DNA of 64,000 bases from Blastomonas fulva (GTDB lineage Bacteria > Pseudomonadota > Alphaproteobacteria > Sphingomonadales > Sphingomonadaceae): assembly GCF_003431825.1 (NCBI RefSeq), contig NZ_CP020083.1, positions 3,324,501 to 3,388,500 of the forward strand, written 5' to 3'. The notes beneath the pieces are model-generated. The model ran no database searches. It saw nothing but the letters and a program-made list of their open reading frames with translations, and was not told the DNA's origin. This document shows, piece by piece, positions 1-64,000 of this stretch (its first letter is position 1; every line of letters begins with the position of its first letter). Position numbers and translations under genes: made by a program.

Positions 1-320
1 CGGAAGCGACGCTCGAGCGGATCGACCGCAGGCGACACCATCTCGCCCTCGCCCAGCGGATCGAGCAAAGCGCCCAGGCTCTCGTCGAGATCGATATCGC
101 CGATCAACGCCATGCGCGGCAGCAGCAGGCCGTTCGCCGCATGCCGCACCAGCGCCTCGGTGATCGCCCGCCCCGCGCGGTGGTTGGGGATCAGCAGCGT
201 GACGCGGGCAAGGCCAAGCGGGTCCTTGCCGAATCGGCCGAGCAGCCCGCTCGCCAGAACATCCGCAAACCCGCGCTGCGCCCCGATGGCATAGACGCTG
301 GTCTGGACAGGGTCAGGCAT
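1..320 (-). CDS. addB: Double-strand break repair protein AddB, N-terminal part (runs off window)
   Basis: This is the first ~106 codons of an open frame that continues beyond base 1; the start ATG lies at 318-320. The translation begins MPDPVQTSVYAIGAQRGFAD and continues with a basic stretch around LLIPNHRAGRAI and an LLLPRMALIGDID segment. That pattern is typical of the N-terminus of alphaproteobacterial AddB, the partner of the AddA helicase-nuclease that processes double-strand ends for RecA. The start overlaps the murU stop by 8 bases, so it is probably the fifth gene of the divL operon. Only the N-terminal region is visible, so neither the helicase-like fold nor the C-terminal nuclease with its iron-sulfur cluster can be checked. 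The assignment rests on N-terminal similarity and the usual gene order. Confidence 0.7.
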   Translation of the reverse strand, partial: MPDPVQTSVYAIGAQRGFADVLASGLLGRFGKDPLGLARVTLLIPNHRAGRAITEALVRHAANGLLLPRMALIGDIDLDESLGALLDPLGEGEMVSPAVDPLERRF

Positions 321-1041
321 TCAACAGGGCCTCGGCCGTGGGCTCGATCGCGCCGGGCGTGCCGACATCGAACCACTGGCCCAGATGCGCGATGCCGTAC
401 AACCGTTCCTCGGCCATGGCGCGGTTCCACAGGATGTTGGTCGAGAATGCCCCCTCGGGAGCACCCGCCAGCAGCCGCCGCGAAAGCAGCTGGATACCGG
501 TATAGATATAGGGCGCGACCCGCCCCGAACGGCGACGGATGATCCGGCCCATCTGGTCGAGGTGGAAATCGCCCACTCCCTGATAATTTGCCGCGCGGCT
601 GTGCGGCACCAGCAGCAGCAGCGCATCCATGCGGCTGTCGTCCCATGCCGCGCGCAACTCGTCAAAGCACGAGCGCGCGCTCTCCAGCCAGACATTGTCG
701 CTGTTGAGGCAGAAGAACGGATCCTCTTGAATCATCGGCAACGCCTTGACCAGCCCGCCACCGGTCTCGAGCAACTGCTCGCGTTCATCGGAGATCATCA
801 CCTCGAACGGATAATCGCGCGCCTTGAGGTGCGCCTCGAGCGCGTCGGCGAGATAATGCACGTTGACGATGACGCGCTGCATCCCGGCTTCGGCAAGGTG
901 CGTCATGACATGGTCGATCAGCGGCTTGCCGCCCACGCGCACCAGCGGCTTGGGGGTGGTGATGGTGAGCGGCCGCATGCGCTTGCCGAGCCCGGCAGCC
1001 ATCACCATCGCGGTACGCGCAAAAGGCGCGCGCGCGCTCAC
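313..1041 (-). CDS. murU: Nucleotidyltransferase, probable N-acetylmuramate-1-phosphate uridylyltransferase MurU
   Basis: The 242-aa protein is a sugar-1-phosphate nucleotidyltransferase of the GT-A-like fold. Residues 17-26 (GLGKRMRPLT) form the nucleotide-binding signature, followed by PKP at 30-32, ETGGG at 92-96 and NSDN at 113-116, whose Asp is the expected metal ligand. In Pseudomonas and many alphaproteobacteria MurU converts MurNAc-1-phosphate to UDP-MurNAc, recycling cell-wall sugar and bypassing the MurA target of fosfomycin. The adjacent upstream gene is an AmgK-type sugar kinase whose stop overlaps this start by 4 bases (ATGA), the standard amgK-murU pair. A different sugar specificity is possible, but the pairing makes MurU the best call. 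Confidence 0.85.
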   Translation of the reverse strand: MSARAPFARTAMVMAAGLGKRMRPLTITTPKPLVRVGGKPLIDHVMTHLAEAGMQRVIVNVHYLADALEAHLKARDYPFEVMISDEREQLLETGGGLVKALPMIQEDPFFCLNSDNVWLESARSCFDELRAAWDDSRMDALLLLVPHSRAANYQGVGDFHLDQMGRIIRRRSGRVAPYIYTGIQLLSRRLLAGAPEGAFSTNILWNRAMAEERLYGIAHLGQWFDVGTPGAIEPTAEALLNA

Positions 1042-2024
1042 AGCGCGAACTCGCCGCCGAGGGTGGCGCGAGGATCGCGCAATTCTGCCGGGATATTGGC
1101 GTCAAACCAGGCTGCGACAGGCGCCAGCGAGGAGTGCTTGAGATCGCGCTCCATTGCCTCCCATACGCGCGGGATCATCAGCGGATAGCGCGGCTTGCCG
1201 TCGCGCTTCCACAGCCGCACGAAAATGCCGACGATCTTGGCATTCCGCTGCGCGCCAAGCACATGATAGGCGGTGTCGAAATCATAGGCCGGATTGGCCA
1301 GGGCGCGATAATGCGCGATCATCTCGGCCTCCAAAGCGGGTGCAACATCGCGGCGCGCATCCTGCAGCAGCGAGACCAGATCATAGGCCGGATCGCCCAC
1401 CAGCGCGTCCTGGAAATCGAGCAGCCCCTGCTTGCCATCGTCCAGCAGCATGATGTTCTCGGCGTGATAATCGCGCAGCACCGTGACCTGCGGCGCAGAC
1501 GCATCCATCGCATCGAGCACCTGATCCCAGGCGCGGACATAGCCCGCAACATCGACATCCAGCCCGCGCGCGGCACAATACCATTCGGTCAGCAGCCCGG
1601 CCTCGCGCTGGTAGACAGCGCGATCGTATAGCGGCACGCTGGCAGCGGGGCGCTGGTGCAGATGCGCGAGCGTTTCGATCGCCTTGGCATAGATCGTGCG
1701 CTCGGTTTCGGCGTCAGAAGCATCGACCGTCTCGCGCATGCGGACATCGCCAAAGTCCTCGAGCAGCACCAGCCCGGCTTCGGCATCGGCCGCGATGATC
1801 TCTGGCGCGCGCAGGCCATGTGCGGTCAGGTAGCGTGCGACATCGATGAACGGCCGCGGGTCTTCCTCCGGCGGCGGCGCATCCATCAGGATCGCGCGAC
1901 GATCCGCCTCGATCACCCGGAAATAACGGCGAAACGAGGCATCGCCGGGGATTGGTGCGATCTCTGCACCGCCCCAACCTGCCGCCTCGGCAAAACCCCG
2001 GATAACCGAATCACGCTCGTTCAA
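1038..2024 (-). CDS. amgK: Aminoglycoside-phosphotransferase-fold kinase, probable N-acetylmuramate/N-acetylglucosamine kinase AmgK
   Basis: The 328-aa protein has the APH/choline-kinase fold. An N-terminal lobe carries GDASFRRYFRV and a strand ending in LLEDFGD. The catalytic loop reads LRDYHAENIML, a version of the HxDxxxxN loop, followed by the DFQDALVGDPAYDL metal-binding motif. In the MurNAc recycling pathway AmgK phosphorylates the anomeric position of MurNAc or GlcNAc to give the 1-phosphate used by MurU. It overlaps tsaE upstream and murU downstream by 4 bases each, so the genes are almost certainly translationally coupled. Aminoglycoside resistance is unlikely given the operon context. 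Confidence 0.85.
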   Translation of the reverse strand: MNERDSVIRGFAEAAGWGGAEIAPIPGDASFRRYFRVIEADRRAILMDAPPPEEDPRPFIDVARYLTAHGLRAPEIIAADAEAGLVLLEDFGDVRMRETVDASDAETERTIYAKAIETLAHLHQRPAASVPLYDRAVYQREAGLLTEWYCAARGLDVDVAGYVRAWDQVLDAMDASAPQVTVLRDYHAENIMLLDDGKQGLLDFQDALVGDPAYDLVSLLQDARRDVAPALEAEMIAHYRALANPAYDFDTAYHVLGAQRNAKIVGIFVRLWKRDGKPRYPLMIPRVWEAMERDLKHSSLAPVAAWFDANIPAELRDPRATLGGEFAL

Positions 2025-2482
2025 GACCTGTCACCTGCAATCTGCTGCCAGCGCGCGTGCCAGTTCGATCCGGCCTGCGCAGTAATCGTGCGCTCGCTAG
2101 CATCGGTGCCCTCGATCCGCAATTCCAGCGTGTCCGGCCCATCAAGGCCACCAACCCGCTCGGGCCATTCGGCGATGAGCAGCGCCGGATCGCCCGCATC
2201 GAGCCCCAGCTCGTCGAGCTCCATCGCGCCATCGAGCCGGTAGAAATCGGCATGGATCACCGGAATGCGGACCTCTGGCGGATCATAGGGCAGGATCAGC
2301 GCAAAGGTCGGACTGGGCACCTCGCCAGCAAAGCCGAGCGCCAACAGGATCGCGCGCGCCAGCGTCGATTTGCCCGCGCCCAGATCACCCGACAGCGCGA
2401 TGACATCCCCTGGCTGTGCGACCTCGGCCAGCGCCGTTCCCAACGCCTGCATGGCCTCCAGCGATGCGATCTGCAGCGTCAT
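2021..2482 (-). CDS. tsaE: tRNA threonylcarbamoyladenosine biosynthesis ATPase TsaE
   Basis: A 153-aa P-loop ATPase. Walker A is GDLGAGKST at residues 32-40, followed by the family-typical SPTFAL and HADFYRL segments and an EWPERV motif near the C-terminus. TsaE works with TsaB and TsaD to transfer the threonylcarbamoyl group to A37 of tRNAs that decode ANN codons. Length and motif order fit the family exactly. The start ATGA overlaps the stop of the upstream divL-like gene and its own stop overlaps amgK. TsaE next to amgK/murU and a PAS kinase is a recurrent alphaproteobacterial arrangement. Confidence 0.93.
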   Translation of the reverse strand: MTLQIASLEAMQALGTALAEVAQPGDVIALSGDLGAGKSTLARAILLALGFAGEVPSPTFALILPYDPPEVRIPVIHADFYRLDGAMELDELGLDAGDPALLIAEWPERVGGLDGPDTLELRIEGTDASERTITAQAGSNWHARWQQIAGDRS

Positions 2483-4827
2483 GGCATCAGGATCGTGACG
2501 ATCGTTCCCGCGCCGGGCTCGCTCATCAGCTCCATCCTGCCGCCATGCGCCTCGATCAGGTTCTTCGCCAGCGGCAGACCAAGCCCGGAGCGCTTCTGCA
2601 ACGGTTTTCCGCCCGCCTCGTCTGCCTGCAACACGCCATCGAGCGCGCGCGCCTGCGCGCGGGCGTCAAGCCCGGGGCCGTTGTCGGACACCACGATCCG
2701 CAACTTGCCACGGAACCGGTCACCCAGCAGCAGTACCCGGCCACCCTCCTGCGTATAGCGCAGGGCATTGTCGACCACCGCGGCAATCGCCTGGCCGAAG
2801 CGCGCACGATCGACCTCGGCGCTGCCGGGCTGGCCCTTTACGTCGAGTTCGAGCGCGATGTTGCGACCGCCCGCAAGCCCAGCCGCACCCTTTGCGACAT
2901 CGACCAGCAGCGCTCCGATATCGGTCAGCTCGAGCTTCAGCGGCAGAGTGCCTGCCTGGCTCTGGCTGAGATCGAGCACCATGTTGATCTGCGCCGACAA
3001 CCGTTCGACCGAATCGATGATCGCCTTGGCATAATCCTGGCCCTGTTCGGACAGCGGGCCCGCTACGCCGCTCGCGAGCAGCTCGGCAAAGCCGCCGATC
3101 GAAGTCAGCGGGGTGCGGAATTCGTAGCTCATGTTGGCGAGGAACCGCGTCTTGATCGCATCCGCCTCGACCAGAGCCTCGTTGCGCTCACGCAGCGCGT
3201 CTTCCATCTTCTTGGCGTCGGACACGTCGATCATCGTGAACAATGCGCTGGCATCGGGCAGCGGGATGCCGACGAAATCGAACACCCGGCCATCCTTCAT
3301 CACCAGCTGGCCCGCGCGCTGCACCCGGTCGAGCGTTGCTGCGCGGATGACCTCGCGCAGCGCGGATATCTGTGCAGGCCGCTTGAGGCGCGGCGCTATC
3401 GCCTTGAGCAGCTCGTCGGCACGCGGATGCTGGGCGAGCACGCCCTCCTCGACATCCCACACCGCACCGAACCGCGTATTCCACAGATGCAACCGGCCAT
3501 CCGATGTGAACACCGCCAGCGCCTCGAACAGGTTGTTGAAGGTCGCGGTGCGCACGCGCAGCAATGTGTCGCGTGCGCTCGCCAGCTGCACCTGCTCGGT
3601 CCGATCCTCGAACACCAGCAGCAGGCCGTTGTCGGGGGTGGGCTGGGCAATGGCGCGCAGGTGCGTGCCATCGGGGATCAGCCAGACCTCTTCCTTGGGC
3701 TCGGCCGAATGGAACCATTCGCGCTTCTCGTCGCGCCAGACGGGGAAATCGCGGACCTCGGGCACCCGCCCCGCCTCGCGCATCCGGTCGATCAGCCGTT
3801 CGAACTCCAGCCCGTCCTGTAGCCATTGCGGCTTGAGTGCGAACATTCGCACGAACGGCTGGTTGACGAAGATCAGACGGCGCTGCGCGTCGAACTGCGC
3901 CACGCCTGCCGAAAGGTTGTCGAGCATGTCGCGCTGCGCATCGCGGAACCGGTCGGTTGCCTGTCGCGCGAGGATGAGATCGTGGACATCGATCGCATAC
4001 CCCGCAACGCCCCTGCCCCTGATCGGCAGATCGACGATCTCCATCGCGCGGCGGGTTCCGGCAATCGTGGTGGTGACGGTGCGGCTCGAGGGCGCGTTGC
4101 TCTCGATCGCGCGCGCGGCGACCGCCATCGGGGTGAGCCCGTCGATGGTTTCGACCAGCTCCTGCCCCGCCTGCACCACGTCCGCCGCATCCTGCCCGCC
4201 GACCGCGCGGACATAGGCGGTGTTGACCAGCAGCAGCGAGAGATCCTCGCGGCGGAACCACATCGGGATCGGCGCGGCCTCGATCAGCCCGGACAGCGCA
4301 TCGAACGCGCGCTTGGCTTCTGCCTCGGCATCGGCGAGCGCGGCCATGCGCGTTTCGCTTTCGGTCGCGTCGTAGAGCCACAGCAGCACCGCCCCCGGCG
4401 CGATCGTCTGCGGGTCGGCTAGCTTGCCTTCGATCCGCAGCCGCCGGTTCGACCCCAGAGCGGTGACCGCGGTCTCGAACGGCGCACCGCTCTTCTGCGC
4501 GGTGGTGATCTGCTTGCCCAAGGCGTCGAGCGCATCGCGCGGCAGGCCCTTGTCCTCCTGCGCCAGCTCGGACAGATACGGCGGCAGTTTGGCAAGGCCC
4601 AGCCAGCGCGCGACCTTTTCAGGTCCCTCGATCCGCGAATCCGACCGCACGATCAGCGGGACTGCGGGCCCTGAATCGACCAGCCGCGTGAGCCTGCGCA
4701 ACTGGCGCCGCGCGGTGCTGGCCGACCTTCGCATCTGCAGCCCGGTCACCAGTGCCCAGATCGCTGCGCCGGTCCAGCCTGCGAAGACAAGCGCAATCAC
4801 CAGCATGCTGCCGTTGCCGATCAGCAT
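2479..4827 (-). CDS. divL: DivL-like PAS sensor kinase with Tyr in place of the phospho-accepting His
   Basis: The 782-aa protein has an N-terminal membrane helix (about residues 6-30), a long PAS-rich region (about 180-540), a HisKA-type dimerisation helix and a C-terminal HATPase domain. The H-box reads NMSYEFRTPLTS, so the expected His is Tyr568. The ATPase boxes look intact: DNALRYT (N), DNGPGL (G1), GLGLPLAKN (G2). A Tyr at this position and a length near 770 aa are the hallmarks of DivL, the Caulobacter pseudokinase that senses DivK phosphorylation and modulates CckA, hence CtrA. It heads an operon of overlapping genes (tsaE, amgK, murU, addB). DivL identity is inferred from architecture, the Tyr substitution and context; another PAS kinase that lost its His is the alternative. 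Confidence 0.8.
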   Translation of the reverse strand: MLIGNGSMLVIALVFAGWTGAAIWALVTGLQMRRSASTARRQLRRLTRLVDSGPAVPLIVRSDSRIEGPEKVARWLGLAKLPPYLSELAQEDKGLPRDALDALGKQITTAQKSGAPFETAVTALGSNRRLRIEGKLADPQTIAPGAVLLWLYDATESETRMAALADAEAEAKRAFDALSGLIEAAPIPMWFRREDLSLLLVNTAYVRAVGGQDAADVVQAGQELVETIDGLTPMAVAARAIESNAPSSRTVTTTIAGTRRAMEIVDLPIRGRGVAGYAIDVHDLILARQATDRFRDAQRDMLDNLSAGVAQFDAQRRLIFVNQPFVRMFALKPQWLQDGLEFERLIDRMREAGRVPEVRDFPVWRDEKREWFHSAEPKEEVWLIPDGTHLRAIAQPTPDNGLLLVFEDRTEQVQLASARDTLLRVRTATFNNLFEALAVFTSDGRLHLWNTRFGAVWDVEEGVLAQHPRADELLKAIAPRLKRPAQISALREVIRAATLDRVQRAGQLVMKDGRVFDFVGIPLPDASALFTMIDVSDAKKMEDALRERNEALVEADAIKTRFLANMSYEFRTPLTSIGGFAELLASGVAGPLSEQGQDYAKAIIDSVERLSAQINMVLDLSQSQAGTLPLKLELTDIGALLVDVAKGAAGLAGGRNIALELDVKGQPGSAEVDRARFGQAIAAVVDNALRYTQEGGRVLLLGDRFRGKLRIVVSDNGPGLDARAQARALDGVLQADEAGGKPLQKRSGLGLPLAKNLIEAHGGRMELMSEPGAGTIVTILMP

Positions 4828-4963
4828 GGCCGAATCGCCGCATATTGGTTGTTTGAAATCGCCCGCGTCATTGCTGTTGGCCGTAGCTCAATTTGGTGGC
4901 TGCGCAAAATGCCGAACGCTTTTGCATAAAGCCAATCGCACGACTGCAAAGCCTCCCTCTCTA

Positions 4964-5058
4964 CCCGTCATGCTGAACTTGGCTCAGCACCCATCTGTCC
5001 GCAGCATCTGATGCTATAGTCGGCGAAATGGGCCCTGAAACAAGTTCAGGGTGACGGG
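4964..5058. repeat. Imperfect inverted repeat, REP-like intergenic element
   Basis: Two 29-base arms (4964-4992 and 5030-5058) are inverted copies of each other and match at 23 of 29 positions. The conserved parts are CCCGTCA and CTGAACTTG on the left arm and their complement on the right. They enclose about 37 bases and lie between the divL-like gene and the amidohydrolase gene. Elements of this form (CGTCA..CTGAACTTG..TCAG) are scattered through sphingomonad intergenic regions. The rest of the 4828-5097 gap shows no coding potential. Confidence 0.65.
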
Positions 5059-5097
5059 AACAGAAATCGGCTGGCACGGCCGGGCTGGCTTCGTCCC

Positions 5098-8000
5098 CTA
5101 CTTTTCCCAGTACCACTTCTTCAGCATCGCAGTGCCGGTCACGGTCTCGTTCATCGTCGGCACGTCGTAGAGCCGCCCGTTGAGCATGACGTGGGTGATC
5201 TTGTCGGACTGGCGGATATCGGCAACCGGGTCGCCATCGATGATCACCATGTCCGCGAGCTTGCCCGGCTCGATCGACCCGATGTCCTTGTCGAAGCCCA
5301 GCGAGCGAGCCCCGCTGATGGTTGCGGTGCGCAGCGCCTCGAGCGGGGTCATGCCGCCCTTGACGAAGCTCCACAGCTCCCAGTGCGATGCGAGCCCTTC
5401 TTCCTGGCCGTGCGCGCCGATGCCCACGGGGACCCCGCGCCGCGCCAGCGCCAGCGCTTCACGCGCCGATGCGGTATCGGAATAATCCTCCTCGGGCGCA
5501 ATCTCGCGGCGCACAGACGTTGCCTCGAGACGGCGGCGCGGAACGTGTCTGCTCAGGATAGGGTGGCTCCAGACATCCATATGGCTGCGCCAATAGGGGT
5601 CAGCCGCCGGACCGCCATAGGTCACCACCAAAGTCGGTGTGTAACCAACCTTGCTCTGCGCGAAGAAGCTGCGGACATCCTCGTACAGCGTCTCCATCGG
5701 AATGTTGTGTTCCAGCGTGGTGTTGCCATCGGCAATCAGCGAGATGTCCATCCCGAACAATGATCCGCCCTCGGCGACGCTGGCCAGGTTGTCGGCCTGC
5801 GCCGCTGCGACCACCTGCTGGCGCTGATCGCGCCGGGGCTGGTTGTAGTTCTTGACGCTGTGCGCGCCCTGCAGTTTCAGCCGCGTGGTGTGCGCTCGGG
5901 CATCGGCGAGGCTGTCGATCTCGGCAAAAACCCCTGCGGCCTTTGCGCCATAGACGATCTCGCCGGTCGAGAAGATCCGCGGTGCAAGATATTTGCCCGC
6001 GCGCTGATAGCTGGCGGCGGGGAAGATTTCCGCCGCCGAGTTGCTGGGATCGTGAATTGTGGTGACCCCCAGCGCGAGATGCGCAACCGCATTCCAGTTC
6101 TGCTGCGGAATGATGTCGTCCTGCCCCTGCGGGCCGTGCGCATGCGCATCGATCAACCCGGGGATGATGGTCTTGCCCGCGACATCCACGGTCTGCGCGC
6201 CTGCCGGGACAGCGACGTTCGCTCCCACCGCAAGGATACGGTTATCGCGCACCACCACAGTGCCGCGTTCGATGATGCCGCCTGCGTCATTCGCCATCGT
6301 CACGATGCGCGCATTGGTGAACGCGACCGTGCCCGAAGGCTTGTCCGCCGGTGCGGTGACATTGATCGCGACGCCGGTCTTGGGCGCTGCGAACTTTGCG
6401 TCCGCCTTGCCAACCGGGCCCGGTGCGATCGCGCGCGCCGGATCGGCCGAATAGACGACGGGCCCCAGCGACCAATTGAGCTGGCGGCCACCATGGCTCC
6501 ATTGGAGGAAGGTCGCCCCGCCCTCGCTCACCTGCACCGCAGGCAGCGCCCCGCCGCCCCGGCCTGCGCCCAGATCTACCGCGCCTGCCATGAACGGCAT
6601 CACGAACGCAGCGTAATTCTGGCGGAAGGCAAGCGTGCGGCCGTCGGGGGCCAGCGCATAGCCGCTGACCATCTCGCCGCTTGCATGCGTGCGCTCGGCT
6701 TCGCCGTTAAGATCGGTGCTGACCAGCGCGAGCTTGCCGCCCGCACCGCGGCTGAAATATACCCGGTCGGATGTCGCGCCAAAATGCGGTTCGCCGCCAT
6801 CGGGCGTGATCCGGCGGGTCTCACCGCTGGCGATATCGACCAGATAGATGCCAGGCGCCGCGCCCCAGGCGTCCGACGTCAGGCCACCCCCGCCGCCGGC
6901 TTCATAGACCACCGAGCGGCCATCGGGCGAGAATTGCGGACGCCGATAGTGCCCCGGCGTCTTGCTGATCGTCCGAGCCTCGCCGCCGCCTGCGCCTACG
7001 ACGCGGAGCTCGCCCAGCCGGGCATCGTCCCAGCTGACATAGACGATCTGGCTGCCATCGCGCGAATAGGACGGGAACAGCTCGAAATCGCTGCCGCCAT
7101 TGCTGACCAGCGGCTGCACCGAACCGCCGCTGGCGGGCTGCTGGTGGAGCTTGCCCAGCGCCTCGAACACCATGCGGCTGCCATCGGGCGAGACGCTGGC
7201 AAAGCGCGGCATCGTCACCGCCACGGTATCGGGGGCGACGGGTTTTTGCGGGCGAATAGGGTCGATGATCGTACGGGTGTCGTTGATGCTGAACGGGATC
7301 ACGCTCTCGCCACCGCTCGCCACATCAACCGAGTGGATCTTGCCGCCCGCCCAGAAGATCACCTTGCCGCTGTCCGGGGTCCAGCCCATGTTCGGATAGA
7401 CGCCATGCACCGCCCAGGTTTCCTGGACGTCGCGGTCCATTGCGTCATAGATCTTGCGCTCTTCGCCGGTCTGCATGTCGCGAACGTAGAGCTTGGTCTT
7501 GGCGCGTTCGCGCCGGACGAAGGCGAGGTAGCGGCCATCAGGCGATGGCTGGGGCCGGGCCGCGCCGCCGGGACCGCCCGTCACCCGCTCGACCTTGCCG
7601 GTGACCATGTCATAGCGTTCGATCACGAAGAGCTGGCCGTTGGAATCCTGCGCGTATTCGAAGATCGGACCGCCGGTGGCATCTTTGCTGTAGAAGATAC
7701 CCTTGCCATCGGGCGCGAACATCGGCTCGCCAAGCTCCTTCTGGTGGACTTCGCTGGGGCGCTTGACCAGCGGAACGCCGTTTCCGCCGCTGATGTGGTA
7801 AAGCCAAAGCTCGCCGGTGCCCAGCGAGCGCCCGGTGGTGAAGTGCTTGCGCGCGACGATATACTGGCCGTCGGGGCTCCAGCTGGGGTTGTTGAGCAGC
7901 CGGAACGTCTCCTTGGTCAGCTGGCGCTTGTCCGAACCATCGGCGTTCATGACCCAGATGTTGTCGCCGCCGCCGCGATCCGAGGTGAAGGCGATGCGGC

Positions 8001-8307
8001 TGCCATCGGGCGAGAAGCGCGGGTGCTGCTCATAGGCCAGCCCCTCTGCGATGCGAGTCGCAGCCCCGCCGCTCATCGGCATGGTGTAGATATCGCCCAG
8101 CAGATCGAACACGATCCGGCTGCCATCGGGGCTGACATCCAGGTTCATCCAGGTGCCTTCATCGACCTTGATCGGGATAGTGCGCGTCTTCATCGGCGGC
8201 GCGTTGACGTCCCAGCTGGCGGTCTTGTCCGCAGGCTTGCCCTGGGCCAGCGCGGGCATGGACAGGGCCAGCGCCGCGATGGCGGCGGACAGATGCAGTG
8301 CTTTCAT
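5098..8307 (-). CDS. Secreted amidohydrolase with N-terminal TolB-like beta-propeller
   Basis: The 1069-aa protein starts with a Sec signal peptide (MKALHLSAAIAALALSMPAL, cleavage near AQG). Residues ~40-640 contain many PD40/WD40-like blades with the recurring SPDG(S/R)xIxF motif, as in TolB and dipeptidyl peptidase propellers. The C-terminal ~400 residues are an amidohydrolase/imidazolonepropionase-like domain with the metal-binding HxH at His722 and His724 (context LIDAHAHG) and a late SIEPGKLADMVIIDGDP strand typical of the superfamily. It probably hydrolyses peptide-like or cyclic amide substrates in the periplasm, possibly with the propeller gating access. The substrate cannot be read from sequence. 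It appears monocistronic. Confidence 0.85.
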   Translation of the reverse strand: MKALHLSAAIAALALSMPALAQGKPADKTASWDVNAPPMKTRTIPIKVDEGTWMNLDVSPDGSRIVFDLLGDIYTMPMSGGAATRIAEGLAYEQHPRFSPDGSRIAFTSDRGGGDNIWVMNADGSDKRQLTKETFRLLNNPSWSPDGQYIVARKHFTTGRSLGTGELWLYHISGGNGVPLVKRPSEVHQKELGEPMFAPDGKGIFYSKDATGGPIFEYAQDSNGQLFVIERYDMVTGKVERVTGGPGGAARPQPSPDGRYLAFVRRERAKTKLYVRDMQTGEERKIYDAMDRDVQETWAVHGVYPNMGWTPDSGKVIFWAGGKIHSVDVASGGESVIPFSINDTRTIIDPIRPQKPVAPDTVAVTMPRFASVSPDGSRMVFEALGKLHQQPASGGSVQPLVSNGGSDFELFPSYSRDGSQIVYVSWDDARLGELRVVGAGGGEARTISKTPGHYRRPQFSPDGRSVVYEAGGGGGLTSDAWGAAPGIYLVDIASGETRRITPDGGEPHFGATSDRVYFSRGAGGKLALVSTDLNGEAERTHASGEMVSGYALAPDGRTLAFRQNYAAFVMPFMAGAVDLGAGRGGGALPAVQVSEGGATFLQWSHGGRQLNWSLGPVVYSADPARAIAPGPVGKADAKFAAPKTGVAINVTAPADKPSGTVAFTNARIVTMANDAGGIIERGTVVVRDNRILAVGANVAVPAGAQTVDVAGKTIIPGLIDAHAHGPQGQDDIIPQQNWNAVAHLALGVTTIHDPSNSAAEIFPAASYQRAGKYLAPRIFSTGEIVYGAKAAGVFAEIDSLADARAHTTRLKLQGAHSVKNYNQPRRDQRQQVVAAAQADNLASVAEGGSLFGMDISLIADGNTTLEHNIPMETLYEDVRSFFAQSKVGYTPTLVVTYGGPAADPYWRSHMDVWSHPILSRHVPRRRLEATSVRREIAPEEDYSDTASAREALALARRGVPVGIGAHGQEEGLASHWELWSFVKGGMTPLEALRTATISGARSLGFDKDIGSIEPGKLADMVIIDGDPVADIRQSDKITHVMLNGRLYDVPTMNETVTGTAMLKKWYWEK

Positions 8308-8420
8308 GGTGATGTTCCCCGGAGTGTTTTTTCGTATACGCTCAGGCTAGCCGCGCCAACGCCAAGCGCAATCGGAAAACGAAGGTAGCGCGGTGAATGG
8401 AGGCGGGGCGCAATGCCTCG

Positions 8421-8547
8421 CCCCTCCCGCAGGCGGGAGGGGTGGACGAGCCGCAGGCGAGGCCGGGGTTGGCCTGAACAGCCAATTGTGCTCCCAGCCC
8501 ACCCCGGTCCGGCAAGCCGGACCTGCCCCTCCCGCAAGCGGGAGGGG
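8421..8547. repeat. Paired GC-palindrome repeat element
   Basis: Two near-identical 22-base palindromes, CCCCTCCCGC-RR-GCGGGAGGGG in form (8421-8442 and 8526-8547), flank about 83 bases. The interior carries a further palindrome, GGTCCGGC-AA-GCCGGACC, at 8507-8524. The layout resembles REP/BIME or miniature non-autonomous elements. A similarly built element lies at 10799-10917. Confidence 0.65.
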
Positions 8548-8581
8548 AGAATATGCTCCGCTAGGGCAGGCACCCAAGCGC

Positions 8582-8618
8582 AAAAAAGCCCGCCTCGCGC
8601 AATGCGAAGCGGGCTTTT
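8582..8618 (-). terminator. Rho-independent terminator of ahcY
   Basis: Read on the minus strand, an AAGCCCGCTTCGC stem pairs with GCGAGGCGGGCTT around a short loop and is followed by a run of T. It lies about 37 bases past the ahcY stop. The A-tract on the other side gives it some bidirectional character. Confidence 0.85.
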
Positions 8619-8654
8619 CAATCTTAATCCCCCGCGGTCAGCGGGATAGCCGCA

Positions 8655-10073
8655 TCAGTAGCGGTATTCGTCCTTCTTGAACGGACCGGCGAGCGGAACG
8701 TCGATGTATTCGGCCTGTTCCTTGGTCAGTTCGGTCAGCTTGACGCCGAGCTTTTCGAGGTGAAGGCGCGCGACCTTTTCGTCGAGGTGCTTGGGCAGAA
8801 CGTAGACGTCGTTCTGGTACTTGTTGGCACCCTTGAACAGTTCGATCTGCGCCAGCACCTGGTTGGTGAAGCTGGCCGACATCACGAAGCTGGGGTGGCC
8901 GGTGGCGTTGCCGAGGTTGAGCAGACGGCCCTTTGACAGCATGATGATGCGCTTGCCGCCGGGGAATTCGATCATGTCGACCTGCGGCTTGATCTCGGTC
9001 CACTTCATGTTTTCCAGCGCGCTGATCTGGATTTCATTGTCGAAGTGGCCGATGTTGCCGACGATCGCCATGTCCTTCATGGCGCGCATGTGATCGATGG
9101 TGATCACGTCCTTGTTGCCGGTGGTGGTGACGAAGATGTCGGCGGTGCCGACCACGTCTTCCAGCGTCTGCACCGCAAAGCCGTCCATCGCCGCCTGAAG
9201 CGCGCAGATGGGATCGATTTCGGTGACGATGACGCGAGCGCCGGCGCCCTGCAGCGATGCTGCCGAACCCTTGCCCACATCGCCATAGCCGCACACGACG
9301 GCGACCTTGCCGGCCATCATCACGTCGGTGCCGCGACGGATGCCGTCAACCAGCGATTCCTTGCAGCCGTACTTGTTGTCGAACTTCGACTTGGTGACCG
9401 AATCGTTCACGTTGATCGCGGGGAAAGGCAGCTTGCCCTTCTTGGCGAGGTCATACAGGCGGTGGACGCCCGTGGTGGTCTCTTCCGAAACGCCCTTGAT
9501 CGCCTCCACCGTCTTGGTGAGGTATCCCGGGGTCTGTGCCAGACGACGCTTCAGGATCTTGACGAAAAATTCTTCTTCCTCGTTCGAAGGCGTGAACAGC
9601 TCTTCACCGGCTTCGACGCGCGCGCCCCAGAGTGCGAACATGGTGGCATCGCCGCCATCGTCGAGGATCAGATTGCAGGTGTTGCCTTCTTCAGCGCCCC
9701 AATCGAAGATGCGGTCAACATATTCCCAATACTCTTCCAGGCTCTCACCCTTGATGGCGAAAACCGGGATGCCCTGCGCGGCGATTGCGGCAGCGGCGTG
9801 GTCCTGGGTCGAATAGATGTTGCAGGTGGCCCAGCGCACTTCGGCGCCCAGCGCGACCAGTGTCTCGATGAGAACGGCGGTCTGGATCGTCATGTGCAGC
9901 GATCCGGTGATCTTGGCGCCCTTGAGCGGCTGTTCAGAGCGATATTCTTCGCGGATGGCCATCAGGCCAGGCATTTCGGTTTCCGCGATGGTGATTTCCT
10001 TGCGGCCGAAATCGGCAAGCGCAATGTCGGCGACGACATAATCGGGGCGGTCGAGGGTCGGGGCACTGGCCAC
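8655..10073 (-). CDS. ahcY: Adenosylhomocysteinase (S-adenosyl-L-homocysteine hydrolase)
   Basis: The 472-aa cytosolic enzyme reversibly hydrolyses S-adenosylhomocysteine to adenosine and homocysteine, keeping the methylation cycle running. The NAD-binding Rossmann motif [15 protein letters not shown] is intact. The substrate region with [11 protein letters not shown], the lysine-containing [14 protein letters not shown] segment and the C-terminal KKDEYRY tail are all family-typical. Length matches alphaproteobacterial orthologues, including the insert around residues 150-190. A GGAG-type ribosome-binding site lies just upstream of the ATG. An inverted repeat at 10161-10180, 87 bases before the start, is a likely operator. 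Confidence 0.97.
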
Positions 10074-10160
10074 GTAAATTCTCCTGAGTCAAACGGCCGA
10101 TGCGCCAACAGGGCCATCGGAAACTGCCGTCCCCATAGCCAGAGTCGGCGATACAGGCAA

Positions 10161-10180
10161 ATATAAAGATTCCTTTATAT
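10161..10180 (-). promoter_or_regulatory. Candidate operator upstream of ahcY (ATATAAAG-N4-CTTTATAT)
   Basis: A perfect 8-base inverted repeat with a 4-base spacer stands out as AT-rich in a GC-rich region. It lies 87 bases before the ahcY start, where a promoter would be. Symmetric sites of this size suit a dimeric winged-helix repressor. ArsR-family regulators of the methionine/SAH cycle (SahR type) are the obvious family to test. The link to a particular regulator is inference. Confidence 0.6.
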
Positions 10181-10310
10181 GACATTTCAGCCCGAGCCAG
10201 CGCTGCCACAGCGCCGATGATCGCGACCCTTGCCTGTCCGAGCCCCCTTGCATTGCCGCGCCATCACGACAACATGCAGCCAGCAGTGCAACCACAGCAG
10301 GAGACATTCC

Positions 10311-10787
10311 ATGATCAAAGTCGGCGACACCATTCCCAACACCAAATTCGTCCGCGCCACCGCCGAAGGCCCGCAGCAGGTCGAGGCGAAGGATTTCTTC
10401 GCCGGCAAGACCGTGGCGCTGTTCTCGGTTCCCGGTGCGTTCACCCCGACCTGTTCGGCGCGCCACCTGCCTGGCTTCGTGGAAAAGGCCGATGCGCTGA
10501 AGGCCAAAGGCGTCGACGAGATCGCCTGCACCGCGGTCAACGACGCGTTCGTGATGGGCGCCTGGGGCAAGTCGGCCAACGCCGATTCCATTGCGATGCT
10601 CGCCGATGGCAATGGCGATTTTGCTGACGCGGTCGGCCTGACCATGGACGGCAGCGGCTTCGGCATGGGCAAGCGCGGCCAGCGCTTCGCCATGGTCGTC
10701 AAGGACGGCGTGGTGGAAAAATTGTTCGTCGAAGAGCCCGGCGACTTCAAGGTCAGCAGCGCGGACTACATGCTCGAGCAGCTCTGA
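10311..10787 (+). CDS. Peroxiredoxin, Prx5-like
   Basis: The 158-aa thiol peroxidase carries the Prx5 active-site segment VPGAFTPTCSARHLPG with the peroxidatic Cys48. A second cysteine, Cys73, lies in EIACTAVND. The family reduces hydrogen peroxide and alkyl hydroperoxides, usually with glutathione/glutaredoxin or thioredoxin as donor. The start at 10311 is chosen because a strong AGGAG lies 9 bases before it; an upstream in-frame start would add an unconserved Arg/Cys-rich tail. The enzyme is transcribed divergently from ahcY. Confidence 0.93.
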   Translation: MIKVGDTIPNTKFVRATAEGPQQVEAKDFFAGKTVALFSVPGAFTPTCSARHLPGFVEKADALKAKGVDEIACTAVNDAFVMGAWGKSANADSIAMLADGNGDFADAVGLTMDGSGFGMGKRGQRFAMVVKDGVVEKLFVEEPGDFKVSSADYMLEQL

Positions 10788-10790
10788 TTG

Positions 10791-10821
10791 CAAAAAAGCC
10801 CTCTCCCCTTGGGGGAGAGGG
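10791..10821 (-). terminator. Rho-independent terminator of folE
   Basis: On the minus strand a perfect 10-base stem, CCCTCTCCCC with GGGGAGAGGG and a 3-base loop, is followed by CTTTTTTG. It lies about 105 bases past the folE stop and 4 bases past the convergent peroxiredoxin stop. The hairpin is also the left palindrome of a repeat element. Confidence 0.7.
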
Positions 10822-10917
10822 TTGGGAGAGGGGAAAGGCGCCAAACGCCGCCCCCTCTCTGCTGAAACTAGGCAGCAAGCTGCCAAGTCTCGCGTCTCTC
10901 CCCTGAAGGGGAGAGAC
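10799..10917. repeat. Paired-palindrome repeat of the CTCTCCCC/GGGGAGAG type
   Basis: The left palindrome is at 10799-10821 (10-base arms) and the right at 10894-10917 (GTCTCTCCCCT with its complement, 11-base arms, 2-base loop). They flank about 72 bases that contain further GGGAGAGGGG copies. The architecture equals that of the element at 8421-8547 with a different palindrome sequence. Confidence 0.65.
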
Positions 10918-10927
10918 CAAACATGTA

Positions 10928-11542
10928 TCAATACCCCATCAGGCTCATGACTTCCTCGCGCGAGCGGTGATCGTCGAGGAAGCAGCCGAGCAGCCGGCTG
11001 GTGATCATGCTGACGCCGGGGGTACGCACGCCGCGCGCAGTCATGCAGCTATGGCTGGCCTCGATGACCACTGCCACGCCGTGCGGCTGGAGATGTTCCC
11101 AGATGCACGCCGCCACTTCCGCGGTCAGCCGTTCCTGCACCTGCAGGCGGCGGGAGAAGCCGTGCAGCACGCGCGCCAGCTTCGAGATTCCGACGACCCG
11201 GTCGCGGGGCATATAGGCGATCGACGCCTTGCCGATGATGGGTGCCATATGGTGTTCGCAATGCGACTGGAACGGAATGTCCTTCAGCAGCACCAATTCG
11301 TCATAGCCGCCAACCTCTTCGAAGGTGCGGCTGAGATGAACGCTGGGGTCGTCGTCGTAGCCCGAGCAATATTCCTTCCACGCGCGCGCCACGCGCAGCG
11401 GGGTGTCACGCAGTCCCTCGCGATCCGGATCATCTCCGGTCCAGCGCAGCAGCGTCACGATGGCCTCTTGAACATCCACCGGAACGGGGATTTTGCCTTT
11501 GCCGGCAACATCGTGATCATCGTCGGCATCGTGGTACAGCAT
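10928..11542 (-). CDS. folE: GTP cyclohydrolase I
   Basis: The 204-aa enzyme converts GTP to 7,8-dihydroneopterin triphosphate, the entry step to folate. The zinc and catalytic motif HCEHHMAPI is present, as are DTPLRVARAW, the QVQERLT segment, SHSCMTARGV (third zinc ligand) and the C-terminal RSREEVMSLM. The start at 11542 gives the family length of about 200 residues and follows a GGGGGA stretch. A longer in-frame extension to 11704 is Cys/Arg-rich and not family-like. Confidence 0.95.
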   Translation of the reverse strand: MLYHDADDDHDVAGKGKIPVPVDVQEAIVTLLRWTGDDPDREGLRDTPLRVARAWKEYCSGYDDDPSVHLSRTFEEVGGYDELVLLKDIPFQSHCEHHMAPIIGKASIAYMPRDRVVGISKLARVLHGFSRRLQVQERLTAEVAACIWEHLQPHGVAVVIEASHSCMTARGVRTPGVSMITSRLLGCFLDDHRSREEVMSLMGY

Positions 11543-11687
11543 TTCAGGTAATCCCCCTCGGTTCACAAGCTGGCCTAAAAGATAGGAACCGCGTTGGCGC
11601 ACTACAAGCGCACCTCTCATCCGGCGTTTGCCGACAGGGCAAATTGGGCAGGAACCAAAACGGCGGTTGCGTGTTTCCGTTTCGCAC

Positions 11688-11724
11688 TTGCAAAAAATCA
11701 ACATAGATTAGTTGTAATTTGCAA
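11688..11724. promoter_or_regulatory. AT-rich imperfect inverted repeat before the RND operon
   Basis: The arms TTGCAAA...CAAC (11688-11702) and GTTG...TTTGCAA (11711-11724) are inverted around an 8-base centre in the folE / RND-operon divergent region, about 70 bases before the adaptor gene. It could be an operator for an efflux regulator, but no regulator gene is adjacent. Confidence 0.4.
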
Positions 11725-11793
11725 CTCTTTTTGCTGGACTTACGCTACGGCAGCGCCCAATTTGCCGCAAAACAGCATAAATGGAAAATCATC

Positions 11794-12990
11794 ATGCGCG
11801 TCACCCCCAGATGCGCGCTTGTAGCGGCAGCGTTCACGTTGCTGGCCGGCGCCTGCAGTTCAGAACCCCCGCCCCCTCCCCCGCCGCCTGCGGCCACCGT
11901 CGCGACCCCGCTGCAACGCGACGTCGTCGACTGGGACGAGTATATCGGCCGCTTCACGGCGGACGAGGACGTGCAGCTGGTCGCGCGCGTCTCTGGCCCG
12001 ATTACCCAGATCGCGTTTCGCGACGGGCGCGATGTCCGCAAGGGTGATCTGTTGTTCGTCATCGATCCGCGGCCCTTCCGCGCCAATCTGGCCGAGGCCG
12101 AGGCGAGCGTCGCCAGCGCGCGTGCAGCCCTTGCCAACGCCCAGTCGCAAGCGGGACGAGGCACTGAATTGCTGGGCTTCGATGCCATCAGCCGCGAAGA
12201 GGCAGACAACCTGGCCGCCACGCTGCGCTCGGCGCGTGCCACGCTGGCAGGCGCGCAAGCGCGCCGGCAGGCGGCACAGCTCGATCTTTCCTTCACCCAA
12301 GTACGCGCCCCCATCTCGGGCCGGATATCCAACCGTCTGGTCGATGTCGGCGACTTCGTCACCGCCGGGCAGACCGAGCTGACCCGCGTGGTCCGTATCA
12401 ATCCCATCCGCTTCAGCTTCGACGGCGCAGAAAGCTTCTACCTCAAGTATATCCGCCAGGACGCCGATGGCGAACGGCGCAGCTCGCGCTATGCCGCAAA
12501 TCCGGTCGAGATCCAGCTCGCCGACGAGCCCGAATTTCGCTGGCGCGGCAAGATGGAATTCCTCAACAACGGCATCAGCCCCGATACCGGGACGATCCAG
12601 GCCTATGCGATGGTCGACAACCCCAACGGCTTTCTGGTCCCCGGCATGTTCGGGCGCGCGCGGCTGCTGGGATCAGGCACGTACAAGGCGATGCTGGTGC
12701 CCGACGAGGCGATCCTGACCGACCAGACCCGCAAATTGGTGTTCGTGCTGGGCAAGGACAACAAGGTCGCCCCGCGCCCGGTCTCCACCGGCCCCATGGT
12801 CGAGGGACTGCGCGTGATTCGCGACGGCATTGCCCCGACCGAACGGATCGTGATCGACGGGCTCGCCCGGATGCAGCCGGGCATGGTGGTGACGCCGCGC
12901 AAGGGACAGATCAAGGCGCGCGCCAAGGGCGATGCCCCGATCGCGCGGCCGACCACCGCGCCTGCGCCCGCTCAGGCAACGGCACGCTAA
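11794..12990 (+). CDS. RND efflux periplasmic adaptor lipoprotein (MexE/AcrA family)
   Basis: The 398-aa membrane-fusion protein begins with a lipoprotein signal peptide ending in the lipobox LAGAC, followed by a Pro-rich linker. Then come the barrel-sandwich/lipoyl halves (VARVSGPITQIAFRDGRDVRKGDLLFVIDP and FTQVRAPISGRISNRLVDVGDFV), a coiled-coil hairpin between them and a beta-barrel region ending PGMFGRARL. It links the inner-membrane pump encoded next to the outer-membrane channel. The start at 11794 is chosen because it opens the signal peptide directly; upstream extensions would bury it. Confidence 0.93.
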   Translation: MRVTPRCALVAAAFTLLAGACSSEPPPPPPPPAATVATPLQRDVVDWDEYIGRFTADEDVQLVARVSGPITQIAFRDGRDVRKGDLLFVIDPRPFRANLAEAEASVASARAALANAQSQAGRGTELLGFDAISREEADNLAATLRSARATLAGAQARRQAAQLDLSFTQVRAPISGRISNRLVDVGDFVTAGQTELTRVVRINPIRFSFDGAESFYLKYIRQDADGERRSSRYAANPVEIQLADEPEFRWRGKMEFLNNGISPDTGTIQAYAMVDNPNGFLVPGMFGRARLLGSGTYKAMLVPDEAILTDQTRKLVFVLGKDNKVAPRPVSTGPMVEGLRVIRDGIAPTERIVIDGLARMQPGMVVTPRKGQIKARAKGDAPIARPTTAPAPAQATAR

Positions 12991-12994
12991 GCCG

Positions 12995-15900
12995 ATGCGG
13001 ATCGCCCATTTCTGCATCGACCGCCCGATCTTCGCGGCGGTGCTGTCCATCCTGATCGTGATCTTCGGCGTGGTGGCGTATCCGTCGCTGCCGGTTTCGC
13101 AGTATCCCGAGATCGCCCCGCCCACCGTGGTGGTCAGCGCAAGCTTTCCCGGCGCCACCGCCGAGACCATCGCCGATGTCGTGGCGGCGCCGCTCGAGGA
13201 ATCGATCAACGGTGTCGAGGACATGCTCTACATGTCGTCATCCTCGACCGGCGATGGCAACCTCGCGATCACGGTCACGTTCGCGCAAGGCACCGATGTC
13301 GATCAGGCGCAGGTGCTGGTGCAGAACCGGGTGAGCACGGCCGAGCCGCGCCTGCCGCAGGAGGTCCGCCAGATCGGCGTCACCGTGCGCAAGAACTCGC
13401 CCGACCTGCTGCTGGTGGCCAATTTCTATTCGCCCGACGGGTCGCTGCCGCAGCAGTATATCTCCAACTACGCCACATTGCAGATCATCGACCGCATATC
13501 GCGTATCGACGGGATCGGCTCGGCACGATTGTTCGGCGGGCGCGATTACAACATGCGCGTCTGGATCGATCCCGAGCTCGCGGCATCGCGCAACCTCACC
13601 GTCGACGAGATCGTCGGCAAGATCCGCGCCCAGAATGCGCAGGTGTCCGCCGGTTCGATCGGCCAGCCGCCGTTCAACACCAATGGCACCGCGTTCCAGC
13701 TCGGTGTGCAGACCCAGGGACGGCTGAGCAGTCCCGAGGAGTTCGGCCAGATCGTCGTCAAGCGCGACGGGCTGGCGCTGACCCGGCTCGCCGATGTCGC
13801 CCGGATCGAGCTCGGCGCGCAGGATTACAGCATCAACGCATTCTCCAGCGGGCGGCCGACCGTCGCCCTGGCGATCTCGCAGCTTCCAGGGTCCAATGCG
13901 CTAACCGTAGCGAAGGAGGTCGAGGACGAACTCAAGCGCGCATCGGGCGATTTCCCGCCCGGAATGACCTATTCGATCCCCTACAACCCCACCACCTATG
14001 TCGAGGCGTCGATCGCCGCGGTGCAGGATACGCTGATCGAGGCGATCATTCTGGTCGCCATCGTGGTGCTGGTGTTTCTGCAAAGCTGGCGCGCGGCGGT
14101 CATCCCGATCATCGCCATCCCGATCGCGCTGGCAGGCGCCATCGCGGTGCTCGCAGCGCTCGGGTTTTCGCTCAACAGCCTGTCGCTGTTCGGCATGGTG
14201 CTGGCGATCGGCATCGTCGTCGATGACGCGATCGTGGTGGTCGAGAATGTCGAGCGGCTGATGGAAGAAGAAGGGCTGAGCCCCTTCGACGCCGCGCACA
14301 AGACGATGGACGAGGTATCCGGCGCGCTGATCGCGATCGCTCTGGTGCTGTGCGGCGTGTTCATTCCGACCGCCTTCATCCCCGGCATTTCGGGCGCCTT
14401 CTATCAGCAGTTCGCGGTGACCATCGCTGGCGCGACCGCCTTTTCGGCCTTTGTGTCGCTGACCCTGTCGCCCGCGCTCGCCGCACTGCTGCTGCGCCCG
14501 CGCACCCACGGAGAGCAGGATATTCCGGCAGGATGGCGGGGCTGGGGCAAGAAGTTTGCACGAGGCTTCAACCGCGGCTTTGCCAAGCTTTCGGAGCGCT
14601 ATGGCCGCCTGACCGCACGCACCATCCGCAGCCTGATGTTCATGGGGCTGGCCTATCTTGCGCTGATCGCGGTTGCCGGCTGGCGCTTCACCGCGACGCC
14701 TGCCGGGTTCATTCCCGCGCAGGACCAAGGCTATCTGATCGGGGTGGTGCAGATGCCGCCGGGCGCCTCGCTGCAGCGGACCACCGCTGCGGTGGAGACC
14801 GCGCAGGCGATCGCGCTCAAGAACGCTTCTGTGGTGAGCACCATCGCCTTTGCCGGTTTCGACGGCGCGACCTTCACCAACGCTCCCAATGCCGCCGCGA
14901 TCTTCATCACGCTGAAGGAAGCGGGCACGCGGGTAAGTTCGGAAGACGTCGCCAACGAGTTGCGCGGCGCGATGTCGAGCATCACCGCGGGCAACATCCT
15001 GGTGATCGCCCCGCCACCCGTTGCAGGGCTGGGCACCGGAGGCGGCTTCAAGATGATCATCGAGGATCGCGGCAATGCCGGGCTACAGGCGCTCGAAGGC
15101 GCGGCCTTCGCGATGATGGGCGCGGCCAACCAGACCGAGGGGATCACCAGCGCATTCACCACCTTCAACACCCGTACCCCGCGGCTGTTCGCCGATATCG
15201 ACCGCGCCCGCGCCGAGCAATTGGGCGTTCCGGTGGAGAACATCTTCTCGACGCTCGGTACCTATCTGGGATCGAGCTATATCAACGATTTCAATTTCCT
15301 CGGCCGCACCTTTCGGGTGACCGCGCAGGCCGATGCTCCCTATCGCGACGACATTTCCGATATCGGGCGGCTGCGCACGCGGTCGTCCAGCGGGCAGATG
15401 GTGCCGCTCGACGCGGTGATGAACCTGCGCAACGATTCGGGTGCCTATCGCGTGGTGCGGTACAACCTCTACCGCTCCGCCGAGCTGCAGGGCGACACGA
15501 TGCCGGGCTATTCGAGCGGTCAGTCGCTCGACACGATGGAAGCACTCGCGCGGCGCACGCTCGCGCAGGGGTTCGACTTCGAATGGACTGAACTCGCCTT
15601 CCAGCAAAAGGCCGCGGGCAACACCGGCACGCTTGTCTTCCTGCTGGGCGTGGTGTTCGTCTTCCTCCTGCTGGCAGCGCAATATGAAAGCCTGGTGCTG
15701 CCGCTGGCGGTGATCCTAATCGTGCCGATGTGCCTTCTGGCCGCGATCCTCGGGGTCAATCTGATGGGCCGGGACAACAATATCCTCACCCAGATCGGGC
15801 TGGTGGTGCTGATCGGGCTTGCTGCCAAGAACGCCATTCTGATCGTGGAATTCGCCAAGCACAACGAGGACCATGGCCAGTCGATCCTTGAGGCTGCGCG

Positions 15901-16201
15901 CCATGCCGCAGCCCAGCGACTCCGCCCGATCCTGATGACGTCGCTGGCGTTCATCCTGGGGGTGTTGCCGCTGGTGATCTCCTCGGGCCCGGGGTCCGAG
16001 ATGCGCCAGGCGCTGGGCATCGCGGTGTTCTTCGGGATGATCGGGGTGACCATCTTCGGCCTGCTGTTCACGCCTGCATTTTATGTGATGGTGCGGACGC
16101 TCGAGGACCGGATAAAGGCCTGGTCGGCGGGCCGCAAACGCGCCGATCTGCCGCCGCCCGCTCCCCCCGCCCAGCCTGTTGTGGAGGGCAGCCAGCCATG
16201 A
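12995..16201 (+). CDS. RND multidrug efflux pump, inner-membrane subunit (AcrB/MexF family)
   Basis: The 1068-aa proton-driven pump starts MRIAHFCIDRPIFAAVLSIL, the classic HAE1 N-terminus with TM1. The proton-relay helix with GIVVDDAIVVVENVERL is intact, and the TM5/TM6 and TM10-12 regions (GLAAKNAILIVEFA, FTPAFYVMVR) are family-typical, with 12 predicted TM segments and two large periplasmic loops. It exports amphiphilic drugs or metabolites. It starts 4 bases after the adaptor stop and its own stop overlaps the channel gene start (ATGA). No regulator gene is adjacent and the substrate is unknown. Confidence 0.96.
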   Translation: MRIAHFCIDRPIFAAVLSILIVIFGVVAYPSLPVSQYPEIAPPTVVVSASFPGATAETIADVVAAPLEESINGVEDMLYMSSSSTGDGNLAITVTFAQGTDVDQAQVLVQNRVSTAEPRLPQEVRQIGVTVRKNSPDLLLVANFYSPDGSLPQQYISNYATLQIIDRISRIDGIGSARLFGGRDYNMRVWIDPELAASRNLTVDEIVGKIRAQNAQVSAGSIGQPPFNTNGTAFQLGVQTQGRLSSPEEFGQIVVKRDGLALTRLADVARIELGAQDYSINAFSSGRPTVALAISQLPGSNALTVAKEVEDELKRASGDFPPGMTYSIPYNPTTYVEASIAAVQDTLIEAIILVAIVVLVFLQSWRAAVIPIIAIPIALAGAIAVLAALGFSLNSLSLFGMVLAIGIVVDDAIVVVENVERLMEEEGLSPFDAAHKTMDEVSGALIAIALVLCGVFIPTAFIPGISGAFYQQFAVTIAGATAFSAFVSLTLSPALAALLLRPRTHGEQDIPAGWRGWGKKFARGFNRGFAKLSERYGRLTARTIRSLMFMGLAYLALIAVAGWRFTATPAGFIPAQDQGYLIGVVQMPPGASLQRTTAAVETAQAIALKNASVVSTIAFAGFDGATFTNAPNAAAIFITLKEAGTRVSSEDVANELRGAMSSITAGNILVIAPPPVAGLGTGGGFKMIIEDRGNAGLQALEGAAFAMMGAANQTEGITSAFTTFNTRTPRLFADIDRARAEQLGVPVENIFSTLGTYLGSSYINDFNFLGRTFRVTAQADAPYRDDISDIGRLRTRSSSGQMVPLDAVMNLRNDSGAYRVVRYNLYRSAELQGDTMPGYSSGQSLDTMEALARRTLAQGFDFEWTELAFQQKAAGNTGTLVFLLGVVFVFLLLAAQYESLVLPLAVILIVPMCLLAAILGVNLMGRDNNILTQIGLVVLIGLAAKNAILIVEFAKHNEDHGQSILEAARHAAAQRLRPILMTSLAFILGVLPLVISSGPGSEMRQALGIAVFFGMIGVTIFGLLFTPAFYVMVRTLEDRIKAWSAGRKRADLPPPAPPAQPVVEGSQP

Positions 16202-17664
16202 TCCTGAAATCCCACCTGCTTGCCTGCGCGACGCTGAGCGCGACGCTGGCCGCGTGCACCGTCGGCCCGGACTTTGAACGCCCCGCCACCCCCGGCGCGG
16301 TCGCCGAGGGTGCATTCATCGAAAGCGCCGATCCGCGCTTCGCCCAGAACCCGCTGCCCGAAGGCTGGTGGAGACTGTTCGAGGACCCGGCACTCGACGC
16401 GCTGGTCACCCGCGCGCTCGAGCGCAACACGAGCGTGCGCGAGGCCAGCGCCAATCTGCGCCGCGCCCGCGCGCTGGTGCGCGAGGCCAGAGGCGCGCAA
16501 TTGCCGTCGCTCTCGGCGAGCGGGTCGGCCACCACCAACCAGGTCGGCACCGGCGCAAACGCCGGCGTCGGCTTCGCCCCGCCAGAGCCGCTGCGCTTCG
16601 ATTTCTACGAGCTCGCCTCGGATGCCTCCTACGAGATCGACCTGTTCGGCGGCATCCGCCGCTCGGTCGAAGCCTCGCGCGGCGATTCGCTTGCTGCCCA
16701 GGCAGAGCTCGATGCTGCCCGGGTCAGTGTCGCTGCCGAGGTTGCCCGCACCTACGCGCTGGCCTGTTCGAACCGGCTGCAGGCGGATATCGCCCGCGAA
16801 TCGCTCGCCGCGCAGCAGCGCACGCTTGACCTTACCCAGCGGCTGTTCACCGCCGGGCGCGGCCAGCGGCGCGATGTCGCCAATGCCGAGCTGCTGGTTG
16901 CGCAGGCACGCGCACAGGTGCCGCAGTTCGAGGCCGAACGCCGTGCCGCGCTGTTTGCCCTGGCAACCCTCACCGGTGACCCGCCCGGCCAGATCGATGC
17001 CGCCGCAAATGCCTGTGCCATTCCGCCCAAGGTGCGGGTGGCCATTCCTGTGGGCGATGGCGCCGCGCTGCTCGCACGCCGTCCCGATGTCCGCGCCGCC
17101 GAAGCCCGGCTGGCGGCTGACACCGCACGGATCGGCGTTGCCACCGCGGCGCTCTATCCATCAATCCGGCTGGCCGGTTCGCTGTCAATCGGCGGAACGT
17201 CGCCTGGCGATCTCACCGAATCGAACAATCTCGGTTTCTCGCTGGGCCCGCTGATCTCCTGGTCGATCCCGATCGACGGGACTGCGCGTGCGCGCGTCAA
17301 CGCCGCCTCGGCACAGGCCGATGCCCGTCTTGCGGCATTCGATGGCGCGGTCCTCACCGCGCTGCAGGAAACCGAACAGGCGCTTGCCCGGCTGAAGGCT
17401 GCGATCGAACAGGACGCGGCGCTGCAGACCGCAGCGGCTGCCGCAGACGAAGTCGCGCGGATCACCCGCATCCGCTTCCGGTCGGGGCGCGACAATGCGC
17501 TGCAACTGCTTGAGGTGGAACGCAACCTGCTGGCAGCACGCGCCGCGAGCGGCTCTGCAGCAGCCGCCCGCGCCGAGGCCGAGGTTGCGGTGTTCCGCGC
17601 GCTGGGCGGCGGCTGGGAAAATGCGCCTGCCGTGGCAGAGGTCAGTGCAACGACGAGGGACTAG
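16198..17664 (+). CDS. RND efflux outer-membrane lipoprotein channel (NodT/OprM family)
   Basis: The 488-aa outer-membrane factor carries a lipoprotein signal peptide with lipobox LAAC and the mature start CTVGPDFERP that marks the NodT/OprM family. The two structural repeats of long helices and beta segments are visible (DALVTRALERNTSVREA and ARRPDVRAAEARLAA). It completes the tripartite pump with the two preceding genes and is translationally coupled to the pump by ATGA. Its TAG stop sits in a CTAG tetranucleotide that also encodes the stop of the opposite coiled-coil gene. Confidence 0.95.
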   Translation: MILKSHLLACATLSATLAACTVGPDFERPATPGAVAEGAFIESADPRFAQNPLPEGWWRLFEDPALDALVTRALERNTSVREASANLRRARALVREARGAQLPSLSASGSATTNQVGTGANAGVGFAPPEPLRFDFYELASDASYEIDLFGGIRRSVEASRGDSLAAQAELDAARVSVAAEVARTYALACSNRLQADIARESLAAQQRTLDLTQRLFTAGRGQRRDVANAELLVAQARAQVPQFEAERRAALFALATLTGDPPGQIDAAANACAIPPKVRVAIPVGDGAALLARRPDVRAAEARLAADTARIGVATAALYPSIRLAGSLSIGGTSPGDLTESNNLGFSLGPLISWSIPIDGTARARVNAASAQADARLAAFDGAVLTALQETEQALARLKAAIEQDAALQTAAAAADEVARITRIRFRSGRDNALQLLEVERNLLAARAASGSAAAARAEAEVAVFRALGGGWENAPAVAEVSATTRD

Positions 17665-20027
17665 TCGCGCAGCCGCTCGATAGCCTGCGCAAGCGCGACA
17701 TAGAGCTTGCCGGTTTCGGACGACAACAAGGTCACGCCCATCACGCCGCCATCGCGGGTGGACAGGACGGTGCGCAGCATCGCCTCGAAATCGTGGATGT
17801 AGCGGTTGACCAGCTCGAAGAACTCGGGATCGTTCTCATAGGCCGCAGCGATGTCCTTGGCCTCGCCATTGTCGATCAGCCGCACCGCGCGCCGCGTGAA
17901 CACGCCGCGATCGCCGCGCAGATAGGCGGACCAGGCGGTGTCGCTGACTTCGGTCGAGAGGATCTTGTCGACATCGATCGCCGCCGAATTGAGCGATTCG
18001 GTCAGCAGCGCCAGCCTTCGCGCGAAATCGTTGTCGGTGCGCTCCTCGGCCAGTTCGCGCGCTTCGGCGACCCGGCGCTCGAGATGGCTGGCAAGGTCGT
18101 CGACCCGGCTCAGCTGGTCCTTGAGGTGCAGGCTGGCATCGCTGGTGGCGCCGACCGCGCGGCTGATCGCCGATTCAAGCTTGCCGACCAGCTCTTCCGC
18201 CTTGCCGCGCAGCACCTTTTCCAGCGCAGCAGCGCTGTCTTCGCCGAGCTTGCTGGTGGCGCCGGTGATCGCGCGATCCATCGCGCGGCGTGCCTCGTCT
18301 GCGGCGGCATGCGCCTCGCGCTGGACATCGCGCATCGTCTCGACAAGCCGGACCGCGGAACTGGCGTTGATCTGGTCGATCTCCTCGCGTGCCGAGCGCA
18401 TCGCCGCGATCAGCGCGCCGATATCCTCTGCCCGTTCGCGCCAGTCGGCCTCGCTCGTTTCGGAAAGCTTGCCGATCTCGGCCTGCTGGCCTGCGATCCG
18501 TTGCTCGAAATTGCCGAGGATCGAACCCAGCCGGACCATCTGACCGTCAACTTCGGTTACCGAACCCAGCAGCGAGCCGACCTTGTCCTGGCTGGCCTGC
18601 GTGGTCTGGTCGAGCCGCGACAGCGCGCCGGGAATGGCATCGGCGACCTGGTGCTGGATCGTGCCCAGCCGCTCGCGCAGCCGTTCGCTGCGCGCATCGA
18701 AATCGTCGGCGTGGCGGCTGCCCGCCGCGAGCCGCTCGCTCAGTGATATGACATTGCCGTCGAGCGCCGACAAGGCGAACGCTAGCCGCGCCAGCGCCTC
18801 GGTGCTTTCCCCGTCCATCGCCTGCAACCGGCGCTCAGCATCGCTGATCTGCGCGTCGGCAGAGGCGACCATCTGGCGGACCACGGCCTCGCTCTCGCCG
18901 GTTGAGGCGGCGAGCGTACCCAGCGTCAGCGACAGATCGTCGGCCGCCGCGCGAATATCCCGGCGGGTGGCAGCTGCGCGCTCAGCCATGTCGGCGGCCA
19001 TCGCATCCAGATTGTCGCGCAACTGCGCCAGCGTTTCGTGCAAGGCGCCGGTCTGGCTGTCAGCCGCTGCGTCGAGATTGCTGCGGGTGTTGGCGAGCCG
19101 GCTGGCGACCGTCTCGATCGCGCGGTCCATCTGCTCGGTCGCCTCGGCAACGCTGCGTGTCAGCGACTGGCCACTGGTATCGACCGATTCGGACAGCCGG
19201 ATCGTTGCCGCATCCGAATCCTGCACGAGGGTCGCGATCTGACTGCTCGCCGCCTGGCCAAAGGCGTTGAGCTTCTCGAACGCCGCGATCATGCTTTCGA
19301 CCTGGCCCTGTGCAGTCCGGCCTGCATTGCCGATCTGGTTGGTGACGTCCTTGGCCGAATTGGCAATCACCGGCAGGTGGTTGCGCAACTTGTCCATGTT
19401 GCCCGACGCCGCCTCGCTCACCTCGCCGATCGCGCGCATGCCGGTATCGCTGGCCTCGATCATGGTGCGGAGCTCTTCGGCGAATCCGCGCAGCCGGTCG
19501 CTCGAGACCCGTCCCAGAGATTCCAGTTCAAGGCTTTGATTGGCAAGGAATTCACGCGCCAGCGAGAGTTCCGAATTGATGTTGCCGAGCCGGGCTTCGA
19601 GCGCCGCGCTCTCTGCGCGCAGCGAGCCTGCCACTTTGGCAAAGCGCCGCGCCTCGGCCATGCTGTTGCGCTGCATCACGAGATACAGCGCCAGAATCGC
19701 GATCACCGGAATGGCCCATTGCGTCACCGCGGCCGATGCTGATGCTGGAGTTATCCCCGCCTGCCATTGCGGCAGTGATGCCCAGATGAAAAAGCCTGTC
19801 CAGCCCGCCGCCATCACGGCCCCTGCAATCGCCCATCGGCTGAGCGACTCGGGAGAGGATGGGACGTCCTCGTCCTCCATCCACGGTGCAGCCGAATCAT
19901 CGGCCTGCGATACCGCGGCGCGCATCGACATTGGCGGAGCCGCCATGTCGGGCTCTGCCTCGTGCACCGCCGGTGCGTCGTCACTGCGACCGTGCCGCAA
20001 ATCGATGATTTTCTTCCCCTCGCCCAT
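17661..20027 (-). CDS. Large membrane-anchored coiled-coil protein, function unknown
   Basis: A 788-aa protein with a charged cytoplasmic N-terminus (1-60), two membrane helices (about 64-84 and 103-118) and a ~650-residue, mostly helical, Ala/Glu/Arg-rich coiled-coil region. The spacing of repeats such as LRDNLDAMAADMAERAAATR recalls methyl-accepting or apolipoprotein-type helices, but there is no HAMP or MCP signature. The layout (two N-terminal TM helices plus a long coiled coil) resembles the Caulobacter polarity factor TipN, and the neighbourhood of cell-cycle-type signalling proteins fits, but this is only architectural. It converges on the RND channel gene, sharing CTAG as both stops. 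Confidence 0.7.
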   Translation of the reverse strand: MGEGKKIIDLRHGRSDDAPAVHEAEPDMAAPPMSMRAAVSQADDSAAPWMEDEDVPSSPESLSRWAIAGAVMAAGWTGFFIWASLPQWQAGITPASASAAVTQWAIPVIAILALYLVMQRNSMAEARRFAKVAGSLRAESAALEARLGNINSELSLAREFLANQSLELESLGRVSSDRLRGFAEELRTMIEASDTGMRAIGEVSEAASGNMDKLRNHLPVIANSAKDVTNQIGNAGRTAQGQVESMIAAFEKLNAFGQAASSQIATLVQDSDAATIRLSESVDTSGQSLTRSVAEATEQMDRAIETVASRLANTRSNLDAAADSQTGALHETLAQLRDNLDAMAADMAERAAATRRDIRAAADDLSLTLGTLAASTGESEAVVRQMVASADAQISDAERRLQAMDGESTEALARLAFALSALDGNVISLSERLAAGSRHADDFDARSERLRERLGTIQHQVADAIPGALSRLDQTTQASQDKVGSLLGSVTEVDGQMVRLGSILGNFEQRIAGQQAEIGKLSETSEADWRERAEDIGALIAAMRSAREEIDQINASSAVRLVETMRDVQREAHAAADEARRAMDRAITGATSKLGEDSAAALEKVLRGKAEELVGKLESAISRAVGATSDASLHLKDQLSRVDDLASHLERRVAEARELAEERTDNDFARRLALLTESLNSAAIDVDKILSTEVSDTAWSAYLRGDRGVFTRRAVRLIDNGEAKDIAAAYENDPEFFELVNRYIHDFEAMLRTVLSTRDGGVMGVTLLSSETGKLYVALAQAIERLRD

Positions 20028-20098
20028 GGCATTAACCCTAACATATTTTGGCCGACCAGAAACCGAAAGTTAAGGCAGCTCGTCTATTCGACTGGCGC

Positions 20099-20416
20099 AT
20101 GGCCTATGAATCCGGAGCATTGAACGCGGCGCTGGCCGCAGCGGTGGGAAGCGATCCCGCACTCGTCGCCGAGCTGCGCGGGGCGTTTGTCGAAAGCGCC
20201 GCCCGGCAGATCGACCTGCTGCGCCGCGCGCGCTGCGATGCCAACTGGCATTTTGCCGCGCTCCGGCTCAAGAGCCTCGCCGCCAGCTTCGGCGTCCAGG
20301 GGATCGTCGATCTGGCCGACCATGCGCTGGAGGGCGCGCCGGGCGACCCCGTCGTGCTGCGCCAGCTCGATGCCGCGATGTGCGACTTCGGCGATCTTCC
20401 CGCAGGAATGCAATAA
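20099..20416 (+). CDS. Hpt-like protein lacking the phospho-accepting histidine
   Basis: A small helical protein of 105 aa from the ATG at 20099; a TTG at 20048 would add 17 residues and neither start has a strong Shine-Dalgarno. The segment AALRLKSLAASFGVQGIVDLADHALE (residues 53-78, shown here as its motif) aligns with the Hpt core AHxLKGxAxxxG...LA..LE, but the active His position is Leu55. His51 lies one helical turn before. The protein may be a pseudo-Hpt that binds a receiver or kinase without passing phosphate. It is divergent from the coiled-coil gene and upstream of an unknown membrane protein, a DUF2336 protein and a pseudokinase. Confidence 0.6.
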   Translation: MAYESGALNAALAAAVGSDPALVAELRGAFVESAARQIDLLRRARCDANWHFAALRLKSLAASFGVQGIVDLADHALEGAPGDPVVLRQLDAAMCDFGDLPAGMQ

Positions 20417-20515
20417 AGCGTCACACCACAGGCGATCGGGCACCGTGCCGGTTGGCAGGGCGCCAGCCGGGCGATAAGAGGGCCGCTCCGAGCTGCAAGG
20501 AGCCTGTTACCCCGC

Positions 20516-21727
20516 GTGCGTACCGCCCTCATCTCCCTGATCGAGACCGTTCCCGGCGGATCCGCGCTGCGCGGCGCATTGCCGCTGGCCAATGGCCAGC
20601 TCGCGATGCTGCAGGTCGATCTGGCCCGGCAGGCGGGCGCGGGCGAAATCCTCTGCCTGGTCGGGTCGGTCGGAGAGCGCGTGCGCCAGATCGAGGCCTA
20701 TGCCGCCTCTTGCGGCGTGGAATTCCACCTCGTCCGTTCGGTCGCCGACATCAGCGTCCGGCTGGCGAGCGATGACGAGCTGCTGATCATTGCCGACGGC
20801 CTGTACGTCGCGCCGGAAGAGATCGAGCCGATGGCGCGTCAGAGCGGCACCTTTGTCGCGAGCTTCGCCCCGGGCGATGGCGCGCGATCGCTGATTGAAC
20901 GGTTCGAGCGGATCGACATAAACCATGTCTGGGCGGGGCTGGCCTGTGTCCGCGCGCGGGATCTGGTCGAGGCGCGCGACCTGCCCGAAGACTGGAGCGT
21001 GCAGTCCGCGCTGCTGCGGCTGGCGGTCCAGCGCGGGTACCGGCGGCAGGTCCTGCCCTTCGCACTCGCCGAGGCGGGGCGCATCGCGATTGTCCGCGAT
21101 GGCGCCGAGGCCGATGCGCTGGCGCTGCAGGAATTGGCCGGATCTTCGGGTACCATGGGGGCCAGGCTGGTGCGGATGGCTCCGGTGCAGGCGCTCGCGC
21201 GCCGGGCATGGGCGGCGCGCTGGATCAACTCCGCGCTGCGTGTCTCCGCGCTCGCGCTGCCGCTGGGCGCGATCGGCCTGGCGGTGGCCGACTGGAGCAT
21301 GACCGCGTTGGCCCTGCTGATCGGCGGGCGCGCGGCGGGGCATGCAGCCGATCGGCTTTTCGGACGCTTTGCTGCCAGGACGCTGCCTGCTGCCGAGCGG
21401 GCGGCGCGCGATCTTGCCTTTGCGATCGCGTTTATCGCGGTCACGGTGCTGACCGTGGCGGCATCGGACCGGCTCGCCGGGCTTTTCGTGTCGCTCATCC
21501 TGCCAGCCATGGCCCTGATTCTGGGAAGAATTTCCGGCCCGCTTCCGCGTTTGTGGGTGCAGCTGGCGCGGTCACCCAGCCTTGTTGCGGTTGCGGCGAT
21601 GCTGGCGGTACCCTTTGGCGTGATGCTGCCCGCGCTGATGCTGTGGAACCTGATTTTGCTGACGCTGATGTGGTGGCAGACTCGCCCCTCGCCGCTTGCG
21701 AGCGACCCGGCAAAGCGCCATATCTAA
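20516..21727 (+). CDS. Unknown membrane protein with nucleotidyltransferase-like N-terminal half
   Basis: The 403-aa protein starts at a GTG; an AAGGAG lies 13-20 bases upstream. Residues 1-215 are soluble, and an early stretch (LRGALPLANGQLAMLQVDLA) followed by an EILCLVG strand recalls the beginning of GT-A nucleotidyltransferases, though the GxG(T/S)R signature is absent. Residues ~235-390 contain five or six hydrophobic helices. I do not recognise a named family. Direction and spacing suggest co-transcription with the pseudo-Hpt gene upstream, 99 bases away. Confidence 0.65.
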   Translation: MRTALISLIETVPGGSALRGALPLANGQLAMLQVDLARQAGAGEILCLVGSVGERVRQIEAYAASCGVEFHLVRSVADISVRLASDDELLIIADGLYVAPEEIEPMARQSGTFVASFAPGDGARSLIERFERIDINHVWAGLACVRARDLVEARDLPEDWSVQSALLRLAVQRGYRRQVLPFALAEAGRIAIVRDGAEADALALQELAGSSGTMGARLVRMAPVQALARRAWAARWINSALRVSALALPLGAIGLAVADWSMTALALLIGGRAAGHAADRLFGRFAARTLPAAERAARDLAFAIAFIAVTVLTVAASDRLAGLFVSLILPAMALILGRISGPLPRLWVQLARSPSLVAVAAMLAVPFGVMLPALMLWNLILLTLMWWQTRPSPLASDPAKRHI

Positions 21728-21759
21728 CCTTGGACGAAAGCCCGTTTCGCGCACTTCAA

Positions 21760-21774
21760 CTAACAGCATTTTAA
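21760..21774 (+). promoter_or_regulatory. Candidate CtrA box (CTAA-N7-TTAA) upstream of the DUF2336 gene
   Basis: CTAA and TTAA are separated by exactly 7 bases, one mismatch from the CtrA consensus TTAA-N7-TTAA, and followed by CC as in strong CtrA half-sites. It lies 23 bases before the DUF2336 start. The same form occurs before the DUF3034 gene at 54894-54908. Regulation by CtrA is inferred. Confidence 0.45.
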
Positions 21775-21797
21775 CCAGCAATTGCTAGGTCAAGCCG

Positions 21798-22793
21798 ATG
21801 AGTACCGACATGGCCCCCGCACGCCCGGTTCCACGGGACGTTGGAGCGTTGCTGCGCCATGCCGAAGAGCAGGCGCGGCTGGCGGGCGCTATTCCGGTGC
21901 TGGTACGCCAGCGGCTCGCTCCGGGCAGCGCGGCCACCTTGCGTGAGGACGATCTCAGCCTGGCGGGCGGCTTTGCGGATTCGATCGCGCGGCATCTGGT
22001 CGAGGCCCTGGCGCCCGATCCCGACGCCGTCGATGCCTCGCTGGTGGCACACGAAGTGGTGCTGGCCGATCCCGCTGCCACCCGGCTGGCTCATGCGCGC
22101 GCAATCGAGGCACGGCTGTGCCGCAACGCGCCGCTGATCGGTCTTGCGATGGCCGAGCTGCCACCGCGAGTCGAGGCACAGGTCGCCGATACGCAGGACG
22201 AACTGGCTGAAGCCGCGATGGCGCTGATCGTCGCGCAAAGCCGCTTTGTCGGCAACGCGCAGGGATTTCGTCTCGATCTGTCCGAGCTTCCGCCCGAGAC
22301 GGTGAACGCTCTTGTACAGCGCTTGACCGGCTGGATGCAGGATCGGCTGCAGGCCGATCCGCTGGTCTTGCGCGCGCGCGCCGATGCCTTGCTGGGCGGT
22401 TTTGACGAACGGAGAGGACGCCCGCACCGGCTGATGCGCTTCTGCCATCTGTTCGCACTGCCGCGCGCGGGTGACGACTGGTCACTCGCGGACAATGGCC
22501 CTTCGCTCGGCTTTGCCATGCTCGCGCGCGCCAGTGGCCTGCCGTTCGATCATCTGATCGACATGGCACGCGACCCAGATCTTTCGCGGCTTGCCGTCGT
22601 GGTGCGTGGCTGCGACGTGCCCGCCGACACCGCCGCAAGGCTTATCGAGGGCATCGCGATGCTGGCATCGTTGCGGCTCGAGGCCGTGCCTTCGGCTGCG
22701 GCGCTGGCCGCGATCGGTCCCGATGATGCGGCGCGGCTCATCGCGGGCTGGCGTAACCAGCTGCCGCTGACAACGCCCGGACCGTTGTGGTGA
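21798..22793 (+). CDS. DUF2336-like protein
   Basis: The 331-aa, helix-rich soluble protein has no signal peptide. The first half resembles repeats of the type found in DUF2336 (VRQRLAPGSAATLREDDLSLAGG, residues ~38-60; HEVVLADPAATRLAHARAIEARL), and the C-terminal part contains the characteristic LARASGLPFDHLIDMARD segment. DUF2336 proteins are common in alphaproteobacteria with complex signalling, but no biochemical role is established to my knowledge. It overlaps the next gene (pseudokinase) by 4 bases (GTGA), so the two are probably made together. Confidence 0.7.
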   Translation: MSTDMAPARPVPRDVGALLRHAEEQARLAGAIPVLVRQRLAPGSAATLREDDLSLAGGFADSIARHLVEALAPDPDAVDASLVAHEVVLADPAATRLAHARAIEARLCRNAPLIGLAMAELPPRVEAQVADTQDELAEAAMALIVAQSRFVGNAQGFRLDLSELPPETVNALVQRLTGWMQDRLQADPLVLRARADALLGGFDERRGRPHRLMRFCHLFALPRAGDDWSLADNGPSLGFAMLARASGLPFDHLIDMARDPDLSRLAVVVRGCDVPADTAARLIEGIAMLASLRLEAVPSAAALAAIGPDDAARLIAGWRNQLPLTTPGPLW

Positions 22794-24169
22794 ACGCGCA
22801 GATCCCATCATCGGACGAGGCGGGCCTCACCACCGTGTGGGTTGCTGCGGAAACCGGGCGGATCGACCGCAACGGAATGCTGCTGCACGCCGATGACCGA
22901 CTGATGCGGTTGCACCAGCAGCTTGGCGGCAGCACGTCGGGCGGCGAGCTCGCAGTGCCCCCGCTGCTGGAATTGGCGCGGCACAGCATGCGGCTGGGCA
23001 TGCGATTGTCTCGCCCGGTCAAGGCTGCGGGGTCGTCCGCGCTGATCGACATGTGGTGCGAATGCACACCCGACGCCGAAGGGGTGGCGCTGTTGCTCAC
23101 CCATTGGCGTGAACACGCACTGCCGGACCGGTCGGATGCGACCGAAGACGGCGCCGATTTCACCGCCGAGCCTGGCGTCGCCCATCTTCAACTCGACCGT
23201 CTCGAACGAGTGGTGCGATACTCGCCGCCTGCCGGAGCCGGCACCGACGATGCGAGTTCGGGCCTGCTGCTCAAGCCGGTGACCGCGGTGCTCGAGCCGA
23301 GCGACGGCTCTGCATTCGCTCGGGCGGAGCAGATCGATGGCCAGCGCGTCACCTTGGCCGGCGACGAACGCGAATGGATTGCCAGCCTGCGCCCCGCCGG
23401 AACTGCGACGGGGTGCGTCATCACGCTGAGGCACGCGCCTCCCCTGCCCGACCCCGCCGCTCCCCCGGAGATGCCGCCGCTGTTCGACGGCGAGCGGATC
23501 GGCCAGTTGTTCGGCCGCCAGATCGGCCCGGCGCTGCGGCTGCCGATCGGACGGATCATCGCCAACGCCGAAACCATCGGCGGCAGGCTCGAGGGTCCGT
23601 TGCGGGCCGATTACGCGAACTATGCCAGCGACATCGCAGCTGCCGGGCGCCATCTGCTGGCTCTGGTTGACGACCTTGCTGATCTTGAAGCGATCGACGG
23701 CGCAGGCTTCAGCGCTGCCAGGGAGCCTGTCGATCTGGCCGATATCGCCCGGCGCGCGGCGGGGCTGCTCGCGCTCAAGGCCGCGGACCGCAAAATCCGC
23801 ATCGACAAGCCGTCGGAAGATGAAATGCTGCCCGCGACCGGCGAGTTTCGCCGCGTGCTGCAGGTGCTGCTCAACCTGCTCGGCAATGCGATCAACTATG
23901 CACCCGATGGATCAATGATATGGCTGAGGCTCGACGACGGCCCCGGCTGGGCCAGCGTCACCGTCGCCGACCAGGGTCCAGGCCTCAGCGCCGAGGACCA
24001 GCAGCGCCTGTTCAACAAATGGGAACGGCTGGGGCGCAGCGGCGATGGCGGCAGCGGGCTCGGATTGTACATCTCGCGGCGTCTCGCGCTCGCGATGCAG
24101 GGAGACCTGACGGTCGAAAGCGCGCCGGGTCAGGGCGCGCGTTTCACTCTGCTACTGCCAACAGACTGA
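22790..24169 (+). CDS. Histidine-kinase-like protein with intact ATPase domain but no phospho-accepting His
   Basis: The 459-aa cytosolic protein begins with a GTG that overlaps the upstream stop. The N-terminal ~230 residues are a PAS-like or unclassified sensor region. The dimerisation helix reads GRQIGPALRLPIGRIIANAE, which aligns with the HisKA core ISHELRTPL with Pro247 at the His position. The HATPase boxes are present: NLLGNAINYAP (N), VADQGPGLS (G1), GGSGLGLYISRRLA (G2). It can probably bind ATP but cannot autophosphorylate on the usual His, so it may be a DivL-like regulatory pseudokinase. A hairpin at 24171-24196 ends the transcript. Confidence 0.8.
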   Translation: MNAQIPSSDEAGLTTVWVAAETGRIDRNGMLLHADDRLMRLHQQLGGSTSGGELAVPPLLELARHSMRLGMRLSRPVKAAGSSALIDMWCECTPDAEGVALLLTHWREHALPDRSDATEDGADFTAEPGVAHLQLDRLERVVRYSPPAGAGTDDASSGLLLKPVTAVLEPSDGSAFARAEQIDGQRVTLAGDEREWIASLRPAGTATGCVITLRHAPPLPDPAAPPEMPPLFDGERIGQLFGRQIGPALRLPIGRIIANAETIGGRLEGPLRADYANYASDIAAAGRHLLALVDDLADLEAIDGAGFSAAREPVDLADIARRAAGLLALKAADRKIRIDKPSEDEMLPATGEFRRVLQVLLNLLGNAINYAPDGSMIWLRLDDGPGWASVTVADQGPGLSAEDQQRLFNKWERLGRSGDGGSGLGLYISRRLALAMQGDLTVESAPGQGARFTLLLPTD

Positions 24170-24170
24170 C

Positions 24171-24196
24171 CCGCCCCGCACCCTGGGGTGCGGGGC
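24171..24196. terminator. Strong GC hairpin between convergent genes
   Basis: CGCCCCGCACCC pairs perfectly with GGGTGCGGGGCG around a TG loop just past the pseudokinase stop and before the convergent small-protein stop. It lacks a T-run, so termination may be weak or Rho-assisted. Confidence 0.55.
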
Positions 24197-24205
24197 GCGG
24201 GCCGG

Positions 24206-24661
24206 TTATTGCGGCATCGGCGGCGGGGTCTGGGCGCAGCGTTTGCGGTTGCCGGCGTTGCACGCAGCGACATCGGCCTCCCACTGCGCATGGATCGCGT
24301 CATAGAGCTGCTTGATCTGGGCGTATTCCGCTTCGGCGCGGGCGCGCGATTCCACCGTATTTTCGTACAGCTTCATCTGGCTCTCATAACTCGAGCGGCG
24401 GGCGTCGTATTCGGCCTGGTTGGCGGCGTTCTGCTGAAGCTGAGCGTTGGACATCTCGAGCTGGCGCGCGTTGGCGGCCTCGCGCGCGGCCTGCTCTTCG
24501 GGCGAGCTCGGGTTCACGGTGACGGGCGAAGGCTCCATCGATCCGGAATCAGGCGCCTGCTCGGCGGGCGGGCTGGACTGCTGCGCGCTGAGCGGAGCAA
24601 CCGCCAGGCAGGAGGCCAGCAGCGCCACAGCGGAAGCGGTGCGCGAAATGCGAAGTTTCAT
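24206..24661 (-). CDS. Small secreted coiled-coil protein, unknown function
   Basis: The 151-aa precursor has a Sec signal peptide (MKLRISRTASAVALLASCLA..., cleavage near SAQQ). A Pro/Ser/Glu-rich linker follows, then a helical coiled-coil (about residues 60-125) and a short C-terminus with two cysteines and a Pro-rich tail. The ATG at 24661 is preferred to the one 9 bases upstream because GAGGGA then has proper spacing. No family is recognised; it is probably a periplasmic structural protein. It is divergent from uvrA. Confidence 0.65.
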   Translation of the reverse strand: MKLRISRTASAVALLASCLAVAPLSAQQSSPPAEQAPDSGSMEPSPVTVNPSSPEEQAAREAANARQLEMSNAQLQQNAANQAEYDARRSSYESQMKLYENTVESRARAEAEYAQIKQLYDAIHAQWEADVAACNAGNRKRCAQTPPPMPQ

Positions 24662-24831
24662 GATGGTCATTCCCTCAAACCAAAGTTGATCTCGGTTAAC
24701 ACGGCTACGCAGATGGCGCAAAGCCGTTCCATAACCGGCCCGGCTGCTCTTGCACCGCGGCGCCTTGGGCACCATTTGCGAGCGACGCATCCTCATCCTG
24801 ACCGCTCGCCGCATTCCCCGGCTTGCAACCA

Positions 24832-24846
24832 GAACATCAATAGAAC
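24832..24846 (+). promoter_or_regulatory. LexA (SOS) box of uvrA, GAAC-N7-GAAC
   Basis: Two direct GAAC copies are separated by exactly 7 bases, the LexA site known from alphaproteobacteria (GTTC-N7-GTTC on the other strand). The second copy ends 12 bases before the uvrA start, so repressor bound there would block RNA polymerase or ribosome access. UvrA is a classic SOS gene. Confidence 0.8.
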
Positions 24847-24858
24847 ATAAGGCACTCC

Positions 24859-27804
24859 ATGCTGACTCATATTTCCGTGCGCGGCGCGCGCGAGCACAAT
24901 CTCAAGGGCGTGGATATCGATCTGCCGCGCGATCAGTTGATCGTGATCACCGGTCTTTCGGGAAGCGGCAAATCAAGCCTGGCGTTCGACACCATCTATG
25001 CCGAGGGCCAGCGTCGATACGTTGAATCGCTGTCGGCCTATGCGCGCCAGTTCCTCGAGATGATGCAGAAGCCCGATGTCGAGCATATCGACGGGCTCTC
25101 CCCTGCGATCAGCATCGAGCAGAAGACCACCAGCCGCAACCCGCGTTCGACTGTCGCGACGGTGACAGAGATTTACGATTACATGCGCCTGCTGTGGGCG
25201 CGCGTCGGTGTGCCCTATTCGCCCGCCACGGGTCTTCCGATCACCGCGCAGACTGTCAGCATGATGGTCGACCGGGTGATGGCGCTGGCCGAGGGTACGC
25301 GCTTCTATCTGCTCGCACCCGTGGTGCGCGGCCGCAAGGGCGAATATCGCAAGGAGCTTGCCGAATGGCAGCGCGCCGGTTTCACCCGCGTGCGCATCGA
25401 CGGCGAGTTCTACGAGATCGACGAAGCCCCCGCGCTCGACAAGAAGTACAAGCACGACATCGAGGTCGTGGTCGACCGCATGGCGGTGCGTGAAGGCATC
25501 GAGACGCGCCTCGCCGACAGCTTCGAAACCGCGCTGAAGCTTGCCGAAGGTCTGGCCTATGTCGATCTGGCGGATGGGACGGTAGCGGAGCCAGGAAGTT
25601 CATCCCCCACCCCCAGCCCCTCCACTGAGCCGCAGGCCACCGAAGGTGAACGTGAGGGGGGCAAGAAGGGCATGAAGAACGTCGGCATCCCCGACAACCG
25701 GATCATCTTCTCAGAAAAATTCGCCTGCCCAGTGTCTGGCTTCACCATCGAGGCGATCGAGCCTCGGCTGTTCTCGTTTAACGCACCGCAGGGTGCCTGC
25801 CCTGCCTGCGACGGTCTGGGCGAGAAGATGTATTTCGATCCCCAACTGGTTGTCCCCAACGAGGATCTGAGCCTGAAGAAGGGCGCGGTAGTGCCTTGGG
25901 CGAAGTCGAACCCGCCCTCGCCTTATTACATGCAGGTGCTGGCCAGCCTGGGCCGCGAGTTCGGCTTCTCGCTCGACACGCCGTGGAGCGAACTGCCTGG
26001 CGAGGTGAAGCTGATCATCCTGCACGGCACCGGCGGCAAGCCGGTCACGCTGCGCTTCCAGGACGGGCGCAAGAGCTATGAGGTCAAGAAGCCGTTCGAG
26101 GGCGTCATCGGCAATCTCAACCGCCGTCTGCTGCAGACCGACAGCGCGTGGATGCGCGAGGAGCTGGGCAAATACCAGACCGCGCAGCCCTGCGAAGTCT
26201 GCGATGGCGCGCGGCTCAAGCCAGAGGCGCGTTCGGTCAAGATCGTCGGCGAGGATATCTCGATCTCGACACGGCGTTCGGTGTCCGATGCTCTGGCGTT
26301 TTTCGAGACGCTCAACGACAAGCTCGGTCCCCAGCAGCAGCAGATCGCCAAGGCCATCCTCAAGGAGATTATCGAGCGGCTGGGCTTCCTCAACAATGTC
26401 GGGCTCGACTACCTCAACCTCGATCGGACCTCGGGGACGCTTTCGGGCGGAGAGTCACAGCGCATCCGGCTCGCCAGCCAGATCGGCAGCGGTCTCTCGG
26501 GCGTGCTCTATGTGCTCGACGAGCCCAGCATCGGGCTGCACCAGAAGGACAACGACCGGCTGCTGGTGACCTTGAAGCGGCTGCGCGATCTGGGCAATAC
26601 CGTGATCGTCGTCGAGCATGACGAGGACGCAATCCGCACCGCCGACTATATCGTCGATCTGGGTCCGGGCGCGGGCGTCCACGGCGGCGAGGTCGTCGCC
26701 GAAGGGACGCTCGAGCAGATCCTCAAGTCCAAGCGCTCGCTCACCGCGCAATATCTCACCGGCGAACGCAAGATCGAGATTCCGGCCAAGCGCCGCAAGG
26801 GCAATGGCAAGAAGCTCACCGTCCACAATGCGCGCGCCAACAATCTCACCGGCGTGACGGCGTCGATCCCGCTGGGTACCTTCACCTGCATCACCGGGGT
26901 ATCTGGCTCGGGCAAGTCCAGCTTCACCATCGACACGCTGTTTGCGGGCGCTGCGCGCGCGCTCAACGGTGCGCGGGTGATCGCTGGGGCGCACGACAAG
27001 ATCACGGGCCTCGAGCATTGCGACAAGGTGATCGATATCGACCAATCGCCGATCGGCCGCACCCCGCGATCGAACCCAGCGACGTACACGGGTGCGTTCA
27101 CCAATATCCGTGACTGGTTCGCCGGACTGCCCGAAAGCCTCGCGCGCGGCTACAAGCCGGGCAGGTTCAGCTTCAACGTCAAGGGCGGCCGCTGCGAGAA
27201 ATGCCAGGGCGACGGCCTGATCAAGATCGAGATGCACTTCCTTCCTGATGTTTACGTCACCTGCGAGGATTGCGGCGGCAAGCGCTACAACCGCGAGACG
27301 CTCGAGGTGAAGTTCAAGGGCCACTCGATCGCCGACGTGCTCGACATGACGGTCGAGGATGCGGTCGAGTTCTTCAAGGCGGTGCCGCCGATCCGCGACA
27401 AGATGGCGATGCTGTGGGAAGTGGGCCTGGGCTACGTCAAGGTCGGCCAGCAGGCAACGACGCTCAGCGGCGGAGAGGCGCAGCGCGTCAAGCTTGCCAA
27501 GGAACTCAGCCGCCGCTCGACCGGGCAGACGCTGTACATCCTCGACGAACCCACCACCGGCCTGCACTTCGAGGATGTGCGCAAGCTGCTCGAGGTGCTG
27601 CACAGGCTGGTCGATCAGGGCAACTCCGTGGTGGTGATCGAGCACAATCTCGACGTCATCAAGACCGCGGACTGGATCATCGATCTGGGCCCCGAAGGCG
27701 GCGTCAAGGGCGGCGAGATCGTCGCGGAGGGCACCCCGGAAAAGGTCGCCAAGGTCGCGCGCAGCTACACCGGCCAGTATCTCGCTCCGATGCTCGTGCG
27801 ATAA
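24859..27804 (+). CDS. uvrA: Excinuclease ABC subunit A
   Basis: The 981-aa ATPase recognises bulky DNA lesions in nucleotide excision repair with UvrB and UvrC. Both ABC domains are complete: Walker [10 protein letters not shown] at 32-40 and GVSGSGKSS in the second half, signatures [13 protein letters not shown] and [13 protein letters not shown], and Walker [10 protein letters not shown] and ILDEPTTGL. Zinc-finger cysteines are present ([16 protein letters not shown]...CEDCGG). Residues ~246-270 are an unusual Pro/Ser/Thr then Glu/Gly/Lys-rich insert. The start is preceded by AAGG and by a LexA box. Confidence 0.97.
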
Positions 27805-28154
27805 TGGGGCTGGGGCAGGCACGCGAGGCGAGGCGCTGAGCTGAGCCCTCGCATTCCGAGCCCTACCGAGCCGATTGAATGCGCTGTGCGTTCGGGTTTA
27901 CTCCTGAAGCCTACAGCCCGAAGATCGGGCTTTGGCTTCAGGTTTGGACGTTTCGCACTGGCGCTCATGAACTTTTGTTGAATTCGTGTGTTGCGTTGTG
28001 CTTCAGGCCGTTCCGAGGCACATGGGGCATGCTGCCTGCGCGAGTTTTTCGATAGAAAAAACCAATCGCCTGCAGCAGTACCTTTCGAATAGGCTTATCG
28101 GGTTTACAACCTAATTCGTGGTCAGCGACCTTGGACCAACGGGCAGGCAGATAG
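27805..28154. other. Intergenic region between uvrA and the pseudo-ABC operon
   Basis: 350 bases with no credible gene. It holds a bipartite hairpin (27903-27942), a small inverted repeat TTTTTC-GATA-GAAAAA (28045-28060) and a comparatively AT-rich stretch (27940-28120) likely to carry the promoter of the following operon. I could not pick a convincing -35/-10 pair. Confidence 0.6.
27903..27942 (+). terminator. Hairpin downstream of uvrA
   Basis: The outer arms CCTGAAGCC and GGCTTCAGG enclose the inner stem AGCCCGA/TCGGGCT. It lies about 100 bases past the uvrA stop and is followed only by a weak T-rich stretch, so it is a plausible terminator or an RNA-stability element. Confidence 0.5.
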
Positions 28155-29876
28155 ATGGCAGCAGCAACTGGACAGATTATGGGCGCACGGGAAGCTGTGC
28201 GCTGGATGTTGGGACTCTTGAAGGCCGAGCGCAGCTTCATCTGGCTGGCGCTGGTCTATGGTGTGGCCGTGTCCGTGCTGTCGCTTGCCACGCCCATTTC
28301 CGTGCAGATGCTGATCAATTCGGTCGCCAACACCGCGCTGGTGACACCTCTGGTGACGCTGGCTGGCACGCTGCTGGGACTGCTGCTGATCGCGGTTCTG
28401 CTTTCCGCGCTGCGGATCTATGCGATGGAGCTGTTCACGCGGCGATTCTACGCGCGGCAGGTGGCCGAAATCACCCTGCGGTCGATCCACGCGCGCAACC
28501 CGTTCTTCGAAGACACCAAGCGGCAGGATCTGTTCAACCGCTATTTCGACGTTGTCACCGTGCAGAAAGCGGTGCCCAGCCTGCTGATCGGCGGGTTCAC
28601 CATCATCCTGCAGTCGGCCGTCGGCTTCACCGTCACCGCATTTTATCACCCGTTCTTCCTGGCCTTCAACCTCATCGTCATCGCCCTCGCCTTCTTCATC
28701 CTGCTGGTGTGGACCCGCGGGGCGATTCGCTCGGGCATTGCGCTCAGCCATGCCAAATACGCTGCGGCGAGCTGGCTGGAGAATGTCGGCGCATCCAACG
28801 GCTTCTACAAATCCGGGCGGCATGTCGATTATGCGCTCGATCGTTCCGAAGGTGTGACGGCAGACTACATCGCCGCCAAGGCCAAGCATTTCCGCTATAC
28901 CATCTCGCAGACCGTCGCGTTTCTGCTGCTCTATGCCTTTGCCAGCGCCGGACTGTTGGCGCTCGGCGGCTGGCTGGTCATCGAGGGTGAGCTGTCGATC
29001 GGCCAGCTGGTCGCAGCCGAGCTCATCCTGTCAGCGGCCTTCTTCGGCCTGGGCCAGATGGGGGCGTATCTTGACATCACCTATGACCTGATCGCCGCAG
29101 CCGAGGAGATTGGCCTGCTCTACAATATCGAGCAGGAAGTGGAGGCTCGCGAAGGCGAGGACGCAATCGGCGGCGGTGATCTGGTGCTGCGCCGCGTTAC
29201 CCACCTGGCAACCGTCAAGGACGTCACCTTCAACCTTTCCATCCCCGCGGGCAGCCAGCTGATTGCGCAGAGCCGGAACCACGATGTGCAGCGGTTGTTC
29301 ACGCATTCGATGAAACGTTATATTACTCCCGACACCGGCGTCGTGACGCTGGGCGGACAGGATATCGCCATGGTCGACATGTTCCGGCTGCGCAGCGAGA
29401 TCATCGTGCTCGACCGCCCCACCATCGTGCAGGCGAGCATCCGCGACTATCTGCGCCTGGCCGGCCCCGACATCACCTCGTCGGATGCATTGCAGGCGCT
29501 TGCGCTGGTACGCCTTGAAGAGCGGGTGATGGCGCTCCCCGACGGGCTGGATACCCAGCTGTCGACCAGCGGCTGGCCCTTGTCCTATGCCGAATCGCTG
29601 CGGCTCAAGCTGGCAGGCGCCATGCTCAAATGCCCGCGCATCCTGATCCTGACCGGATTGTTCGACATGATCGACCCCGCGATCCTGGCCGATGTGCGCG
29701 TCGTCATGCGGGAGGCAGGCTCTACGGTGATTCAGTTCACCCAGCGTTCCGAACACCAGCCCGATTGCCAGTATCTTTGGCTGGGGGATGACGGTCAACG
29801 GATCATAGACGATCCCGACGAGTTCAGCCGCATCGTCGAAGCGCATGCAACGGAGGCGCGCAATGGCAACGCGTGA
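28155..29876 (+). CDS. ABC-exporter-like membrane protein with degenerate nucleotide-binding domain
   Basis: The 573-aa protein has the layout of a half-size ABC exporter: six membrane helices (about residues 20-310), then an NBD-like domain (about 340-560). Every catalytic ATPase motif is changed. Walker A, expected as GxxGxGKST after IPAGSQL, reads IAQSRNHDVQRLF with no Gly-Lys (residues ~370-382). The LSGGQ site reads LSYAES (476-481). Walker B, expected ILILDE, reads ILILTG (Thr500-Gly501). The H-loop His is Gln (FTQRSE). ATP hydrolysis is therefore unlikely. It overlaps an HlyD-type adaptor gene by 14 bases and a TolC gene follows. Lengths and hydrophobic pattern are intact, so it is not a decaying pseudogene. 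Confidence 0.85.
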   Translation: MAAATGQIMGAREAVRWMLGLLKAERSFIWLALVYGVAVSVLSLATPISVQMLINSVANTALVTPLVTLAGTLLGLLLIAVLLSALRIYAMELFTRRFYARQVAEITLRSIHARNPFFEDTKRQDLFNRYFDVVTVQKAVPSLLIGGFTIILQSAVGFTVTAFYHPFFLAFNLIVIALAFFILLVWTRGAIRSGIALSHAKYAAASWLENVGASNGFYKSGRHVDYALDRSEGVTADYIAAKAKHFRYTISQTVAFLLLYAFASAGLLALGGWLVIEGELSIGQLVAAELILSAAFFGLGQMGAYLDITYDLIAAAEEIGLLYNIEQEVEAREGEDAIGGGDLVLRRVTHLATVKDVTFNLSIPAGSQLIAQSRNHDVQRLFTHSMKRYITPDTGVVTLGGQDIAMVDMFRLRSEIIVLDRPTIVQASIRDYLRLAGPDITSSDALQALALVRLEERVMALPDGLDTQLSTSGWPLSYAESLRLKLAGAMLKCPRILILTGLFDMIDPAILADVRVVMREAGSTVIQFTQRSEHQPDCQYLWLGDDGQRIIDDPDEFSRIVEAHATEARNGNA

Positions 29877-30915
29877 TCATGCGCTCAGCCGCTTTCGCAC
29901 CCTTGCGAACATGCGAACCCCGCGCCCGCTGCGCGCCTTCGGGCTGATGGTGGTGTTCGGGCTGATCGCCGCGACCTTCTTCATGATCTATGTGCCATGG
30001 GTGCAAACCGCTTATGGCGCGGGTCAGGTAATTGCGCTCAACCCGCAGGACCGGCTGCAGAACGTCACCGCTCTGGTCCCCGGGCGGATCGAGAAATGGT
30101 ATGTGCAGGATGGCCAGGTGGTGAAGGAAGGCGACCCCATCGCCCTCATCGCCGACAACGATCCGATGCTGCTGCAGCGGTTGCGCGCCGAACGCAGCCT
30201 CGCCGAGGCCAAGGTTGCGGCCGCCGCGAGTGCGCTTAGCACTGCGCGGCTGGACGTCGGACGCACCGGAACGCTGTTCCGCGAAGGTCTAGCCTCGCAG
30301 CGCGAAAGCGAACTTGCGCGGATCAAGGTCGCCGAGATGGAAGCCGTGCTGGCAGAGGCACGCGCGGCGATCACCCAGATCGACATCAACCTGGCGCGGC
30401 AATCGCTGCAGACGGTACGTGCGCCGCGCGACGGCGTGATCCAGCGGATCAGCGGCGGCGACAAAGCCACCATGGTCTCGCAGGGCGACGTGCTGGCAAG
30501 CTTTGCCCCCACTCAGACCCGGCGTGTGGTCGAAATCTATGTCGATGGCCGCGACGTGCCGCTGATCAGGCGTGGCCAGCCGGTCCGGCTCGAGTTCGAA
30601 GGTTGGCCCGCGATCCAGTTCTCGGGCTGGCCGTCGGTGGCGCGCGGCCTGTTCGATGGCGAGGTGCAGCAGGTCGATCTTGCCGCTTCGACCAACGGGC
30701 TGTTCCGCGTGCTCGTGCAGGAAGCCAAGGGCAAGACGCGCTGGCCGGGCGAGCCCTATGTCCGCCTGGGCGCCAATGCCCGCGGCTGGGTCGCGATGGA
30801 AGAGGTTTCGGTCGGCTTTGAACTGTGGCGTCAGCTCAACGACTTCCCGCTGCAGAACCCCGCGCTGATCGAGGAGAACCAGAATGGCGGCACGGCCAGG
30901 AAGGAGAAGCGCTGA
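29863..30915 (+). CDS. HlyD-family periplasmic adaptor of the pseudo-ABC system
   Basis: The 350-aa membrane-fusion protein has a cytoplasmic N-terminus, one membrane helix (about residues 25-50) and the split lipoyl domain (VTALVPGRIEKWYVQDGQVVKEGDPIALIAD and VRAPRDGVIQRISGGDKATMVSQGDVL). A predicted coiled-coil hairpin lies between the halves and a beta-barrel domain follows. It is expected to bridge the inner-membrane protein encoded upstream and the TolC-like channel downstream. The start at 29863 is chosen for the CGGAGG Shine-Dalgarno 6 bases before it. Confidence 0.9.
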   Translation: MATRDHALSRFRTLANMRTPRPLRAFGLMVVFGLIAATFFMIYVPWVQTAYGAGQVIALNPQDRLQNVTALVPGRIEKWYVQDGQVVKEGDPIALIADNDPMLLQRLRAERSLAEAKVAAAASALSTARLDVGRTGTLFREGLASQRESELARIKVAEMEAVLAEARAAITQIDINLARQSLQTVRAPRDGVIQRISGGDKATMVSQGDVLASFAPTQTRRVVEIYVDGRDVPLIRRGQPVRLEFEGWPAIQFSGWPSVARGLFDGEVQQVDLAASTNGLFRVLVQEAKGKTRWPGEPYVRLGANARGWVAMEEVSVGFELWRQLNDFPLQNPALIEENQNGGTARKEKR

Positions 30916-32417
30916 TGCGCCGCTCCGCATCGCTGGCCAGCCTCACTGCGCTGGCTTTGGTCAGCCTCACCGCGCCAACCCCTGCCCAGGCTCAGGCCCG
31001 AACGCAGGCACCCGCCGCCGCGACACAGGGGGTGCAACCGGTGCGGCAGGCGCAAGGGTTGCAGCTGGAAGAGGTGCTGGCCTCGTCGCGGCGCTTTGCC
31101 CCGTCCATCCTGGAGGCGCTTGCCAACGCCCGCGCCGCCGATGGGCGCGTGCTTGCCAGCGAAGGTGCGTTCGACCTGCTGTTCACCGGCGAGGGCTTTT
31201 CGCGGATCACCGGATTTTATGACGGCACCTATGTGCAGGGAAAGGCGATCCAGCCGCTGACCAACAATGGCGGCCAGATCGAGGCGAGCTACCGCGTCTC
31301 GCGCGGCGACTTTCCGGTCTATGAGGACTACAGCTTCACCGACCGGCTGGGCGAGCTCAAGGTGCGCGGCGTTTTCGCGCTGCTGCGCGACCGCTATATC
31401 GACGACCGCCGCTTCGGCCAGCGCAACGCGCTGATCGAACGCGACATGGCGGGGCTCGATGCCCTGATCATCGCCATCGGGGTGCAGCAGCGGGCGATCC
31501 AGGCCTATGGACAGTGGGTAGCAGCCGGGCAGCAGGTGCAGGTCTATCGCGCGCAGGTCCAGCTGGCCGAGGACCGGCAGGACGGCATCAGCCGTCAGGT
31601 CCAGCTGGGTGCGCGGGCTGCGATCCTGCTGACCGAAAACCAGCAGAACCTGCTGCGCCGCCAGTCGCTGCTGGTCGCCGCCGAGCGCGATCTCGCCAAT
31701 GCCGCGCAGCGACTGTCGCTGTTCTGGCGTGACAATGACGGCAGGCCCAGGGTCGCGACCCCCGCAGACCTGCCCGCCCGTCTTCCGATGATCCCCGCGG
31801 CGCGGGCGACCGATCCGGCGGCCGTGCTCGCACGGCGACCCGATATCAAGCTTATCGAACAGCGGCTGGAACAGGGCGAAACCCGGCTCGAGCTCGAACG
31901 CAACCGCCTGTTGCCCTCGCTCAGGCTGTTTGCCGAAGCCGGACAGGATTTCGGCGAGCAGGGCCTGGGCGGTCGTTCACGCGATCCGTTCGAGGCGGTG
32001 GTCGGTTTCACCTTTTCCATGCCGCTGCAGAACCGCGCCGCCAAGGGACAGGTGGCTGCGGCCGAAGCCAACATCAACGCGCTGGAGTGGCGCCGCCGTC
32101 AGAGCGAGGAACAGATCATCGCAGAGATCGAGCAGCTTTCCACCAACCTGACTGCAGCCGAGCGGCTGGCGGTGCTGGCGCGCGACGAGGAGGTTCAGGC
32201 CGACAAGCTGGCAGCCGGCGAGCGAAGGCTGTTCCAGGCGGGCGCCAGCGACTTCTTCCTGGTGAACCTGCGCGAGGATGCGGCGGCAAACGCATCGATC
32301 CGCAGGCTGGATGCCGAGTTCCGGCTGGCGCAGGCTCGCGCCGATCTGGTCGCGGTGGCGGCCGATCTGGACTCGCTGCAGCTGACCGACGACTTTGCCG
32401 GGGTTGTCCAGCCCTGA
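30915..32417 (+). CDS. TolC-family outer-membrane channel of the pseudo-ABC system
   Basis: The 500-aa protein starts with a Sec signal peptide (MRRSASLASLTALALVSLTA, cleavage after AQA). It contains the paired helix-strand repeats of outer-membrane factors, with ARRPDIKLIEQRLEQGETRLELERN as the second-repeat hallmark. Unlike the RND channel at 16198 it has no lipobox. The ATG overlaps the adaptor stop (TGATG), making three strictly coupled genes and the usual order of a type-I-like secretion system. No cargo such as an RTX protein is seen nearby. Confidence 0.92.
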   Translation: MRRSASLASLTALALVSLTAPTPAQAQARTQAPAAATQGVQPVRQAQGLQLEEVLASSRRFAPSILEALANARAADGRVLASEGAFDLLFTGEGFSRITGFYDGTYVQGKAIQPLTNNGGQIEASYRVSRGDFPVYEDYSFTDRLGELKVRGVFALLRDRYIDDRRFGQRNALIERDMAGLDALIIAIGVQQRAIQAYGQWVAAGQQVQVYRAQVQLAEDRQDGISRQVQLGARAAILLTENQQNLLRRQSLLVAAERDLANAAQRLSLFWRDNDGRPRVATPADLPARLPMIPAARATDPAAVLARRPDIKLIEQRLEQGETRLELERNRLLPSLRLFAEAGQDFGEQGLGGRSRDPFEAVVGFTFSMPLQNRAAKGQVAAAEANINALEWRRRQSEEQIIAEIEQLSTNLTAAERLAVLARDEEVQADKLAAGERRLFQAGASDFFLVNLREDAAANASIRRLDAEFRLAQARADLVAVAADLDSLQLTDDFAGVVQP

Positions 32418-32745
32418 CCCGGTCGGCCAGGCCAACGGTACCGCGCCGCGCGTGACCGTGGGTGCAGACCAAGTCTTCCATTCCGTGTTGTGCGATGGGA
32501 TAGTCGGGTGACGCATCGGAGGCTCAAGCTGCGACCTCGGCGGACCGATGCGTCACCCTATCCGCAGCCTTGGGGTGTCCGATCTAGCTGCGGAATCAGT
32601 CAAGCAGATGTGGGTGGGAGCGGTTCGGGGAGAGACCGTTCCATCTGCTCGGTATGGTTGACATATGGCACAGAGTATCATTGTTACCATTTGAAAGAAC
32701 TGCCCCGGATCGATAGCCAACATCTATCACATAAAGGACGCCGCC
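32418..32745. other. Intergenic region between the TolC gene and the OxyR-like gene
   Basis: 328 bases without a gene. It contains a long stem-loop (32498-32562) and, nearer the regulator gene, an AT-richer segment (32650-32720) with TTGACA at 32658-32663 that may be the -35 element of the regulator promoter. No matching strong -10 is evident. Confidence 0.6.
32498..32562. terminator. Long stem-loop downstream of the pseudo-ABC operon
   Basis: GGGTGACGCATCGG (32506-32519) is perfectly complementary to CCGATGCGTCACCC (32545-32558) around a 25-base loop. GGATA outside the left arm also pairs with TATCC outside the right arm after a 3-base bulge. It is a terminator or processing structure for the operon, or a relic of a small mobile repeat. 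There is no T-run. Confidence 0.5.
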
Positions 32746-33678
32746 ATGCCCAGCCTCAGGCAGTTGCAATATCTGGTCGCGCTCGACGACCACCGCCATT
32801 TCGGACGCGCAGCCTTTGCGGTGCACGTCTCGCAACCGACGTTGAGCCAGCAACTTCGCACCCTGGAGGCCCGGCTTGACGCCTCGCTGATCGATCGCAG
32901 CGGTCAGGATGTCCAACTGACCCCATTGGGCCGCGATATTGCCGCGCGCGCGAGAGAGATCCTGGTGCAGGTGCGCGATCTTTCCGATCTGGCGCGGCGC
33001 GCGGGCAAGGGCATCGGCGGAACGCTGCGCTTCGGGATCACCCCGACGCTGGGACCCTATCTGATGCCCGCGATCGTGGCGGGTCTGCACCGGCAACAGC
33101 CCGACCTGCGGCTGCACATCCGCGAAGGCATTCCCGATGATCAGGTGCGCGAGGTGATGCGCGGCGCGCTCGACATGATGCTCTCACCCATGCCGGTCGA
33201 TGCCAGCGGGATCGTGGTCGAGCCGCTGTTCAGCGAGCGGCTGTTCGTCATCGCGCCGCCCGATCATCCCCTGGCTGGGCAAAAGAACATTCCGCCCAGC
33301 GCGCTCAAGGGCGCAGGATTTCTCACCCTGGACCGGCGGCACCATTTCCATCGCCAGACGCGCGAGATCTGCGATCAGGTGGGTGCGCATATCCTGCACG
33401 ATTACGAAGGCACCAGCCTCGACAGCATCCGCCAGATGGTAGGCTCAGGGATCGGCTTCGCGCTGTTGCCCGAGCGTTATCTGGCAACCGAAACCCACAG
33501 TGCAGAAATCGTCGCACGGCTGGATATCGCAGGCTGGAATGCGCGCCGGTCGATCGCAGCGATCTGGCGCACCGGCGCGGCGTTCGGCGACGGATTTCAT
33601 GCGATCGCGGAATTCATCCGCGCCTATGTGGTCGAGGATACCGACCTTTCCGATCCGGTGTTGCGAACCGGGGCCTAG
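32746..33678 (+). CDS. LysR-family regulator, OxyR-like, without the peroxidatic cysteine
   Basis: The 310-aa regulator has the LysR helix-turn-helix at the N-terminus (AAFAVHVSQPTLSQQLRTLEARL) and a periplasmic-binding-like effector domain. The sequence follows OxyR closely (GITPTLGPYLMPAIV, LLPERY). In E. coli OxyR, Cys199 and Cys208 form the redox switch. Here the first position is His200 and only the second Cys is retained (Cys209, in REICDQVG). Peroxide sensing by a disulfide is therefore impossible in this protein. It may sense something else or use the remaining thiol. It is preceded by AAAGGA at good spacing. Confidence 0.85.
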   Translation: MPSLRQLQYLVALDDHRHFGRAAFAVHVSQPTLSQQLRTLEARLDASLIDRSGQDVQLTPLGRDIAARAREILVQVRDLSDLARRAGKGIGGTLRFGITPTLGPYLMPAIVAGLHRQQPDLRLHIREGIPDDQVREVMRGALDMMLSPMPVDASGIVVEPLFSERLFVIAPPDHPLAGQKNIPPSALKGAGFLTLDRRHHFHRQTREICDQVGAHILHDYEGTSLDSIRQMVGSGIGFALLPERYLATETHSAEIVARLDIAGWNARRSIAAIWRTGAAFGDGFHAIAEFIRAYVVEDTDLSDPVLRTGA

Positions 33679-34121
33679 CCCTCACGGGGCCGGACTTGCC
33701 CGGATGTGGCCTCTGCCGCAGCCGCCATGCGGCCGATCTGCCACATCAGGTTGTAGATCAATGTGCGCCCATCTTCTGCGATCATCTCGCGGGTCTGCCG
33801 GTCGAAGCTCGCCCGGTTGCCGCGCATCGCGCTGCGCACCATGCCGACGAACATCGCCTCGTCAGGGGACAGACGACCGCAGCATGGGCGCGAGACGCCA
33901 AAGGGTTCAGGCCACACCTGCCCCATCGCCTCCAGCACCAGCGACAGCTGATTGGACAGCGCGATGCTGCCCAGCCGGGCGGAGACATGAGGCGCGGGAT
34001 CGGCACCCGATTTGTGCGCGAACACCGCGATGCGTAGAGCGACTACCAGCTTCGCCTCAAACAGGGTTGTTGACCCCAGGTCAGCCGGTCGATCGATCAG
34101 ATCCCGCCACCAGATGCCCAT
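33675..34121 (-). CDS. Hypothetical soluble protein
   Basis: The 148-aa protein begins at an ATG preceded by AAGGAG and GAGGAG. It has an even helical composition, two adjacent cysteines (RPCCGRLSPDEAMF) and no membrane segment. I do not recognise a family. Its stop shares CTAG with the stop of the convergent OxyR-like gene. The coding frame has normal high-GC third positions, so it is probably real. Confidence 0.6.
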   Translation of the reverse strand: MGIWWRDLIDRPADLGSTTLFEAKLVVALRIAVFAHKSGADPAPHVSARLGSIALSNQLSLVLEAMGQVWPEPFGVSRPCCGRLSPDEAMFVGMVRSAMRGNRASFDRQTREMIAEDGRTLIYNLMWQIGRMAAAAEATSGQVRPREG

Positions 34122-34242
34122 GCTCCTCGACTCCTTCTGATTGTGCGGCATCACGGGATCGCGCCGCCTGCATCAGAGTTATTGCGAGTAGCTCGCATTA
34201 GCAAGAGATTTCCGCAGAATTGTTTTTTTCGCACCGCAGCCA

Positions 34243-34271
34243 TTGAACTGCAGGTCATTCTACCCTAGATT
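34243..34271 (+). promoter_or_regulatory. Sigma70-type promoter of the candidate small RNA
   Basis: TTGAAC (34243-34248) and TAGATT (34266-34271) are separated by 17 bases. Transcription would start about base 34278, exactly where a structured, gene-free segment begins. Confidence 0.6.
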
Positions 34272-34277
34272 GAGGCT

Positions 34278-34376
34278 GTCGGGATGCTTCCCCCCCTTTC
34301 GCGTCCCGACAGGTGCACTTGTGCACCTCCTCCCTGAACCTTGGCCGCCTCGTGACTCGTCACGAGGCGGTTTTTT
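34278..34376 (+). ncRNA. Candidate ~100-nt regulatory small RNA with C-rich loops
   Basis: No gene fits here, but the segment has all the parts of a bacterial sRNA. Stem 1 pairs TGTCGGGA (34277-34284) with TCCCGACA (34304-34311) around a very C-rich loop. Stem 2 is the perfect palindrome AGGTGCAC-TT-GTGCACCT (34311-34328). An unpaired CCTCCCTGAACC follows, then a perfect 12-base terminator stem and six T. A sigma70-type promoter lies at the right distance upstream. The C-rich loop and CCTCC are complementary to Shine-Dalgarno sequences, as in CU-rich sRNAs of other alphaproteobacteria. Neither expression nor homology can be shown here. Confidence 0.65.
34345..34376 (+). terminator. Rho-independent terminator of the candidate sRNA
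   Basis: CCGCCTCGTGAC pairs perfectly with GTCACGAGGCGG around a 2-base loop and is followed by TTTTTT. It is oriented on the plus strand, where no protein gene precedes it, which argues for a non-coding transcript. It could also help terminate the leftward N-formylglutamate amidohydrolase message. Confidence 0.85.
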
Positions 34377-34395
34377 CTTGGGTGGATGCGATCGG

Positions 34396-35301
34396 CTATT
34401 CGGCGGCGATGGCGATGTCGGTGCTGCCGCCATGCTGCAGCAGATCGTCCGCCAGCGTCCGGACAAGATCCGCAACCGCCTCCTGCATCGCCTCGAGCCC
34501 CTGCCCGCGTTCGCTGAGCGCCTCGTCCAGATAAAGGCTGCGGTCCACCTCGATCTGTAGCGCGTGGATATCGCGCGCCGGGCGGCCATGGCGCTCGAGC
34601 ACATAGCCGCCGGCATAGGGATGGTTGAGCGCCACCTCATAGCCGCGCCGGGCGAGCGTCCGCTGCGCCAGATCGCACAGCCTTGCCCCGGCAGACCGGC
34701 CATAGCGATCCCCCACCACGATTCGCGGCACTGGCCCCGATCCCTCGGGCCTGAGCGGCGGCATCGAGTGCAGGTCGATCAGCATCGCGCAGCCGAAGCG
34801 AGCCTTCAGACTGGCAAGCGCGTGCGACAACGCCTGGTGATAGGGATCGTGCATGCCCGATACGCGCGCGCTGATCGACTCACGGGTCCAGGGCCTGCGC
34901 CAAAGCTCGCCATGATCGGCCAGCCGGCGCGGAACCAGCCCGAGCCCACCGCGCACCTTGGCGCTGGGCTGGGCAAAGGCGGTGCGCGGGGCGTTGCTGA
35001 TCATCTGCGGATCGATTTCGCTGGGGGCACGGTTGAGGTCGATCCACGCCCGTGCGACATGCGCGACCAGAGTGGCGCACCCGGTCTTTGCTGCCTGCAG
35101 AGCCAGCATATCGGCATGGCGGTCTTCAAGACGCTCGAGAACCTGCGGGGTCACGCGTGAATTGACAAGGATTTCATCGGGATAATCCCGCCCCGCATGC
35201 GGGACCGCCACCAGTACCGGCAGGCGCGCTTCGGCGAGGCCAGCCAGGCTGAACAACCGCGATGGGGGGGCGTTGTCGGCGGATCGATTATCCATGGACA
35301 T
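34396..35301 (-). CDS. N-formylglutamate amidohydrolase family protein
   Basis: The 301-aa cytosolic hydrolase belongs to the HutG/FGase family. Hallmarks are VLVAVPHAGRDYP near the N-terminus (metal-binding His), the DRHADMLA segment, WIDLNR, a central LIDLHSMP and LNHPYAGGY. The family removes the formyl group from N-formylglutamate in histidine degradation, but no hut genes are nearby. In alphaproteobacteria this gene is often found beside cpdR, as here, so its role may be elsewhere. It is divergent from cpdR. Confidence 0.85.
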   Translation of the reverse strand: MSMDNRSADNAPPSRLFSLAGLAEARLPVLVAVPHAGRDYPDEILVNSRVTPQVLERLEDRHADMLALQAAKTGCATLVAHVARAWIDLNRAPSEIDPQMISNAPRTAFAQPSAKVRGGLGLVPRRLADHGELWRRPWTRESISARVSGMHDPYHQALSHALASLKARFGCAMLIDLHSMPPLRPEGSGPVPRIVVGDRYGRSAGARLCDLAQRTLARRGYEVALNHPYAGGYVLERHGRPARDIHALQIEVDRSLYLDEALSERGQGLEAMQEAVADLVRTLADDLLQHGGSTDIAIAAE

Positions 35302-35493
35302 CAGCCATGCGGCAATCTGTCCTTCGAGTCAAAGTCGGCAACGCCAACGTCCTGTGCCCCCGCTGTCCGTTTACCGATGACACCGGGCGTGTCCAACTTC
35401 GGGGCAGCGTGGCAAATGACTTACAGCATGCTGGAAAATCTTAACCGCATCCGGCATAAGCAGGCTGGAGAAACCGGGCAGAGGAACAGGGCG

Positions 35494-35871
35494 ATGTTGA
35501 GCATATTGCTGGCAGAAGACGATCCGGCGATGCGCGCCTATCTCCAGCGTGCGCTTGAAAAGGCCGATTACACCGTGGTTGCGGTTGATCGCGGCACCGC
35601 TGCGTTGCCCTTGCTGCAGGAGGATCATTTCGATCTGCTGCTCACCGATATCGTGATGCCGGAGATGGACGGGATCGAACTCGCGCAGCATTGCGGGCGG
35701 ATCTCGCCCGAGACCAAGGTCATGTTCATCACCGGCTTTGCCGCAGTGACGCTCAAGGCGGAACAGGCCGCGCCCAGCGCGCGCGTGCTCTCCAAGCCCT
35801 TTCACCTCAAGGATCTGGTGCTGGAGGTCGACCGCGTGTTTGCCCGCGGCACCTTCGCCCAAAGCCTTTGA
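35494..35871 (+). CDS. cpdR: CpdR-like single-domain response regulator
   Basis: The 125-aa protein is a stand-alone receiver domain: acidic triad EDD at 8-10, phospho-acceptor Asp52 in LLLTDIVMPEMDG, the Thr in MFITGFA and the Lys in LSKPF. There is no output domain. Sequence and location next to N-formylglutamate amidohydrolase match CpdR, which in Caulobacter, when unphosphorylated, brings ClpXP to the pole and primes degradation of CtrA and other substrates. It belongs to the same CckA-ChpT network as the DivL-like protein at 2479. The start at 35494 is preferred because it begins the receiver domain directly and follows GAGGAA. Confidence 0.85.
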   Translation: MLSILLAEDDPAMRAYLQRALEKADYTVVAVDRGTAALPLLQEDHFDLLLTDIVMPEMDGIELAQHCGRISPETKVMFITGFAAVTLKAEQAAPSARVLSKPFHLKDLVLEVDRVFARGTFAQSL

Positions 35872-35976
35872 AAGCTATCATGCGGTTTTTGGTACAAATA
35901 CCGCTTGCGTCGGTCGCCGCCTCTTTGTAATGGACCGCCCTTGCCAGCGCCTTGGTGCGGGCAGGTACCACCGGTG

Positions 35977-36051
35977 GGGCGTATAGCTCAGTGGTAGAGC
36001 ACTGTGTTGACATCGCAGGGGTCGCAAGTTCAATCCTTGCTACGCCCACCA
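35977..36051 (+). tRNA. tRNA-Val (anticodon GAC), CCA encoded
   Basis: A complete cloverleaf is visible: acceptor GGGCGTA/TACGCCC, D-arm GCTC...GAGC, anticodon stem CTGTG/CGCAG with loop TTGACAT (GAC reads GUC and GUU), T-arm GCAAG-TTCAATC-CTTGC, discriminator A and encoded CCA. A terminator follows immediately. Confidence 0.97.
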
Positions 36052-36059
36052 TTAAAAAA

Positions 36060-36091
36060 CCCGCCAAACCATACGGTTGGCGGGTTTTTTT
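36060..36091 (+). terminator. Rho-independent terminator of tRNA-Val
   Basis: CCCGCCAA pairs with TTGGCGGG around a short loop and is followed by seven T. Confidence 0.9.
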
Positions 36092-36191
36092 ACGTCCGCT
36101 TCACACGCACCGATCGCCAAAGCCCGCTTTCCTGCGACGGATATTTCCACAACTCTCGAATTATGCCTTGACCACATCAGCTGCCATAGTA

Positions 36192-36209
36192 TTTCGATAG
36201 TTGTCGAAA
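36192..36209 (+). promoter_or_regulatory. Operator candidate before arsR (TTTCGA-N6-TCGAAA)
   Basis: A perfect 6-base inverted repeat sits 11 bases before the arsR start. It is well placed for ArsR autorepression, and the size suits an ArsR/SmtB dimer. Confidence 0.6.
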
Positions 36210-36219
36210 GGTGGTGACA

Positions 36220-36582
36220 ATGGATGATCCAGGCATTCAGACATGGGCAGTGGATGCGCTTGGCGCGCTTGCGCACGAGACGCGGCTTGCGGTCTTCCGC
36301 ATGCTGGTCAAGGCAGGTCCCGATGGCATGGTCGCGGGAGCGATTGCCGAGCAGCAGAGTGTCCCGCCCTCCACCATGTCGCACCATCTGGCGACCCTGG
36401 AGCGCGCAGGGCTGGTCCAGTCCGAGCGCGAAAGCCGACTGATCCATTACCGCGCCGATTATCCCGCGATGCGCCGCCTGCTGACCTTCCTGCTGGAGGA
36501 CTGCTGCCAGGGCACACCCGAAATGTGCGGCGATCTTGTTGCAGGGCTCGGCTGCGCCCCTGCCCTACCCGAGAAAGCATGA
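36220..36582 (+). CDS. arsR: ArsR-family transcriptional repressor
   Basis: The 120-aa winged-helix regulator has the ArsR core LGALAHETRLAVFRMLVKAGPDGMVAGAIAEQ and the recognition helix PPSTMSHHLATLERAGLV. No ELCVCDL arsenic site is present. Instead cysteines cluster near the C-terminus (EDCCQGTPEMC and GLGC), so As(III) is probably bound there, as in other ArsR subtypes with C-terminal thiols. The ATG at 36220 is chosen over two GTG codons upstream because AAAGGTGG then acts as Shine-Dalgarno. It heads the arsR-arsC-arsH operon. Confidence 0.9.
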   Translation: MDDPGIQTWAVDALGALAHETRLAVFRMLVKAGPDGMVAGAIAEQQSVPPSTMSHHLATLERAGLVQSERESRLIHYRADYPAMRRLLTFLLEDCCQGTPEMCGDLVAGLGCAPALPEKA

Positions 36583-36591
36583 GGCTCGAAT

Positions 36592-37107
36592 ATGGCTGAC
36601 TCGATCTACAACGTTCTGTTCCTGTGCACCGGCAACAGTGCCCGCTCGATCCTTGGCGAGGCTGTGCTCAACAAGATCGGTGAAGGGCGCTTCAGGGCAT
36701 ACAGCGCCGGCAGCCACCCCAAGGGACAGGTCCATCCGATGGCGCTGTCGGTGCTTGGCGACATGGGCTTCGAGACCAGCGGGTTCGAATCCAAGAGCTG
36801 GGACGCGTTCAGCGCCCCCGGTTCGCCCGAGTTCGATTTCATCTTCACCGTGTGCGACAATGCCGCGGGCGAAACCTGCCCTGTCTGGCTGGGCCACCCG
36901 ATGACCGCGCACTGGGGCATCGAAGACCCCGCCGCGGTGGAGGGCGACGGCCAGCGCGAGGCGTTCCTCGAGGCGCTGCGCTATCTGTCGGACCGGATCG
37001 AGCGGTTCGTCGCGCTGCCGATCGAAAGCCTCGACCAGATAGCGCTGAAGCGCAAGCTTGCCGACATCGGCAACACTGCGGGCGCCAGCAGCGGTGCCAG
37101 CGCATGA
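36592..37107 (+). CDS. arsC: Arsenate reductase, low-molecular-weight phosphatase type
   Basis: The 171-aa enzyme has the P-loop CTGNSARS at residues 12-19, with nucleophilic Cys12, plus later cysteines including [15 protein letters not shown] that can act in the redox relay. It reduces As(V) to As(III) for export or methylation. It lies 9 bases after arsR and overlaps arsH by 4 bases. Confidence 0.93.
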
Positions 37108-37880
37108 CGTCCGCAGATGGCATGACCGACGGACCCGGGTTTGAACGCCTGCGCCATCTGGCCGATCCAGACCTTCTGCCCGCGCTCGATCCGGCCTATG
37201 CGCACCGTGTCCCGGCGCTGGGACTGGGTCCGCTCGATCCCAGGCCGCGCATCCTGTTGCTCTACGGGTCGTTGCGCGAACGCTCCTATTCGCGGCTGGT
37301 GATCGAGGAAGCGGCGCGGCTGCTGCAGCATTTCGGCTGCGAAACCCGCATTTTCGATCCCCGCGATCTGCCGCTGCCCGATCAGGTCGAGAACGACGAT
37401 CACCCTGCGGTCGCGGAGCTGCGCGCGCACTCGATCTGGTCCGAGGGCCAGATCTGGTGCAGTCCCGAACGACATGGCCAGATCACCGGCATCATGAAGA
37501 CCCAGATCGACCATCTGCCGCTCGCCTATCAGGGCATGCGCCCGACCCAGGGCCGCACGCTCGCGGTGATGCAGGTAAGCGCGGGCTCGCAAAGCTTCAA
37601 CAGCGTCAACACGCTGCGGATCCTTGGCCGCTGGATGCGGATGTTCACCATCCCCAACCAGTCGAGCGTCGCCAAGGCCTATCTCGAGTTCGACGAGAAT
37701 GGACGCATGAAGCCATCGAGCTATTACGACCGCATCGTCGATGTCGTCGAGGAACTGGTGCGCTTCACGGTCCTGCTGCGCCCGCACGCCGATCAGCTGG
37801 TCGATCGCTATTCCGAGCGCAAGGACAGCGACCAGCCGGTCGCGACACCGGTCGAGGCCGCAGGGTTGGCGAAAAGCTGA
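37104..37880 (+). CDS. arsH: ArsH, NADPH-dependent FMN reductase of arsenical resistance
   Basis: The 258-aa flavoprotein has the ArsH signatures [23 protein letters not shown] (FMN-binding loop), [21 protein letters not shown] and [17 protein letters not shown]. ArsH oxidises trivalent organoarsenicals to less toxic pentavalent forms. The start overlaps the arsC stop (ATGA). No acr3 or arsB efflux gene lies in this operon, which ends here. Confidence 0.95.
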
Positions 37881-37910
37881 CGGGCCAGCCAGGTGCGTGC
37901 AACGCGCCTG

Positions 37911-39161
37911 TTACTCGCTGCGCAGCGCCTCGATCGGCGACAGCCGCGATGCGCGGATGGCGGGGTAGCCGCCGAACACCAGCCCGATGACGGCAGAAAA
38001 CGCGACGGCAAGGACCGCCGTGTCCCAGCCGATCGGCGCCGGGAATTCTGCCACCTGCTGGAAGACTGCGGCTGCAACCATCGCCAGGGTGAGGCCGATC
38101 GCGCCGCCGATGAGGCACAGCACCGCCGCCTCGACCAGAAACTGGTTGCGGATATCGCGGCGCTTCGCCCCCAGCGCCATGCGCAGGCCGATCTCGCGCG
38201 TCCGCTCGGTGACACTGACCAGCATGATGTTCATGATTCCGATGCCGCCCACGAGCAATGAGATCGAAGCGATCGCCACCAGCACCGCCTGGAAGATCTG
38301 GGTCACCTGGCCTGATGTTTCTGCGATCTCCTTGGTGGTGCGCACGGTAAACGGCGTGATCTTACCTTTCGACACCCGGTAGCGCGCGCGCAGAAGACTC
38401 TTGATCTCGCGGTCGCCCGCAACCAGCGAATCCTCGTCCTCGAAGCCGACGAACAGCAGAGTCACATCGTCCGGACCCTGGGCCAGGCCGGTGGACAGCC
38501 GCTGGCGCAATGTCGAGATCGGCATGATGATCTGATCATCATTGTCGTTGCCCAGATTGCTGCCCTTGCTTTCAAGCAGACCGATGACGGTGAACGGCAC
38601 GCGGTTGATCCGCACCGTCTCGCCGATGGGATTGATGTCGACGAACAGCTTGTCGGCCACCGTCTGCCCGATCACCACCACCCGCGTTGCGGCGCCGACA
38701 TCGCTTCCGGTCAGGAATCGGCCATCGGAGGTGGCGAGGTTGGAAATGCTTCCGTATTCTTCAGTCGATCCGATCGCCTGGGTCGAGGCGCTGCGTCCGC
38801 CGGTGACCATCTGGACGCTGGTGCGGATCTGCGGTGCGACCGCGTTCACCCCGGGCACCTGCCGCGCGATGGCCTCACCATCGCGTTCGGTCAGCCTGCC
38901 CCGGTCGCCGGGTCTGGGCGGGCCGTTAGCGCGCTCGGGCTCGGGCACCACGATAGCCATGTTCGAGCCGAGCGTGGCGATCTGCTGGTTTACCGAGACC
39001 TGCGCGCCATTGCCCACCGCGACCGCAAGGATCACCGAGAACACCCCGATCATCACGCCCAGCGTGGTCAGGATCGAACGCAGCAGGTTCGTGCGCAGCG
39101 CCGTGATCGCGATCGCAACGTTGACGCCCCATCCGGCGAGCGCGTTCAGCAGCTCACTCAT
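37911..39161 (-). CDS. MacB-like ABC transporter permease
   Basis: The 416-aa protein has one N-terminal membrane helix (ITALRTNLLRSILTTLGVMIG), a large periplasmic domain (about 50-280) and three C-terminal helices ending in the conserved FGGYPAIRASRLSPIEALRSE. This is the MacB_PCD/FtsX topology of mechanotransmission transporters. With the ATPase at 39158 and the adaptor at 39852 it forms a MacAB-type tripartite exporter. Split ATPase and permease genes are common, in contrast to the fused E. coli MacB. The outer-membrane partner is not in this operon. Confidence 0.92.
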   Translation of the reverse strand: MSELLNALAGWGVNVAIAITALRTNLLRSILTTLGVMIGVFSVILAVAVGNGAQVSVNQQIATLGSNMAIVVPEPERANGPPRPGDRGRLTERDGEAIARQVPGVNAVAPQIRTSVQMVTGGRSASTQAIGSTEEYGSISNLATSDGRFLTGSDVGAATRVVVIGQTVADKLFVDINPIGETVRINRVPFTVIGLLESKGSNLGNDNDDQIIMPISTLRQRLSTGLAQGPDDVTLLFVGFEDEDSLVAGDREIKSLLRARYRVSKGKITPFTVRTTKEIAETSGQVTQIFQAVLVAIASISLLVGGIGIMNIMLVSVTERTREIGLRMALGAKRRDIRNQFLVEAAVLCLIGGAIGLTLAMVAAAVFQQVAEFPAPIGWDTAVLAVAFSAVIGLVFGGYPAIRASRLSPIEALRSE

Positions 39162-39877
39162 GCCATGACCGCCCGGCGGCGCGATGTGACGGGCGCATCC
39201 TCGATCACCTTGCCATCGCGGAACACGATGCGGCGCTCGGCATATTCGGCAATATCGGGTTCGTGGGTGACGATAACCAGCGTGATCCCCTCGTCATTGA
39301 GCTTCTGGAAAATCCCCATGATGTCGAGCGATGTCTGGGTATCGAGCGCACCGGTGGGTTCGTCCGCCAGCAGGATCAGCGGATCGGTGACCAGCGCGCG
39401 CGCGATCGCCACACGCTGCTGCTGCCCGCCCGAAAGCTTGGCAGGCGTGTTCTGCATGCGGTTGGCTAGCCCCATCGCCTCGAGCTTGGCCTGCGCCCGC
39501 TCGCGCCGCTCGGTCGCCCGCACCCCGGCGTAGATCAATGGCACCGCGACATTGTCGAGCGCGCTGGTGCGCGCCAGCAGATTGAACTGCTGGAAGACAA
39601 AGCCGATCTTGCGGTTGCGGATCTCGGCCAGCTCGTCGCTGTCGAGCGTCTTGGTGTCGATGCCATCGAGCAGGAGCGTGCCCGAGGTCGGCACGTCGAG
39701 ACAGCCGATCATGTTCATGAAGGTCGACTTGCCCGATCCGCTGGCCCCCATGATCGCGACGAATTCGCCGCGCTGGATGCTCAGCGAGACGCGGTTGACC
39801 GCGTGCACCAGCTCACCGCCGATCACATAATCCTTGACCAGATCATGCGTCTCAAGAAGCGGCGCTGTCATCTTCAT
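39158..39877 (-). CDS. MacB/LolD-type ABC transporter ATPase
   Basis: The 239-aa ATPase has Walker A GASGSGKST, the Q-loop QQFNLL, signature LSGGQQQRVAIARAL, Walker B ILLADEPTGALD and the H-loop VTHEPDIAEY. These are the standard features of the MacB/LolD group. It overlaps the permease gene by 4 bases and the adaptor gene by 26 bases, so the three proteins are made together. Confidence 0.95.
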   Translation of the reverse strand: MKMTAPLLETHDLVKDYVIGGELVHAVNRVSLSIQRGEFVAIMGASGSGKSTFMNMIGCLDVPTSGTLLLDGIDTKTLDSDELAEIRNRKIGFVFQQFNLLARTSALDNVAVPLIYAGVRATERRERAQAKLEAMGLANRMQNTPAKLSGGQQQRVAIARALVTDPLILLADEPTGALDTQTSLDIMGIFQKLNDEGITLVIVTHEPDIAEYAERRIVFRDGKVIEDAPVTSRRRAVMA

Positions 39878-41126
39878 CCGTATCGTCGGTTTCTGCCTTG
39901 GGCTTCAGCGATTTGGTGCGCACCAGCACCGTGTCACCGGCCTTGATGCCCGAGAGGATCTCGGTGTACTCGTCGCCCTGCAGCCCGATGCGCACCTGCT
40001 TCCTGACCGGCTTGTAGGCGTCGGTACCGGCGAGATACAGCGTCTGGCGCGGCGCCTCCTTCTTGCCCGGCTTGGCGGGCTGTTCCTCCACCGGCGGACC
40101 GCGATCGGCTGCCTTGGGACGGAACCTGAGCGCGTTGGTGGGAACCCGCAGCGCGTTCTTCTTGGCACCGGTGATGATCTCGACATTGGCGGTCATGCCG
40201 GGCAGCAGCTTTCCGTCGAGATTGTCGACATCGATAATTACCAGATAGCTCACGACATTCTGCGTTTCGACCGGTGCCTTGCGGACCTGGCGGACCTTGG
40301 CGCGGAACACGTCATCGGGATAGCTGTCGACGGTGAAGGTCACATTCTGACCCTCGACAATCTGGCCGATATCCGCCTCGTCCACCGAGGCCTCGACTTG
40401 CATCTTGGTGGTGTCGGCAGCGATCTCGAAAAGATTGGGGGTCTGGAAGCTGGCGGCAACGGTGGTGCCGGGCTCGACCAGCTTGTCGATGATCACCCCG
40501 CTGGCAGGCGCGATGATCACCGTGCGGTTGAGGTCGAGCCGGGCCGACGACAGCTCGGCGGTGGCCTGCCGGATCTGGGCGTTGCCGCTCTGGGTCTGCG
40601 CCAGCGCGACGTCGAGCGCGTTGCGCGCGCTGTTCAGCCGGGTCTGGGCCGCATCGAGATTGGCCTTGGAGACGAACCCGCGCTGCGCCAGATCGCGCTG
40701 CCGGGCAAAATCGCGTTCCTGGATTTCAAGTTCGGACCGCGCGCGCAGCACATTGGCAGCGGTCTGCTGCAATCCTGCGCGAGCAAGCGCCACCTGAGCC
40801 TCGGTCTGCTGGACCCGCGCCCGCACCCGTGTCGGGTCGATCTCGGCCAGGATCTGGCCTGCGGTGACCGGCGAGTTGAAGTCGACATAGACCTTGGTGA
40901 CCTGGCCCGAGACTTCGGTGCCGACCTTGATGGTGTTGAGCGCGCGCACCTTGCCGCTGGCCGAGACGACTCGCAGCACCTCGCCGCGCCCGACCTTTTC
41001 TCCGGTATATTCATAGTCATGCGGCGTCGGAGCGATGATCTTGTAGAGGACGAACAGCACTACCAGCGCAATCAGCGCCGACCACACCTTGTGGCGCTTG
41101 ATCCATGAACCCATTCTCGTCAGCAT
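39852..41126 (-). CDS. MacA-like periplasmic adaptor of the MacAB-type exporter
   Basis: The 424-aa adaptor begins with an N-terminal membrane anchor (KVWSALIALVVLFVLYKII). Then come the lipoyl halves (RVVSASGKVRALNTIKVGTEVSGQV and VIIAPASGVIIDKLVEPGTTV), a coiled-coil hairpin between them and a beta-barrel plus C-terminal membrane-proximal domain. The start is uncertain: ATG at 41141, 41126 and 41114 are in frame. I chose 41126 because it leaves a GGGG stretch at usable distance. Confidence 0.88.
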   Translation of the reverse strand: MLTRMGSWIKRHKVWSALIALVVLFVLYKIIAPTPHDYEYTGEKVGRGEVLRVVSASGKVRALNTIKVGTEVSGQVTKVYVDFNSPVTAGQILAEIDPTRVRARVQQTEAQVALARAGLQQTAANVLRARSELEIQERDFARQRDLAQRGFVSKANLDAAQTRLNSARNALDVALAQTQSGNAQIRQATAELSSARLDLNRTVIIAPASGVIIDKLVEPGTTVAASFQTPNLFEIAADTTKMQVEASVDEADIGQIVEGQNVTFTVDSYPDDVFRAKVRQVRKAPVETQNVVSYLVIIDVDNLDGKLLPGMTANVEIITGAKKNALRVPTNALRFRPKAADRGPPVEEQPAKPGKKEAPRQTLYLAGTDAYKPVRKQVRIGLQGDEYTEILSGIKAGDTVLVRTKSLKPKAETDDTDEDDSAAS

Positions 41127-41373
41127 AAAAAGCTGCCCCATCCCCGACGTTTATGGCCAACCTATATTGGCACGTGAGCACGATAGCCAGCAGCGATGAT
41201 GGCGCAGCGCACCGATCCCTGCTCGCGGCGTGCAGCCGCGAAGGCTCGGCCAGTCGCTCTGCGGTTGAAGCGGTGGCGCAACATCGATACTCCTGCGCTG
41301 CACGCCCGGTGAATCGCCGGGAAGCGCGGGTCGCACCGGAGGACCCGCCAGCGCGGAAAGGGTGTTCAACCAC

Positions 41374-41670
41374 ATGCGATCAACCAATGCACTGCAGAAG
41401 GCATCGGCAACGCGCGGCGTTCGGCTTGGCGCGATGACCGGCTCGATACTTCTGGCCATGACCCTTGCCATGCCTGCGCATGCAGCGACCGATATCGGCA
41501 AGAAGGCCTGTGCCAAGGAAGCGCGGGTCCTGTGCCCCGCCGAAATGAAAACGATGAGCCGCAAGAAGGTGGAAGCCTGCATGATCGCCAAGGTCGAAAA
41601 GACTTCGCCCACGTGCAAGGCGGCGATGTACCGGATCAAGGCCGAACGCGAGCAGGGCTCCAGGAACTAG
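41374..41670 (+). CDS. Small secreted protein with GLG1-like cysteine-rich repeat
   Basis: The 98-aa precursor has a Sec signal peptide (about residues 1-38, ending AMPAHA). The mature ~60 residues contain four cysteines spaced as in the cysteine-rich repeat family: KKACAKEARVLCPAEM...VEACMIAKVEKTSPTCKAAM. It is probably a periplasmic disulfide-stabilised helical protein of unknown role. A GTG 12 bases upstream is an alternative start. Confidence 0.7.
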   Translation: MRSTNALQKASATRGVRLGAMTGSILLAMTLAMPAHAATDIGKKACAKEARVLCPAEMKTMSRKKVEACMIAKVEKTSPTCKAAMYRIKAEREQGSRN

Positions 41671-41804
41671 GGTTCAACGAAACAGGGCACAAAGCATTAG
41701 CCAGCCTGCCTGCCAGCCTTTACCAGCCCAGCCAGACCGTGAAGCTGGCACGCCTCCCGGCCACTCCCTGGTCACCTTGCCATTTGGGGATTTGAACCCG
41801 CTGC

Positions 41805-43367
41805 ATGAGCCACGCTGAAACGCCCAGGTCCCGGTTTCTGCCGTGGTTCGGCTTTCTGTGCATGTGCATCGGCATGTTCATGGCCATTCTGGACATCCAG
41901 ATCGTCGCGACATCGCTCCCCACCATTCAGAAGGCGCTGGGGATCAGCCCCGAGCGCATGATCTGGGTGCAGACGGCCTATCTCACTTCAGAGATCGTCG
42001 CGATCCCGCTGACCGGCTATCTGACCGCAAGGCTCGGGATGCGCTGGCTGTTCGTCTGCGCGATCTCGGTGTTCACTCTGGCGTCCGCCGGGTGCGGCCA
42101 GAGCGAAAGCTTCGAGACGCTGATCGGGTGGCGGATCGTGCAGGGCTTTGCCGGAGGGACGCTGATCCCCGCGGTCTTCTCGGCGGTGTTCCTGCTGTTC
42201 CCGCCCAGGTCGCAGGGGCTGGCGACCACCATTGCCGGGGTCGCGGCAGTGTTTGCGCCCACGATCGGCCCGATCGTCGGCGGCTGGCTGACCGAAACCT
42301 ATTCCTGGCACTGGCTGTTCCGCATCAACATCGTTCCCGGTGTGCTCGCAGCTTTGGGGGCGGCATGGGCTCTGCGCAACGCCGAGAGCAACGCGCGTTG
42401 CGACCGCTCGATCGACCTGCTCGCCCTGGTGCTGCTCGCCGCCGGGCTCGCCGCGCTGCAGATCGGGCTCAAGGACGCGCCATCGCTGGGCTGGCTTGCG
42501 CCAGGCGTCGCCGCACTGCTGGCGATCTTCGCGCTGAGCACCGTCTGGTTCGTATGGCGGACATGGCACGCCGCCTGCCCGCTGGTCGACCTGCACTGCT
42601 TTGCCGACCGCAACTTTGCCGTCGGTTGCGCGCTCAGCTTCATCCTGGGCGCAGGGCTGTTCGGATCGACCTATCTGATGCCGTTTTTCCTGGGGCTGGT
42701 GCGCGAGCATGACGCCTTCCGCATCGGGCAGATCATGCTGGTCACCGGCATCGCGCAACTGCTCGCCGCCCCGCTGGCGGTGTATCTGGAACAGAGGATC
42801 GGCGCGCGTACCTTGTGCCTGTTCGGATTCGGGCTGTTTGCAGCCGGACTGCTCGCCAGCATCAACCAGACTGCTCAGACCGATTTTGCCGAGATGGTGG
42901 TGCCGCAGATCCTGCGCGGCGGGGCCAGCATGTTCTGCCTGTTGCCACCCACGCGCATCGCTTTGGGGTATCTCGCCACCGACAAGATCGCCGATGGCAG
43001 CGGCCTGTTCAACCTGATGCGCAACCTCGGCGGGGCGATCGGGCTGGCGCTGATCGATACCACCATCTTCACCCGCGCCGACACCCATGGGCAGGCCATC
43101 GCCGACCGGCTGACCGCAGGCGATGTCGATACTGCGATGGACATCGGGATCCCGCGCGATGCATTTCTGGAGCAGATCGGCACGCCCCCCGACGAGTTCA
43201 CCGAGGAGCTGGTGCGGCCGCTGGTCGAACGGCAGGCGCTGGTCGATGCGATCAACGATGCCTGGCTGTTGATCGCGGTGATGACCGTGTTCGCGATCCT
43301 GCTGGTGTTCCTGATCCGGCGGCCACGCACGGAAGATGCACCGGTGGACGCTGATCCTCTCGGCTGA
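41805..43367 (+). CDS. MFS drug:proton antiporter, DHA2 (EmrB/QacA) family
   Basis: The 520-aa transporter has 14 predicted membrane helices. Motif A-like GYLTARLGMRWLFV and the DHA2 pattern around LDIQIVATSLPTIQ in TM1 are seen, with motif C-like GPIVGGWLTETYSWHWLFRIN in TM5. It exports hydrophobic compounds by proton antiport. No EmrA-type adaptor lies beside it, so it either acts alone or pairs with an adaptor elsewhere. Confidence 0.93.
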   Translation: MSHAETPRSRFLPWFGFLCMCIGMFMAILDIQIVATSLPTIQKALGISPERMIWVQTAYLTSEIVAIPLTGYLTARLGMRWLFVCAISVFTLASAGCGQSESFETLIGWRIVQGFAGGTLIPAVFSAVFLLFPPRSQGLATTIAGVAAVFAPTIGPIVGGWLTETYSWHWLFRINIVPGVLAALGAAWALRNAESNARCDRSIDLLALVLLAAGLAALQIGLKDAPSLGWLAPGVAALLAIFALSTVWFVWRTWHAACPLVDLHCFADRNFAVGCALSFILGAGLFGSTYLMPFFLGLVREHDAFRIGQIMLVTGIAQLLAAPLAVYLEQRIGARTLCLFGFGLFAAGLLASINQTAQTDFAEMVVPQILRGGASMFCLLPPTRIALGYLATDKIADGSGLFNLMRNLGGAIGLALIDTTIFTRADTHGQAIADRLTAGDVDTAMDIGIPRDAFLEQIGTPPDEFTEELVRPLVERQALVDAINDAWLLIAVMTVFAILLVFLIRRPRTEDAPVDADPLG

Positions 43368-43416
43368 TAGAGGCGGCGTGATACACAGTTCCATCACCAG
43401 CAAGAAGGGCGGGAAA

Positions 43417-44751
43417 ATGGATCGCCGCGAGTTTGCCAAGAGCCTGACCGCGCTCGCCTTTGCCGGGCTTGCCGGGTGCACTGCCCGGGGGCTAGGCGCC
43501 AGTGTGTCGAGCGCCGATCTGGTGCTGGACCCCGAGGGCGTAATCGACCTGCCGCGGGGCTATGCCTATCGGGTTATCTCGCGCGCGGGCGACGCCATGG
43601 ACGACGGGCATGTCGTGGGCGACCGTGCCGACGGCATGGGATGCTTCGCGCTCGATCGCCACCGCGTCGCGCTGGTGCGCAACCACGAACTGCAGGTCAA
43701 GCACCACGGATCGGGACCATTTGGCGAACGCGCGGTCGCCCTGGCCTACGACCGGACCAACGACGGCCGCGCCCTGCCCGGCGGCACCTCAACGCTGATC
43801 TATGATCTGCGCCGCGGACGGGTCGAGGCGCAGTATCAGAGCCTCGCGGGCACGATCCGCAACTGCTCGGGCGGCATCACCCCCTGGGGCAGCTGGCTGA
43901 CCTGCGAGGAGGATGTCACCCGCGCGGGCAATGGCGTAGCGCGCGATCATGGCTGGGTGTTCGAGGTTCCCGCCGCGCACAAGGGCCTGGTCGAGCCGGT
44001 CCCGCTCACCGCCATGGGGCGGTTCAACCACGAGGCCGCCGCGGTCGATCCGGCGACCGGCATCGTCTACCTGACCGAGGACCGCGACGATTCGCTGTTC
44101 TATCGCTTCCTCCCAGCCAGGCGCGGCGAGCTTGCCGCTGGCGGCAGGCTGCAGGCGCTGGCCTTTGTCGAACCGGGGCTGGACGACACGCGCAACTGGT
44201 CCGAGGTGACTTTGCCGCGCGGTACCGGCAGGCCGGTGCGCTGGGTCGATCTCGACGGCACCCACAGCCCCGATGACGATCTGCGGCTTCGCGGCCATGC
44301 TGCAGGCGCTGCGCGGTTTGCGCGCGGCGAGGGCGTGCATTTCGGCAACGGATCGATCTATTTCTGCTGCACCTCGGGCGGCGCGGCCAAGCTCGGTCAG
44401 GTGATGCGCTATCGCCCCAGCAAGGCGGAGGGCCAGGCCGGCGAACGCACGTCTCCAGGGACGCTGCAGAATTTCGTGGAATCCAGCGATCCGGCGCTGT
44501 TCAACTTCGGCGACAACTTGACCGTTGCGCCGAACGGCCATCTGGTGGTGTGCGAGGACCAGTATTCGCTGATCGTGAACAACCACCTGCGCGGGGTGAC
44601 CCCGGCGGGCGATCTCTACACGCTGGGTCGCTGCCGCCAGCAGACCGAGCTTGCCGGCGCGTGCTTCTCGCCCGATGGATCGACGCTGTTCGTCAACCTC
44701 TACAGTCCCGCGATGACGCTTGCGATCACCGGGCCTTGGGGCTCGGCATGA
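43417..44751 (+). CDS. PhoX-family (DUF839) phosphatase-like Tat lipoprotein
   Basis: The 444-aa protein has an N-terminus MDRREFAKSLTALAFAGLAGC: a twin-arginine motif (DRREFAK) combined with a lipobox (LAGC), so it is predicted to be exported folded and lipidated. The mature part is a beta-propeller of the PhoX/DUF839 family, with RNCSGGITPWGSWLTCEEDV, GRFNHEAAAVDPATGIVYLTED and CEDQYSL as metal-site-type segments. PhoX enzymes are calcium/iron alkaline phosphatases; true phosphatase activity is not certain for this branch. The 3' end overlaps the convergent gene by 26 bases. Confidence 0.85.
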   Translation: MDRREFAKSLTALAFAGLAGCTARGLGASVSSADLVLDPEGVIDLPRGYAYRVISRAGDAMDDGHVVGDRADGMGCFALDRHRVALVRNHELQVKHHGSGPFGERAVALAYDRTNDGRALPGGTSTLIYDLRRGRVEAQYQSLAGTIRNCSGGITPWGSWLTCEEDVTRAGNGVARDHGWVFEVPAAHKGLVEPVPLTAMGRFNHEAAAVDPATGIVYLTEDRDDSLFYRFLPARRGELAAGGRLQALAFVEPGLDDTRNWSEVTLPRGTGRPVRWVDLDGTHSPDDDLRLRGHAAGAARFARGEGVHFGNGSIYFCCTSGGAAKLGQVMRYRPSKAEGQAGERTSPGTLQNFVESSDPALFNFGDNLTVAPNGHLVVCEDQYSLIVNNHLRGVTPAGDLYTLGRCRQQTELAGACFSPDGSTLFVNLYSPAMTLAITGPWGSA

Positions 44752-45259
44752 CCGGGCCGGGGCGCAGCATCACCGTCTTGGCCTCGCCCCCTGCAAAGCG
44801 CAGCGTCTGCACGCTCGGGCCACGCCGCACCACGACCTGGTTGACCTGGCGCGGATAGATATCGCGCAGGATGGTCGACCGCACTTCCAGCGCCCTGGGA
44901 TTGCCGATCACGCTGCCGGTATAGTCCACCCGCACATCGCGCACCCCGATCTCGACCGACCCGACGGTTAGCGCCACCGGCGCGCCATCGGCGGACAGGC
45001 TGAAATGCGCGAGCAGATAGGTCTTCAGTTCCTCAATCGCAGCGGGATCATCCAGGCTGGTCTGCGCATCGGGCGCGATCTCGGCCAGCGCCGGTTCCAG
45101 ATCATGCGCCTCGAACCGGTGCGACACGGTGACCGCGCCATTGTCCGCCAGCGTGACGACGCTCATCGCATCATGCCCGCGATGCGCTCCGGCCTGAGAC
45201 GTGAACGTTGCAGCAGCGGCCAGCGCCAGAGCACCGGCGATCAGTCGCAAACCCCTCAT
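44726..45259 (-). CDS. Small exported protein, DUF6702-like
   Basis: The 177-aa precursor has a Sec signal peptide (ALALAAAATFTSQAGAHRGHD). The beta-rich mature domain contains HRFEAHDLEPALAEI and a terminal IYPRQVNQVVVRRG segment, as in the DUF6702 family often found before M1 aminopeptidases. It overlaps the upstream peptidase gene by 4 bases, so the two are co-translated. Function unknown, perhaps a partner or chaperone of the peptidase. Confidence 0.75.
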   Translation of the reverse strand: MRGLRLIAGALALAAAATFTSQAGAHRGHDAMSVVTLADNGAVTVSHRFEAHDLEPALAEIAPDAQTSLDDPAAIEELKTYLLAHFSLSADGAPVALTVGSVEIGVRDVRVDYTGSVIGNPRALEVRSTILRDIYPRQVNQVVVRRGPSVQTLRFAGGEAKTVMLRPGPVMPSPKAR

Positions 45260-47652
45260 TTCGGCGGCACGTCATAGGTGCGTAGCGAATCGGGCAGCAC
45301 CTTCATGTCCGAATCCTTCATCCGGTTCTTGCCTTCTTCGGGCGTGTCGATCTTCAACGTCCTGGGATCGATCTGGCCTGCATAGATGTTGTTCGAACGA
45401 TCGGCATCGGCGGTTTCCCACAGCGGATCGACCTCCGCCCGGACCAGGGTCTTTGCCGTCACGAACTGCCAGGTCACGTTCTTCTGGTTGTAGCGCCACA
45501 CTTCGGCGGGGATGCGCGCGGTCTCGCTCGATCCGTCGGCAAAATCCATCTTGAGGATCACCGGCATCACCAGCCCGCCGCGGTTGGCGAAGCTGAAGCG
45601 GTAGAAATTGTCGGTCACCTGCCGCGCGGCCTTTTCCTCTGCAGTCAGGTCGGCATAGGCCTCCGCAGCCTTGCGCTTGTCGGCAGCGGTGGCGTCGAGC
45701 GGATCGACCGCGTCATAGAAGTCGCGCGTAGCCGGGTCGCGTTCGACCACGGTCTGCTGCCCGGCGTTGCGCTGGGCGGTGAGCGACTTCGGCTCGGTAT
45801 CGCGCTCCCTCTTGCGCGCGGCGGCAGCGGCGGTCGCATCCGCAGGCTCCAGCGTGGCGCGCACCACCTTGTCGAGCGCAATGTCGACATGGTCGGTCGA
45901 ATAGAACCAACCGCGCCAGAACCAGTCGAGATCGACGCCCGAGCTTTCCTCCATCGTGCGGAAGAAGTCATAGGGCGTGGGGTGCTTGAACCGCCAGCGT
46001 TCCGCATATTCGCGGAACGCGCGGTCGAACAGTTCGCGGCCCAGCACCGTCTCGCGCAGGATCGTCAGCGCGGTGGCGGGCTTGCCATAGCCGTTGGCCC
46101 CGAACTGCAGCACCGAATCCGACTGGGTCATCAGCGGCATCTGGTTGGTCGAGAGCATGTATTCGGCGATATCCTTGGGCTCGCCGCGGCGCGCTGGATA
46201 ATCTTTGTCCCACAATTTTTCCGCCTGGAACTGCAGGAAGGTGTTGAGCCCCTCGTCCATCCAGGTCCACTGCCGCTCGTCAGAATTGACGATCATCGGG
46301 AACCAGTTGTGGCCGATCTCGTGGATCACCACGCCGATCAGCCCGTATTTGGCGCGGTCGGTGTAAGTGAGGTTGCCGGTCTTCTTGTCCTTCACCGGGC
46401 GCGGGCCGTTGAAGGTGATCATCGGATACTCCATGCCGCCCACCGGACCGTTGACCGACTGCGCGACAGGATAGGGATAGGGGAAGGCAAACTTCCCGTA
46501 GACATCGATGGTGTGCGCGATCGACTTGGTCGAATACGCATCCCACAAAGGCCGGGCTTCCTTGGGGAAAAAGCTCATCGCCATCACCAGGGGCTGTTCG
46601 GCGAAATCCTGTTTCACGCCCAGCGCATCCCAGGCGAACTTGCGCGACGAGGCCCAGCCGAAATCACGCACGTTTTCCGCCGCGAACACCCAGGTCTTCT
46701 CGCCCGTTGCCTTGCCGCGCTCTGCGGCCACGGCTTCTTCGGGCGTCACGACATAGACCGGGCTGGTTGCGGTCTTGGCCTGTTCGAGTCGCTGGCGCTG
46801 CGCCGCGCTGAGCACCGCATCGGGGTTCTGCAGCACGCCAGTGGCCGAGACGACATGATCGGAAGGCACGGTCAGCGCGACGCGATAATCGCCGAACTCC
46901 AGCGTGAACTCGCCCGAGCCGATGAACGCCTTGTTGTGCCAGCCTTCATAGTCCGAATAGACCGCGAGCCGCGGGAACCATTGCGCGCCCTCGAAGATGC
47001 AGTTGCCGTCCTCGCCGGGCTGGGTGAAGCACTCGTAACCCGATCGGCCGCCGACGACCTTGTTCTCGACCATCGGGAACGACCAGTCGATGAAGAAGCT
47101 GGTTTCGCCGCCATTGGGCGCGACAGCCTGCCCCAGATCGATGCGCAGCAGGCTGTCGACCACGGTGAACGGCAGAGCCTTGCCCGAGGCGTCGCGCACC
47201 GCAGATATGGTGAAGCCGCCCTCCCATTCCTGCATGCGCTTGACGCGGCGCACTTCGGCAAGGCTGATCTTGTCGCCCGATACGGTCTCGGTCATCGCCG
47301 CGATCGAATCGCGCTTGTAATCGTTCTGATCGAGCAGCAGCCACAAATAGGGCAGCGCGTCGGGCGAATTGTTCTGGTAGCGCACCGTCTGGGTGCCGCT
47401 GACCATGCGCTTGGCCTCGTCGAGCCGCGCCTGGACGTCGTAATCGACCTTCTGCTGCCAGTAGCGGTAGCCGGGCGCGCCGGAGGCGTTGCGGTAATCG
47501 GTCGGGGTCGGCCAGTCCTCGCCCTCGAGCTGGCGGAACTTGTCCTCGTAATTGCCCTTGGTCTGCTCGACCGGGCTGGCGAGTGCAGGCGTTACAAGGA
47601 TGGAAACGGCGCATGCGAGCGCAGACGCGGATACGGTAAAGTGACGACGCAA
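45256..47652 (-). CDS. M1-family zinc metallopeptidase, exported
   Basis: The 798-aa protein starts with a signal peptide (ASALACAVSILVTPALAS). The zinc site is HEIGHNWFP plus Glu in WTWMDEGLNTF, that is HExxH-x18-E, and GGMEYPM matches the GAMEN exopeptidase motif loosely. It probably cleaves peptides from the N-terminus in the periplasm. The long C-terminal Ala/Lys/Arg-rich segment around residues 600-680 is low complexity. The start is the first ATG of a clear signal peptide. It is co-directional with and overlaps the DUF6702-like gene. Confidence 0.92.
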   Translation of the reverse strand: MRRHFTVSASALACAVSILVTPALASPVEQTKGNYEDKFRQLEGEDWPTPTDYRNASGAPGYRYWQQKVDYDVQARLDEAKRMVSGTQTVRYQNNSPDALPYLWLLLDQNDYKRDSIAAMTETVSGDKISLAEVRRVKRMQEWEGGFTISAVRDASGKALPFTVVDSLLRIDLGQAVAPNGGETSFFIDWSFPMVENKVVGGRSGYECFTQPGEDGNCIFEGAQWFPRLAVYSDYEGWHNKAFIGSGEFTLEFGDYRVALTVPSDHVVSATGVLQNPDAVLSAAQRQRLEQAKTATSPVYVVTPEEAVAAERGKATGEKTWVFAAENVRDFGWASSRKFAWDALGVKQDFAEQPLVMAMSFFPKEARPLWDAYSTKSIAHTIDVYGKFAFPYPYPVAQSVNGPVGGMEYPMITFNGPRPVKDKKTGNLTYTDRAKYGLIGVVIHEIGHNWFPMIVNSDERQWTWMDEGLNTFLQFQAEKLWDKDYPARRGEPKDIAEYMLSTNQMPLMTQSDSVLQFGANGYGKPATALTILRETVLGRELFDRAFREYAERWRFKHPTPYDFFRTMEESSGVDLDWFWRGWFYSTDHVDIALDKVVRATLEPADATAAAAARKRERDTEPKSLTAQRNAGQQTVVERDPATRDFYDAVDPLDATAADKRKAAEAYADLTAEEKAARQVTDNFYRFSFANRGGLVMPVILKMDFADGSSETARIPAEVWRYNQKNVTWQFVTAKTLVRAEVDPLWETADADRSNNIYAGQIDPRTLKIDTPEEGKNRMKDSDMKVLPDSLRTYDVPPK

Positions 47653-47767
47653 GACGACCCCCTCTATCGGGGCTTGATGCCCCGGTCTGGTTATGGGGGA
47701 CAGGAATGTTACACTATAGCATGCAGGTCAATGCCGAACGGAGCGTCGATGGCTCGGCCTGTCGCAG

Positions 47768-48826
47768 CTAACTCAGCGCCAGCACGCTGGTCATGATCAC
47801 CCGCACCAGCTCGGCATGGCCGCGCGCGCCGGTCTTGGCGTAGATCTTCTTGGAATAATTCCGCGCGGTCTCCACCGTGATCCCCAGGGTTTCCGCCGCT
47901 TCGGCTATGCTCGTCGCCTGCGCCAGCAGCCAGGCCAATCGCGCCTCGCTGGGCAGCAGCCCGAACAGATCGACCAGCTGCTCGCAACGATCCGCCTGCG
48001 ACCGCCGGTCGCCGCTGACATAGACGATGACTGCTGCGGACCGATGTCCCGAAAGGGTATCGCCCTGCAACGGCGCCACCAGCATGTCGAGCCACGGATC
48101 CTGGCTGAGCCGGATCGCCAGAGGACGCATCGTCCGGCCCGATGCCACCTGCTTGAGATAGGCGGCAAGCTGGCGATCGACGGATGGCGATGCAGGCACA
48201 AGGCGGTCGTATCGGCCGCGCCGCAGCAGTGTGCCCCACTGGAACATCTGCTCCATATTCTGCGTCGATTCGACGATCCGTCCCTGCGTGTCCAGCGTGA
48301 GCCAGGCGATCTTGAGCCTGTTGAAGGCCTCTCCGGTGACGGCCGAGCGAAAGCGTTCACGCTCAAGCGCGGCAAAACTGCGCAGGGCGATCCGCAGATG
48401 CGGTGCCAGCCCTAGCAGCAACGCGCCGGAAGCAGAGCCGAGCGCACGACCGCCGGCACAGGCGAGCCAGCCATCCACGCCGCTGGGCTCGGTGATCCGC
48501 ACTGCGCGCACGGCCGTGATCCGCGCAGCCTGCATGGCCTGCCGCACCTGATCGCGATCATGCCGGTTGGCCGACTCCAGCAGGTCATCGAGCGCATACC
48601 CCCGGCCTTCGCGCATCTGGGCCGCCAGCATGTGGCCCTTCAGCGCGGCGGTCGGACCTTCGCCTGCCAGCAGCTCAGCCACGTCGGACTGACCCTCTGG
48701 ACGGATCACAAGCATGGCGCAGGTCGCACCCGCCGCCACGCGCAAGCGTTTCAGGAATCCGTCCCACAGGGGGGTTTCGAACATCCCCTCATGCAGCGAT
48801 TCCAGCAGGCCATCGTCAAAACGCAT
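47768..48826 (-). CDS. LuxR-type transcriptional regulator
   Basis: The 352-aa protein has a C-terminal LuxR/GerE helix-turn-helix ([54 protein letters not shown]; key helix [12 protein letters not shown]). The first ~280 residues have a PAS-like core ([23 protein letters not shown]) but no receiver domain or autoinducer-binding signature. It is probably activated by an unidentified ligand. It is divergent from cysD across a short region with an inverted repeat at 48841-48856. Confidence 0.85.
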
Positions 48827-48840
48827 GGCATTGCTTCTAC

Positions 48841-48856
48841 CCTCCCATCTGGGAGG
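48841..48856. promoter_or_regulatory. Inverted repeat in the luxR-like/cysD divergent region
   Basis: CCTCCCA-TC-TGGGAGG is a perfect 7-base palindrome 15 bases before the luxR-like start and about 60 before cysD. It could be an operator or a leader hairpin. Confidence 0.35.
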
Positions 48857-48915
48857 TTCAAGCCCCTACACACTATGCCATTGCGATGATCACGAAACAC
48901 GGAGCCAACCACGCG

Positions 48916-49830
48916 ATGACCCGCACCCTGACCCATCTCGAACGACTCGAGGCCGAAGCGATCCACATCATGCGCGAAGTGGTGGCTCAGGCGGAAAAGC
49001 CGGTGATGCTGTATTCGGTGGGCAAGGACAGCGCGGTGATGCTGCATCTGGCGCGCAAGGCATTCTATCCCTCGCCGCCGCCCTTCCCGCTGCTGCACGT
49101 CGATACCACCTGGAAGTTCAAGGACATGTACGCGCTGCGCGACCGGATGGCTCGCGAGAGCGGGATGGAGCTGCTGGTCTACCAGAACCCCGAAGCCGCT
49201 GAGCGCGGGATCAACCCTTTCGACCATGGCCCGCTGCACACCGACATGTGGAAGACAGAAGGCCTCAAACAGGCGCTCGACCTGCACGGGTTCGACGCGG
49301 CCTTCGGCGGTGCGCGGCGCGACGAGGAAAAGAGCCGCGCCAAGGAGCGCATCTTCTCGTTCCGCACCGCAAGCCATGGCTGGGACCCCAAGAACCAGCG
49401 TCCCGAACTGTGGAACCTCTACAACGCCCGCAAGAACAAGGGCGAGAGCATCCGCGTCTTCCCGATCAGCAACTGGACCGAACTCGACATCTGGCAGTAC
49501 ATCCAGCTCAACGATGTGCCTATCGTGCCGCTCTATTTTGCCGCCGTCCGCCCGACCTTCGAATGGGAGGGGCAGCTGTTCATGGCCGATGATGTCGAGC
49601 GGCTGACCCGGGTGCTGGGCCGCACGCCCGAGATCACCGATCGGTCGATCCGCTTCCGCACCCTGGGCTGCTTCCCGCTCACCGGCGCGGTCGAGAGCAC
49701 CGCAAGCACGCTGCCCGAGGTCATCCAGGAAACGCTGCTCACCACCACCTCGGAACGTCAGGGCCGGGTGATCGACAAGGATGCCGGCGGCGCGGGCATG
49801 GAAAAGAAGAAGCAGGAGGGCTATTTCTGA
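48916..49830 (+). CDS. cysD: Sulfate adenylyltransferase subunit 2
   Basis: The 304-aa ATP-pyrophosphatase of the PAPS-reductase fold has the PP-loop motif [20 protein letters not shown] and the family-typical [25 protein letters not shown] and [14 protein letters not shown] segments. Together with CysN it makes adenosine 5'-phosphosulfate from sulfate and ATP. The ATG at 48916 is preferred since ACGGAG lies upstream and the length then matches the usual ~302. The stop overlaps the cysN start by one base. Confidence 0.96.
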
Positions 49831-51734
49831 TGGACAACGCTTATCAGACCGAGGCTCTCATCGCCGAGGACATCCACGCCTATCTCGACGTCCACCAGCA
49901 CAAGACGATGCTGCGCTTCATCACTTGCGGATCGGTGGACGACGGCAAGTCGACGCTGATCGGACGGCTGCTGTACGACAGCAAGATGATCTTCGAGGAC
50001 CAACTCGCCGCGCTCGAGGCCGACAGCAAGCGCGTCGGCACCCAGGGGCAGGAGATCGACTTTGCGCTGCTGGTCGATGGCCTCGCCGCCGAGCGCGAGC
50101 AGGGCATCACCATCGATGTCGCCTATCGCTTCTTCAACACCGAAAAGCGCAAGTTCATCGTCGCGGACACTCCGGGGCATGAACAGTATACCCGCAATAT
50201 GGTCACCGGCGCCTCGACCGCGGACCTTGCCGTCATCCTGATCGATGCGCGCAAGGGGGTGCTCACCCAGACGCGGCGGCACAGCTATCTCGCGCACCTC
50301 ATCGGCATCCGCAACATCGTGCTGGCGGTCAACAAGATGGATCTGGTGGACTACAGCCAGACCCGCTTCGACGAGATCGTCGCCGAATATCGCGAATTTG
50401 CTACCAGCATCGGCATCACCGCTTTCACCGCGATGCCGATCAGCGGCTTCAAGGGCGACAACATCACCGCCCCCTCGGCCAACACGCCCTGGTACACCGG
50501 CCCCAGCCTGATCGCGCATCTCGAAGAGGTCGAAGTGAACAGCGCGCAGGAACAGACGCGCCCGTTCCGCATGCCGGTCCAGTGGGTCAACCGCCCCAAT
50601 CTCGATTTCCGGGGCTTTTCCGGGCTGATCGCGGGTGGATCGGTGAGGCCAGGTGATGCCGTGCGCGTGCTGCCCTCGGGCAAGACCAGCACCATCAGCC
50701 GCATCGTCACGCTTGAGGGCGATCTCGACGAGGCGGTTGTGGGCCAGTCGGTGACATTGTGCCTCGCCGACGAGATCGACTGTTCGCGCGGCGATGTCAT
50801 CGCCACCGCGGACAACCCGCCCGAGGTAGCCGACCAGTTCGAGGCGACCATCGTGTGGATGGACGACGAGGCGATGCTGGTGGGCCGGTCCTATTGGCTC
50901 AAGCTCGGCACCCAGACCGTGTCGGTGACGGTGCAGCAGCCCAAATACACCGTCAACGTCAACACGCTTGAGCATCTTGCGTGCAAGACGCTCGAGCTCA
51001 ACGCGATCGGTGTCGCCGAGATCGCCACCGACAAGCCTATCGTGTTCGAAGCCTATGCCGACAGCCGGACGCTGGGCGGGTTCGTGCTTGTCGACAAGCT
51101 CACCAACCGCACCGTGGCGGCGGGCATGCTGCATTTCTCGCTGCGCCGCGCGCAGAACGTCCACTGGCAGGCGACCGACATCACCCGCGAGGTCCATGCC
51201 GGCCTCAAGAACCAGAAGCCCAAGGTGCTGTGGTTCACCGGGCTTTCCGGATCGGGCAAGTCGACCATTGCCAACGAGGTCGAAAAGTCACTCAACCTGA
51301 TGAACCGGCACACCTTCCTGCTTGATGGTGACAATGTCCGGCACGGTCTCAACCGCGACCTTGGCTTTACCGAAGCCGACCGGATCGAGAACATCCGCCG
51401 GGTCGGAGAAGTTGCCAAGCTGATGGCCGATGCCGGTCTGATCGTGCTCACCGCGTTCATCAGCCCGTTCCGCGCCGAACGCGAAATGGTACGCAAGATG
51501 CTGCCAGAGGGCGAGTTCATCGAGATCTTCGTCGATACCCCGCTCGAGGTCGCCGAGGCGCGCGACGTCAAGGGCCTCTACAAGAAGGCCCGTGCGGGCG
51601 CGCTCAAGAACTTCACCGGGATCGACAGCCCCTATGAGCCGCCCGAAACCCCCGACATCCGCGTCAATACGGTCGCGATGACGCCTGGGGAAGCCGCCGA
51701 GCATATCATTCGCCAGCTGATGCCGCTGAAATGA
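49830..51734 (+). CDS. cysNC: Bifunctional sulfate adenylyltransferase subunit 1 / adenylylsulfate kinase
   Basis: The 634-aa fusion has two parts. The N-terminal GTPase (CysN) has G1 GSVDDGKST at 34-42, [12 protein letters not shown] (G3) and NKMDLVD (G4), followed by EF-Tu-like barrels. The C-terminal part from about residue 460 (CysC) has its own P-loop GLSGSGKST starting at 471 and the [15 protein letters not shown] and [10 protein letters not shown] motifs. The first half boosts ATP sulfurylase by GTP hydrolysis, the second phosphorylates APS to PAPS. The fusion is common in alphaproteobacteria (NodQ-like). Confidence 0.97.
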
Positions 51735-52471
51735 GTATGACCGATGGCGACCTTGCCGCGCATCTGGCGCACACCGCAGGCCGCATCCTGCTCGACGTCA
51801 GGCAATCGGGGCTGGTGTCAGGCGCATCGCTGGGCAAGGCCGGCGACCAGACCGCGAACCAGCTGCTGGTCCATGCCCTGCGCCAGCAGCGGCCCGATGA
51901 CGGCCTGTTGTCCGAAGAGGAAAAGGACAATCTGGAGCGGCTCGCGCACCGCCGCGTGTGGATCATCGATCCGGTCGATGGCACCCGCGAATATGGCGAG
52001 GAGCGCGCCGACTGGGCGGTGCATATCGGGCTATCTATCGATGGCGTCGCCAGTATCGGTGCGGTTGCGTTGCCCGCGCTTGATGTCGTGTTGCGCAGCG
52101 ACCGGCCCCAGCCGCTGCCGCCGGGCGCGCCCATTCCGCGCATGGTTGTCAGCCGAACCCGCCCCGCGAAAGAGGCGCTCGCGGTAGCCGAGACGCTGGC
52201 GGCCGAACTTCTGCCGATGGGCAGCGCGGGCGCCAAGGCGATGGCGATCGTGCGCGGCGAGGCGGAAATCTATCTGCACACCGGCGGCCAGTTCGAATGG
52301 GACAGCTGCGCCCCGGTCGCGGTCGCCGCAGCGCATGGGCTCCACGTCAGCCGCGCCGACGGAACTCCCCTCGTCTACAACCAGGCCGACACCTACATGC
52401 CCGACCTGCTGATCTGCCGCCCGGAATGGACCGAGCGGGTGCTCATGGCGATGCGCGCGCTCACCGACTGA
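51731..52471 (+). CDS. cysQ: 3'(2'),5'-bisphosphate nucleotidase CysQ
   Basis: The 246-aa phosphatase of the inositol-monophosphatase fold has the metal motif [11 protein letters not shown] and the later segment [22 protein letters not shown]. The upstream EE pair appears as LLSEEEKDN. It removes the 3'-phosphate from PAP, the by-product of PAPS use. It overlaps cysNC by ATGA and is the last gene of the operon; a hairpin at 52497-52523 follows. Confidence 0.93.
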
Positions 52472-52496
52472 CGGTGGGCGCGCCCGGACAGCCTCA

Positions 52497-52523
52497 GACT
52501 GCCTGAGCCACGCTCAGGCAGTC
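52497..52523. terminator. Hairpin between cysQ and the convergent coq4-like gene
   Basis: GACTGCCTGAG pairs perfectly with CTCAGGCAGTC around CCACG. The right arm includes the stop codon of the coq4-like gene. No T-run follows, so efficiency is uncertain. Confidence 0.55.
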
Positions 52524-53296
52524 CGGGCCTTGCCGAGCAGGTCATAAGGATCGATGCCGCGCGCACGCAGCCGGTCGTGCGCCATCCCGTAAAACGCCGC
52601 CGGGGTGATGTTCAGCCGCTTGCGGGCCTGGGCCAGCGGCTCGGCGAGCAGCGACGCGATCGACTGCTCGGAAATGCGCGGGCACGCCTTGCCCAGCCGC
52701 TTCGCCTCGCCGATCGCCTTGAACACCGGCGCATCGCTGCGCACCGTCCGGGTCATGTTGAGTGCGCCCATATAGGCGATGAAGATGTTGCCGGGCGCGG
52801 GGTTCTGGCCATAGGTGAACGCCAGCACACACTGCTCGCCCAGCGCATCGCGGCCATAGCCGGTGAGCACATGCAGCAGGTCATGCGTGTCGCGCAGCCG
52901 GTTGATGTACCATTCGATCAGGTCGCCATAGCGGCGCCCCCTCTGGAACCGGTCGTATTCCTCGACCAGTCCGGCAGCGCTCAGCCCCTCGCGCTCCATG
53001 AAATCGACATAGGCATGCGCGACGCTCCCCTTGGGCATGGCGCGCAGCCTTGCATGATCGTCGAGCAGATCGGGCAGATAGGGCTCGCTCTCGCGCAGCG
53101 CCTTGCCGAAATCGCTGTAGACGAAGGCCTTCGCCTCATCGACGAGGCCCATCCGCGGGAGGCACTGGAAGATGTGGAACACCTGCTCGGTGTCTTCCTT
53201 GTCCGCCACCAGCTTGCGGAAATGGTGCATCGCCTTGAAGGGCCGAAACTTCGGCACGGGGCGGTCGGGATGGCGAAACACGGCGTCTGTCATCAT
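52514..53296 (-). CDS. Coq4-family protein
   Basis: The 260-aa protein carries the Coq4 zinc-type motif HDxxH-x11-E in DTHDLLHVLTGYGRDALGEQ. A C-terminal region with FYGMAHDRLRARGIDPYDLL follows. Coq4 organises ubiquinone biosynthesis and, in recent work on the human protein, has been linked to decarboxylation of C1 of the ring. Alphaproteobacterial relatives may do the same, but no other ubiquinone genes are near. The start could be either of two adjacent Met codons (53296, 53293). Confidence 0.85.
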   Translation of the reverse strand: MMTDAVFRHPDRPVPKFRPFKAMHHFRKLVADKEDTEQVFHIFQCLPRMGLVDEAKAFVYSDFGKALRESEPYLPDLLDDHARLRAMPKGSVAHAYVDFMEREGLSAAGLVEEYDRFQRGRRYGDLIEWYINRLRDTHDLLHVLTGYGRDALGEQCVLAFTYGQNPAPGNIFIAYMGALNMTRTVRSDAPVFKAIGEAKRLGKACPRISEQSIASLLAEPLAQARKRLNITPAAFYGMAHDRLRARGIDPYDLLGKARTA

Positions 53297-53392
53297 GGCA
53301 CCTGATCGGCGAGTGGAGTCTGGACTTACACCTGTGTTAATATCATGCCCGCAGCGGTTTGGAAATGCCCCGCCTGCGCAGGGCCAGAGTGA

Positions 53393-53962
53393 TCAGCGAG
53401 TGACGACATCGCGCTTCATCGGGGCAAGCTTGGAGAGGAGGCGGTTCTGCGCGGCAAAGCCGACCCGTTCATCCGCCATCGCCGCCTGCAGGTTCTCGAC
53501 CAGAACATTGAGATCATCGATCTGCAAACCGAGGTCGCGGTGCGATGTCGCCATGTCACGCCCGGTATAGTCGCATCCGGCATTGAGGATGTGGCAGAAC
53601 TGCTCGAACAGCGTGCGGCGCAGCCGGACCAGATCATGCGAGACGAAGACCTCCGAAATCCTCGGATCGACGATGGCGCGGTCGACCATGCCGTTGACGA
53701 CACGGCGTATGCCTTCCTGCCCGTGAAAGGCATCGCTCATGCCGGTGCCTGCAAACGGCGCAGCGCCGGCGTGCGCATTGGATGGCTGATAGGGATTGAC
53801 CGGAAGCTCCCCGGTCACCGGATCGCGCTGAGGCTCGGGCTTGGCTGCGGCTTCGGCTTCGGCTTCAGCTTCGCTTTGGCTCTCGCTGGCGATGTCGGGC
53901 ACGGCATCCACCGGCATGTCCTGGAAGCTGGCCAGTGTGAGGGCAAAGATGAGGCTGATCAT
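53393..53962 (-). CDS. Truncated haemoglobin (group 1-like) with export signal
   Basis: The 189-aa protein has a short hydrophobic N-terminus (MISLIFALTLASF), an acidic Ala/Glu-rich linker and then a ~115-residue globin-like domain. The globin features are GQEGIRRVVNGMVDRAIVDPRI (A/B helices), a CD1-like Phe in EVFVSHD, the YTGRDM segment and the proximal-His region MATSHRDLGL. The usual B9-B10 Phe-Tyr pair is Met-Val here, so ligand stabilisation must differ. It probably binds haem in the periplasm. It lies 22 bases after the DUF3034 gene. The longer frame starting at 54058 lies in that gene and is not favoured. Confidence 0.75.
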   Translation of the reverse strand: MISLIFALTLASFQDMPVDAVPDIASESQSEAEAEAEAAAKPEPQRDPVTGELPVNPYQPSNAHAGAAPFAGTGMSDAFHGQEGIRRVVNGMVDRAIVDPRISEVFVSHDLVRLRRTLFEQFCHILNAGCDYTGRDMATSHRDLGLQIDDLNVLVENLQAAMADERVGFAAQNRLLSKLAPMKRDVVTR

Positions 53963-53984
53963 GTCCGTGGTCCTGTCCGGAATT

Positions 53985-54869
53985 TCAAAAGGCGGCCTGG
54001 AGCGAAAGAAACGCGCCGCGCTGCTTTTCGGCGGTCGCGACACTGCCGAGGTCGACATAGGCGGCGGTAACCGTGACGTTGCGGGTCAGGGCATAGGCGG
54101 CAAACAGGTCCACCCAGTCATCCTCGCGCGCGATGGCCAGGTTGTCGGGCTTGGTGCGATATTCGCCCCCGACCACGAACCGACGCGAGAACTGATAGGC
54201 GATCGAGCCTTCGAATTGCGGCTTGTGATTGTTCTGCGTCGCGCTGCCGAAGCCGAGCAGCCCGGCCTGGTTGGCCTTGGTGAACCGCACTGTCGCGTTG
54301 GCGAGCAGGCTGTGCGACAGGAATAGCTTGGTCGCGCTGATATAGAAATCGGTGCCATGCGGCGATGCGGCCCCGACCGCGGCGACGACCGCATCGTCGC
54401 TCGATCGTTTGTGCTGCACCCCGATGGCGATCTGCGGCATCAGCGGATCGCCATAGACGACATCGCCCGCCAGCTTCAGCTTGGCGCCGAAAACATCCTG
54501 GTTCAGCGTATATCCCCGCCCCAGGCCCAGCGCTGTTCCGATGTCGATGGTGTCGAGGTTCTGACGCGCATAGCTCAGTTCCAGCCGATCGAAAAAGCCC
54601 AGAGAGACGCCGTAGCTGGTCCAGTTGTAATCGGGCAGTTCGATGATCGTGCCGTGCGCCGACCCGCCGATGCCCTCCTGCGTCGCATTGCCCGCGATCG
54701 TGCTCCAGGTGGCCAGCCCGCCACCACCTGAACCCTCGATGGTGCTCACGCCGTTGGTCAGCAGCAGTTTGCCGCCGTTGCGCAGGTCCTGTGCATGCGC
54801 CGGAAGATTGGAAAGGGCGGCAAGGCCGATCAGGCACGCAAGGGTGCGCAGAGCAGGATGAACGTTCAT
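53985..54869 (-). CDS. DUF3034 outer-membrane protein
   Basis: The 294-aa precursor has a Sec signal peptide (LIGLAALSNLPAHAQD). The mature protein is built of alternating, amphipathic beta strands and ends with an aromatic residue (LSLQAAF), the classic C-terminal signature of outer-membrane barrels. GGGGLATWSTIAGN and the long strand series identify the DUF3034 family, which has no assigned function. It is divergent from the cupredoxin-like gene and probably co-transcribed with the haemoglobin gene. Confidence 0.82.
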   Translation of the reverse strand: MNVHPALRTLACLIGLAALSNLPAHAQDLRNGGKLLLTNGVSTIEGSGGGGLATWSTIAGNATQEGIGGSAHGTIIELPDYNWTSYGVSLGFFDRLELSYARQNLDTIDIGTALGLGRGYTLNQDVFGAKLKLAGDVVYGDPLMPQIAIGVQHKRSSDDAVVAAVGAASPHGTDFYISATKLFLSHSLLANATVRFTKANQAGLLGFGSATQNNHKPQFEGSIAYQFSRRFVVGGEYRTKPDNLAIAREDDWVDLFAAYALTRNVTVTAAYVDLGSVATAEKQRGAFLSLQAAF

Positions 54870-54893
54870 GACCGGCGGGTAATTCAGAACTGC

Positions 54894-54908
54894 CTAACCA
54901 AGAGTTAA
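54894..54908 (-). promoter_or_regulatory. Candidate CtrA box (CTAA-N7-TTAA) upstream of the DUF3034 gene
   Basis: The site reads CTAA, seven bases, TTAA on the plus strand, 25 bases before the DUF3034 start. It has the same form as the site at 21760-21774 and one mismatch to TTAA-N7-TTAA. Confidence 0.4.
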
Positions 54909-54953
54909 GCATGATGCCCCCAAATTGCCGCCAAATGTAAAATATGCAGAATC

Positions 54954-54977
54954 ACGGTTTTTGACGGCTTAAACCGT
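54954..54977 (+). promoter_or_regulatory. Inverted repeat with embedded TTGACG before the cupredoxin-like gene
   Basis: ACGGTTT and AAACCGT are separated by 10 bases that include TTGACG (54961-54966), a possible -35 element. The cupredoxin-like start is 57 bases further on. It may be an operator overlapping the promoter. Confidence 0.4.
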
Positions 54978-55033
54978 TGAGTTTCCTAACGGAAGCAGCA
55001 ACTTTTTAACTCTTGCGGGCTAGCTCCGAGAGG

Positions 55034-55678
55034 ATGACTACCCCCCGCGCCCCGTTCGTTGCCGCCCTCAGTGCCGCCGTTCTCGCCTGCCTTGCCGTGC
55101 CATCATCCCAGGCCGCAGGGCCCGCCACGCTGGCGCTCACCGTCCGGCAGGCCAGCGGTCTTCCCGTCCGCGATGCCGTGGTGATGGTGTACCCCAAGGC
55201 CGGCGCCTCCAGCGGGCCGATCCGCTTCGGTTGGAAATATGACATGGCGCAAGCGAACATCGCCTTCACCCCCGGAACGCTGATCGTCCCGGCGGGCGCC
55301 ACGGTGCGCTTCCCCAACCAGGACAAGGTACGTCACAGCATCTACAGCTTCTCCAAATCGGCCAAGATCGACATCCAGCTTTATGGTCGCGACGAGACCC
55401 GCAGCCACAGCTTCGCGGTGGCCGGCAGCGTCGCGCTGGGCTGCAAGATCCACGACCAGATGCGTGGCTATGTCAAGGTGGTCGACACCCCCTATGCCGC
55501 CAAGACCGATCACAACGGCCAGGTCCGCCTCGCCCAGCTTCCCGGTGGCGCGGCCGTCGTCAAGGTCTGGCATCCCGCGCTGCGCAGCCGCACCGGCGAG
55601 CACGAGGAAGCCGTGATGCTTGCTGCAGGCCAGCCGACCACGCGCGCGATCTCGGTCGATCTGCGTACCCAGAAGTAA
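55034..55678 (+). CDS. Cupredoxin-like exported protein (methylamine-utilisation type)
   Basis: The 214-aa precursor has a signal peptide (about 1-27, ending SSQAAG). The beta-sandwich domain has a type-1-copper ligand set: His101 in VRHSIYSFS and Cys137, His140, Met143 in GCKIHDQM. A Greek-key C-terminal part with the carboxypeptidase-regulatory-like QVRLAQLPGGAAVVKVWHP follows. It probably binds copper and carries electrons in the periplasm. The ATG is directly behind GAGAGG with little spacing, so the exact start is slightly uncertain. The GGDEF-EAL gene follows after 6 bases. Confidence 0.8.
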   Translation: MTTPRAPFVAALSAAVLACLAVPSSQAAGPATLALTVRQASGLPVRDAVVMVYPKAGASSGPIRFGWKYDMAQANIAFTPGTLIVPAGATVRFPNQDKVRHSIYSFSKSAKIDIQLYGRDETRSHSFAVAGSVALGCKIHDQMRGYVKVVDTPYAAKTDHNGQVRLAQLPGGAAVVKVWHPALRSRTGEHEEAVMLAAGQPTTRAISVDLRTQK

Positions 55679-55684
55679 CGCGCG

Positions 55685-58036
55685 ATGGACTCCTCCACCC
55701 TGCCGCTCCGCGGACGCTTCCGGTCGCTCGCCACCCGCATCACGGTCTGGTATGGCGTGGTGATCGCGCTCACCTTCGGCGCCTTCATCATCGTCGCGAC
55801 CGATGGGGTCGAGCGTTACGCCGAGAGCGTGGCCACCAAGGAAATGGCGACCAACGCCGCGACCTTCGACAAGATCCTGGAACTTCAGGCCAGGCAGATG
55901 CGGACGTCGGCGGACGTTCTGGCGGCAGATTTCGGGTTCCGCGAAGCTTTCGCACTCGACGACCAGCCGACCATCACCAGCGCGCTCGAAAGCCTGAGGG
56001 TCAGGGCGGGCGCTCCGCTGGCGATCATGATCCCGCTGCAGGGCGACTTCATCAGCACCGGCGCCCCGATGAACGCGACCGAACAGGACGCATTATGGGA
56101 GGCGGTCGATTCAGGGATCGATCGCGGCGTGTTCCAGGTGGGCGGTCGCTATCACAACGCGGTCGCCGCACCGATCCTCATCCCCGATCTGGCGGGCTGG
56201 CTGGTGCTGGCGAGGCCGCTCGATGCTGCCGCAATGCGCGAATTGGCGCGGCTCGCACCTGCAGGCATGTCAGCGCGGATCCGCGCGTCCGGCCCGCTGC
56301 CGGGCGGGATCGACCTGTCGCAGGCCAGCGGCAGGGCCCCGGTCGAAACGCGGCTCGATGGCGAACGCGTCCTCTACTGGTCGAAGCCCCTTCCCGCGCT
56401 CGACACCAGCCTCAAGCCCCGGGTGGTGCTGCGCTATGAGCTGAGCAGCGCGCTGGCCGAATACAACCCGATCAAATATCTGCTGCTGGCACTGAGCGCG
56501 GTGGGCCTGACCCTCTCGGTGCTGATCGGCGCATTCGTTTCGCGCGGGATCACCCGCCCGATCGCCACGCTGGAAAACGCCGCGCGTGAGATCAGTCGCG
56601 GGTCGCGCGATACGGTGTCGATCACCACCGATGACGAGGTCGGACGGCTTGCAGACAGCTTCAACTCGATGGTCGAATCGATCAAGGAGCGCGAGGAGCG
56701 GATCACCCATATCGCGCTGCACGACGAGCTGACCGGATTGCCCAACCGCAAGCTTTTCGCCGAGCAGCTGGAGTTCGCGCTTGGCAGGCGCGCCAGCACC
56801 CACCGCATCGCGATCATGTATTTCGATCTCGACAACTTCAAGGCGGTCAACGACACGCTGGGTCATCCCGTGGGTGACGAGCTGCTGCGCGCGGTTGCCG
56901 AGCGGCTTCGTACCAGCATGCCCGGCGCGCTGATCAGCCGCCAGGGCGGCGACGAATTTGCCATCCTGATCGACCAGATCGAACCCCATGCCAAGATCGC
57001 GCTGCTCGCGGACCGGGTCAGCGCGGTGTTCCACTCCGCCTTCCAGCTCTCCGACCACCGGCTCGAGACCAGCTCCAGCATCGGGATCGCTGTAGCGCCG
57101 ACGGATGGCGATTGCCCCGACGAGCTGATCAAGAATGCCGATCTCGCGCTCTATCGCGCAAAGAAGGAGGGCCGCAATTGCTCGTGCTTCTTCGAGCAAG
57201 CGATGGATCTCGAGGCCCGCAAGCGCCATCAGATGGAAATCGACATGCGCGAGGCGGTGCGCGAGGGGCAGTTCCTGCTGAATTACCAGCCGTTGTTCAG
57301 CCTCGAGAAAAACCGCGTCATGGGCTTTGAGGCGCTGGTCCGCTGGCAGCACCCTTTGCGTGGGCTAGTGTCACCCGCCGAGTTCATTCCGTTGGCCGAA
57401 GACACCGGCATGATCGTGCCGATCAGCGAATGGGTGCTCAACGAGGCCTGCCAGCGCGCGGGCCAATGGCCCGATGACATCCGCATCGCGGTGAACCTCT
57501 CGCCGGTGCTGTTCAAGAATGCCGGATTGCCGCTGCTGGTAATGCAGGCGCTCGACAAGGCCGGGCTCAAGCCCAACAGGCTCGAGCTCGAGGTGACCGA
57601 ATCGCTGTTCATCGACAACATCGAGCGCACCACCGCGATGCTCAATGCGCTGCGCGATTGCGGGGTCCGGATCGCGCTCGACGATTTCGGCACGGGATAC
57701 AGCTCACTCAATTACCTGCGCTCTTTCCCGTTCGACAAGATCAAGATCGACAAGAGCTTCGTCGACGATCTGGCGACCGACATCAGCTCGCAGGCGATCA
57801 TCGGCGCTATTACCGCGCTCGCCTCGGCGCTGGGGATGGAAACGATTGCCGAGGGCGTCGAGGACAAGGACCAGCTCGAGGCACTGCGCGCGCAGGGATG
57901 CTCGAACATCCAGGGCTATCTGTTCAGCCGTCCGGTCGGGATCGAGCTGGTCGATGCGATGATCGCCGACATGCGCTACACTCAGGCCGAGCCCGGCGAA
58001 GCCGCAGAGCACGGGAGGGCCCGCCGCGTCGCCTGA
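55685..58036 (+). CDS. Membrane c-di-GMP enzyme: sensor-HAMP-GGDEF-EAL
   Basis: The 783-aa protein has two membrane helices (about 20-40 and 262-285) that enclose a ~220-residue periplasmic sensor domain of CACHE-like type. A HAMP (about 285-335), GGDEF (motif at 421-425) and EAL (Glu549-Ala-Leu551) domain follow. Both catalytic domains look active: GGDEF is exact, and EAL has the VNLSP, EVTES, DDFGTG, KIDKSF and EGVED residues. There is no RxxD inhibitory site before GGDEF. It can probably make and break c-di-GMP in response to a periplasmic signal from the linked haem/copper proteins. Confidence 0.93.
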   Translation: MDSSTLPLRGRFRSLATRITVWYGVVIALTFGAFIIVATDGVERYAESVATKEMATNAATFDKILELQARQMRTSADVLAADFGFREAFALDDQPTITSALESLRVRAGAPLAIMIPLQGDFISTGAPMNATEQDALWEAVDSGIDRGVFQVGGRYHNAVAAPILIPDLAGWLVLARPLDAAAMRELARLAPAGMSARIRASGPLPGGIDLSQASGRAPVETRLDGERVLYWSKPLPALDTSLKPRVVLRYELSSALAEYNPIKYLLLALSAVGLTLSVLIGAFVSRGITRPIATLENAAREISRGSRDTVSITTDDEVGRLADSFNSMVESIKEREERITHIALHDELTGLPNRKLFAEQLEFALGRRASTHRIAIMYFDLDNFKAVNDTLGHPVGDELLRAVAERLRTSMPGALISRQGGDEFAILIDQIEPHAKIALLADRVSAVFHSAFQLSDHRLETSSSIGIAVAPTDGDCPDELIKNADLALYRAKKEGRNCSCFFEQAMDLEARKRHQMEIDMREAVREGQFLLNYQPLFSLEKNRVMGFEALVRWQHPLRGLVSPAEFIPLAEDTGMIVPISEWVLNEACQRAGQWPDDIRIAVNLSPVLFKNAGLPLLVMQALDKAGLKPNRLELEVTESLFIDNIERTTAMLNALRDCGVRIALDDFGTGYSSLNYLRSFPFDKIKIDKSFVDDLATDISSQAIIGAITALASALGMETIAEGVEDKDQLEALRAQGCSNIQGYLFSRPVGIELVDAMIADMRYTQAEPGEAAEHGRARRVA

Positions 58037-58157
58037 CCGGACTGGCCATTCCAGCCAAACCCATCAGACAGCTTTGACACGCATAATTGTCTGAGTTATT
58101 CCCAGGCGCCTCGAACGTCCGCACTCTGAGCGAGCGGGCGCAGCATGGAGGATGAAG

Positions 58158-59819
58158 ATGGCATCGCGGACAAAGCTGGGACTGATAACGGCAGCGGCCG
58201 GGCTCGCAGCGACGATGTCGCCGCTCGCGCTCGCCTCGCCCGCGCGGTTCGAGGAGTTTCGCTATGAGGGCCGCTCGCAGGAGCAGGTGACGGTGGGGCC
58301 GGGCCAATATCGCAACCCGGTGCTCTCGGGCTATTATCCCGATCCCTCGATCACCCGGGTGGGCGAGGATTACTATCTCGTCACCTCGACCTTCACTCAT
58401 TTTCCCGGCCTGCCGATCTTCCATTCGCGCGATCTGGTCACCTGGAAGCAGATCGGCAACGCCATCGACCGGCCCGGCCAGCTCGACTTCACCGGGCTTC
58501 AGGTGTCAAAGGGCGTGTTTGCTCCCGACATCTCCTGGCACGATGGCACCTTCTACATCGTCGGGACCTGTGTGGGGTGCCGGGACAATTTCTTTATCAC
58601 CGCCAAGAACCCCGCCGGCCCCTGGTCCGACCCGACATGGCTTCCGTTCGAAGGCATCGATCCGTCGATCCACTGGGACGGCGACAGGGCATACATCGTC
58701 AACAACCGCGCACCCGACGAGCCGCCGCGCTATGATGGCCACCGCGCGATCTGGATCCAGGAGTTCGACTGGCGGGCGGGCACGATGGTCGGCGAGAGCA
58801 CGCAGCTGGTCAATGGCGGCATCGACCTGCGTACCAAGCCGATCTGGATCGAGGGACCGCACATCATCCGCAAGGACGGCTTCTACTATCTGATCGCGGC
58901 AGAAGGCGGCACCGGCGACAAGCACAGCGAAGTGGTGCTGCGATCCTCCCAACTGCGCGGGCCTTACACGCCCTATGCCGGCAACCCCATTCTCAGCCAG
59001 CGCACGCTCGATCCCAGGCGGCCCAACCCGGTCACGTCGGCAGGGCACGCCAAGTTCGTCCAGACACCCGATGGCGAATGGTGGGCGACCTTCCTCGCCA
59101 CCCGGCCCTATGACGACGACACCTACAATATCGGCCGCGAGACATTCCTGCTGCCGGTGACGTGGCGCGCTGGCTGGCCACTCATTCTGCCTGATGGCGA
59201 ACGCATCCCCTTTGTCGCGAAGCGCCCTGCGCTTGCCGCCGACACCCCTGCCTCGCCGCCTCTGTCGGGCGACTTCGGCTATATCGACAGCTTCGATGGC
59301 CCTGCCCTCGCGCCGCAATGGCTGACGGTGCGGACGCCCAAGGCGCCTTTCCATCGGCTCGACCGCGGTGCGCTCGTGATCGAGGGCGCAGCGGCCATGG
59401 GCGACCAGAGCGGAGTGCCTGGCTTTATCGGCAGACGCCAGCAGCACCACATCGCCACCATGTCGACGGTGCTGGAATATGCCCCGGACAAGGATGGCGC
59501 CCGGGCCGGGCTGGCGGCCATGCAGTCCGACCAGTCCTTCCTCTTCTTCGGCATCACCCGCATGGAGGGCAAGCCGATGGTTGCGCTGTTCGTCCGCGAC
59601 CGGGCCGACGTAGATACGCTGGTGGCCGCGCATCCCCTGGAATCGCAGGGCCCGGTCACGCTTACCATCCGTGCCGACGGCGGCAATATGGCCTTCGACT
59701 ATGCGGCAGGCGGCCGGTCGCGCACGCTCAAGGCCGGTCTGGATGCCCGGTTCCTCAGCACCCGGCGGGCGCGCGGCTTCACCGGAACGCTGGTCGGCCC
59801 CTATGTCCACACCCCCTGA
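58158..59819 (+). CDS. Exported glycoside hydrolase family 43 enzyme
   Basis: The 553-aa enzyme has a signal peptide (about 1-27, SPLALASPA). The five-bladed propeller has the GH43 catalytic acids: Asp62 in YYPDPSI, Asp168 in GIDPSIHW and Glu232 in IEGPHII. A C-terminal beta-sandwich of the GH43_C2 type (from about residue 375) follows. It is typical of beta-xylosidases and arabinofuranosidases. The start at 58158 is chosen because GGAGG then has 6-base spacing. It supplies xylose for the cluster that follows. Confidence 0.9.
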   Translation: MASRTKLGLITAAAGLAATMSPLALASPARFEEFRYEGRSQEQVTVGPGQYRNPVLSGYYPDPSITRVGEDYYLVTSTFTHFPGLPIFHSRDLVTWKQIGNAIDRPGQLDFTGLQVSKGVFAPDISWHDGTFYIVGTCVGCRDNFFITAKNPAGPWSDPTWLPFEGIDPSIHWDGDRAYIVNNRAPDEPPRYDGHRAIWIQEFDWRAGTMVGESTQLVNGGIDLRTKPIWIEGPHIIRKDGFYYLIAAEGGTGDKHSEVVLRSSQLRGPYTPYAGNPILSQRTLDPRRPNPVTSAGHAKFVQTPDGEWWATFLATRPYDDDTYNIGRETFLLPVTWRAGWPLILPDGERIPFVAKRPALAADTPASPPLSGDFGYIDSFDGPALAPQWLTVRTPKAPFHRLDRGALVIEGAAAMGDQSGVPGFIGRRQQHHIATMSTVLEYAPDKDGARAGLAAMQSDQSFLFFGITRMEGKPMVALFVRDRADVDTLVAAHPLESQGPVTLTIRADGGNMAFDYAAGGRSRTLKAGLDARFLSTRRARGFTGTLVGPYVHTP

Positions 59820-59878
59820 CCCGCGCCATCTTTGTTCGATCTGATGCTACGCGCTTGACAAGCCCGCCAAAAGTATGA

Positions 59879-59892
59879 TGGTAGCGCTATCA
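59879..59892 (+). promoter_or_regulatory. XylR-like operator (TGGTAGCGCTATCA) before the xylose genes
   Basis: A nearly perfect palindrome with core TAGCGCTA lies 22 bases before the xylX start and downstream of TTGACA (59855-59860). LacI-family XylR of Caulobacter binds sites of this form in xylose promoters. Confidence 0.7.
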
Positions 59893-59914
59893 CAAGAACA
59901 GCAAGGTGTTTTAC

Positions 59915-61048
59915 ATGGAGGGGGATCCCCAAGCTAATCGGTCGGCGATGCCCGACGACTGGATGACGGGCGTGTTCGCCGGGCGCAGATTGACCGAGGT
60001 CGGCCCCAGCCCCTTTCTGGTCGTAGGCGGCGAGCTGTACGACATGGCGCAGGTCGCCCCCACCATGACAGCCTTGATCGAGCGTGGCGATTTTACCGGC
60101 AATGGCGGCGAGCATCTCGGCCGCTTCGCATTTGCAGACGAACATCTGCTCAGCCCGGTCGATCTGCAGTGCATCAAGGCGTGCGGCGTCACCTTTGCGG
60201 TCTCGGCGATCGAACGAGTGATCGAGGAGAGCGCGCGCGGCGACTGGAATGCGGCGTCCGCGATCCGCGAGCGGCTGGAAACCCGCGTCGGCGGCTCGAT
60301 CCGCTCGGTCGTTCCAGGCTCGGCCGAAGCCGCCGCACTCAAGACTGCCCTGATCGAAGACGGGCTGTGGTCGCAATATCTGGAAGTTGCGATCGGCCCC
60401 GATGCCGAGGTGTTCACCAAGGCGCCCGTGCTTGCCTCGGTCGGCGCCGATGCGGCGATCGGCATCCGCTCCGATTCCCACTGGAACAATCCCGAGCCGG
60501 AGATTGCCCTGCTGGTGAGCAGCGCCGGCAATCCGGTCGGCGCAATGCTGGGCAATGATGTCAACCTGCGCGATTTCGAGGGCCGGTCGGCGCTGCTACT
60601 GGGCAAGGCCAAGGACAACAATGCATCGTGCGCACTCGGCCCGCTGGTGCGCCTGTTCGACAGCAGCTTCACGCTCGACGACGTCCGCCAGGCCGATGTG
60701 CGCCTGACCATCACCGGCGAGGACGGCTTCGTCCTCAACGGCGAAAGCAACATGCGCGAGATCAGCCGCGACCCGCTCGATCTGGTGCGCCAGACGCTGA
60801 GCGAGCACCAGTATCCCGATGGCTTCGTGCTGTTCATGGGCACGTTGTTCGCCCCGGTCGAGGACCGCGACGAGCCCGGGCGGGGATTCACCCACAAGGT
60901 GGGCGACATCGTCGCTATCGAGAACCGCAAGCTGGGTCGGCTGGTCAACACTGTGGTGACCTCTCGCGATGCACCGCCCTGGCAGATGGGCATCGGCGCG
61001 CTGATGGCCAATCTGGCAGGCCGTGGCCTGCTGCGGGGTGCGGCATGA
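59915..61048 (+). CDS. xylX: 2-keto-3-deoxy-D-xylonate dehydratase, fumarylacetoacetase family
   Basis: The 377-aa enzyme has the fumarylacetoacetate-hydrolase-like fold with metal ligands around EPEIALLVS and GNDVNLRDFEGRS. The KAKDNNASCALGP segment is typical of the XylX/2-keto-3-deoxy-sugar-acid dehydratase branch. In the Weimberg pathway it turns 2-keto-3-deoxyxylonate into alpha-ketoglutarate semialdehyde. The ATG at 59915 is preferred over a GTG nine bases upstream because AAGG then has an 8-base spacing. Its stop overlaps xylB (ATGA). Confidence 0.85.
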   Translation: MEGDPQANRSAMPDDWMTGVFAGRRLTEVGPSPFLVVGGELYDMAQVAPTMTALIERGDFTGNGGEHLGRFAFADEHLLSPVDLQCIKACGVTFAVSAIERVIEESARGDWNAASAIRERLETRVGGSIRSVVPGSAEAAALKTALIEDGLWSQYLEVAIGPDAEVFTKAPVLASVGADAAIGIRSDSHWNNPEPEIALLVSSAGNPVGAMLGNDVNLRDFEGRSALLLGKAKDNNASCALGPLVRLFDSSFTLDDVRQADVRLTITGEDGFVLNGESNMREISRDPLDLVRQTLSEHQYPDGFVLFMGTLFAPVEDRDEPGRGFTHKVGDIVAIENRKLGRLVNTVVTSRDAPPWQMGIGALMANLAGRGLLRGAA

Positions 61049-61836
61049 CCAGCACGACGATATTGCAGGCAGACCAGTTGCAGTCGGGGTTCGACTCCGC
61101 CATCTATCCCAGCCTTTCGGGCAAGCGGGTACTCGTTACCGGAGGCGCCACCGGAATCGGCGCTGCGCTGGTGGAACGGTTTGTCCAGCAAGACGCGCAT
61201 GTCGCTTTCGTCGACGTCAACCATGCAGCGGGCCATGCGCTTGCCGCCCGGCTGGCGGGGACGCATTTCGTCCATTGCGACCTGCGCGATATCGATGCGC
61301 TCAAGGCCTGTCTTGACGGTGTGAGGGCCGAACTGGGCGGGATCGACATCCTGCTCAACAACGCCGCCAATGACGACCGTCACACGGTGATGGAGGTGAC
61401 GCCCGATTACTGGGATGACCGCATGGCCACCAATCTGCGCCACCTGTTCTTCGCCGCGCAGGCTGTGGTGCCGGCGATGCAGGCCGCTGGCGGCGGCGTG
61501 ATCATCAACTTCGGGTCGATCAGCTGGCATCTGGGGCTGGCGGATCTGGTGCTGTACCAGACCGCCAAGGCCGCGATCGAGGGAATGACCCGGGGGCTGG
61601 CGCGCGATCTCGGGCGCGACAACATCCGCGTCACCACCATCGTGCCCGGCAATGTGCAGACCCCGCGCCAGGAGCAATGGTACACCCCCGAAGGCGAGGC
61701 CGAGATCGTCGCCGCACAGTGCCTGAGCGAGCGGATCCAGCCCGACGATGTCGCAGCACTGGCGCTGTTCCTCGCCTCGGACGATGCGCGGATGTGCACC
61801 GGTCACGAATACTTCGTCGATGCAGGCTGGCGCTGA
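61045..61836 (+). CDS. xylB: NAD-dependent D-xylose dehydrogenase (short-chain dehydrogenase)
   Basis: The 263-aa SDR enzyme has the dinucleotide motif TGGATGIG (32-39), NNA in the central sheet, the catalytic Ser (FGSISWHLG) and YQTAK (YxxxK). Stretches such as GGGVIINFGSISWHLGLADL and RQEQWYTPEGEAEIVAAQCL are near-identical to Caulobacter XylB. It oxidises D-xylose to D-xylonolactone. It is coupled to xylX upstream and xylC downstream. Confidence 0.92.
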   Translation: MTSTTILQADQLQSGFDSAIYPSLSGKRVLVTGGATGIGAALVERFVQQDAHVAFVDVNHAAGHALAARLAGTHFVHCDLRDIDALKACLDGVRAELGGIDILLNNAANDDRHTVMEVTPDYWDDRMATNLRHLFFAAQAVVPAMQAAGGGVIINFGSISWHLGLADLVLYQTAKAAIEGMTRGLARDLGRDNIRVTTIVPGNVQTPRQEQWYTPEGEAEIVAAQCLSERIQPDDVAALALFLASDDARMCTGHEYFVDAGWR

Positions 61837-61837
61837 C

Positions 61838-62698
61838 ATGACCGTCCAGTCGGTCCTGCCCGTCGGCGCGATGCTGGGCGAAGGGCCGGTCTGGACCGGC
61901 GATGCGCTGTGGTTCGTCGACATCAAGGGACGGGCCGTCCATCGCTTCGACCCTGGAGATGGCTCCAGCCAGGCATGGTCCGCGCCTGATCAGGTCGGCT
62001 GGGTGTTGCCTGCCGAGGCGGGCGACATGATCGCCGGGGTCAAGACCGGGTTGCACCGCTTCGATCCTGTCACCGGCAGCTTCGCGCTGCTGCACGATCC
62101 CGAGCCGGATTATCCCGGCAACCGGCTGAACGATGCCGCCACCGACCGCACCGGGCGGCTGTGGTTCGGAAGCATGGATGATGGCGAGGCGGCGATGACC
62201 GGGCGGCTGTATCGCTGCGACGGCGGCGCGTGCCGCGACACGCGCCTGCCCCCGGTTGCGATCACCAACGGCCCAGCGATCAGCGCCGATGGCCGCACGC
62301 TGTATCACACCGACACGCTGGGCAAGACCATCTGGCGCGTCGCAATTGCGGACGATGGCGCGCTGGGCGCACCCGAACGCCATATCGTGGTCGGCAAAGC
62401 TGAGGGCTATCCCGATGGATCGGTGATCGATGCCGAGGGCTGTCTGTGGGTTGCGTTCTACGGCGGATGGGGCGTGCGGCGGTACGATCCTTCGGGCCGG
62501 ATGATGCGTTTTGTGCGCTTTCCGGTGGCCAATGTCACCAAGATCGCGTTTGGCGGAGCGAACCTGACAACGGCTTATGCAACGAGCGCGCGCAAGGGGT
62601 TGGATAATGCCGCGCTCGAGGCGCAGCCGCTGGCAGGTCATCTGTTCACGTTCGATCCCGGCGTTGCCGGACTGCCGGTAACCCCGGCCAAGATATAA
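61838..62698 (+). CDS. xylC: Xylonolactonase, SMP-30/gluconolactonase family
   Basis: The 286-aa propeller enzyme has the SMP-30 metal-site segments LGEGPVW (Glu), NRLNDAATDRTGRLWFGSMDD (Asn, Asp) and YPDGSVIDAEGCLWVAF (Asp). It opens xylonolactone to xylonate, the second step. The start one base after the xylB stop gives the family length (Caulobacter XylC is ~289). Confidence 0.9.
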   Translation: MTVQSVLPVGAMLGEGPVWTGDALWFVDIKGRAVHRFDPGDGSSQAWSAPDQVGWVLPAEAGDMIAGVKTGLHRFDPVTGSFALLHDPEPDYPGNRLNDAATDRTGRLWFGSMDDGEAAMTGRLYRCDGGACRDTRLPPVAITNGPAISADGRTLYHTDTLGKTIWRVAIADDGALGAPERHIVVGKAEGYPDGSVIDAEGCLWVAFYGGWGVRRYDPSGRMMRFVRFPVANVTKIAFGGANLTTAYATSARKGLDNAALEAQPLAGHLFTFDPGVAGLPVTPAKI

Positions 62699-62724
62699 TG
62701 AGACCATAAAAAGGAGCAGGAGAG

Positions 62725-64000
62725 ATGGCGACGGTGGCAGGGACGGCCGAAGAGCGCGTCAACATGGGGTTTATCGTCGCGATCGTTGCGGTGGCGACGA
62801 TCGGCGGGTTCATGTTCGGCTATGATTCGGGGGTGATCAATGGCACCCAGAAGGGGCTGGAAAGCGCGTTCGACCTAGGCAAATTCGGCATAGGCGTCAA
62901 TGTCGGCGCGATCCTGGTCGGCTCTGCCATCGGCGCCTTTGGCGCAGGACGGATGGCCGACAGCATCGGCAGGCGCGGTGTCATGCTGCTCTCGGCCGCG
63001 CTGTTCCTCGCGAGCGCGCTAATGGCCGGCGCGGCCTCGTCCTCGGTCGTCTTCATCATCGCGCGCATCGTCGGCGGGCTGGGCGTGGGCGCGGCAAGCG
63101 TGATCTCGCCGGTCTATATCTCCGAGGTCACCCCCGCCAATATTCGCGGGCGGCTCTCGAGCATCCAGCAGGTGATGATCATCACCGGGCTGACCGGCGC
63201 GTTCGTCGCCAACTTCGCGCTGGCACGGCTGGCGGGAGGGTCGACCGCCGAATTCTGGATGGGCTATCCCGCCTGGCGCTGGATGTTCTGGCTGCAGGCC
63301 ATCCCCGCCGCAATCTATGGCCTGGCGCTTCTGGTGATCCCCGAAAGCCCGCGTTATCTGGTAGCGCGCGGGCGCGAAGCCGATGCGCACAAGGTGCTGA
63401 CCCGGCTGTTCGGACCGGCAGAGGCCGACCGCAAGGTGGTGGAAATCCGCAACAGCCTGGCCACCGACCAACACCGCGCGCGCCTGTCCGATCTGATCGA
63501 CAAGGCATCGGGCAAGATCCGCCCGATCGTGTGGACCGGCATCGGCCTTGCGGTGTTCCAGCAGGCCGTGGGAATCAACGTGGTGTTCTATTACGGTGCC
63601 GCTTTGTGGGAGGCGGTCGGCTTCTCGGAGGATTATGCGCTGCAGACCAACATCCTGTCGGGCGTGCTTTCGATCGGGGCGTGCCTCGCGACGATGCTGC
63701 TGGTCGACCGGATCGGGCGCAAGCCGCTGCTGCTGTTCGGCTCGGCGGGCATGGCGGTCACGCTCGCAATCGTCGCTTATGCGTTCTCGACTGCGGTCAC
63801 CGCTGCCGACGGTGCGGTCTCGCTGCCCGGCAGCAACGGCCTGATCGCCCTGATCGCCGCCAACCTCTATGTCATCTTCTTCAACCTGAGTTGGGGCCCG
63901 GTGATGTGGGTGATGCTGGGCGAGATGTTTCCGAACCAGATTCGCGGATCTGGCCTCGCGGTGGCCGGCTTTGCACAGTGGATGGCCAATGCCGCGATAT
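62725..64000 (+). CDS. Sugar:proton symporter, MFS sugar-porter family (xylose), truncated by window end
   Basis: 425 codons are visible of an open frame that continues past base 64000. The N-terminus has GGFMFGYDSGVINGTQKGLE (TM1). The sugar-porter motifs GRMADSIGRR, PESPRYLVARGR, the QQAVGINVVFYYG segment of TM7 and DRIGRKPLLL are present; these are the classic XylE/GLUT hallmarks. AGGAG lies 9 bases before the ATG. It is the probable xylose importer of the cluster. Confidence 0.9.
   Translation, partial: MATVAGTAEERVNMGFIVAIVAVATIGGFMFGYDSGVINGTQKGLESAFDLGKFGIGVNVGAILVGSAIGAFGAGRMADSIGRRGVMLLSAALFLASALMAGAASSSVVFIIARIVGGLGVGAASVISPVYISEVTPANIRGRLSSIQQVMIITGLTGAFVANFALARLAGGSTAEFWMGYPAWRWMFWLQAIPAAIYGLALLVIPESPRYLVARGREADAHKVLTRLFGPAEADRKVVEIRNSLATDQHRARLSDLIDKASGKIRPIVWTGIGLAVFQQAVGINVVFYYGAALWEAVGFSEDYALQTNILSGVLSIGACLATMLLVDRIGRKPLLLFGSAGMAVTLAIVAYAFSTAVTAADGAVSLPGSNGLIALIAANLYVIFFNLSWGPVMWVMLGEMFPNQIRGSGLAVAGFAQWMANAAI

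Follow-up and report, generated by a model that had tools for sequence, protein, structure and literature searches.

Haem chemistry and small envelope proteins are each linked to c-di-GMP turnover in described systems. In DosP, haem chemistry controls a GGDEF-EAL phosphodiesterase, with the haem domain being cytoplasmic and fused to the enzyme. YfiN lacks an EAL domain, and its partners YfiR and YfiB are not known to carry a haem or copper site. In the YfiBNR system of Pseudomonas aeruginosa, YfiB is an OmpA/Pal-like lipoprotein and YfiN a diguanylate cyclase, as outlined in excerpts of PMC2837407. The four-gene module described here lies in a 64,000-nucleotide stretch of Blastomonas fulva DNA (the window). 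It would resemble YfiBNR (PMC2837407) in that proteins of the outer membrane and periplasm, the latter small, control a membrane c-di-GMP enzyme, and it differs in that YfiB is no barrel, YfiN is a cyclase and no globin takes part in YfiBNR. None of the four window proteins matches YfiR or OmpA in Pfam and one carries an EAL domain, which places them outside YfiBNR; by analogy, the module would work like that system without being a member of it. Control of a GGDEF-EAL phosphodiesterase by haem chemistry would be common to DosP and the module. In contrast to DosP, the window's globin is separate, truncated and predicted to be exported, and the NCBIfam DosP model matches through the GGDEF-EAL part alone (335 bits against a cut-off of 857). 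Zymomonas ZMO_1055 was rejected as a characterised relative, being described in excerpts of PMC12900916 as PAS-GGDEF-EAL rather than as this receptor; the portions available of PMC1592074, PMC11102522 and PMC9756655 do not describe the module. The open subset of PubMed Central, preprints excluded, likewise yielded no description of a pathway using these four genes, in agreement with the first-pass annotation. We put the probability at about one half that the four genes form a conserved envelope module of two dyads, in which c-di-GMP breakdown is set by a chain that senses redox state or a gas through haem and copper.

The window's layout is divergent, with the genes for a DUF3034 protein and a truncated globin on one strand and those for a cupredoxin and a dCache-HAMP-GGDEF-EAL protein on the other (Table 1). 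ORF positions and Pfam matches bear out the four genes and strands named in the first-pass annotation. The most likely starts are the ATG at 53962 for the globin, the listed ORF from 54058 overlapping the DUF3034 gene, and the ATG at 55034 for the cupredoxin. A COQ4-like gene at 52514-53296 was rejected as a fifth member, as it is present in the window's own locus alone among 138 loci.

Table 1. Features of the module, with positions counted from the first nucleotide of the window
Feature	Position	Strand	Evidence
Group I truncated haemoglobin, predicted exported	53393..53962	-	PF01152 match and PDB truncated haemoglobins
DUF3034 outer-membrane beta-barrel, predicted 12 strands, signal-like N-terminal helix	53985..54869	-	PF11231
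Gly-rich conserved N-terminal stretch of DUF3034, residues 33-60, before first strand	54690..54773	-	
Putative CtrA-like site TTAA-N7-TTAG upstream of DUF3034	54893..54908	-	sequence
Putative type 1 copper cupredoxin, predicted secreted	55034..55678	+	copper-ligand pattern, weak PDB matches, database names
dCache-HAMP-GGDEF-EAL transmembrane receptor enzyme	55685..58036	+	Pfam, AF2 model, Foldseek
dCache-like periplasmic domain with conserved DFGFR motif	55820..56470 (approximate boundaries)	+	
GGDEF domain	56714..57178	+	PF00990; motif intact here
EAL phosphodiesterase domain, eight catalytic positions present	57245..57934	+	PF00563, 250 bits

The DUF3034 protein scores 326 bits against PF11231 (cut-off 25), and no solved structure was matched by its sequence profile. 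Its model is an antiparallel barrel with an even number of strands (12) behind an export signal, as is expected of outer-membrane barrels. By structure comparison it resembles the 12-strand barrels FapF, KdgM, NanC and the COG4313 channel, as well as FadL. It shares the predicted fold and strand number with the first four at identities of 9-15%, and differs from them in having a globin as its partner gene; the FapF alignment begins ahead of the first strand, at model residue 34. Residues L35, G40, G46, G49, G51 and W55 are invariant in 53 DUF3034 sequences, and the model has pLDDT below 50 at residues 23-50; the Gly-rich stretch could possibly be a plug or docking segment. No function for DUF3034 is proposed in the texts retrieved from the PubMed Central open subset (preprints excluded). 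The string 'DUF3034' occurs there in a text on retrons, which otherwise speaks of DUF3037, and in a Streptomyces gene table, neither of which, in the parts retrieved, gives a function.

The globin scores 25.9 bits against Bac_globin (cut-off 21), and its PDB matches are group I truncated haemoglobins, including 1dly and 1idr (best E 3e-7). A polar distal network with Tyr B10 is typical of this group, though neither universal nor strictly defining, and wild-type HbN of Mycobacterium tuberculosis reportedly uses Tyr B10 together with Gln E11 in NO dioxygenation. The window's globin is of the same 2/2 family as HbN and the Chlamydomonas and cyanobacterial forms, with which it shares His F8 and Phe CD1: the proximal haem-ligating His141 (F8, codon 53540-53542) is invariant (134/134 relatives) and Phe CD1 (F106) is present in 129 of these. 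It differs from those forms in its predicted export, in a B10 position that is never Tyr (V 83, L 27, I 14, M 5, T 2, A 2, N 1) and in a pair of cysteines, Cys123/Cys130, of which both occur in 125 relatives, neither in nine and a single one in none; the pair would be of the disulfide type. E7 and E11 are apolar, being exclusively L, F, V or I, and among the 134 relatives neither the polar network with Tyr B10 nor HbN's own Tyr B10 and Gln E11, positioned from PDB alignments, was found. A hydrophobic N-terminal segment occurs in 134 of the 135 globins of the set and a lipobox pattern in 14, as counted by simple pattern rules rather than a trained predictor, and some relatives are probably lipid-anchored. 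As the corresponding stretch of the window's own globin is short and atypical, we infer its periplasmic export in this strain from the relatives. With the F8 histidine in all 134 and export signals in the relatives, its assignment as a periplasmic haem protein is well supported at the level of sequence.

A cupredoxin with His and Cys-x2-His-x2-Met ligands has a type 1 electron-transfer site, not an exchangeable sensor site. In the alignment of the window's cupredoxin this His is present in 104/105 sequences and the Cys, His and Met each in 105/105. The fold and copper site are putatively recognised from this pattern and from weak PDB sequence matches to blue copper proteins (5fc9, amicyanin; best E 0.0017), the sole Pfam match being to CarboxypepD_reg, below the cut-off. 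Database names of the homologues are 'methylamine utilization protein' or 'plastocyanin', and the ligand spacing is common to MauL-like/amicyanin-type cupredoxins. The window's protein differs from these in having a dCache-HAMP receptor as its partner, and none of the seven window proteins scanned against Pfam matches methylamine dehydrogenase. In the PubMed Central open subset (preprints excluded), neither exported truncated globins nor this 'methylamine utilization' cupredoxin were found to have a described part in signalling.

Direct binding of a small molecule is the usual mode of dCache domains. The receptor matches GGDEF (148 bits), HAMP (46) and dCache_3 (28, cut-off 25.7) besides EAL, and its first 330 residues, modelled by AF2 at pLDDT 92.3, give Foldseek matches to the dCache folds of McpB/C, McpH and PctA. 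D82, G84, R86, A88, D93, T96, S99, A100 and R107 are invariant in 47 receptor sequences. In the periplasmic part, none of the Cys or His columns exceeds 30 of 97 sequences, which, like the usual ligands of dCache domains, counts against the sensing chain that we favour. The eight catalytic and metal-binding positions of the EAL site are intact in 92/92 GGDEF-EAL proteins, including the window's own, and the GGDEF/GGEEF motif in 59/92, being degenerate in about a third. This amends the first-pass annotation: where the output is c-di-GMP, the conserved activity is predicted to be EAL phosphodiesterase rather than synthesis.

Conservation of the neighbourhood was examined in 138 DUF3034 loci: 58 genome stretches and 80 loci that are the best-scoring of 589 and thereby skewed towards close relatives. 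A small number of genomes are in both sets (e.g. L088/L129, L094/L180), and the copies in L091 and L114 are broken. The globin gene adjoins DUF3034 in the same direction in 134/138 loci. All four genes, counted where cupredoxin and receptor profiles score at least 60 bits within 7.5 kb, co-occur in 94/138, in divergent, co-directional and rearranged orders, which overturns the refutation that the first-pass annotation had allowed for, namely the lack of a conserved neighbourhood. Among 299 Pseudomonadota genomes the globin is found in 25/25 with DUF3034 and 1/274 without, and the cupredoxin, even if located elsewhere, in 24/25 and 8/274. In an order-level set of 196 genomes the respective values are 34/35 and 1/161 for the globin and 31/35 and 16/161 for the cupredoxin; Fisher values on these counts ignore phylogeny. 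The cut-offs (globin 140 bits for the phylum and 100 for the order; cupredoxin 160 bits) were chosen by eye where the scores showed a gap. G001 was scored as having the cupredoxin because two contigs each carry a piece of it, of 117 and 111 bits. Profiles A3 and A4 include sequences of some searched genomes, which widens the score gap; A6, used for the order search, combines named-contig sequences with the window, and some of its species are also in the order set. DUF3034 and the globin decay together in G179 and G194. A chance or hitchhiking neighbourhood with no functional link could draw on the kinship that inflates such counts and on the genomes present twice; against the several gene orders, the unlinked but co-retained dyads, the co-decay and the phylum-wide co-occurrence, it is exceedingly improbable and we reject it. 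The four-gene recurrence across many Proteobacteria instead suggests an undescribed envelope sensing system.

The association is that of two separable dyads, barrel with globin and cupredoxin with receptor, which can sit apart or occur singly. Cupredoxin and receptor remain paired apart from DUF3034 in G403, G413, G446, G049 and G082. Conversely, 27/138 loci and the broken L091 have DUF3034 and globin with no such cupredoxin or receptor nearby (four of the 27 have less than 2.5 kb of upstream sequence, among them L181, with a histidine kinase downstream), and G272, which has barrel and globin, lacks any match to the cupredoxin. The globin is also present without a DUF3034 match in G046 and G345, where tblastn of the surrounding 10 and 18 kb found no DUF3034 remnant, so some lone globins are not remnants in decay. 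Since each dyad occurs without the other, one need not feed the other; the single four-gene chain envisaged at first is amended to two dyads. No fusions between the four proteins were seen among the best 120 of 6886 DUF3034 homologues and the best 120 of 1428 cupredoxin homologues.

Cupredoxin and dCache_3-HAMP region are also kept with the output swapped, for a class III cyclase in L264/L265 and a Ser/Thr kinase in L269. In L058 and L170 another small cupredoxin, which shares the ligand pattern, stands with a histidine kinase beside barrel and globin. Accordingly, c-di-GMP is the usual output, through GGDEF-EAL proteins with intact EAL sites, rather than the general one that had been assumed. 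As the output enzyme beside it varies, the cupredoxin seems to belong to the input side. This bears on another reading, wherein the barrel admits a small solute bound directly by the dCache domain, with globin and cupredoxin holding the redox state of the solute or envelope. The solute pores and channels among the barrel matches (KdgM, NanC, COG4313, FadL) and the amino acid- and urate-binding dCache matches agree with it, but it leaves unexplained the cupredoxin beside receptors of other output and in loci without a barrel, and we hold it to be rather improbable.

Recurring neighbours are few. Besides the four genes, presumed antisense ORFs and a kinase-containing cluster (7/50 loci), no ORF cluster occurs in more than 6/50 loci, the clusters being single-linkage, the antisense status of several being read from their sequences and the neighbours being partly annotated. 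Copper sensing, in which the cupredoxin would inform the dCache receptor of periplasmic copper, the barrel would let through metal or small solutes and the globin would be an accessory, is quite improbable: the ligand set of the cupredoxin is of the electron-transfer type and no extra cluster recurs in more than 6/50 loci, though single loci may contain a copper gene. A respiratory or detoxifying chain is a doubtful possibility of somewhat greater weight. Here a cupredoxin or HiPIP would pass electrons to the globin, NO, peroxide or O2 would be turned over in the periplasm behind the barrel, and the EAL protein would read the carrier pool or merely be co-regulated. Cupredoxins are electron carriers by family, and in L169 and L184 a HiPIP-like gene lies 3' of the globin in a neighbourhood that lacks the usual cupredoxin, albeit by weak matches (20.8 and 22.5 bits, cut-off 22). 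Reduction of O2 by a periplasmic truncated haemoglobin is proposed for cable bacteria in excerpts of PMC12093952. However, the distal residues of HbN are absent from the 134 relatives, and NnrS shows no enrichment by hand count (12/25 DUF3034 genomes against 156/274 others), lending no support to a link with NO. Signalling fits better than catalysis because receptor and cupredoxin remain paired without the globin.

The alphaproteobacterial divergent promoter tends to carry putative CtrA-type sites, sought as TTAA-N7-TTAA or TTAACCAT; the window's site has one mismatch to the full TTAA-N7-TTAA. TTAACC is present in 47/85 divergent promoter regions against 5.7 expected, and in 30/51 against 10/170 control divergent gaps. 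Through such sites the module would be grouped with genes for motility and the cell cycle. An ACGG-N6-CCGT palindrome of the window's intergenic region is conserved in only 2/86 regions, and its 10-mer TTAACTCTTG in only 1/86.

In the two-dyad sensing chain that we favour, the DUF3034 outer-membrane barrel would be partnered by the exported truncated haemoglobin, and the secreted cupredoxin would be the dedicated periplasmic partner of the dCache-HAMP receptor, whose output is usually GGDEF-EAL. For this scheme we infer the protein contacts, the electron transfer, the direction of regulation and the signal. A small redox-active molecule or gas would reach the haem at the outer membrane, and haem chemistry would decide in which redox (or copper) state the cupredoxin pool is kept, the globin thereby possibly feeding cupredoxin or receptor. 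In one of these states the cupredoxin would then engage the dCache domain, HAMP would relay this to the EAL phosphodiesterase activity, and c-di-GMP would change, taking attachment or motility along. An unlikely elaboration is that the barrel and an NO- or CO-selective, disulfide-bearing globin form an outer-membrane gas sensor, whose electrons pass to the cupredoxin as a diffusible periplasmic 'redox hormone' for dCache receptors with interchangeable outputs; if true, it would define a signalling class with an electron-transfer protein as the ligand of a transmembrane receptor.

The co-occurrence gives DUF3034, the exported globin and the cupredoxin a shared, testable role. The module offers a route by which extracytoplasmic haem and copper chemistry may control c-di-GMP, and thus biofilm formation or motility. 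If the redox state of the cupredoxin is the input of the receptor, transmembrane signalling would gain a new principle, and four small proteins would be enough to test it.

The window sequence and its ORFs bear out the four genes proposed by the first-pass annotation (see table), which had read their arrangement as suggesting a gas- or redox-sensing chain feeding c-di-GMP. The divergent gap between the DUF3034 and cupredoxin genes spans 164 bases, and 6 bases separate the cupredoxin from the receptor. The globin, DUF3034, HAMP, GGDEF and EAL domains are supported by Pfam; the dCache_3 match of the receptor lies just ~2 bits over the Pfam cut-off, and the AlphaFold2 model of residues 1-330 (pLDDT 92.3) matches dCache receptors. 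The globin is followed on its strand by a COQ4-like gene (52514-53296), which was near DUF3034 in none of the 137 other loci compared. The region 58152-62700, comprising a GH43 glycosidase (Pfam) followed by ORFs that by eye resemble sugar-acid catabolism genes (dehydrogenase, SMP-30-like), is perhaps a separate pentose-use cluster.

Genes of the four-gene module in the window
Feature	Position	Strand	Support
Truncated globin, downstream of DUF3034 (from likely ATG)	53393-53962	-	Pfam
DUF3034 barrel	53985-54869	-	Pfam
Secreted cupredoxin	55034-55678	+	
dCache-HAMP-GGDEF-EAL receptor, 783 residues	55685-58036	+	Pfam; AlphaFold2 model of N-terminal part

Gene-neighborhood analysis across proteobacteria recovered the proposed co-occurrence. 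Among 138 DUF3034 loci (58 genomic stretches and the best-scoring 80 of 589 named loci), the globin adjoins DUF3034 on the same strand in 134, the exceptions being two contig ends (L088, L129), a broken locus (L091) and L179, where no globin was found beside DUF3034. All four genes occur together in 94 of the 138 loci (33/58 stretches and 61/80 best-scoring loci). The divergent order of the window is seen in 75 loci, and in 14 the cupredoxin and receptor lie upstream of DUF3034-globin on the same strand, 11 of these being from outside the window's class (L092-L108) and 3 alphaproteobacterial (L161, L163, L175). Additionally, in 4 loci the arrangement is divergent and the receptor inverted, and one (L098) has both genes downstream of the globin. 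In 5 other loci a cupredoxin lies downstream of the globin and in 6 it lies divergently, with no receptor reaching 60 bits within range; neither gene was found nearby in 27/138 loci, 4 of which have <2.5 kb of upstream sequence, or in the broken L091. Clustering of ORFs from 50 chosen loci recovered DUF3034 in every one of the 50, the globin in 49, the cupredoxin in 27 and GGDEF-EAL in 22. The remaining clusters comprised what we read as antisense ORFs of the module, one cluster with kinases in 7 loci, and others that each recurred in no more than 6. L163 and L175 each encode two cupredoxins, one beside DUF3034 and one with a GGDEF-EAL receptor a few kb away. In two further loci HiPIP-like genes with weak Pfam scores lie directly 3' of the globin (L169:9334-9669, L184:5069-5392), and no cupredoxin of the usual kind was found in their vicinity.

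At the genome level, DUF3034 is present in 25 of 299 Pseudomonadota genomes (22/154 genera). At E 0.001 the globin and cupredoxin profiles match 113 and 68 of these 299 genomes, respectively. Every one of the 25 DUF3034 genomes has a globin of at least 140 bits, as does a single genome without DUF3034 (G345); the score that follows is 92.7. Cupredoxins of at least 160 bits are found in 24/25 versus 8/274 others. These counts include related, non-independent genomes, and the profiles overlap some of the genomes searched. In the order-level set (196 genomes, 35 with DUF3034), globins of at least 100 bits are found in 34/35 DUF3034 genomes and one other (G046), and the cupredoxin in 31/35 versus 16/161; in G159, the sole DUF3034 genome lacking the globin, the contig ends at DUF3034. 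Of the four DUF3034 genomes in this set without the cupredoxin, G043 (L058) and G067 (L059) encode, next to the globin, a small cupredoxin from a different subfamily beside a kinase-type gene. The cupredoxin and receptor also remain adjoined where they lie apart from DUF3034, on another contig (G403, G413, G446 and, likewise, G049 and G082). Where DUF3034 has been lost, decay of the globin can be traced: G179 retains a 21-residue DUF3034 remnant beside a truncated globin, G077 a globin remnant of <40 residues, and in G194 both genes are broken. Counting against joint decay, no DUF3034 remnant was found near the intact-looking globins of G046 and G345. Many small-genome assemblies of family f35 encode 1-4 truncated globins, often side by side and without DUF3034, which score mostly 40-75 bits with the globin profile.

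The window globin aligns to group I truncated hemoglobins of known structure. The proximal His never varies across 134 relatives. Their B10 residue is always V (83), L (27), I (14), M (5), T (2), A (2) or N (1), with no Tyr, and E7 and E11 are restricted to L, F, V and I. A distal heme side that lacks hydrogen-bond donors generally works against stable binding of O2, leaving NO and CO as candidates; hence, we suggest either of these as a possible ligand. NnrS, whose co-occurrence was tested as a prediction of a link to NO, showed no enrichment (12/25 DUF3034 genomes versus 156/274 others). Cys123 and Cys130 occur together in 125 relatives and are both missing from 9, with neither ever found singly, as expected of a putative disulfide. 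By simple pattern rules, 134/135 globins have an N-terminal hydrophobic segment and 14 a lipobox, and signal peptides of textbook appearance are seen in many relatives that are not from sphingomonads. As the segment of the window globin is short and lacks a positively charged N-terminus, its predicted export rests on homology.

No solved structure related to DUF3034 by sequence was found. Foldseek and VIA-align group its 12-stranded model (pLDDT 81.7) with outer-membrane barrels, the top Z-scores being to FapF, KdgM, COG4313 and NanC. A highly conserved Gly-rich N-terminal segment, mostly unresolved in the model, precedes the first strand; our guess is that the globin docks there.

Each type 1 copper ligand is found in 104 or all of 105 cupredoxins, and the same ligand pattern recurs in the small cupredoxins that take their place at L058 and L170 (of L058 and L059, the Pfam and ligand check covered L058). 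Among the best 120 of 1428 database homologs listed, the cupredoxin goes by the names 'methylamine utilization protein' or 'plastocyanin'; the former is a widespread name for it, unsupported by the gene contexts seen here. Within that list, its closest named relatives belong to Blastomonas. The main rival to the sensing chain, namely that the module is an electron-transfer or detoxification chain, appears less probable to us. The main argument for placing the cupredoxin on the input side of a sensing chain is that the periplasmic partner stays constant while the outputs change. The receptor is its most constant partner, the dyad occurring also in genomes without DUF3034; at three loci of such genomes a cupredoxin of the window's family adjoins a dCache_3-HAMP protein bearing a class III nucleotide cyclase (L264, L265) or a Ser/Thr kinase (L269). 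In L058, L170 and L181 both sensor (4HB_MCP) and output (histidine kinase) differ from those of the window. Against a strict pairing rule, no receptor match was found in the fetched stretches around the cupredoxins of L256, L261, L263, L266 and L270; at L256, L261 and L266 the cupredoxin adjoins long ORFs without Pfam matches that, judged by eye, may encode further outer-membrane barrels.

A strongly conserved motif, DFGFR...D..T..SA......R, marks the dCache region. Since no Cys or His column in the periplasmic part exceeds 30/97 aligned sequences, this region is unlikely to hold metal itself. Excluding the four histidine kinases (L058, L059, L170, L181) and L144, cut by a contig end, the eight EAL positions are intact in all 92 remaining receptors and GGDEF in 59/92; therefore, the conserved output is likely to be the lowering of c-di-GMP. 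The intact GGDEF motif of the window receptor could be active or regulatory.

The four-gene association is real and in all likelihood functional, and a search of the PubMed Central open subset, which excludes preprints, found no published description of it. The reading that best joins its parts, to which we assign a probability of about one half, is a chain in which the heme state would set the copper state, the copper state would act on the receptor, and the receptor would set c-di-GMP breakdown, similar to YfiBNR, an envelope-controlled c-di-GMP receptor system. TTAACC forms the core of TTAACCAT, the half-site consensus published for CtrA (PMC3692519, PMC6180460). It occurs in 47/85 divergent regions, where shuffling gives an expectation of 5.7, and, with rough gene calls, in 30/51 versus 10/170 of the remaining divergent gaps in these loci. 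The window promoter is without TTAACC and has TTAA-N7-TTAG at 54893-54908. This enrichment points to shared regulation, via putative CtrA sites, of the module and alphaproteobacterial genes for motility and the cell cycle.
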